Source: a virus. From it: a DNA stretch of 25,579 nucleotides. Shown piece after piece: positions 1-25,579 of this stretch. Under the pieces are notes generated by a model, which had not been told where the DNA came from, made no database searches, and saw only the letters and a list, made by a program, of their open reading frames with translations. The position numbers and the translations under genes are program-made. Location of the stretch: the IMG/VR virus record IMGVR_UViG_3300042503_001556, positions 1-25,579 of that record; one strand, given 5' to 3'. Positions within the stretch are counted from its first letter, which is position 1. The number at the start of each line of letters is the position of its first letter.

Positions 1-79
1 TTTCCATTAAATAAGATTTAATTGCTTGAAATACGCCATGCGTACTAATGTTTAAGGTAAAATTTCTAATTTTTTTCAT
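1..79 (-). CDS. Partial hypothetical protein, C-terminus beyond the window edge
   Basis: An ATG at 79 opens a leftward frame that reads MKKIRNFTLNISTHGVFQAI and stays open to base 1, giving 26 codons inside the window. It overlaps the 3' end of the upstream gene (stop at 66-68) by about 14 bases, the same dense packing as the rest of the leftward operon. Too little of it is present to assign a family. Confidence 0.55.
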   Translation of the reverse strand, partial: MKKIRNFTLNISTHGVFQAIKSYLME

Positions 80-236
80 AAAGTTTAATGTTTAATCCTC
101 CCCATTGAGGAAGATTGTTTGAATAATTTAAAATATTACTTAAGAATTCATTTCTTAATGATTTTGCTTGCGGTGTGTTACGCATTTGTTTAGCAATTTT
201 TGCAATTTTGTTTGTTGTTTTTTGTTCTTCAGTCAT
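66..236 (-). CDS. Small hypothetical protein, 56 aa
   Basis: This leftward frame starts at ATG 236 and stops with TAG at 66-68. It begins MTEEQKTTNKIAKIAKQMRN and ends LPQWGGLNIKLYEKN. The leader (aataaataaaatt) is A-rich, as for neighbouring genes. The protein is basic and likely helical in its first 30 residues (alternating K/Q/R with I/A/L), with no membrane segment and no recognisable motif. It fills an otherwise empty gap in the operon and overlaps the next gene by 14 bases. Function unknown. Confidence 0.6.
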   Translation of the reverse strand: MTEEQKTTNKIAKIAKQMRNTPQAKSLRNEFLSNILNYSNNLPQWGGLNIKLYEKN

Positions 237-265
237 AATTTTATTTATTAAATTGTTTTTAATTT

Positions 266-643
266 TTAAATATCATTGTCATTGTAAGTTATTTGAATTG
301 TTGTAATGTAATTATCATAAAATTTATGTCTAATAGCCGTGTCTTTATCTGCATATACGGTATCCCCTATGTTATTACTATACACATTTACCCAACCTTC
401 TAAAGTCTTGTCTTCTACTTCAAGCATTAGGTTAAAATAATTTTGCTCCCCGTTAGTCTTATAAAATCCGTCTTTAGTAAATGAATTTAAACCGTTATCT
501 ACAACTCCATAAATCGGGTAAGTTAATTCAGCATTAAAATAAGTTAGTTGAGTAACTTCTTTACCTTCGCTATTTACTACTCTTTTAAAATCTCCTGCTT
601 TCCACCTTTCTAAATCGAAAGGGATTAATTTAGTTTTGTTCAT
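266..643 (-). CDS. Hypothetical phage protein starting with a 'PFDLERWKAGD' motif
   Basis: The start is taken at ATG 643 (MNKTKLIPFDLERWKAGDFK), not the upstream ATG at 703, because 643 lies just after the stop of the preceding gene (645-647) and the extra 20 residues would overlap it. The N-terminal pattern 'IPFDLERxKAGD' followed by a short strand-rich region resembles a small protein family common in tailed-phage accessory operons, where the motif opens a domain of unknown role. The rest (about residues 40-125) is mixed polar with several aromatic residues and looks like a small beta-rich fold. No membrane segment or catalytic motif is visible. Family assignment is from memory of the motif; function unknown. 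Confidence 0.7.
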   Translation of the reverse strand: MNKTKLIPFDLERWKAGDFKRVVNSEGKEVTQLTYFNAELTYPIYGVVDNGLNSFTKDGFYKTNGEQNYFNLMLEVEDKTLEGWVNVYSNNIGDTVYADKDTAIRHKFYDNYITTIQITYNDNDI

Positions 644-644
644 A

Positions 645-869
645 TTAAAATTTATTAAGTTGTTCGTAATATTCTTTTGGTTGTGGCTCTGGCTTTGGCA
701 CATAAGGCTTTTGTTCGTCCAAGAACATTTGCCAAAAGCGGTTAGCTATCTCATCACAATTTGCAAGTCTTAAACGCTCGATAAATTGAGCCACGTCATT
801 TAGTGAGTTTGCTGATTCGTACTTAGCTAAAGCCCATTCTTCTACGATTTGTTCTAAAAATTCATTCAT
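645..869 (-). CDS. Small hypothetical protein, 74 aa, helical with proline-rich tail
   Basis: The protein starts at ATG 869 and overlaps the stop of the upstream small membrane gene (TGA 866-868) in an ATGA arrangement. Residues 1-50 look amphipathic and helical (MNEFLEQIVEEWALAKYESA, then a second helix with ERLRLANCDEIANRFWQMF). The C-terminus is rich in proline and charge (KPEPQPKEYYEQLNKF). It could be a small adaptor or inhibitor protein, but nothing specific identifies it. Confidence 0.7.
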   Translation of the reverse strand: MNEFLEQIVEEWALAKYESANSLNDVAQFIERLRLANCDEIANRFWQMFLDEQKPYVPKPEPQPKEYYEQLNKF

Positions 870-1006
870 AATTTTTTGTTGTTTTTAATATGTCCAAATG
901 CCAATAATAATAATGTACCAAAACTGCCTAAAACTATTCCAAATAGTAGGCTGTCTGTTGCAATTGCTTGTTGCAATCTGTCTAAATTATTTAATAGGTG
1001 TTGCAT
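866..1006 (-). CDS. Single-pass small membrane protein, 46 aa
   Basis: ATG 1006 opens a frame MQHLLNNLDRLQQAIATDSL that ends at TGA 866-868, overlapping the next start as ATGA. Residues about 21-38 (LLFGIVLGSFGTLLLLAF) form one hydrophobic span. It is preceded by a polar helix and followed by a short basic tail (HIKNNKKL), which predicts N-out/C-in topology by the positive-inside rule. It begins 2 bases after the previous stop (1009). The tight fit to both neighbours is the main support for it being real. In this setting such proteins are often membrane-active early proteins or lysis accessories, but that is inference. Confidence 0.65.
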   Translation of the reverse strand: MQHLLNNLDRLQQAIATDSLLFGIVLGSFGTLLLLAFGHIKNNKKL

Positions 1007-1008
1007 AT

Positions 1009-1269
1009 TTATTCAATTTCAATTTTATATTTTGAGTTTATTGTTGTTATAATATATCCATCTTTTATTTCTTCAATATTTTGAACTAAACTAGTTTTAA
1101 ATAATGGTATAAGTTTAGAATAATATACATAAAAACATTCATTTATTTCAGGTTTAGACCAATCAAACATTAAACCTTTTTCTATAATATTACCAGAAGG
1201 ATATATATTTTCTTGAGGAAATATAGCAGTATCTAATGTTTCTAATTTAATTAATTTAATTTTATTCAT
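1009..1269 (-). CDS. Hypothetical protein, 86 aa
   Basis: The leftward frame runs from ATG 1269 to 1009 and lies between two genes with only 1-2 bases of spacing. It starts MNKIKLIKLETLDTAIFPQE and continues with mixed strand-like segments (CFYVYYSKLIPLF; DGYIITTINSKYKIEIE). There is no signal peptide, convincing membrane span or catalytic motif. The start fits the operon: the ATG sits immediately after the upstream stop at 1271. I do not recognise the family. Confidence 0.65.
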   Translation of the reverse strand: MNKIKLIKLETLDTAIFPQENIYPSGNIIEKGLMFDWSKPEINECFYVYYSKLIPLFKTSLVQNIEEIKDGYIITTINSKYKIEIE

Positions 1270-1270
1270 A

Positions 1271-1654
1271 TTATTTATTTTTTACAATTTCAATTAATTT
1301 AATTAAACAAGCAAGTTCTGCTTCTTCGTATGTATTAAATTCTTTACTTATATAATCTCCATATACTTGTACTTTAGATTTAGTTTCTACCTTAAATACT
1401 CTGTATTGATATTTTGTTGAATATGTTGGTTGAACTATTGAATCTAATACATACTTCTCTCTAAACCATCTAAATGCTTGTTGGTATGTTGCTGCTCCTA
1501 TTATTAAGTTAGCGTCATTAGTATATCCTTTTAGGTCATTTGAAAAAGAAAATATTTTTAATTCTTTCCCAATAAAAGCTCCTAAACAAGGTTCATCAAA
1601 TCCTAATTCTTTTAATTCTAATGCTTGTTCGTAAGGGATAAAATTTTTGTTCAT
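1271..1654 (-). CDS. Conserved phage protein of the 'IPYEQALELKELGF' type
   Basis: I place the start at ATG 1654 (MNKNFIPYEQALELKELGFD) rather than 1681, because the small upstream gene 1651-1740 ends in an ATGA overlap with it. The layout is an N-terminal 'PYEQALELKELGF' helix, a strand-rich middle, 'TYQQAFRWFREKY' near residues 70-82, and a C-terminal helix with 'TYEEAELACLIKLIEIVKNK'. This arrangement is common in Bacteroidota phages and prophages, usually in small-gene operons, and has no assigned function. The gene at 2546-2923 shares the same layout, so the operon carries two divergent paralogues. Confidence 0.8.
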   Translation of the reverse strand: MNKNFIPYEQALELKELGFDEPCLGAFIGKELKIFSFSNDLKGYTNDANLIIGAATYQQAFRWFREKYVLDSIVQPTYSTKYQYRVFKVETKSKVQVYGDYISKEFNTYEEAELACLIKLIEIVKNK

Positions 1655-1740
1655 TGTATTTTTTTTAAAATGAAATACCAAAGCTTAATTAAATTAAACC
1701 TTAATATTTCATATATTAATAATGTGACTAATAGTTTCAT
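1651..1740 (-). CDS. Tiny hydrophobic peptide, 29 aa
   Basis: ATG 1740 begins MKLLVTLLIYEILRFNLIKL and ends at TGA 1651-1653, overlapping the next gene's ATG at 1654 as ATGA. It starts 2 bases after the preceding stop (1743-1745). Nearly the whole peptide is hydrophobic with scattered R/K, so it would sit in or on the membrane. Junction spacing identical to its neighbours argues that it is translated; its shortness argues for caution. Function unknown. Confidence 0.5.
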   Translation of the reverse strand: MKLLVTLLIYEILRFNLIKLWYFILKKIQ

Positions 1741-1742
1741 AA

Positions 1743-2549
1743 CTATTTCTTTTTAAATTGTTCAAACCATTCTTTTAATAACTCTTTTGTTGTTTTATCA
1801 GATTCTTCAATTCTATTTTTTTGATAAGCCCATTTATGAAAGTTAATCATATCTTCCTCACTATACATTCTTTCTTGCACCCATTTAGCACCTTCTAACC
1901 ATTTGTCTCTACAAAGTTCTCCAAAATCACAATATGTTTCATCATCATATCCATCATTTGGGTATATTTTATTAGCAGCTTCTTCAAGTGTTTCTTGTTT
2001 AGGTTCTTCAACTACTATTTTACCACACTCCCAACACTTATAACAACCATCTTTATAGTAATCTCTAAACCTTGATTCTTGATGTAAACATTCTTGTTTA
2101 AGTTCTTCTTGTAAAATGATGATTTTGTACCAACCATATCCTTTTGCTGTTTCAACACCATAAGGAAATGCATCTTTGTCATAAATAACTTCAACCCATT
2201 CACAACTTGGATTCTTGACAAACCATTCTAAGAAATCATCATCAATAGCTTGTACACCATTAGCAATAAGGTCTTGGTCTGTAGTTAAAATTATTTTTTT
2301 ATAATCTTTCCAAGCCCTATTTAGGTTATCAATTTCCTTAAATTGTCTAATTTTATTAAAGTACAAATAGTATTCACCAACTTTTAAATCTCCTTCTTTA
2401 ACTTCTAAATCAGAAGTGATGTAGATGTTTTGACATTTCCCTTTAGTGAATATTTTTTGAAGTGTGTATTGATTATTTAATAAAAGTGTATTTTCTTTTA
2501 AAAACAACCTACTTGGTTTATCTGTCGGTATTAAATGAATGTTTTTCAT
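1743..2549 (-). CDS. Conserved phage protein with Cys cluster and 'EEAAxxxYP...W.EGAKW' C-terminal module
   Basis: The 268-residue protein appears to be two modules. Residues about 85-130 carry 'LTTDQDLIANGVQAIDDDFLEWFVKNPSCEWVEV', a motif set widespread in Bacteroidota phage accessory proteins. Residues about 150-180 carry CLHQ...CYKCWECGK, a Cys/His cluster (C-x2-C-x2-C with nearby H) that could bind one zinc ion. The C-terminal part (ETLEEAANKIYP...CRDKWLEGAKWVQERMYSEEDM) resembles a helical module found repeatedly at the ends of such proteins. Module order suggests shuffling within the phage accessory gene pool. The next gene overlaps by 4 bases (ATGA at 2546-2549). No enzymatic function can be claimed. 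Confidence 0.8.
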   Translation of the reverse strand: MKNIHLIPTDKPSRLFLKENTLLLNNQYTLQKIFTKGKCQNIYITSDLEVKEGDLKVGEYYLYFNKIRQFKEIDNLNRAWKDYKKIILTTDQDLIANGVQAIDDDFLEWFVKNPSCEWVEVIYDKDAFPYGVETAKGYGWYKIIILQEELKQECLHQESRFRDYYKDGCYKCWECGKIVVEEPKQETLEEAANKIYPNDGYDDETYCDFGELCRDKWLEGAKWVQERMYSEEDMINFHKWAYQKNRIEESDKTTKELLKEWFEQFKKK

Positions 2550-2923
2550 ATCAATTCTTTTAAAATGTAATTAAATGCTGCTGAATAGGCTTCTTTTGGC
2601 GACTTAAACTTGTATTCTTCTCCGTTCAAAACCATGTAGTATTCTTCGTTGCTATTATCATAGTAAACCTCAATCCAAACACCATGATTAACCCTTAACC
2701 ATTCAACTACTTGCCATTGTTCAGGTCTTGAAATAGTTCCATTTATATTGTTAATATCGTTAATAGGAGAATTATAATTTATTTCGTTGCCATAATAATA
2801 ATAATCTTTAGGAGTAAATTCTTCTGATGTAGTATAATAAGATTTAACATCTATGTTAAAATTTTTTTCTTTAAGCAATTTAGCTTGTTCAAAGGTCACG
2901 TATGTTGGTTGTATGTTTTTCAT
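2546..2923 (-). CDS. Conserved phage protein, divergent paralogue of the 1271-1654 product
   Basis: The protein begins MKNIQPTYVTFEQAKLLKEK, has 'RPEQWQVVEWLRVNHGVWIEV' in the middle and ends 'SPKEAYSAAFNYILKELI'. The order of elements (start helix with 'F/YEQAxxLKExxF', central 'QxxxxWLRxxxG', C-terminal 'EAYxAAxxYIL') matches the gene at 1271-1654 and a family frequent in Bacteroidota phages. It overlaps the following gene start by 4 bases and begins 1 base after the upstream stop (2925). Function unknown; likely cytoplasmic. Confidence 0.8.
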   Translation of the reverse strand: MKNIQPTYVTFEQAKLLKEKNFNIDVKSYYTTSEEFTPKDYYYYGNEINYNSPINDINNINGTISRPEQWQVVEWLRVNHGVWIEVYYDNSNEEYYMVLNGEEYKFKSPKEAYSAAFNYILKELI

Positions 2924-2924
2924 A

Positions 2925-3143
2925 TCAAATATTTATATGTTTATCATCTCTTAATGCTACAACCCATCTTATTATAGTCATAACAAGCATTCCTATTGTT
3001 ATAAAAAATAACATTACATAAACAAGAGTCAAATTTACATCAGATTGACAAAATGTTAACTTATACCATTGTAAAAATGGAATCATAAATAAAGGAAAAG
3101 CTAATAATGTTATAGTGTGAATAATTGCAATAATGTATTTCAT
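2925..3143 (-). CDS. Small membrane protein with two predicted spans
   Basis: The start is placed at ATG 3143 (MKYIIAIIHTITLLAFPLFM), 14 bases after the upstream stop at 3158-3160; the in-frame ATG at 3167 would overlap the upstream gene. Two hydrophobic segments are clear: about residues 3-24 and about residues 38-62 (LVYVMLFFITIGMLVMTIIRW), followed by a charged tail (RDDKHINI). A short polar loop separates them. It is adjacent to a second membrane protein gene, so the two may act together at the host inner membrane, for example in superinfection exclusion or lysis control. That role is inference from context only. Confidence 0.7.
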   Translation of the reverse strand: MKYIIAIIHTITLLAFPLFMIPFLQWYKLTFCQSDVNLTLVYVMLFFITIGMLVMTIIRWVVALRDDKHINI

Positions 3144-3157
3144 ATGTTTTAGTTTTA

Positions 3158-3625
3158 TTATTTCCAATTAATTTTAGGACAATTTTTATTATAAACTGAT
3201 TTAGTGTAACTTATTATGATATTATTTTTTAAATTATTTTCTAAATAATAAGATTTATCACATAAATAATTATATATTACAACTGCTCCTAAAAATACTA
3301 AAATTAAACCACCACAAAGAGCTGCTGAACTATCATAACTATAAGCATCAAATAAATACATAAAAAAATGAAACAAAGAATACGTTATAATTGTAAAAGT
3401 ACATAATAGAAGCCATATAAATCCACCTAATAAACTAGATTCTTTTTCAATTCTTTTATTGAAAATACTTCCTATAACTAAAGGTAAACGTAAAATAAAA
3501 TTTGGTATAAATAATATTATTGCTAATATTAATTTCCAAAAGAAGGGACACAAGTTACTTGGTAAATTTTCGTTATATGTATAATTCCATAACCATACAT
3601 ACCATGAGTTTAGTTTTAATTCCAT
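3158..3625 (-). CDS. Multi-pass membrane protein (~155 aa)
   Basis: I favour the start at ATG 3625 (MELKLNSWYVWLWNYTYNEN) because its leader (aataaacaaaaca) matches leaders of other genes here, such as the one at 21071. A longer frame back to 3703 adds 26 basic residues. Hydrophobic stretches are visible at about residues 30-52 (ILAIILFIPNFILRLPLVIG), 66-90 (LLGGFIWLLLCTFTIITYSL) and 104-122 (AALCGGLILVFLGAVVIYNY). The opening 'LNSWYVWLWNY...LPSNLCPFFWKL' pattern resembles short membrane proteins I associate with Bacteroidota phages, where function is unknown. If the long start is used, the gene overlaps the 3' end of the structured region upstream. Confidence 0.7.
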   Translation of the reverse strand: MELKLNSWYVWLWNYTYNENLPSNLCPFFWKLILAIILFIPNFILRLPLVIGSIFNKRIEKESSLLGGFIWLLLCTFTIITYSLFHFFMYLFDAYSYDSSAALCGGLILVFLGAVVIYNYLCDKSYYLENNLKNNIIISYTKSVYNKNCPKINWK

Positions 3626-3676
3626 TGTTTTGTTTATTAATTTTTTAATTGATTTTTGTTTAGCACCCTCTTTCTT

Positions 3677-4631
3677 ACTTAGCTTTTCTAAGTCCATCTT
3701 CACGTTTTACGGTTTGACGATTTCCATCAGACTTCAATCTTATTGGAACATATAAGAGTAGGGTCACGTAGTTAATGCCCGCCTTTCTCCCTGTACTTTT
3801 GGGCGGAATACTTTATTTATCAGGGTTTTTAACTACTTGCTGAGAACTCATTTGTGTTGTAGTGGTTTATTAGCACTCTTTCCAAATACATTCCTTTCTC
3901 AAGGGAACAACACATTTATCATTACTGATAATATTCTTATTTAAAGTCGTGTCAATGTTTTACGACTTATAAGTTATAATAAATGGTTTTTATGTTACCA
4001 CCAACGAAACTTAAATACAATAGTTTACGACAAATGCTGGATTAACCAGATAATTTAATTAAGACACCTAAAACTATTGCAAAGCCCAATCTACTTATAG
4101 TTAACCACATCTATTGTGTGAGTCAGAATCATACATCCTATATAAGTTTAGCTTGTTTAAATAGAAACTAGTGTCTCTAACATCTTAAAAAGAGTTAAGT
4201 TTTTTGTTTTGCAGGTTGTTATCATTATGCAACTGAACACAATAGTTTAATGTGTTGTAATGGCTTTACATTACTTTATGCATAACTATCCGTTTAAAGG
4301 CTATCAGATTACCTTGTAGAGTATTTATTATTTACTACTACACGTTTACCCTTATGCATTCAGTTGTATAATATGTTCCTGAAGTAACTCTCAAGGTTAG
4401 TCTGTACATTTCTGTACTATCTTATCCTTTGCTTAGCATAGCTCATCACTATGTCTACATCTTTCTAGATAATCCCTCAATGTTTTTGCTTTTTGGAATC
4501 CATATATTATACAACTGAACAACTTAGTTGTAATTCTCGGTCTATACACGAGGCTTTGATATTATCTCATCTTACAACTTTGTATTATGCTTAGGATATT
4601 AATTAAGCCTTTTTATATCATGCTTAGGATA
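3677..4631 (-). ncRNA. Candidate very large structured noncoding RNA (~900 nt)
   Basis: No plausible gene lies in 3704-4636, yet the stretch is full of ordered complementary segments. Perfect pairs: 4359-4374 with 4504-4519 (16 bp), 4526-4533/4572-4579 (8), 4278-4285/4352-4359 (8), 4018-4026/4071-4079 (9), 3853-3860/3907-3914 (8), 3768-3775/3829-3836 (8), 3944-3950/3962-3968 (7), 3916-3921/3926-3931 (6), 4257-4262/4269-4274 (6), 4236-4241/4251-4256 (6), plus 4315-4323/4333-4342 (9 with one bulge). A pseudoknot is possible: 3789-3793 with 3821-3825 across 3779-3783/3802-3806. Read leftward, two hairpins are capped by GNRA loops, GUAA (3922-3925) and GAAA (4409-4412), which together with the flanking gene orientation favours the minus strand. 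A few pairs would be G-U only on the plus strand, so the strand is not certain. Length, phage context and complexity recall the GOLLD and ROOL RNA classes; I cannot assign a family. Confidence 0.62.
4587..4631. repeat. Direct repeat ATGCTTAGGATA, two copies
   Basis: The 12-base sequence ATGCTTAGGATA occurs at 4587-4598 and again at 4620-4631, 33 bases apart, at the lipoprotein-gene edge of the structured noncoding region. A related GCTTAGCAT lies at 4431-4439 and TATCCT at 4423-4428, so either copy could pair with that segment. It could be a processing or regulatory site for the RNA or part of its terminal helix; undecided. Confidence 0.6.
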
Positions 4632-4636
4632 GGAAG

Positions 4637-4915
4637 TTATTTAACGATTACAACTTTATAATAATCTACATAATTGTATGAACTATCAATATAATATTTG
4701 ATAGGTAAACCTTCAGGTATTATGCCTACATATTTACCAACAATTTCAGAATTATTTCTTGTTGAACGTACTAATACAGTATCATTTATGTAAAATTCGT
4801 AATCAATAGATGATTGTACTTCTTGCATTTTACCATTCTCGTATTGAACGATGTAGTTTTTAGTGCAGCTTACTAACCCAGTTAGTAATAGTGCGATTAA
4901 TGTGAGTTTTTTCAC
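4637..4915 (-). CDS. Small lipoprotein, 92 aa
   Basis: The protein starts MKKLTLIALLLTGLVSCTKN: a short basic n-region, a hydrophobic core and a lipobox LVSC with the lipidated Cys at residue 17. It would be exported and anchored by signal peptidase II processing. The mature part (about 75 residues) is polar and strand-rich (YIVQYENGKMQEVQSSIDY; NDTVLVRSTRNNSEIVGKY; YYKVVIVK) and resembles a small OB/SH3-like barrel by pattern only. Phage lipoproteins of this size are known in superinfection exclusion and host-surface modification, so that is a reasonable guess. It has its own structured leader upstream and the large noncoding RNA directly downstream, which may be its co-transcribed tail. Confidence 0.8.
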   Translation of the reverse strand: MKKLTLIALLLTGLVSCTKNYIVQYENGKMQEVQSSIDYEFYINDTVLVRSTRNNSEIVGKYVGIIPEGLPIKYYIDSSYNYVDYYKVVIVK

Positions 4916-5013
4916 AGAATTATATTGTTTTTAAATTTAAAATGATTGGAAATGTATAGTTTATTTAAGGGAATTGTTGTTGGAAGTGTTATATAAATAT
5001 AGTGTAATTTTGT

Positions 5014-5096
5014 ATTGATACTTGGGGAAACAACCTAAAACTAGGCTTGGTTGTCTCCCAGTCAAATATCTAGTGTACACTTCACACAGTATCAGT
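5014..5096 (-). promoter_or_regulatory. Structured leader upstream of the lipoprotein gene (three-way junction)
   Basis: An outer stem pairs 5014-5022 with 5088-5096 (9 bp, one wobble). Inside it, a long hairpin pairs 5025-5035 with 5049-5059 (11 bp; the one non-Watson-Crick position is G-U when read leftward) and a second arm holds the palindrome AGTGTACACT (5072-5081). A further hairpin lies beside it (5107-5113/5135-5141, with 5116-5120/5124-5128 nested inside). It lies in the 316 bases between a terminator (5212-5227) and the lipoprotein start (4915), so read leftward it is a 5' untranslated leader. It may be a regulatory RNA or cis-element; no known riboswitch class is recognised. Confidence 0.5.
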
Positions 5097-5151
5097 TAGT
5101 TATGTTATGAAATGTAAAGTGTTACTTTAACTAAATTTCATTATAACTTAT

Positions 5152-5174
5152 TGATTATCATTTAATGATTATCA
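5152..5174. promoter_or_regulatory. Tandem operator-like sites TGATTATCA (two copies)
   Basis: TGATTATCA, an interrupted palindrome (TGAT-T-ATCA), occurs at 5152-5160 and 5166-5174, start-to-start 14 bases apart. A third copy lies at 5896-5904 next to the rightward promoter. The spacing and shared sequence suggest binding sites for one phage or host repressor that would control both the lipoprotein/noncoding RNA unit and the rightward arm. The protein is unknown; the winged-helix product of 5987-6445 is a candidate. Confidence 0.5.
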
Positions 5175-5211
5175 GTTAATTATATTTAATGAAGAGGGTA
5201 TATTAAAATAA

Positions 5212-5227
5212 AGAGCCCGAAGGCTCT
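5212..5227 (-). terminator. Rho-independent terminator with UUCG tetraloop
   Basis: Read leftward, AGAGCC-TTCG-GGCTCT forms a 6-bp stem closed by the very stable C(UUCG)G loop, followed by a T-rich run (TTATTTTAATA in 5201-5211). It starts 4 bases beyond the 3' end of the gene at 5232-5528, so it ends that gene's transcript and separates it from the lipoprotein unit. Confidence 0.85.
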
Positions 5228-5231
5228 ATTA

Positions 5232-5528
5232 TTAAAATCCAAAATCTTCAGCAGTAGCTGTTTCAGCACCAACCAAATGACTCATAGTAATGATAACACC
5301 GTCTGCTGTTTTAGTAGCAGTAGTAAGGTATTCATTACCTATAATCATTCCGTAAGCGAAGTTGTTATCATAGACAATAGCTTGTCTTGTAACTAATTCG
5401 CCATTAATGTTTGGAAATTCAACAGTTGCATTACGAAACATTGTTCCGTTAACATTAGGTTTAGCATTAGCACTAACGCTAATTAATTTAGCAATAAATT
5501 GCTTTTGTGTGTCGTTTAAATTTTTCAT
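5232..5528 (-). CDS. Hypothetical protein, 98 aa, own transcription unit
   Basis: The frame starts at ATG 5528 (MKNLNDTQKQFIAKLISVSA) and ends at 5232. Residues 1-20 are likely helical. The rest is strand-rich (NATVEFPNINGELVTRQAIV; FAYGMIIGNEYL; DGVIITMSHLVGAETATAEDFGF) and ends in an acidic tail. It contains no Cys, signal peptide or membrane segment. It is the first leftward gene from the divergent control region, is followed at once by a strong terminator, and is preceded by a structured leader. This layout fits a highly or separately expressed early protein. Family not recognised. Confidence 0.75.
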   Translation of the reverse strand: MKNLNDTQKQFIAKLISVSANAKPNVNGTMFRNATVEFPNINGELVTRQAIVYDNNFAYGMIIGNEYLTTATKTADGVIITMSHLVGAETATAEDFGF

Positions 5529-5538
5529 ATGTGTGATA

Positions 5539-5607
5539 GCGGGGTTAATAGTTCCGCAAAACTGACGGGGGTGTTAGTTGTAACCTGCAACACATACTTA
5601 CACCCTC
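5539..5607 (-). promoter_or_regulatory. Structured leader of the 5232-5528 gene, with possible leader peptide
   Basis: Two hairpins precede the start codon at 5528: GCGG/CCGC (5539-5542 with 5554-5557) and an 8-bp stem 5567-5574/5600-5607 with an inner GTTG/CAAC (5577-5580/5588-5591). Read leftward, the second stem contains GGAGGG, a Shine-Dalgarno-like sequence 8 bases before an ATG at 5595 that opens a 16-codon frame (MCCRLQLTPPSVLRNY) ending at 5545. The hairpin would hide this site. The peptide is speculative. Confidence 0.4.
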
Positions 5608-5756
5608 CTATTAATTTAAAATACACCCCTTCACACTCCTACCAATTTTTTCATATAATTTTTATATAGGGGGATAAGGAAAAAATGCATATTTTAGATT
5701 TCATTTTTTCAATTCTAAAAAAATTAAAAAAAAATTAAAATTTTGCAACATTGCGA

Positions 5757-5774
5757 TATGTTCTTAAGAACATA
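5757..5774. promoter_or_regulatory. 18-bp perfect palindrome, operator candidate
   Basis: TATGTTCTTAAGAACATA is a perfect 18-base palindrome in the middle of the divergent control region (5529-5986). Its core AAGAAC/GTTCTT resembles the half-sites of dimeric repressors. A run of A and T tracts (about 5700-5743) lies beside it and could be bent or easily melted DNA. A binding site for a dimeric regulator is the simplest reading; a part in replication initiation is the alternative. Confidence 0.6.
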
Positions 5775-5851
5775 AATCGGCCCTAATATACTTAAGAAAG
5801 AGAGAGAACCTACAACCCTTGTTATTCCTACAAAGTCAGTAACTGATTTAT

Positions 5852-5944
5852 GAACTTTTAGTTCGTGGTTTAAGTACTTTTTAAAATACTTTTACTGATT
5901 ATCAGTAATTTAATGATAATTAGTACAAATTTATGAACTAGTTC
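5852..5944. promoter_or_regulatory. Paired inverted repeats GAACT...AGTTC near the rightward promoter
   Basis: GAACT-TTT-AGTTC lies at 5852-5864 and GAACTAGTTC at 5935-5944, both preceded by TTTATGA or TTATGA. The second touches the -33 element of the promoter at 5944-5975, so binding there would block RNA polymerase. Between them lies a TGATTATCA site (5896-5904). Confidence 0.5.
5896..5904. promoter_or_regulatory. Third TGATTATCA site, extended to ACTGATTATCAGT
   Basis: This copy has longer dyad symmetry (ACTGAT-T-ATCAGT, 5894-5906) than the two at 5152-5174 and lies about 65 bases upstream of the predicted -7 box for the rightward arm. It links the rightward promoter with the leftward lipoprotein unit through a shared site. 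Confidence 0.5.
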
Positions 5945-5975
5945 TTGTTTTAGTTACTTTCTGCCATTAGATTTG
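5944..5975 (+). promoter_or_regulatory. Bacteroidota-type promoter for the rightward arm
   Basis: CTTG (5944-5947, consensus TTTG), a 20-base spacer and TAGATTTG (5968-5975, consensus TAnnTTTG) match the -33/-7 promoter of Bacteroidota sigma factors. The ATG of the first gene is at 5987, so the transcript leader would be only about 5 bases. The -33 element abuts the GAACTAGTTC repeat. Confidence 0.65.
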
Positions 5976-5986
5976 TACCGTAAAAT

Positions 5987-6445
5987 ATGAAAAAGATAAG
6001 TGATTTTGAATCTTATATTGATAATCCTTCTACTATTTTAGAAGAAGATATTAAAAGAGTGCACTATTTTACTAAAGGAGATGTTGTAGAAATAGTAGAT
6101 AATAATGGAGAAGTAGTTAATTATCAAAAGTTAGGTACTGAAGTAAATAAAGTTATAGACCAAAGAGAATATAGAAAAGTATATGTAAATGAACTTGTTA
6201 CGTTAAAAGAGTTATCTGCTTCTGGACTTAAAGTATTTTGTTATATTCTTAAGAATCTTAAAGTAAAGAAAGATGACATTACTATATCCATAGCAGATTG
6301 TATGGAATTTACTGGATATAAAAGTAAAGTTAATATTTATAACGGAATAGTAGAACTTTTAGATAAACAAATTATATATAGAAAAGTTGGTACAGGAAAT
6401 TATTACATAAATATAAATGCAATTTATAATGGGGCAAGACAATAG
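5987..6445 (+). CDS. RepL-like winged-helix DNA-binding protein
   Basis: The 152-residue protein has a polar N-terminus (1-60) and then a DNA-binding-like domain: 'REYRKVYVNELVTLKELSASGLKVFCYILKNL', 'DDITISIADCMEFTGYKSKVNIYNGIVELLDKQIIYRKVGTGNYYININAIYNG'. This order of helices followed by a beta-wing, with 'LSASGLKVFCYIL' and 'TGYKSKxxIYNGIxELLxKxII', matches the plasmid RepL/phage winged-helix family, in which similar proteins bind origins or act as transcription regulators. It is the first rightward gene, beside several palindromic sites it might bind. Replication initiation versus regulation cannot be separated here. The family call is by pattern only. Confidence 0.65.
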   Translation: MKKISDFESYIDNPSTILEEDIKRVHYFTKGDVVEIVDNNGEVVNYQKLGTEVNKVIDQREYRKVYVNELVTLKELSASGLKVFCYILKNLKVKKDDITISIADCMEFTGYKSKVNIYNGIVELLDKQIIYRKVGTGNYYININAIYNGARQ

Positions 6446-6632
6446 TTTTAACATAAGTATTAAACCAGATAATCTTACTATAGACGAATGGTGTGCAGAA
6501 ATACAAGTTAAATATGACCAAGGTTATGATTATGAGGCAATTAATAAATATTATACTGACTTAAAAAAGCCTAAAAGTAATACTGAATACTCTGAAATGA
6601 TGAAAAACAAATGGAAGAAGTCCTTAAATTAG
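6429..6632 (+). CDS. Small hypothetical protein, 67 aa
   Basis: I choose the ATG at 6429 (MGQDNSFNISIKPDNLTIDE) over 6417; both overlap the end of the winged-helix gene (stop 6443-6445). The protein is acidic and then basic, with a helical stretch 'DEWCAEIQVKYDQGYDYEAINKYYTDL' and a lysine-rich end (MMKNKWKKSLN). No family recognised. Overlap with both neighbours suggests translational coupling. Confidence 0.6.
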   Translation: MGQDNSFNISIKPDNLTIDEWCAEIQVKYDQGYDYEAINKYYTDLKKPKSNTEYSEMMKNKWKKSLN

Positions 6633-6709
6633 CATCATTATTACTTTTAGAAGAAGTAGAATATGAAATAGTAATTGGAGAAAACGATATAAGTATAGAA
6701 ATAAAATAA
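6611..6709 (+). CDS. Tiny acidic peptide, 32 aa
   Basis: ATG 6611 opens MEEVLKLASLLLLEEVEYEI and ends at TAA 6707-6709, overlapping the previous gene by 22 bases and ending 4 bases before the next start. The peptide has a short leucine-rich helix and an acidic tail. Without it, 6633-6713 would be the only unexplained gap in this tightly packed stretch. Support is by position only. Confidence 0.4.
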   Translation: MEEVLKLASLLLLEEVEYEIVIGENDISIEIK

Positions 6710-6713
6710 ATAT

Positions 6714-7016
6714 ATGAAAAAAGAAAAAACAATGACAAACACTACTGCTTCTCAAGCAAGTGTACAAGTAAAAGACATTCAATTTTGGGGAAATGGTGAC
6801 ACTTTTAAATTAATTAGTAAAGCATCTTCTCAAAATGAAGGATGGATGAAATCTACTAAAGCTATGTTAATTAAAGGAGTAGGTTGTGTAATTCAAGTAA
6901 CTACACAACAAGGAGATAATGTTGCAGAAGCTTTAACATTTGTACCTGGAGTTAAAATTGAAGAAATTCAAAATGAAGAAGGTGTAGTTATTCAAAGACA
7001 AATTGTAAAAATGTAA
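6714..7016 (+). CDS. Conserved phage protein ('IQFWGNGDTFKLISKASS'), 100 aa
   Basis: The sequence 'VKDIQFWGNGDTFKLISKAS' followed by 'GWMKSTKAMLIKGVGCVIQVTTQQGDNVAEALTFVPGVKIEE' matches a small protein I associate with Bacteroidota phages, usually just upstream of the virion genes. It is strand-rich and has one Cys. The first ATG (6714) is in good context; ATG 6732 is an alternative. Its role is not established. Abundance and a beta-rich fold fit a nucleic-acid-binding or small structural protein, but this is inference. Confidence 0.8.
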   Translation: MKKEKTMTNTTASQASVQVKDIQFWGNGDTFKLISKASSQNEGWMKSTKAMLIKGVGCVIQVTTQQGDNVAEALTFVPGVKIEEIQNEEGVVIQRQIVKM

Positions 7017-7192
7017 TGAAAAAAGATTTACAAGATTGGTTTTTAAGTCAAAGATGGTTATGGAGAAAGTTTTATAATCATTATGATAACAGATGGACAT
7101 ACGAACATTTAATTATTAAAAATTGTGTTATTAAATGCAATGACCCAGAATTAACTATAGAACAGATTAAAGAATTACTGTATATAAAATAA
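7016..7192 (+). CDS. Small hypothetical protein, 58 aa
   Basis: This frame starts at ATG 7016, overlapping the preceding stop (TAATG), and ends at TAA 7190-7192, 6 bases before the next gene. It reads MKKDLQDWFLSQRWLWRKFY and continues 'YDNRWTYEHLIIKNCVIKCN', then 'DPELTIEQIKELLYIK'. It is rich in aromatic residues, with a basic N-terminal helix. The junctions are typical of the operon, so it is probably real. Confidence 0.6.
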   Translation: MKKDLQDWFLSQRWLWRKFYNHYDNRWTYEHLIIKNCVIKCNDPELTIEQIKELLYIK

Positions 7193-7198
7193 AACAAA

Positions 7199-7579
7199 AT
7201 GAAAGAAGTAAAAGGAAAATTAGGAGTATCATCAGATGGTACATTAGTAGAAACAAATGAGCTAGACATTACAAAGATTGATAAACTAGCTAAATTAAAT
7301 GGAAAAGTTAGTGAAGGACGTATTGTACTTCAACCACTTCCTCAAAAAGAAAAAACTATTGGAGGTATTATATTACCAACAGTATTAGGAGAGTTTAGAT
7401 GTGCTGTAATTCTTTCACATCCTGATTCTGAATATCTTAGAGGAGATGTAGTAGCACTTAAATTAAGTGATTTTCCTGGAGGAATGCCTCCTCAAGTTGA
7501 TTTCTTAGAAGGAAATCCTTGTACAATTCTTTTTGAATCGTTTATTTGGTATAAATATGATTACAGAATTGAAGATTAA
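7199..7579 (+). CDS. GroES-like co-chaperonin
   Basis: Residues about 30-125 contain 'VSEGRIVLQPLPQKEKTIGGIILPTVLGEFRCAVILSHPDSEYLRGDVVALK...PCTILFESFIWYKYD'. This matches the Cpn10 plan: an opening strand with 'R-V-x-PLP', the 'EKTxGGIILP' mobile-loop region that docks on GroEL, then 'G-D-V-V' and a closing strand. Phage co-chaperonins (such as T4 gp31) replace host GroES for folding the capsid protein, and this gene lies in the virion-gene arm. The extra N-terminal 25-30 residues are polar. A short end overlaps the next gene. Function is inferred from family. Confidence 0.75.
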   Translation: MKEVKGKLGVSSDGTLVETNELDITKIDKLAKLNGKVSEGRIVLQPLPQKEKTIGGIILPTVLGEFRCAVILSHPDSEYLRGDVVALKLSDFPGGMPPQVDFLEGNPCTILFESFIWYKYDYRIED

Positions 7580-7757
7580 TCAGGAATATAGAATTAAAGC
7601 AGTAGAAGAAGGTTTGGCTATTGAAATCAAACCTGACTTCTTGCTTTTTAATGCTATAACTCCAGAAAGATTTGCTTTTGAAACTTTTGAAGAATATAAG
7701 TTTAGACAAAAAGTTACTAGAAGAACTACTAAAAAGTATCTAAATCCTAAAAAATGA
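7557..7757 (+). CDS. Small hypothetical protein, 66 aa
   Basis: The start is taken at ATG 7557 (MITELKINQEYRIKAVEEGL) rather than 7533, to reduce overlap with the co-chaperonin gene. It overlaps the next gene as ATGA (7754-7757). The protein has a strand-rich first half (LAIEIKPDFLLFNAITPERF) and a basic C-terminus (KVTRRTTKKYLNPKK). It is probably translationally coupled to its neighbours. No family recognised. Confidence 0.6.
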   Translation: MITELKINQEYRIKAVEEGLAIEIKPDFLLFNAITPERFAFETFEEYKFRQKVTRRTTKKYLNPKK

Positions 7758-7975
7758 TAGAATTAGAAATACAAACATTAAGTAAACTAGGTTTTAGACA
7801 CAATCAAGTTATAGAATTTGAAGGAGATTATGATGGAAAATTTATAATTCAATCAGATAAAGAAGGTAATGTATTACGTTGGAAACCAATTTTATTTTTT
7901 GATGGGTGGGAACCTGTTAGGAAAATAAAAGATGTTGATATTTTAGAAAAAATAGACTTATCTTTGTCAACATGA
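7754..7975 (+). CDS. Small hypothetical protein, 73 aa
   Basis: The frame begins at the ATGA overlap (7754) and ends at an overlap with the next gene (7972-7975). It begins MIELEIQTLSKLGFRHNQVI and has 'FEGDYDGKFIIQSDKEGNVLRWKPILFFDGWEPVRKIKD', likely a small beta-rich fold. The position between a chaperonin-like gene and virion protein genes suggests a virion or assembly role, but nothing more can be said. Confidence 0.65.
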   Translation: MIELEIQTLSKLGFRHNQVIEFEGDYDGKFIIQSDKEGNVLRWKPILFFDGWEPVRKIKDVDILEKIDLSLST

Positions 7976-8628
7976 ATGAATTGTTTACAGTTGATTACGC
8001 ATTAAATTATGAAGATTGGACTTATGCTAAAAACATAGCTCCCTATAATGTGTACAAATTAGACGAATTCATCATTAAAGTTAGAAGAAATGATTTTTAC
8101 TTACTTTTGTTTATTTATAATAAATGTCAAGAATTAGTTTTTTGTGGTAGAATATATACTATTCGTGATTATACAGTAAAGATTAAAAGACATTTAAGTA
8201 AATGGAAATGTAAATTATCAGTTAATTTAAATCCTAGTCCATCTTCACAACCTCCTGTAATATTACCTAGAGTAATTAATTTAAGTTATGCTCAAGGAAC
8301 ACCTGTTCCTCCTACAATTATAGGAGAAGTTTTTAATGAAACATGTTTTATAATTGGAGGAAACTTTTACAACCCTATTTTAAATTTAACTTATAGTTTA
8401 GCTGGGGCTTATCCTAATCAATATTTACGTGTTAGTGGTATTGTACAATATACTTTAGGAACATTTAGCAATACAATTTTGTGTAGAGGATTAGTATCAA
8501 ATACTGTATTTAGCACAACTATAAATGTAACAGTATACGAACTTCCTCCATCTGAAAATTATTTTTTAATATTAGAAGATGGAGATTATATATTATTAGA
8601 AAACAACGATTTAATTTTAAAAGAATAA
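7972..8628 (+). CDS. Putative virion surface protein with Ig-like middle and repeated 'DGDYxLLEN' tail
   Basis: The 218-residue protein has a mixed N-terminal domain (1-80), a proline-rich hinge ('NPSPSSQPPVILPRVINLSY'), a strand-rich Ig-like segment (about 95-190), and a short tail reading 'YFLILEDGDYILLENNDLIL'. That acidic 'LLEDGDxLLLEN' tail is common on phage tail and capsid-fibre proteins. Three Cys are in the central part. It overlaps the previous gene by 4 bases and ends 1 base before the next. I infer an exposed structural protein (head fibre or decoration), which is uncertain. Confidence 0.6.
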   Translation: MNELFTVDYALNYEDWTYAKNIAPYNVYKLDEFIIKVRRNDFYLLLFIYNKCQELVFCGRIYTIRDYTVKIKRHLSKWKCKLSVNLNPSPSSQPPVILPRVINLSYAQGTPVPPTIIGEVFNETCFIIGGNFYNPILNLTYSLAGAYPNQYLRVSGIVQYTLGTFSNTILCRGLVSNTVFSTTINVTVYELPPSENYFLILEDGDYILLENNDLILKE

Positions 8629-8629
8629 A

Positions 8630-9226
8630 ATGGCAGATTTAAAAATATCAGAAATGACTTACAAGCAGTTAGCTGCTGATGACCAATTTCCTACAGTTAA
8701 CTCAAGCACTTTAGATAATACTAAAGGTTTAGCTGGAGACATTCCTCTATTAGTTGGAATTTCAGTTTATGATTCTAATGCAGTTTATGTTCCTGGACAT
8801 TTAGTAATTTATAATACTGATACTGTGTCAGGAATTTTTAGAGTAAAAACACTTACTACACCAGGAGAAGCTCCTGAAGGAATAGGATTTGATAAATTTG
8901 AATCTTATGGTATAGGTTGGAGAGAAAATACATTTAGTGCAGATGTTTCAAATTATTTTATTAGTATTGAAGGAAAAAGAACAGGTAAAATAACTTTTAC
9001 TGACGCTCTTACTGTTGGAGACAGTATACTTATAGTATTAACAGGAGATTGGGTATCAGGTTTAAATAAAAATTTAATTGTAACTGGTAATAGTGGACCA
9101 ATTACTTATGCTGGAACTGAATCATTTAATATAGAATATACTAATTTTCAAATAAATATATATTGTACACTTGCTTATAGTTATAATGCTGGAAATTTTA
9201 GACTTAAATTTACATTACACGGTTAA
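8630..9226 (+). CDS. Putative head-fibre or decoration-type structural protein
   Basis: It starts MADLKISEMTYKQLAADDQF, an opening common to phage structural proteins (short helix, then 'PxVNSS...KGLAGDIPLL'). From residue 45 onward it is strand-rich (VSVYDSNAVYVPGHLVIY; EGKRTGKITFTDALTVGDSI; LTGDWVSGLNKNLIVTGNSG), with no Cys until the last third. This fits a beta-sandwich such as a TNF- or C1q-like domain. No collagen-like repeat or catalytic motif is visible. Adjacent genes are virion and DNA-packaging genes. Confidence 0.6.
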   Translation: MADLKISEMTYKQLAADDQFPTVNSSTLDNTKGLAGDIPLLVGISVYDSNAVYVPGHLVIYNTDTVSGIFRVKTLTTPGEAPEGIGFDKFESYGIGWRENTFSADVSNYFISIEGKRTGKITFTDALTVGDSILIVLTGDWVSGLNKNLIVTGNSGPITYAGTESFNIEYTNFQINIYCTLAYSYNAGNFRLKFTLHG

Positions 9227-9499
9227 ATGAATGAATTTTTAAAACCTAAAATTAAAGAGTTAGCTTTAAAACATAAACTAACTCAAAGTCAAGTAATTGA
9301 CATATTTTATTCTCAATTTAAACATGCAGCTAAAATAATATCAGAAGATTCATTTAAAGACCCTAACGAAAGAAGAAGTGTAAAGTTTAAAGGACTTGGC
9401 ACTTTTGAATATAAAAAATATAAAGCTATTAAATTAACAAAAATTAAACAAGAACAAGATGCAAGAAAGAACATGGTTGAAACCGCTTCCGAAGATTGA
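9227..9499 (+). CDS. HU/IHF-like DNA-binding protein
   Basis: The 90-residue protein has an N-terminal pair of helices (MNEFLKPKIKELALKHKLTQ; QVIDIFYSQFKHAAKIIS), a charged loop, then 'RRSVKFKGLGTFEYKKYKA', where residues 54-60 (FKGLGTF) correspond to the 'xxGFGTF' signature of the HU/IHF fold. The length is right for that family. A DNA-bending role in packaging or transcription is expected. It lies between virion and DNA-packaging genes and starts immediately after the previous stop. IHF-like proteins are a known feature of crAss-like phages, so it is mild evidence for that lineage. Confidence 0.7.
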   Translation: MNEFLKPKIKELALKHKLTQSQVIDIFYSQFKHAAKIISEDSFKDPNERRSVKFKGLGTFEYKKYKAIKLTKIKQEQDARKNMVETASED

Positions 9500-9677
9500 C
9501 AAAGAATTAGAATTAATTAAAATTTGTGTAGATACATTGCAAACATGTGCTGTACTATCTCAATCTCCTGCCACTAAAAACATTCAGTTAAGTGCAGAAA
9601 ATATCTTAATGAGATATTTACAACAATTAGATATTTTAACTAGACCTAACGAAACTTCTTTAAAAACAACATTATGA
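9459..9677 (+). CDS. Small hypothetical protein, 72 aa, overlapping the HU-like gene
   Basis: ATG 9459 lies 41 bases inside the 3' end of the HU/IHF-like gene, in another frame, and the gene ends in a 4-base overlap with the next. It starts MQERTWLKPLPKIDKELELI and is mostly helical (CVDTLQTCAVLSQSPATKNI). No family recognised. A long overlap is unusual here, but there is no later in-frame ATG that leaves a sensible protein. Confidence 0.55.
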   Translation: MQERTWLKPLPKIDKELELIKICVDTLQTCAVLSQSPATKNIQLSAENILMRYLQQLDILTRPNETSLKTTL

Positions 9678-10693
9678 TAAATAAAGAAATAATCAATAAC
9701 GTTTTAAGATTACATAATCTTAACGTTAATGCTAGTTATACTAAAATAGCAGATGAGCTAGTTAAAGTATTTCCTATTTCTCATAGAACAGCTAGAAGAT
9801 ATGCTTCTACTATTATTAATAGTAGAAACCCTATTCCTGAAAAAGTAGCAATGCCTGAAATAATTACTAATAAAAAAATAGGAGTTTTTAATTGGAGAGA
9901 TGCTGTAGAGCACGTTCAAAAAGGACAATCTTTATTTACTGAAGCTAAAAATAATCAAGATAAAGCTACAGTTAAAATAGTTACAGACGAACCTATTTAT
10001 ATACTTGCTTTAGGTGATGCTCATTTTGGTAGTTGGGGTACTGATTACGAAGTACTTAAAAAGGTAACTGATGAAATTCTTAATACACCTAATTTGTATG
10101 TAATTCTTTTAGGAGATTTATTACAAATGTCTATTAAATTAAGAGGAATGTTAGAAGTAGCAGATAATGCACTTCCTCCTAAATATCAAATGTTATTGTT
10201 AGACAGTTGGTTACAAGAAATATCTCATAAAGTTATTTGTTCTACTTGGGATAATCATTCAGTAATGAGAGAAGAAAATGTAACAGGTTATTCTAAATAT
10301 GCTGAAATATTTGAAAGACATCATGTTTATTTTAATGGTATTGGTCATTTAGATTTAAATGTAGGAAATCAAGTTTACAAAATAGCTGTATCTCACTTCT
10401 TTAGAGGTTATTCTGTAGAAAATCCTTGTCATGGTGGAATGAGATATATGAGAAGAATAGCTCAAGATAGAGAAATAGCAATGGCTGGAGATTCTCATAA
10501 TCCTGGAGTTATTAAATATGTTGATGGTGATAGAGTAAGATGTGTAGTAAATAGTGGAACTGCTCAAACAAATAGTGGTTACGCTAAAAGATTTTTTTCT
10601 CTTCATACTTCATCAGCATTTCCAGTTATTAAATTGGACCCTAAAGTTCACGAGTTTACACCTTATTGGAATTTAAAAGAAGCAATAAAATGA
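9674..10693 (+). CDS. Metallophosphoesterase (calcineurin-like) with N-terminal HTH
   Basis: The 339-residue enzyme has an N-terminal helix-turn-helix-like part (residues 1-55: 'YTKIADELVKVFPISHRTARRYA') followed by a metallophosphoesterase core. The metal ligands are visible in order: G114-D115-x-H117 (GDAHFG), G147-D148 (GDLLQM), W192-D193-N194-H195 (usually GNHE/D; here DNH), H241 (SHFFRG) and G272-D273-S274-H275. This predicts a two-metal phosphodiesterase/phosphatase acting on nucleic acid or nucleotides. The HTH suggests that it acts on DNA. It sits upstream of the terminase genes. The substrate is unknown. Confidence 0.85.
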   Translation: MINKEIINNVLRLHNLNVNASYTKIADELVKVFPISHRTARRYASTIINSRNPIPEKVAMPEIITNKKIGVFNWRDAVEHVQKGQSLFTEAKNNQDKATVKIVTDEPIYILALGDAHFGSWGTDYEVLKKVTDEILNTPNLYVILLGDLLQMSIKLRGMLEVADNALPPKYQMLLLDSWLQEISHKVICSTWDNHSVMREENVTGYSKYAEIFERHHVYFNGIGHLDLNVGNQVYKIAVSHFFRGYSVENPCHGGMRYMRRIAQDREIAMAGDSHNPGVIKYVDGDRVRCVVNSGTAQTNSGYAKRFFSLHTSSAFPVIKLDPKVHEFTPYWNLKEAIK

Positions 10694-10953
10694 AAATTAT
10701 AGAATTTGAAGTATTAGTAAAATTAGTAAACGATAGTCAAATTGATTATAGTAGTTTAGGTATTGCTCCACCAATAGATGATGAGAACGAATTGTTTTCT
10801 GAAAAAAGATATTATAATTCTAAATGGTTAGAAGTTGAAATAGAGTGTATTGCACAGAATGGAGAATATGCTATATTGAATTTGTACGATGGTCGTTGTA
10901 TATTTGTACAAGAACCTATTAAACAAGTTCTAAGTAAACTTCATGATACCTAA
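10690..10953 (+). CDS. Small hypothetical protein, 87 aa
   Basis: The start is placed at ATG 10690 (MKIIEFEVLVKLVNDSQIDY), which overlaps the previous stop as ATGA; the in-frame ATG at 10666 would overlap by 28 bases. It is beta-rich and acidic ('SKWLEVEIECIAQNGEYAILNLYDGRCIFVQEPIKQVL'). It overlaps the metallopeptidase gene by 11 bases. No function recognised. Confidence 0.6.
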   Translation: MKIIEFEVLVKLVNDSQIDYSSLGIAPPIDDENELFSEKRYYNSKWLEVEIECIAQNGEYAILNLYDGRCIFVQEPIKQVLSKLHDT

Positions 10954-11287
10954 AGAATTCCAAATATTAAATCATACTATTACTGTTGTTATTGATAATG
11001 AGTATTGCTACAAAAATGATTGTTTTGGACAATATCTTTATCAAGACAATAAAATAGTTTTAGCTGATAAGTATAAAAAAAGAAAAAATTGGGTTAGTTA
11101 TAAAAAAGAAACAATACAACATGTGTTTTATCATGAATTAGTACATTGTATTCTTTATTATATGAATAGTGAATTATGGTTAGATGAAAAGTTTGTAGAC
11201 CAATTTTCTGGTTTACTTGCTCAAACAATGAAAAAAGATGAAAGTATTGAAATTGACGGAAGAGTTAAATCTAGAAATTCAGAGTGA
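10943..11287 (+). CDS. HExxH zinc metallopeptidase-like protein
   Basis: The 114-residue protein carries H64-E65-L66-V67-H68 (FYHELVHCILYYM), the zincin signature, and a downstream acidic segment 'ELWLDEKFVDQFSGLLAQTM', where a third zinc ligand could lie. This layout matches the small ImmA/IrrE- or SprT-like proteins often seen near phage packaging genes. Predicted role: peptidase, possibly on a capsid or regulatory protein; substrate unknown. The C-terminus overlaps the next gene by 50 bases. Confidence 0.7.
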   Translation: MIPKEFQILNHTITVVIDNEYCYKNDCFGQYLYQDNKIVLADKYKKRKNWVSYKKETIQHVFYHELVHCILYYMNSELWLDEKFVDQFSGLLAQTMKKDESIEIDGRVKSRNSE

Positions 11288-11870
11288 ACTGTTTGAAATA
11301 GAAGAGTTTAAAGCATTAATTAAAACAGTTAAAATTGGAAGAGGTGATACTGATGGTAGAAAAAAACTTATAGCTAAAAAAGAAATAGCTTATGTTTATC
11401 ATATGGCTGACCCTAATTCTAGGTATTATAACTATGCAGAATCTGAAAGAAAAACTAAATTAAAAAGTGATATTTTTAATGAAGTAGATGAAAATTGGGA
11501 ACCTGATGAAGCAGTTGAATTAGCTATATTAAAGTATAGAGAGTTAATTAAAACTCCTTCACTTAGAACTGTAGATAGTATGTTAAATTCTTTACACGAA
11601 TCTGAAGAAATCATAATTGAAATAACTAAACAGTTAAAGCAAGATTTAAAAGATGGTAAACACAAAAGTGGTATAAATAATAAGAGAGGTCAAATCGTAT
11701 CAGGAACAGAGTTAATGTTGAACGATTTGACTGCTCTCTTGAAAGTCAGTAAAGAAATACCTAATCATATAGAAGTATTAGAAAAGTTACAAAAGAAATT
11801 ACAAGAAGAAAATAAAACTCAAGCAGCTAAAGTTAGAGGAAACTTGCAAATTAGTGAAAGGGAAAGGTAA
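11238..11870 (+). CDS. Putative terminase small subunit
   Basis: The gene sits immediately before the large terminase, sharing one base with its ATG (11870), the usual place for a terminase small subunit. The 210-residue product is charged and helical: N-terminal 'LKLTEELNLEIQSELFEIEE', a central segment with 'KKEIAYVYHMADPNSRYYNY' and 'EVDENWEPDEAVELAILKYR', and a C-terminal coiled-coil-like stretch 'EVLEKLQKKLQEENKTQAA' with a basic end. It may form a ring that binds the packaging start. No classical HTH stands out, so the call rests mainly on position. Confidence 0.5.
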   Translation: MKVLKLTEELNLEIQSELFEIEEFKALIKTVKIGRGDTDGRKKLIAKKEIAYVYHMADPNSRYYNYAESERKTKLKSDIFNEVDENWEPDEAVELAILKYRELIKTPSLRTVDSMLNSLHESEEIIIEITKQLKQDLKDGKHKSGINNKRGQIVSGTELMLNDLTALLKVSKEIPNHIEVLEKLQKKLQEENKTQAAKVRGNLQISERER

Positions 11871-13909
11871 TGTTTGATGTAAATTTTAGTCATATTAATA
11901 CTCAAGAGTTTTCTCCTGAAGCTACTAGATTTAGATTAAATAGTTTAAGAGGAAATTCTTGCTATATAGATGAGCCTAAAAACAGTTTAGCTTGGAAAGA
12001 ATATTGGGATTTACAAGAACATTATTGTATGAACGGTTATTCTGTAGGTGGAGTTAGAATTACAGGAGAACATTACTTTTATCTTAACTTTTGTCAGATT
12101 AAATTAACTGCTGCTAATAATAATGGAGAAAAAGTTAGCAAAAAGAAAGTAGAAAAACAAGTTACTTTTCCTGAATTTTGGGATAGTGATTGGTTTTACT
12201 TTACTGAATGCGAAATAGCTAGAGAAGCAGGTGAACATATGATTATTCTTAAACCTAGAAGAAGAGGATATTCATATAAAAATGCAGCTAAATGTGCATA
12301 CATGTATAGTTTTACTCGTTCATCTACTTCACTTATTGTAGCAGAATTATCTACATATTCTGAAGAAACAATGGGTATGGCTGTAAATTATTTAAATTTT
12401 TTACAACAATATACTGATTTTGGAAAAAACAGATTAGTTAATAAACCTAAAGAAGAAATAGAAAGCGGTTTTGAAGAAAACGGAATTAAGTTAGGTTTTA
12501 GAAGTAAAATACTTGCATTTACAACAAAAACTAATGCAGGTATTCTTAGAGGAAAAGATGCTAATATTGTTCTTTTTGAAGAAGCAGGAACTTTTGGAAA
12601 TTTGTTAGCTACATATAATGCAACTAAAGCTCTTGTTCAAGAGGGTACTAACGTATCAGGGCAAATGTTTGTTTTTGGAACTGGTGGTGATTTTGCTGGA
12701 GGTCAAGTAGATTTTGAAAAAATGTTTTATGACCCTGAAACTTATGGGTTTAGAGCTTATCAAAATATATACGATGAAGGAAAAAGTAACACAACAATAG
12801 GTTATTTTCTTCCAGATTATTATTCTAAAGGTGGTTTTATAAGTAATGGTATATCTGAAATAGAATCAGCTAAAGCATCTATTGAGCAAGAAGTTGAAAG
12901 ACTTAAAAGAAGTTCAAAAGATAGAAATGCTCTTGATGCATATCTTGCAGAATTTCCTAGAACTCCTCAAGAAGCTTTTATTAAAATGGGAACTAATATT
13001 TTTCCTAAAGCTGAACTAAATCAACAAATTAACGAAATACGTAGTCGTAGAGAATTACAATATTTAGGTACTACAGGTATATTTTATACTGATACAGACG
13101 GTAAAGTTAAATTTGAATTAAAAGATGATTTAAAACCTATACTTAATTTTCCTTATAAACCTGATGTAGATGGAGAAGGTTGTGTTATTATGTACCAACC
13201 TCCTTTTAAAATGAATGGTGGTGTTCCTGAAGATTTGTATTATATAGCTGTTGACCCTTACGCTATTGATAAAGGAAAAGATAAAAAGATAACCAAAAGA
13301 GACTCTTTAGGTTCAGCTTATGTTTTTAAGAGAATAAATAATTTTTCTAAACCTTTTGATTTAATTGTATGTGAATATGTAGCTAGACCAGAAAGACATG
13401 ATGATTTTAACAAAACTTTGTTTGATATGGCTGAATATTACAATTGTAAAATTGTATATGAAAACGATAGAGATGGTGATATAGAATCTTATGCTAGAAT
13501 TAATAAAAAACTACACAGATTAGAAGTTGAACTTACAGTTTATGATAGTAGTGACGCTCCACGTAAGCAATTAGGAAGACGTTATGGCGTGAGTATGAGT
13601 AACTTAGAGGTCAAAAAGACAGCAGTAAGTTATTTAAAAGATTGGTTATTATCACCTAGAGATAAAGATTTAAATGGAGTTCAAGAGTTAAATCTTCATA
13701 AGATTTATAGTATTCCTTTACTTGAAGAAATTATTAAATTTGATTATCAAGGTAACTTTGATAGAGTTTCTGCAATGCTAGTGGCAATGCTTTATAAAAA
13801 AGAACTGTTACTTAAACCTCCAGTAAGTGAAAGAAAAACGTCAATTTATGAAGATGAGTTTTTTAGAAGGTTTGACAGAGAATTTGGTAAAAATGAATTG
13901 AATCTCTAA
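11870..13909 (+). CDS. terL: Terminase large subunit (DNA packaging ATPase/nuclease)
   Basis: The 679-residue protein has the terminase plan. An ATPase domain comes first, with a Walker A-like loop at residues 128-137 (KPRRRGYSYK) and Walker B at about 233-238 (IVLFEE, catalytic E237/E238). A nuclease domain begins near residue 458 with 'YYIAVDPYAID', where D462 is a likely metal ligand, followed by 'YENDRDGD' and 'FDRVSAM' with D631. The modified 'RRR-G-x-S' loop is typical of Bacteroidota phage terminases. The enzyme cuts concatemeric DNA and pumps it through the portal. It is followed by the portal gene. Confidence 0.92.
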   Translation: MFDVNFSHINTQEFSPEATRFRLNSLRGNSCYIDEPKNSLAWKEYWDLQEHYCMNGYSVGGVRITGEHYFYLNFCQIKLTAANNNGEKVSKKKVEKQVTFPEFWDSDWFYFTECEIAREAGEHMIILKPRRRGYSYKNAAKCAYMYSFTRSSTSLIVAELSTYSEETMGMAVNYLNFLQQYTDFGKNRLVNKPKEEIESGFEENGIKLGFRSKILAFTTKTNAGILRGKDANIVLFEEAGTFGNLLATYNATKALVQEGTNVSGQMFVFGTGGDFAGGQVDFEKMFYDPETYGFRAYQNIYDEGKSNTTIGYFLPDYYSKGGFISNGISEIESAKASIEQEVERLKRSSKDRNALDAYLAEFPRTPQEAFIKMGTNIFPKAELNQQINEIRSRRELQYLGTTGIFYTDTDGKVKFELKDDLKPILNFPYKPDVDGEGCVIMYQPPFKMNGGVPEDLYYIAVDPYAIDKGKDKKITKRDSLGSAYVFKRINNFSKPFDLIVCEYVARPERHDDFNKTLFDMAEYYNCKIVYENDRDGDIESYARINKKLHRLEVELTVYDSSDAPRKQLGRRYGVSMSNLEVKKTAVSYLKDWLLSPRDKDLNGVQELNLHKIYSIPLLEEIIKFDYQGNFDRVSAMLVAMLYKKELLLKPPVSERKTSIYEDEFFRRFDREFGKNELNL

Positions 13910-13914
13910 CTTTG
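13883..13914 (+). promoter_or_regulatory. Promoter upstream of the portal gene
   Basis: TTTG (13883-13886), a 20-base spacer and TAACTTTG (13907-13914) match the Bacteroidota -33/-7 consensus exactly. It overlaps the end of the terminase gene, and its transcript would start near 13920, 12 bases before the portal ATG at 13932. Confidence 0.7.
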
Positions 13915-13931
13915 TAAATTAAATATAAATA

Positions 13932-16265
13932 ATGAAAAATACTAATCAAGTAGGAATGTTATTTGATATACCAAATCAAAATATATCTTATGCTGAAAAA
14001 ATAAAAGATGATTTTGCTTGGAGTAAAATAACAATTAATGCTATAATAGGCAGGTCTACTTTTACAACTAATAGTCAGAAAATTTGGATAAAAAAATTAT
14101 ATGATTATTATAATGGTAATATTCATACAGATGATTATAAATTAATTACAGAACCTTTTGGTAAACCTATGGAAGGTAGTTGGGGTGATGTAGAAAGTTA
14201 TCCTATCATTAAAACTAAAGTTGATTTACTACGTTCTGAATATAATAAGCGTCCTAAAAAAGATATGGTTTATGTAGTTAATGACGATGTTGTTACTAAC
14301 ATGACTGAATCTTTAAACGAAGAAATTAATAAAAGTTTAGAATCTTTATTTGTAAATAAGCTTAATGAATTAGGTGTTCCTACAGGAGTTGAGTCACAAG
14401 AAGTAGAATTACCAGAAAGAGTTAAAGAAAATTTTGAATCTACTTATTTAGATAAAAGAGCTATTATTGGTCAAAATGCAATTAACTATATTAAAGTTCA
14501 ACAACATTTAGATGAAAAATTAGATTTAAATTTCTTTCATTGGTTAGTAAGTGGAGAAATTTATTCTCATAAAGATGTAGTTCATAATGAAGTTGTTTAT
14601 GAAACAGTTAACCCACTTGATATAGATTTTGATAAAGACCCTGATATACAATTTGTTGAAGATGGAGATTGGGTAGTAAGACGTAAATATATGCATCCTT
14701 CTTCTATCATAGATACATTTTATGATATACTTGATGAAGAACAAATTAAAATGATTGATACTTTAGCTGTATCAGGACCAGCACTTACTTCAAACTCTTC
14801 TATATTTTATGATAGAAGTTTGAATAATAAAATGTGGTCTAGATTAATTGAAGTAATGCATGTATGTTGGAAATCACGTAAACAAATTGGTATTGTAGAG
14901 TTTATGGATGAAATGGGTCAATTTCAATCTTTAGAAGTTGATGAATTATATAAACCAACTCCTAACCAAAAAGTTACATGGCATTGGGTAAGTGAAGTAT
15001 GGGAAGGTTATAGAATAGGTTTAACAATGTTTGTTAAAATGAGACCTTTACCTAATCAAAGAGGTAATTTAGATAACTTATCTAAATGTAAATTACCTTA
15101 TAATGGTAGAATTATGTCTAATGTAAATTCTACAAATATATCTTTAGTTTCTTTAGGAATACCTTATCAAACTTTATATAATGCTACTTTTCATCGTCTT
15201 AAATTAGCTATGGCTAAAATGAAAGATGATATGGCTTTAATTGATATTAATTGGAAACCTTTAGGTTGGTCAATGGATAAATGGTTAGAATATGCTGATA
15301 GAGTAAGTATGTTGTTTGTTGATTACAGTAAAGATTCAGTTAAAATGAATAATACTCACCAAACAAGACTTCAATTAGCTTCTCAAACTATTAAAATGTA
15401 CACAGATTTATTAGCGTTTATTAAAAATGAGTGGGAAGAAGTTTGTGGTATAACAAGACAAAGAGAAGGTCAAGTTCAATCTTCTGAAACTGTAGGTGGT
15501 GTAGAAAGAGCAGTATTACAAAGTTCTTTAATTACTGAAACTTACTTTACTCTTTTTGAACAATTTAAGAAAAGAGATTTAGAAGGTTTAATTGATTATT
15601 CTAAAATAGCTTGGCTTAATGGTAAAAAAGGAAGTTATGTAATGCCTGATTCTACTAATATAGTTTATATGGATATTAATGGTTTTGAGCATTGTGAAAC
15701 TGAATATGGTATTGCTATATCTGATTCATCTAAAGAACAAGAAAGAGCTAATACAATTAAACAACTTGCTCAACCAATGATGCAAAATGGTATTGCTGCT
15801 TCTACTATTGCTGAAGTATTAGATTCAGAAACTATATCTCAAGCTAAAGTTAAACTTAAAGTTGCTGAACGTAAGTTACAGGAATATAATCAATTAGTAT
15901 CTCAACAAGAACAAGAAAATAGTATGATTATGGCTGATAAACAAAAAGAAGTTGTTGAATTACAACATCAATATAATTTAGAAGCTATTGACAGAAAAGG
16001 AGAATGGGATTTACGTAAAACTGAACTTACCGCATTAGGTATGGATGAAGGTGACGATAATCTTGCTATTCAAGAATCTATGATTGAAGCTGGTTTAAAA
16101 GAAAGAGAATTAGCTTTAAAAAATAAACAAATTGATAGTAATATTGTAAATGATTTATCTAGACAACAGCATGAGAAACAAATGAAAGAAAAAGAAATGC
16201 AATTAAAGAGAGAAGAAATGAAAAGTAAAGAAAGAATTGCAAAGAGTAAACCTAGAAGCAAGTAG
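13932..16265 (+). CDS. Portal protein
   Basis: The 777-residue product follows the large terminase directly, the standard place and size for a portal. The N-terminal third has 'YPIIKTKVDLLRSEYNKRPK' and the middle has many aromatic strands, as in Bacteroidota phage portals. Residues about 640-777 are highly charged and helical (coiled-coil-like: 'KQKEVVELQHQYNLEAIDRK', 'EKQMKEKEMQLKREEMKSKE') and end in a basic tail. The portal forms the ring through which DNA enters and leaves the capsid. The gene has its own promoter (13883-13914). Confidence 0.8.
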   Translation: MKNTNQVGMLFDIPNQNISYAEKIKDDFAWSKITINAIIGRSTFTTNSQKIWIKKLYDYYNGNIHTDDYKLITEPFGKPMEGSWGDVESYPIIKTKVDLLRSEYNKRPKKDMVYVVNDDVVTNMTESLNEEINKSLESLFVNKLNELGVPTGVESQEVELPERVKENFESTYLDKRAIIGQNAINYIKVQQHLDEKLDLNFFHWLVSGEIYSHKDVVHNEVVYETVNPLDIDFDKDPDIQFVEDGDWVVRRKYMHPSSIIDTFYDILDEEQIKMIDTLAVSGPALTSNSSIFYDRSLNNKMWSRLIEVMHVCWKSRKQIGIVEFMDEMGQFQSLEVDELYKPTPNQKVTWHWVSEVWEGYRIGLTMFVKMRPLPNQRGNLDNLSKCKLPYNGRIMSNVNSTNISLVSLGIPYQTLYNATFHRLKLAMAKMKDDMALIDINWKPLGWSMDKWLEYADRVSMLFVDYSKDSVKMNNTHQTRLQLASQTIKMYTDLLAFIKNEWEEVCGITRQREGQVQSSETVGGVERAVLQSSLITETYFTLFEQFKKRDLEGLIDYSKIAWLNGKKGSYVMPDSTNIVYMDINGFEHCETEYGIAISDSSKEQERANTIKQLAQPMMQNGIAASTIAEVLDSETISQAKVKLKVAERKLQEYNQLVSQQEQENSMIMADKQKEVVELQHQYNLEAIDRKGEWDLRKTELTALGMDEGDDNLAIQESMIEAGLKERELALKNKQIDSNIVNDLSRQQHEKQMKEKEMQLKREEMKSKERIAKSKPRSK

Positions 16266-16317
16266 TGTTATATATATAAGAGAAACTAAAAATTAATTAA
16301 ACAACAAAATAACAAAT

Positions 16318-16325
16318 TAACTTTG
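16318..16325 (+). promoter_or_regulatory. Possible promoter -7 box (TAACTTTG) before the scaffold gene
   Basis: TAACTTTG followed by TATTA is identical in its core to the portal promoter's -7 box and lies 9 bases before the ATG at 16335. No TTTG is found at the expected -33 position, so it may be weak, or need an activator. Confidence 0.4.
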
Positions 16326-16334
16326 TATTAGAAA

Positions 16335-17408
16335 ATGACAGACACAATCGAAAAAGAAGGGTTGGACGAATTAGATTTTGATATATCTAAAGTAGACGCA
16401 AACCCGACAGGAGTTGTTCCAAAAACGGAACTAGACCCTGAACCAGCTCCAGAAGCTCAACCAGAACCTAAAAGAGGTAGACCTAAAAAAGTTGAGAAAA
16501 TTGTAGAGCCAGAACCTGAGCCAGAGCCAGAAGTAATTGAAGAAGAAGAAGAGGAACCAGAAGTAACTTCTAATTTGTTTTCTACATTAGCTCAAAGTTT
16601 AGAGCTAGAAATGGAAGAAGAATTTGAAGAAACTGAAGAAGGTCTTTCTGCATTTGTTCAAAACGCTGCTGATAAATTAGCAGACAAAAAATTGAATGGA
16701 TGGTTAGAAAGTTTACCTGAAGTAGGTTCTAACTTTTTTGATTATCTTCAAATGTTAGGTCCTGACGCAAAAGAAGAAGATGTACAAAAGTTCTTTAGTT
16801 CAGTTAAACCAGAAATCGATTACAAATCAATTGATTTAACTAATGAAGATGCACAAAAAGCTGTAATGCGTACTTTTTACAAAAAGATGGATTATGATGA
16901 TAATGAAATTAAAGATGCTATTGAAGATTTAGAAATAGCTGGTACTTTAGAAAAATCATCAAAAGTTGCTTCAACTAAATTAGCTGCTTCTCAAGAAAAA
17001 GAAAGAGCTGCTTTACTTGAAAAAACAAAAGCTGAAGATGCAGTTAAAAGACAAAAAATACAAGAATATTGGAATAATATAGATTCTACTATTAAAAGTG
17101 GTAGAGTTCATAATTTTAATATTCCAGTTGCAGAACAAAAAGCTATGTTGGAATATATGTCAAGACCAACTAAAGCTGGAGTTCCTCAACTACAAGAAGA
17201 TTTAAATAATATGAGTGTTGAAGATAGAATAGCTTTAGCAATTGCAGTAAAAAATAAATTTAATTTAAGTAAATATATTACTGCTGCTGTTAAAACTCAA
17301 TCTGCTCAAACATTAAAAGAAAGGTTAGCTTCAGGACAAACTAGATTAAAAAATGGTAATGTTCCTAAAAGCGGTGTTTCTGAAGACATACTATTTGATA
17401 TAAAATAA
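16335..17408 (+). CDS. Acidic scaffold-like protein with AT-hook
   Basis: The 357-residue product lies between portal and major capsid genes, the usual position of the scaffold. Residues 30-95 are a low-complexity region of Pro-Glu repeats (PEPEPEPEVIEEEEEEPEV). Just before them is a basic cluster K46-R47-G48-R49-P50-K51-K52, an AT-hook core (RGRP) that binds the minor groove of AT-rich DNA. The rest is charged and helical ('EKERAALLEKTKAEDAVKRQ'). Scaffold proteins guide capsid assembly and are removed before packaging. The AT-hook is unusual for this role, as is the length of the acidic repeat. Confidence 0.65.
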   Translation: MTDTIEKEGLDELDFDISKVDANPTGVVPKTELDPEPAPEAQPEPKRGRPKKVEKIVEPEPEPEPEVIEEEEEEPEVTSNLFSTLAQSLELEMEEEFEETEEGLSAFVQNAADKLADKKLNGWLESLPEVGSNFFDYLQMLGPDAKEEDVQKFFSSVKPEIDYKSIDLTNEDAQKAVMRTFYKKMDYDDNEIKDAIEDLEIAGTLEKSSKVASTKLAASQEKERAALLEKTKAEDAVKRQKIQEYWNNIDSTIKSGRVHNFNIPVAEQKAMLEYMSRPTKAGVPQLQEDLNNMSVEDRIALAIAVKNKFNLSKYITAAVKTQSAQTLKERLASGQTRLKNGNVPKSGVSEDILFDIK

Positions 17409-17434
17409 ACACTTTAAAAACAAATAAATAAAAA

Positions 17435-18883
17435 ATGGCACAATTTCTAATGGACCAAGTGTGGAATGAACAAATGAAAAGCAATGACGCTTCTTTTGCT
17501 CGTTTAATTAACGCACAACCTGACAAAATCGCTCCTGTACTCACTCACATGATGGGTCAAGAGAGTTCACGTTTCCCTCTAATGTATCTTTCTGAAGGCA
17601 TGCAAGCTATTCAAGAAGTAGATGGTGACGAATTTGAGTATGATGTAATTGGACGTATGATGAAGGCAGTTCCTTTACAAGCTCCTCCTACTGGTTCTTA
17701 TTCTACATCTTTTGGTGTATCTGGAACTGAAGCAACTTTATTCTTTAACGAAGGTATTTTTCCTGTAGGATATACTATTCTTTCTCCTTTAGGTTATCAA
17801 TTACGTATTACTTCTCGTGATAATTCTAATGGTAACTGGGCTTACAAAGTAAAATTAGTAGCTAAAAATCTTTCTGAAACTTTACCTGTAAGCGAATTAG
17901 CAACTGGTGCATTATATGCTTCTGGTTGGAACTCGGTAGCAAGTTTTGGTTCATTTGGTTCACTTTCTACTAGCACTGCTCCTGTTAAAGTTCGTGGTGA
18001 TGTAGGTACTATTCGTAAAGGTTATGCTTATGAAGGTAACATTAAATATCGTAAAGCTAAAACTGTACAATTAGATACTAAAGGTGGAGGTACTAAAGAA
18101 ATGTATTGGCCTTACGAAGAGTATCAGCATAACTTAAGTTTCCGTATTGAATGTGAAACTAACTACTGGTATTCAAAATCTAATCGTGATGCTTATGGTG
18201 TTATCAATGAGCGTGATGAACAAGGTAATCCTATTGTAAGGGGTGCAGGTATGTTTGAACAAATTAGCAATAAAGATACTTATGGTACTTTAACTGCTGA
18301 TAAAATTGACCAAACAATTCGTGATACTTTCTATGGTATGAGTGATGCTGAAAATAAAGTAATTACTCTTTTCACTGGTGTGGGTGGTCGTATGGCTTTT
18401 GATAATGCAATGAAAGCTGAATTGTCAAACAGAGGTTACATCAAATTAACTGACAACAAATTCGTTGGTGGTTCTGGATATAACTTAAGTTTAGGTGGTT
18501 TCTTTGATACATATCAACATGTTGATGGTTACAAAGTTATTATCAAAACTGCTTCTCTTTTTGATAACGGACCTCAAGCTTTAGCTAGTCCTAAACATCC
18601 TAACTATCCTAATTTACCTCTTGAATCTTTCCGTATGGCTTTCGTAGATACTTCTACTTATGATGGTATGAGTAACTTAGTTATGGTAAGCAAAAAAGGA
18701 CGTAGTATGTTACGTGGTATGGTAAAAGGTATCAACGAAGCTGCTGCTGGAACTAGCTTCTCAGCTAACGATACTATCTCTACTGATAAAGATGGTAGTT
18801 CAGTACACTTCTTAAAAGCTGGTCAAGTTGTACTTAGAAGGTTTAACACTTCTATCGACTTAACTTGTACAGCAGGTTTATAA
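17435..18883 (+). CDS. Major capsid protein (probable HK97 fold)
   Basis: The 482-residue product follows the scaffold-like gene and is followed by a strong terminator. Codon choice is shifted to C-ending forms (aac, ttc, atc, cgt) compared with its neighbours, a mark of high expression. It begins MAQFLMDQVWNEQMKSNDAS and contains 'FRIECETNYWYSKSNRDAYG' and 'ITLFTGVGGRMAFDNAMKAE', the latter typical of phage capsid spine-helix regions in these groups. No maturation protease is visible in the window. The call is from position, size and expression signature. Confidence 0.8.
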   Translation: MAQFLMDQVWNEQMKSNDASFARLINAQPDKIAPVLTHMMGQESSRFPLMYLSEGMQAIQEVDGDEFEYDVIGRMMKAVPLQAPPTGSYSTSFGVSGTEATLFFNEGIFPVGYTILSPLGYQLRITSRDNSNGNWAYKVKLVAKNLSETLPVSELATGALYASGWNSVASFGSFGSLSTSTAPVKVRGDVGTIRKGYAYEGNIKYRKAKTVQLDTKGGGTKEMYWPYEEYQHNLSFRIECETNYWYSKSNRDAYGVINERDEQGNPIVRGAGMFEQISNKDTYGTLTADKIDQTIRDTFYGMSDAENKVITLFTGVGGRMAFDNAMKAELSNRGYIKLTDNKFVGGSGYNLSLGGFFDTYQHVDGYKVIIKTASLFDNGPQALASPKHPNYPNLPLESFRMAFVDTSTYDGMSNLVMVSKKGRSMLRGMVKGINEAAAGTSFSANDTISTDKDGSSVHFLKAGQVVLRRFNTSIDLTCTAGL

Positions 18884-18892
18884 TTTTAAATA

Positions 18893-18920
18893 AGTGAGGG
18901 AGAGTAAAATCTCTCTCACT
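18893..18920 (+). terminator. Rho-independent terminator after the capsid gene
   Basis: AGTGAGGGAG (18893-18902) pairs with CTCTCTCACT (18911-18920) in a 10-bp stem with one G-U pair and an 8-base loop, followed by TTACTTTT. It limits read-through from the very highly expressed capsid gene. Confidence 0.75.
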
Positions 18921-18974
18921 TTACTTTTAAATAAACTAAAATTAAAAAACAACTAAAATAAAAGAATAAAGAAA

Positions 18975-19853
18975 ATGAAAACGATTAAGATTCAAAGAAA
19001 AGAAGTACGAAGACATGGCGTACACATTAGTTTAACTCAAGAAAGGTCTGCTACTATTGGTGGATTTCTTTTAAAGTCTGGTGCAGTAGGTACAGGTATT
19101 ACATTTGAAGAAATGAAAAAATGGATGCCAGGAATTCTAGGAGTAGAAAGTAGTGACCCTAAATTTAGACAAGAGGTAAACAAGTATTTTAACAATATTA
19201 TGATTACTGTTCCTTATGAAGGAAAAGAACTTAATATTACAGTTGATGAAAGTGGTGAACCAGAAGTATTGGAAGATTATTTGAGATATAAGTTTTGTTT
19301 GCAACATCCTAAAGTAGCTGATTCAAAAGTTTCTGCTGATGTTGACCAATACAAAGAATATTATATTGAAGACCAAGCTTTAGAGTTAACTAAACGTACA
19401 ACTAAACTTAAATCAAAAACTAATGCTACAATTAAATTTGCAGAATTAATTAATGATGAGGTTAAACTTGATTGGGTTCTTAGAGAATTAACTACTAAAT
19501 ATCCAAAAGAGTTAGGTTCTATTACAAGACTTACTTCTTTAGGTAAGGATGAAAAAGAACTTAAAGTTGCTGAAATTTTTGAAAAAGACCCTGAATACTT
19601 TATGAGTGTTGTGTCTGACCAAGACTTGTTATTTAAAGCACAAATTGCTTCAATGGTAGAAAGTCAAGTTATTCAAAAAGTAGGTAACGAATATGTTTAT
19701 GGTTCTGAACCGTTAGGTGATTTAAATGCATCTATTGCTTATTTAAAGAATCCTAATAATTCTGAAGCTTATGTTATTATGTTAGCTAAACTTAATAATA
19801 TGGGAATTGGATTTAAACAAAAAGAAACTAAAAAAGTAGAAAAATCAAAATAA
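18975..19853 (+). CDS. Hypothetical virion-associated protein, 292 aa
   Basis: The product is basic at its N-terminus (MKTIKIQRKEVRRHGVHISL) and then mixed helical ('RYKFCLQHPKVADSKVSADV', 'EYYIEDQALELTKRTTKLKS'). It lies between the capsid gene and the tRNA/connector genes, so it may be an internal head or head-completion protein. The long stretch of K/E pairs is not obviously coiled-coil. No enzymatic motif is seen. The gene is followed by a stable hairpin (19857-19882). Confidence 0.6.
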   Translation: MKTIKIQRKEVRRHGVHISLTQERSATIGGFLLKSGAVGTGITFEEMKKWMPGILGVESSDPKFRQEVNKYFNNIMITVPYEGKELNITVDESGEPEVLEDYLRYKFCLQHPKVADSKVSADVDQYKEYYIEDQALELTKRTTKLKSKTNATIKFAELINDEVKLDWVLRELTTKYPKELGSITRLTSLGKDEKELKVAEIFEKDPEYFMSVVSDQDLLFKAQIASMVESQVIQKVGNEYVYGSEPLGDLNASIAYLKNPNNSEAYVIMLAKLNNMGIGFKQKETKKVEKSK

Positions 19854-19856
19854 AAA

Positions 19857-19882
19857 TCTTTCCGAGAGCAATCTCGGAAAGA
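19857..19882. terminator. 11-bp hairpin with GCAA loop between CDS and tRNA
   Basis: TCTTTCCGAGA (19857-19867), loop GCAA, and TCTCGGAAAGA (19872-19882) form a perfect 11-bp stem closed by a GNRA tetraloop. On the plus strand it is followed by AATATTG rather than a T-run. Read leftward it is followed by TTTTTATTTT. So it is either a rightward RNA processing or stability hairpin for the tRNA precursor, or a leftward terminator. The first fits the gene layout better. Confidence 0.6.
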
Positions 19883-19886
19883 ATAT

Positions 19887-19959
<73 letters not shown>

Positions 19960-19971
19960 CATTAAAATATT

Positions 19972-21033
19972 ATGAATATAAAAGAGATGCATACGTCTAT
20001 TGCTACTGAAATGAATAAAATCAATTCAGCTTTGTTTGAGAACATTCTTGAACAAGAGGTAGACTTTGCACTTAACAATAGTATTTTAAGATTTATAAAA
20101 CAAAGATATGGTGCTCAATCTAATCTTAAAGGTAAAGGTTTTGAAATGAGTCAAAAAAGGATTGATGACCTTAGAAGTTTAGTTACTAACTATTCAGCTA
20201 AAGCATTTTTACCTCCTTCTTTTGACCCAGATATAAATGAAAAAGTAGTTTTTTATTTTCCTGCTGATTATATGTTTGCAGTAAATTCTAGATTTAAAGT
20301 TTCACAAAATGAATGTGGTGCTTTTAGTCATACTTCTACTACTTTAACTACAAACATAAGTACTTTTGATTTTAGTTTAGTTACTAATTGGACATTATTT
20401 AGATTAAGAAACTTTACTGATAGTTATGTATTAAATTTAGGTGCTCAGGCTAGTAATTATAATACTGTTGAAGATTTAACTTTTGTTATTAGAATTATTT
20501 TACAAACATTAAGAGAAAGATATAATTATTCTGAATATGAATTTTATTACGAATATTATAACGGTTCTTATTTTAAAAATAAATTAATTATTGTAAACAA
20601 AACAACTACTACTTGGCAGTATTCTATTGACAATGCAGTTAACTATGTTAATTTAGCTACTTCAAGTAATGTTAAAACACATTATACTAATGCACCTAAT
20701 AGTACTGTTGCTGGAAAGTTAGTTCAAGAAGATGATATATTTGCAATGCAAGTAGACCCGTTTAACAAAACTATTCCTGACTTTCCTTTATATTATACAT
20801 CTAATTATAACTTTAATATATATATAGATAGAAATATTTTTGTTGTAACAGATGTTATTTTGTCTTATCTTCGCATCCCGAGAACTGTATCGTATTTTCT
20901 TAATCAAGATTGTGACTTACCTGAACATACACATTCTGAAATAGTAAGTATGACAGTTGATTACCTTCTAGAAGCAGTGCAAGCTGGTGATAGATATAAA
21001 ACGCATCAAGAAATTGTTGCAACTAATGAATAA
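19972..21033 (+). CDS. Probable head-tail connector / ring protein
   Basis: The 353-residue protein begins MNIKEMHTSIATEMNKINSA and continues 'FENILEQEVDFALNNSILRFIKQRYGAQ', then 'GFEMSQKRIDDLRSLV'. This order (N-terminal helices that wrap a ring, then a polar strand-rich body) recalls the connector/tail-tubular proteins found after the capsid gene in crAss-like and related phages. It contains aromatic, Asn-rich strands in the middle and ends in a mixed helix (HTHSEIVSMTVDYLLEAVQA). It starts 12 bases after the tRNA. The family call is by pattern and position. Confidence 0.6.
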   Translation: MNIKEMHTSIATEMNKINSALFENILEQEVDFALNNSILRFIKQRYGAQSNLKGKGFEMSQKRIDDLRSLVTNYSAKAFLPPSFDPDINEKVVFYFPADYMFAVNSRFKVSQNECGAFSHTSTTLTTNISTFDFSLVTNWTLFRLRNFTDSYVLNLGAQASNYNTVEDLTFVIRIILQTLRERYNYSEYEFYYEYYNGSYFKNKLIIVNKTTTTWQYSIDNAVNYVNLATSSNVKTHYTNAPNSTVAGKLVQEDDIFAMQVDPFNKTIPDFPLYYTSNYNFNIYIDRNIFVVTDVILSYLRIPRTVSYFLNQDCDLPEHTHSEIVSMTVDYLLEAVQAGDRYKTHQEIVATNE

Positions 21034-21070
21034 TTTTTTTTAATTAATAACAAATAAACAAAACAAAACA

Positions 21071-22408
21071 ATGTCAAAGACTGTTTTATTCGGAAATGCC
21101 GCAGCTTATTCAGCTAAAGCAAACCCTGCCCTTTTAGCTGCTGGAGAAATTGGAGTTTACTCTATTGCTGAAACTGGTGCTTTTACACTAATTACTACTA
21201 CTTGTAGTGCTGCTCAAAAGCAATTGCCTATTATGATTGCTCAAGGTGGAGTTACTGGTGGTAATTTTAAAAGTGTAATTATTTATCCTAATGGTATCAT
21301 TAAGGCTGGCACTACTGCTGTACCTTACGTTGCTGCTGTACCTAATGTTGATATCGTAGGTTATGCTGGTTCAGGTTCAGACACTATTCAAGCTAACGTT
21401 GCTGGAACTTACAATTTAACTGTAACAAACACTTCTTTAGCAACTGTACCAATGCCATTCAACTTAGCTTCTTTGTATTACCAAACTGCTGCTCAAGCAA
21501 CTGCTTTTCAAGTAGCTTATGATTGGGCTAAAGCTGTTAACGGTAAAACATTAAACGCTTCTTTGTTCCCTTACGACAGATTCGTATTTGCTTCAGTTTT
21601 AACTGACCAAAGTTCAACTCAGTTAGTAACTTCGGCTCCTGCAAACGTAACTGGTACATTTGTAAATGGTTCAGCTAACGTAACTTTATCTGGTTCAACT
21701 GCTGGTGGTACTACTCCATTGTCAGTAGGTAGTTTTATTCGTGTAGGTCACGCAACTACTACTACTTTACCTGTTTACAGAATCGCAGCTATGCCTTCAG
21801 CTACAAGTATTATTCTTGATGCTCCTTATGTAAACGAAAGTTTAGCTATCGGTGCTACTGTTGCTACTGTTGCTTTAGGTAGATTAGATGCTGCTCCTAA
21901 TTCTAGTGATTTAGCTGGTGTTAGATTAGTTTCAAGAGGTAACTGGTTTGACGGAAGTTCATTTACTGAATTAAAACCTAACACTTCTATCGCTGTAGGT
22001 GTATCAGGAAACGCTTTAGGAACTGTAATCGTTCATAACGGTGTTGCTTCTCAATCTTACTTAGCTGCTTCAGGTGCTGTTACTTCAGGTGTTTTTAACA
22101 TCGGTTATGGTATCGGATACCAAGCTAGAAAGCAAGAACTTCAATGGCAAGGTTACCAAGGTAACATGAACAGAAGTTTCTTACCTTATGCAGTTCAATA
22201 TTTTGCTTCAGAAACTGCTTTGTATGATGGTTACTCTGTTACTTACAGAAGTTTTCCTAATAACGGAGCTGGTGATGGAAATGCAAAAGAAGAAATACAT
22301 GATATTCAAATATTCTGTATTAATGCTGGTGGTTCTGGAAGTATTACAACTAACGCTTTAATTAGTTCAGCTATTCCTACAATCCTTAGCTCTTACATTA
22401 ACGCATAA
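21071..22408 (+). CDS. Abundant structural protein, probably tail tube or sheath
   Basis: The 445-residue product has a capsid-like codon signature (many C-ending codons: aac, ttc, atc, tac), so it should be one of the most abundant virion proteins. It begins MSKTVLFGNAAAYSAKANPA, is Ala/Gly/Thr/Ser-rich and strand-rich, and ends in 'EEIHDIQIFCINAGGSGSIT'. Low charge and two Cys fit a tube subunit. Its position after the connector and before tail-fibre genes supports a major tail protein; a capsid decoration protein is the alternative. A strong terminator follows. Confidence 0.55.
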   Translation: MSKTVLFGNAAAYSAKANPALLAAGEIGVYSIAETGAFTLITTTCSAAQKQLPIMIAQGGVTGGNFKSVIIYPNGIIKAGTTAVPYVAAVPNVDIVGYAGSGSDTIQANVAGTYNLTVTNTSLATVPMPFNLASLYYQTAAQATAFQVAYDWAKAVNGKTLNASLFPYDRFVFASVLTDQSSTQLVTSAPANVTGTFVNGSANVTLSGSTAGGTTPLSVGSFIRVGHATTTTLPVYRIAAMPSATSIILDAPYVNESLAIGATVATVALGRLDAAPNSSDLAGVRLVSRGNWFDGSSFTELKPNTSIAVGVSGNALGTVIVHNGVASQSYLAASGAVTSGVFNIGYGIGYQARKQELQWQGYQGNMNRSFLPYAVQYFASETALYDGYSVTYRSFPNNGAGDGNAKEEIHDIQIFCINAGGSGSITTNALISSAIPTILSSYINA

Positions 22409-22426
22409 TTTTTAATTTTTAATTTT

Positions 22427-22459
22427 AAAAAGCCATTACTTAATTGTGATGGCTTTTTT
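22427..22459 (+). terminator. Rho-independent terminator after the major tail-type gene
   Basis: AAAAAGCCATTAC (22427-22439) pairs with GTGATGGCTTTTT (22446-22458), 13 bp with one G-U pair and a TTAATT-like loop, and the stem runs directly into the T-tract. It separates an abundant transcript from the tail-fibre genes. Confidence 0.85.
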
Positions 22460-22486
22460 ATTTATATATTTTTTTAAAATAAATAG

Positions 22487-22494
22487 TATCTTTG
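22487..22494 (+). promoter_or_regulatory. Possible promoter -7 box before the fibre genes
   Basis: TATCTTTG (22487-22494) followed by TAATA matches the TAnnTTTG consensus and the other boxes here. The upstream position for a -33 TTTG holds AT-rich sequence only. It lies directly after a terminator and 18 bases before ATG 22513, so restart of transcription here makes sense. Confidence 0.5.
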
Positions 22495-22512
22495 TAATAC
22501 AATATTATAAAA

Positions 22513-22932
22513 ATGATAAAAAATACATTAGGCAATTCTCCTCTTCAAAACGAAGACAGAATAGTTATAGAAAGAAAAGGTGTACCTTCTGAAGTTTCAT
22601 TAAGAAGTTTTAGAAGATATGCTAATGGAACAGAACCTTTAGTAACTTCAGGTAGCACTTTACAATTAGATTTTTCTAATGCTTTATTGTTTGATATAAC
22701 TTTAACAGCTGCTGCAACATTTACTTTTGTTAATGCTACTCCAGGTGTTTATATTATTAAATTAACTCAAGGTGGTGCAGGTAGTAATACTGTAACATTT
22801 CCTTCTAGTGTAAAATGGTCTGGAGGAACTCCTCCAACACTTACTACAACTGTAGGTGCTTGGGATTATATAACTTTAGTTTTTGATGGAACTTATTTTT
22901 CAGCTACTTCAACTCTTAATTTTGTAGTATAA
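22513..22932 (+). CDS. Small tail-fibre or decoration-type protein, 139 aa
   Basis: Residues 1-40 are polar. Residues 60-135 form a strand-rich module with 'FTFVNATPGVYIIKLTQGGA' and 'TVTFPSSVKWSGGTPPTLTT', then 'AWDYITLVFDGTYFSATS'. That 'G-x-Y-x-I-x-L-T-Q...KW.GG.PPTLT...D-x-I-T-L-V-F-D-G' pattern recurs in phage fibre and adhesin tips. It is followed by an overlap with the next gene at 22932. Likely a virion surface protein. Confidence 0.65.
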   Translation: MIKNTLGNSPLQNEDRIVIERKGVPSEVSLRSFRRYANGTEPLVTSGSTLQLDFSNALLFDITLTAAATFTFVNATPGVYIIKLTQGGAGSNTVTFPSSVKWSGGTPPTLTTTVGAWDYITLVFDGTYFSATSTLNFVV

Positions 22933-23750
22933 TGTTAGCTCCATTTGGATTTTTTGGTGGGGGTGCGGCTAACACGGCAAGAACGCAAGCCTTTTTAACC
23001 GCTACGGGAATTAGTGATGCTACAATTATAAGCGCATTAAACGCAATGGACACAAGTTTAATTAGCGCAGGTTTATTGCCAAGTGGAACGGGTGCGGGGA
23101 AGATTAAGGCACTTTATCCAATAGTTGGCGGTACGGCTGCGACTCATAAATTTAATTTTGTTAATCCTGCCGATACAGATGAAGCGTTTAGATTAACTTT
23201 TTTTGGTGGAATTACACACGATTCAACGGGTATGCAAGGAAACGGAACAAATGGATATGCCAATAGTTTTTTTAATTCTGACGGTCTTTTGGAAATTGAT
23301 AACCTTTCTTTTGGCTTTTATTCTAAAACAAATGTAAACGAAAATAGTTATGATATTGGTTCATTTAGCAGTTCAACAACTCCTGTAAATTGTCAATCTC
23401 ATATACAAGCAAGGAATTCTAATTTTATGTTTGGAGCAGTTAATCAAGATGATTCTGCTGCAATACCAAGCTCGACAGATAGTACAGGTTTTCACGCAAT
23501 TTCAAGGATAAATTCAACGCAAGAAACCAGAAACATAAGAGGAACAAACACTACTTATAGCAGAGTTTCAAAAGTCATTCCTAATTTAAATATGTTTTTA
23601 ATGGCTTTAGACTTTAACGGTTCGGCTTTTGGTTATTCTTCAAGAAATTACGCTTATTATTATTTAAGTGAAGGCTTAAACACAACTGAGTTAAATAACT
23701 TAAATACATTAATTGTAGATTTTCAAACAACATTAGGGAGGCAAGTATAA
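22932..23750 (+). CDS. Putative tail-fibre / host-recognition protein
   Basis: The 272-residue protein begins MLAPFGFFGGGAANTARTQA and continues 'FLTATGISDATIISALNAMD' and 'LLPSGTGAGKIKALYPIVGG', then a lectin-like beta body ('LTFFGGITHDSTGMQGNGTN', 'LSFGFYSKTNVNENSYDIGS'). These are typical of Bacteroidota phage tail-fibre and prophage adhesion modules. Eight codons in the first 70 end in CG (GCG, ACG), unlike the near absence in the neighbouring fibre gene, which points to recent import. It has a glycine-rich N-terminus where a trimer might attach. It overlaps 22513-22932 and 23750-23971 by one base each. Confidence 0.75.
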   Translation: MLAPFGFFGGGAANTARTQAFLTATGISDATIISALNAMDTSLISAGLLPSGTGAGKIKALYPIVGGTAATHKFNFVNPADTDEAFRLTFFGGITHDSTGMQGNGTNGYANSFFNSDGLLEIDNLSFGFYSKTNVNENSYDIGSFSSSTTPVNCQSHIQARNSNFMFGAVNQDDSAAIPSSTDSTGFHAISRINSTQETRNIRGTNTTYSRVSKVIPNLNMFLMALDFNGSAFGYSSRNYAYYYLSEGLNTTELNNLNTLIVDFQTTLGRQV

Positions 23751-23971
23751 TGAAAGTAGGCAAATTAACAATAAAGCAAAAAAATCAAATAGCAGGGCAA
23801 CTATATGCTGAGGATAGCTATTTTAACCCAATACAAGACGCAAATGCGAAGTGGGTAATCTCTACTCAAGAGATGAACGATTGTGTAGTTGAAGAATTTA
23901 TGTGGGTGAAAGAATTGACATTGATTGATTACGAACCAAAGCCAGCACCCCCAATGGGTAGTTTTAAATAA
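23750..23971 (+). CDS. Small protein paired with the tail-fibre gene, 73 aa
   Basis: The gene begins MKVGKLTIKQKNQIAGQLYA, has 'YFNPIQDANAKWVISTQEMN' and ends 'PKPAPPMGSFK'. Similar short genes follow this fibre type in Bacteroidota phages. A real Shine-Dalgarno-like GGGAGG (23736-23741) lies 8 bases before the ATG, unusual in this genome, and the composition matches the imported module. It may be a chaperone or end-cap for the fibre; function unknown. Confidence 0.65.
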   Translation: MKVGKLTIKQKNQIAGQLYAEDSYFNPIQDANAKWVISTQEMNDCVVEEFMWVKELTLIDYEPKPAPPMGSFK

Positions 23972-23993
23972 TTAAAAGTAAATAAATAAAATA

Positions 23994-24788
23994 ATGGCAT
24001 TACAAATTAAAATAAATTTATCAGTTTCTACTGATTGGAAATCAATTATAATAACTGATTCTACTGGATATGGTATTACTGGATACGGTTCTAATCAAAG
24101 TCCTGTTGGTTTAAGAGAAGCTAGTGGTTCAGGAACAGATATTCTTTCTACAAGAATAATTCTTACTTCACCAAGTGATACTATTTATACTTTTGATTTA
24201 AATGCTGGTCAAGCTTATACTGCAACAATATCTCCTTATATTATAAGTAATGTAGCTTTAGGTTTAAATGTTGATGAAATAATTCAAGAAGGTATTTGGA
24301 AAGTAAGTTATACTCCTTATTTTGCTAATACTCAAAGCATAAATCTTACAAATAATTTAACAACAGCTACTTATAGTGCTTCACCTCAATCTTTTACTAA
24401 TATAGCTAAATTAAAAACAAATGCAGCTGGAACTGCTGTATATTATGATGTTACAACTGTTGACCCTTCAACAAACAGTTTTATTTTATCTACACCTTAT
24501 GCTGGTACAACTGTAACAAATTATCTTAATTATCATGTTGGTTATGAAGCTATTGAACTTGTACCTATTTCTAAAACTATTAAAGATTGTTTAGATTCTA
24601 GAGTTGCAGCACTTCCTCAATCAAATTGTCCTTGTAAAGACAAACAAGTAAATACTCTTATGAGTAACTACTTGCTTTATGATGCTATGTTTATAAATGC
24701 TATGTTTAATAACGAACCTAAAGCTATTCAACTTTACGACATACTTTCTAATTATTGTTCAGGCTCTGATTGTAAATGTAATGGATAA
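23994..24788 (+). CDS. Structural protein with Cys-rich C-terminus
   Basis: The N-terminal part (MALQIKINLSVSTDWKSIII) and middle are strand-rich and low in charge, like tail-spike or adhesin beta domains. The C-terminus (about residues 195-264) has 'IKDCLDSRVAALPQSNCPCK' and 'ILSNYCSGSDCKCNG', so six Cys could form disulfides or bind metal. This C-terminal module is common in Bacteroidota phage virion proteins that come late in the tail block. Composition has returned to the AT-rich native pattern. Confidence 0.65.
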   Translation: MALQIKINLSVSTDWKSIIITDSTGYGITGYGSNQSPVGLREASGSGTDILSTRIILTSPSDTIYTFDLNAGQAYTATISPYIISNVALGLNVDEIIQEGIWKVSYTPYFANTQSINLTNNLTTATYSASPQSFTNIAKLKTNAAGTAVYYDVTTVDPSTNSFILSTPYAGTTVTNYLNYHVGYEAIELVPISKTIKDCLDSRVAALPQSNCPCKDKQVNTLMSNYLLYDAMFINAMFNNEPKAIQLYDILSNYCSGSDCKCNG

Positions 24789-25026
24789 AAATCAAAATCT
24801 TTCTGCAATAAATAATATAAATTTGTCTATTCAGAAAATAAGTAATAACTTTGTAAATAAGTTAAGCTTTGGTATAATATCTAAGCAATGTTTAGATGAA
24901 GCCAAGCTTCTGTACTTGTACAGTCGAATTCTTAAAGATAGAAATTATATTAATGACTATCTTACTGAAGACGAATACAACGCTATATATATAGATGTTC
25001 AACGTATAACTAAAAAAATAATATGA
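24781..25026 (+). CDS. Small hypothetical protein, 81 aa
   Basis: I start it at ATG 24781 (MDKNQNLSAINNINLSIQKI), overlapping the previous stop by 8 bases; a longer frame upstream lies inside the preceding gene in another frame. It is helical and polar with 'KQCLDEAKLLYLYSRILKDR' and 'YLTEDEYNAIYIDVQRITKK'. The gene overlaps the following ATG by 4 bases. It contains a promoter-like sequence (24822-24853). Function unknown; perhaps a tail assembly partner. Confidence 0.65.
   Translation: MDKNQNLSAINNINLSIQKISNNFVNKLSFGIISKQCLDEAKLLYLYSRILKDRNYINDYLTEDEYNAIYIDVQRITKKII
24822..24853 (+). promoter_or_regulatory. Perfect Bacteroidota promoter inside a coding region
   Basis: TTTG (24822-24825), a 20-base spacer and TAACTTTG (24846-24853), followed by TAAAT, match the consensus and the portal promoter exactly. 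It lies inside the 81-residue gene and would drive the genes from 25023 onward. Confidence 0.5.
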
Positions 25027-25304
25027 GTGGATTAACCGCTGGGGAATCGTTCCTCAAATCAATTTTAGACCTTTGGAGAAATAGAACCGCTAACGGAGTT
25101 ATTTCTAAATCATATACTTTAACTGGCACACCAACACCTCTTGCAAATTTTAATTGCAAAGCTGTTCAATTATTGTCATCTTCTACAGTTACTTTAGGTA
25201 ATGGAGATTCTATAACTTATGCAGGAGGATTACTTCCTTGCAATAATGCTAATAATATATTAGTATCAGGTTCAGGAACTTTAAATTATTTAATTTTTAT
25301 TTAA
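25023..25304 (+). CDS. Small structural protein, 93 aa
   Basis: It begins MSGLTAGESFLKSILDLWRN and continues with a strand-rich 'YTLTGTPTPLANFNCKAVQL' and 'VTLGNGDSITYAGGLLPCNN', ending 'SGSGTLNYLIFI'. The pattern resembles short phage beta-domain proteins that decorate fibres or baseplates. Two Cys might pair. It overlaps the previous gene by 4 bases (ATGA at 25023). Confidence 0.6.
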   Translation: MSGLTAGESFLKSILDLWRNRTANGVISKSYTLTGTPTPLANFNCKAVQLLSSSTVTLGNGDSITYAGGLLPCNNANNILVSGSGTLNYLIFI

Positions 25305-25305
25305 T

Positions 25306-25579
25306 ATGGCAATAAGTATAGATTTAGCCATTGGTTCAGTAGCAACTAGTGGTGGTGGAGGTACTGTTGGTACGGGCTTTCTACAAATTACGGGAGGTGT
25401 TTTAGACACAACTTTACGAAACGTAACAGATAATTCTGCTACACCTGTTGTATCACCTTTGCAGTTGAGTACAACGCAGGTAGCTGTATTTAGTGGCGCA
25501 TCTAGAGTTGTGTCATTTGATACAACAAATGGTCATTGGTTAGGTTTTGGCAGCAGCAAAATTGTTCCTTATGACTTTT
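25306..25579 (+). CDS. Tail-fibre protein, partial (continues past the right edge)
   Basis: ATG 25306 opens a frame that stays open to the window edge (91 codons). It begins MAISIDLAIGSVATSGGGGT, then 'GFLQITGGVLDTTLRNVTDN', 'VVSPLQLSTTQVAVFSGASR' and 'GHWLGFGSSKIVPYDF'. 'LRNVTDN...PLQLSTTQV' is a typical fibre or tail-tip repeat in Bacteroidota phages. Composition changes near 25371 to more CG-containing codons (acg, gca, gggctt), which suggests a domain exchange boundary just after the N-terminal 20 residues. Confidence 0.65.
   Translation, partial: MAISIDLAIGSVATSGGGGTVGTGFLQITGGVLDTTLRNVTDNSATPVVSPLQLSTTQVAVFSGASRVVSFDTTNGHWLGFGSSKIVPYDF

Follow-up and report, generated by a model that had tools for sequence, protein, structure and literature searches.

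GOLLD (RF02032) and ROOL are the closest described systems to the RNA reported here. GOLLD, a phage-borne structured RNA of tRNA islands with many members longer than 800 nt, forms a closed 14-mer cage. ROOL, which is carried by phages and prophages near tRNA islands, contains pseudoknots and is 659 nt long in one example. Both are RNA-only cages encoded near tRNA islands (PMC12286853). Further points of comparison are offered by tmRNA (RF00023, RF04321), a pseudoknotted stable RNA, and by the group I and group II introns.

The window analysed here, the whole 25,579-nt stretch of IMG/VR record IMGVR_UViG_3300042503_001556, comes from a crAss-like phage and is a fragment covering 25.6 kb; the PHROG matches are 6681 for the terminase, 6547 for the portal and 11589 for the major head protein. 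A first-pass annotation of the letters had drawn a single branched RNA of about 930 nt at 3677-4631 and suggested that it might be a relative of GOLLD or ROOL, or else a new class. The region is two things: a conserved structured RNA of 309 nt on the minus strand (3968-3660), which takes up its left third, and a variable upstream segment (4636-3969). The RNA resembles GOLLD as a phage-borne structured RNA of tRNA islands, and differs from it in its smaller size and in the absence of a GOLLD model match in the window. It resembles ROOL in its phage setting near tRNA islands and its putative pseudoknot, whereas ROOL is larger and its model misses the motifs that define the new family. The RNA lies in the same gene islands as tmRNA, which follows it in many phages, yet it has neither a tRNA-like end nor a tag reading frame, and tmRNA is a separate downstream gene. 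With group I and II introns it shares a GNRA loop, the putative pseudoknot and an occasional HNH ORF in a loop; unlike them, it lacks the conserved intron core and lies outside split genes.

Searches against known RNA families

All 4227 Rfam families were searched, with E ≤ 10 for the window region, E ≤ 1 for 13 loci and gathering thresholds for 20. Rfam 15 gave no relevant match in 3600-5300 of the window at E ≤ 10 and, at E ≤ 0.1, nothing except one tRNA in the whole window. The GOLLD covariance model found nothing in the window at E ≤ 0.1 or in 3600-5300 at E ≤ 10. ROOL was not matched at any threshold tried (window region, 13 loci, 20 loci), and the group I and II intron models had no match in the window region or in the homologues searched. 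ARAGORN and Rfam detected no tmRNA in the window. The RNA is thus absent from Rfam 15, in keeping with its earlier description as an uncharacterised structured RNA of a phage, and the suggested kinship with GOLLD or ROOL was not borne out at the locus or in the homologues. A limited literature search of open-access PMC text returned no description of this RNA.

The gene-free stretch

The locus lies in a leftward gene block of the phage, directly after a lipoprotein-like ORF that ends at 4637 on the minus strand, a setting that had been recognized correctly. The GTG at 3703 that is listed as the start of the next leftward ORF extends it too far: its homologue in locus L007 starts at an ATG equivalent to window position 3625, and the gene-free stretch is therefore really 4636-3626. 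No convincing ORF was found within 3704-4636 with the standard code or with TAG read as Q or TGA as W, and a coding gene rescued by reassignment of either stop codon was rejected. The reported lack of a gene was upheld in this way, and neither of the alternatives raised with it, a coding gene or a group I/II intron, was detected.

Architecture of the conserved RNA

The conserved structured RNA (3660-3968, minus strand, as are all of its elements) begins with hairpin H0 and ends with GGGUGCUAA. Its 5' boundary was placed at H0 because tRNAs end 1-6 nt before this hairpin in several loci and the words shared among relatives stop there. The distance is 1, 3 and 6 nt in L046, L142 and L144, respectively, and L004, L017, L076 and L077 likewise show the 3' end of a tRNA immediately ahead of H0. 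Past the 3' boundary lie unrelated sequence, genes or tmRNA. In relatives the RNA is about 300-450 nt long with a conserved core of about 200 nt, so that the term "giant" does not apply.

H0 (3944-3968) pairs AAGUCGU with ACGACUU around the conserved loop AAACAUUGA; its stem varies with pairing kept, and is 81.6% fully paired versus 53.7% after shuffling. Hairpin P1 (3916-3931) has the form UUAUCA-GUAA-UGAUAA and is capped by a GNRA tetraloop. The strands of helix P2 are UGUGUUG (3908-3914) and CAACACA (3853-3859), and P2 encloses hairpin P3 (3891-3907, UUCC-CUUGAGAAA-GGAA). The P3 loop contains UUGAGAA (3896-3902), which is 99% complementary to UUCUCAG at 3846-3840, the most conserved element of the family; these two segments are the predicted strands of a pseudoknot. 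Hairpin P4 (3768-3836, GUAGUUA ... UAACUAC) carries a variable insert. It occurs in paired variants such as GCAATTA/TAATTGC and GATGATC/GATCATT, and the whole hairpin is cleanly missing from 13 loci. A putative closing helix, P5 (3665-3764, ACCCU ... AGGGU, also with a variable insert), is almost invariant with near-universal complementarity. Most relatives have an additional covarying helix, P0b, between H0 and P1, which the window subtype does not possess.

Covariation was assessed in an alignment of 59 diverse sequences, including the window, selected by the 17-mer GAGTTCTCAGCAAGTAG. This selection fixes the pseudoknot strand and none of the three covarying helices. P1, P2 and P3 showed compensatory changes at 6/6, 7/7 and 4/4 pairs, that is, at all 17 nested core pairs, and P2 was paired in 99% of cases. 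For the whole structure with the pseudoknot included, 96.7% of cells were paired compared with 79.2% in shuffles, double-change cells numbered 199 versus 38.6, and the covariation score was 0.441 compared with at most 0.100 when partners were slid. Given no structural guidance, RNAalifold recovered P1 and P2, whose 13 pairs all carried compensatory changes. The first-pass annotation had reported two GNRA hairpins; one was confirmed, the P1 hairpin with its GUAA loop (3931-3916, minus strand), whose loop is GNRA in 59/59 homologues. Nearly all sequences keep the P3 loop complementary to UUCUCAG, and no pair changes on both sides. Since the pseudoknot and P5 barely vary, covariation cannot confirm either, and both are putative.

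The minimum-energy fold of window positions 3970-3660 alone shows H0, P1, P2, P3, P4 and P5. Folding energy was ordinary for the composition (z = -1.8 for the whole minus strand, z = -1.5 for the 311-nt core) and was set aside as uninformative. The window combines covarying P1, P2 and P3, the GNRA loop, CUUGAGAAAG and GUUCUCAGC, and scored 120.5 bits with R1, a covariance model built from the 59 sequences with the window among them. The covariation establishes, with very little room for doubt, that the conserved structured RNA family is real.

The variable upstream segment

Conservation and covariation cover only 3968-3660, and membership of the segment at 3969-4636 (minus strand) in the conserved RNA is unsupported. 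The segment is treated as separate because about 40 other contigs have its hairpin CCTAAGCATGAT in a different context, and the 5' segment was accordingly rejected as part of a single large RNA. The inverted repeats described earlier are present. Those of 6-9 bp are expected by chance, and the 16-bp pair (arms at 4359-4374 and 4504-4519) is beyond it, none of 300 first-order Markov shuffles reaching 16 bp. This pair lies outside the conserved RNA, at the edges of a window-specific segment of 153 nt (4521-4369).

A sister phage, L003 (IMG/VR contig 3300044858_003746), matches the window at about 98-99% identity over the parts that both possess and has about 2.35 kb in place of these 153 nt. The stretch that the 16-bp repeat flanks (~4369-4521) is thus missing from a near-identical phage. 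The extra piece in L003 holds two small ORFs and a full-length match to GOLLD, whose score of 103 bits (E = 3e-27) falls short of the curated cut-off, 150. The guess at GOLLD was near the mark and wrong for the window: a GOLLD occupies the same intergenic position in its sister. The difference is most simply read as the product of recombination at a short repeated motif, ACAACTGA; misassembly in either record may also account for it.

A hairpin-like intergenic element, CCTAAGCATGATRTAAAA(CT/AG)GCTT, was also observed in the window at 4628-4604 on the minus strand, with a partial second copy at 4595-4582. The element was seen in 45 IMG/VR contigs, frequently in intergenic positions or ahead of a start codon, and corresponds to no Rfam family.

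Distribution among phages

Among named phages, blastn identified one relative, Cellulophaga phage phi14:2, whose locus is annotated only with tiny opposite-strand ORFs (small hypothetical proteins); its copy would span some 450 nt at roughly 2912-3359 of KC821624.1. Of the 99 IMG/VR stretches that contain GAGTTCTCAGCAAGTAG, the 17-mer with the highest conservation, 98 are homologues; the exception, L033, is coding-like. Scans with the 5' hairpin and the 3' end added about 58 further loci, confirmed by the covariance model, for a total of about 155 IMG/VR contigs. These are uncultured phage sequences, mostly crAss-like. The scans require exact matches, which limits claims of absence to the patterns used and means that the true number of carriers is larger. 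Among bacteria and archaea, 84,980 species were scanned with an 18-mer; only three matches came up, which are attributed to chance because flanking structure was absent from all of them.

A crAss-like portal was present in 38 of 50 contigs tested. In carriers of 153-373 kb, tests for the portal, terminase and head protein of crAss-like phages were negative wherever made; these carriers resemble jumbo phages of an unrelated kind, and their contigs are possibly incomplete. The family thus consists of undescribed compact structured RNAs of crAss-like and jumbo phages. Several other named phages, crAss-like or related, scored at most 22 bits and were taken as being without the RNA (crAss001, cr60_1, cr115_1, cr125_1, cr10_1, cr118_1, ProJPt-Bp1, Fpv2 and phi13:2). 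Since the RNA is apparently missing from the cultured and gut crAss-like phages examined, the group does not depend on it.

Contigs usually have a single copy and in rare cases two or three. Two copies about 340-700 nt apart were seen in L006, L035, L039, L051 and L095; in L006 and L039 the common type is paired with a second subtype whose P3 loop contains UGAGAUA. One variable-loop cassette is found inside the RNA of L131, L137 (a 373-kb contig) and L142, in jumbo and smaller contigs alike, which suggests exchange between phage groups. ORFs of the HNH type were noted inside the RNA of L149 (10480-11230) and L153 (~4500-5140), and in L149 the RNA resumes past the ORF.

Gene neighbourhood and proposed role

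All 69 tRNA and tmRNA genes detected within 1.5 kb of the RNA lie on its strand, and tRNA genes are only about 1.4 times as dense near the RNA as in the remainder of the fetched stretches. In 16 of 114 loci the pseudoknot motif is followed, 97-321 nt downstream, by the start of a tmRNA with a normal tag peptide; most loci are without a detected tmRNA. The linkage to tmRNA may reflect shared ancestry rather than shared function. Matches to permuted tmRNA were observed in L040, L153 and the contigs of L013, L054 and L048, several of them just downstream of the RNA. The proximity to tRNA islands that characterizes GOLLD is therefore seen at the level of the family; in the window no tRNA or tmRNA adjoins the RNA, and the sole tRNA is a tRNA-Met (CAT) at 19887-19960.

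Our preferred reading, which joins the family and its fold to a mode of processing and a role in translation, is given a probability of roughly 0.45 as a whole. The core is made up of the 5' hairpin H0, the GNRA hairpin P1, P2 enclosing P3, an optional P4 and the putative closing helix P5. Pairing of the P3 loop with UUCUCAG just past P2 would hold this core in a pseudoknotted fold, with the GNRA loop perhaps docked onto another helix. The RNA would be transcribed with the neighbouring leftward genes or, in relatives, with the tRNA and tmRNA genes, and would then be cut out by host RNA-processing enzymes. Such excision is suggested by the 5' hairpin, which begins 1-6 nt past a tRNA end, and by the tmRNA that follows the 3' end, in several phages. 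The released RNA would act in trans as part of the phage translation kit, on ribosomes, tmRNA or tRNAs during infection. This last part is held tentatively, at a little under even odds, and is the most likely role on account of the translation-gene islands, the proximity to tmRNA and the compact conserved core.

Self-assembly into a homo-oligomeric cage or scaffold, as an ornate RNA like GOLLD and ROOL and unrelated to them in sequence, would also suit the setting, since phages, tRNA islands, variable peripheral loops and a GNRA loop are common to all three. GOLLD itself occurs at the same intergenic site in L003 and about 1.5 kb away in L171, where it scores 250 bits on the same strand as the new RNA. 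The L171 match, at 3961-4386 on the minus strand, precedes an array of over 20 tRNA genes. A search of 93 contigs for GOLLD returned only L003, L171 having been found separately. Because both RNAs co-occur in L003 and L171, they are regarded as separate RNAs that share RNA islands. The conserved core of about 200 nt is far smaller than GOLLD or ROOL, matches neither in Rfam and has no conserved self-complementary loops that could be identified, which makes a cage improbable.

A role in cis, as a leader of the transcript downstream or as an element in its processing, is judged equally improbable. The RNA ends close to the next gene (3660 versus the ATG at 3625 in the window) or to tmRNA, and always shares the strand of its tRNA and tmRNA neighbours, as such an element would. 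Against this, the downstream neighbours vary (a membrane protein, tmRNA, tRNA and others), the neighbouring family seen most often is about 1.5 kb away and present in 30 of 114 loci, and no terminator-like hairpin was found at the RNA end.

Slightly less probable again is a function against host defence, in which the RNA might, for example, serve as a decoy for immune proteins that cut tRNA or sense RNA. It would fit the phage-only distribution and the position among tRNA genes; strong conservation of the core across phage groups is unusual for arms-race genes. Hairpins like a tRNA T-arm were in weak excess in the variable loops (11 versus 5.7 ± 2.1), and the claim of T-arm mimicry was dropped. 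The least probable reading is a mobile or intron-like element spread by homing endonucleases, to which the HNH-type ORFs in L149 and L153, the loop cassettes common to unrelated contigs and the presence in two phage groups might point, and against which stand the lack of any group I/II intron match, the location outside split genes, the usual single copy per phage and the absence of an HNH ORF from most copies.

The translation role also has a stronger form, in which a new class of RNA in crAss-like and jumbo phages would seize or safeguard translation together with phage-encoded tmRNA and tRNAs, in a way that no known RNA does; this is considered rather unlikely, though less so than any of the rival readings. 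The record of phi14:2 contains annotation errors, in that small hypothetical proteins are listed over the RNA. To our knowledge, few phage RNAs of this kind are known (GOLLD, ROOL), and these are still unexplained. Structured RNAs conserved across some 155 phage contigs and two phage groups are rare, and since this one is small, has a well-defined core and is present in the cultured phage phi14:2, its expression, structure and role are directly testable.
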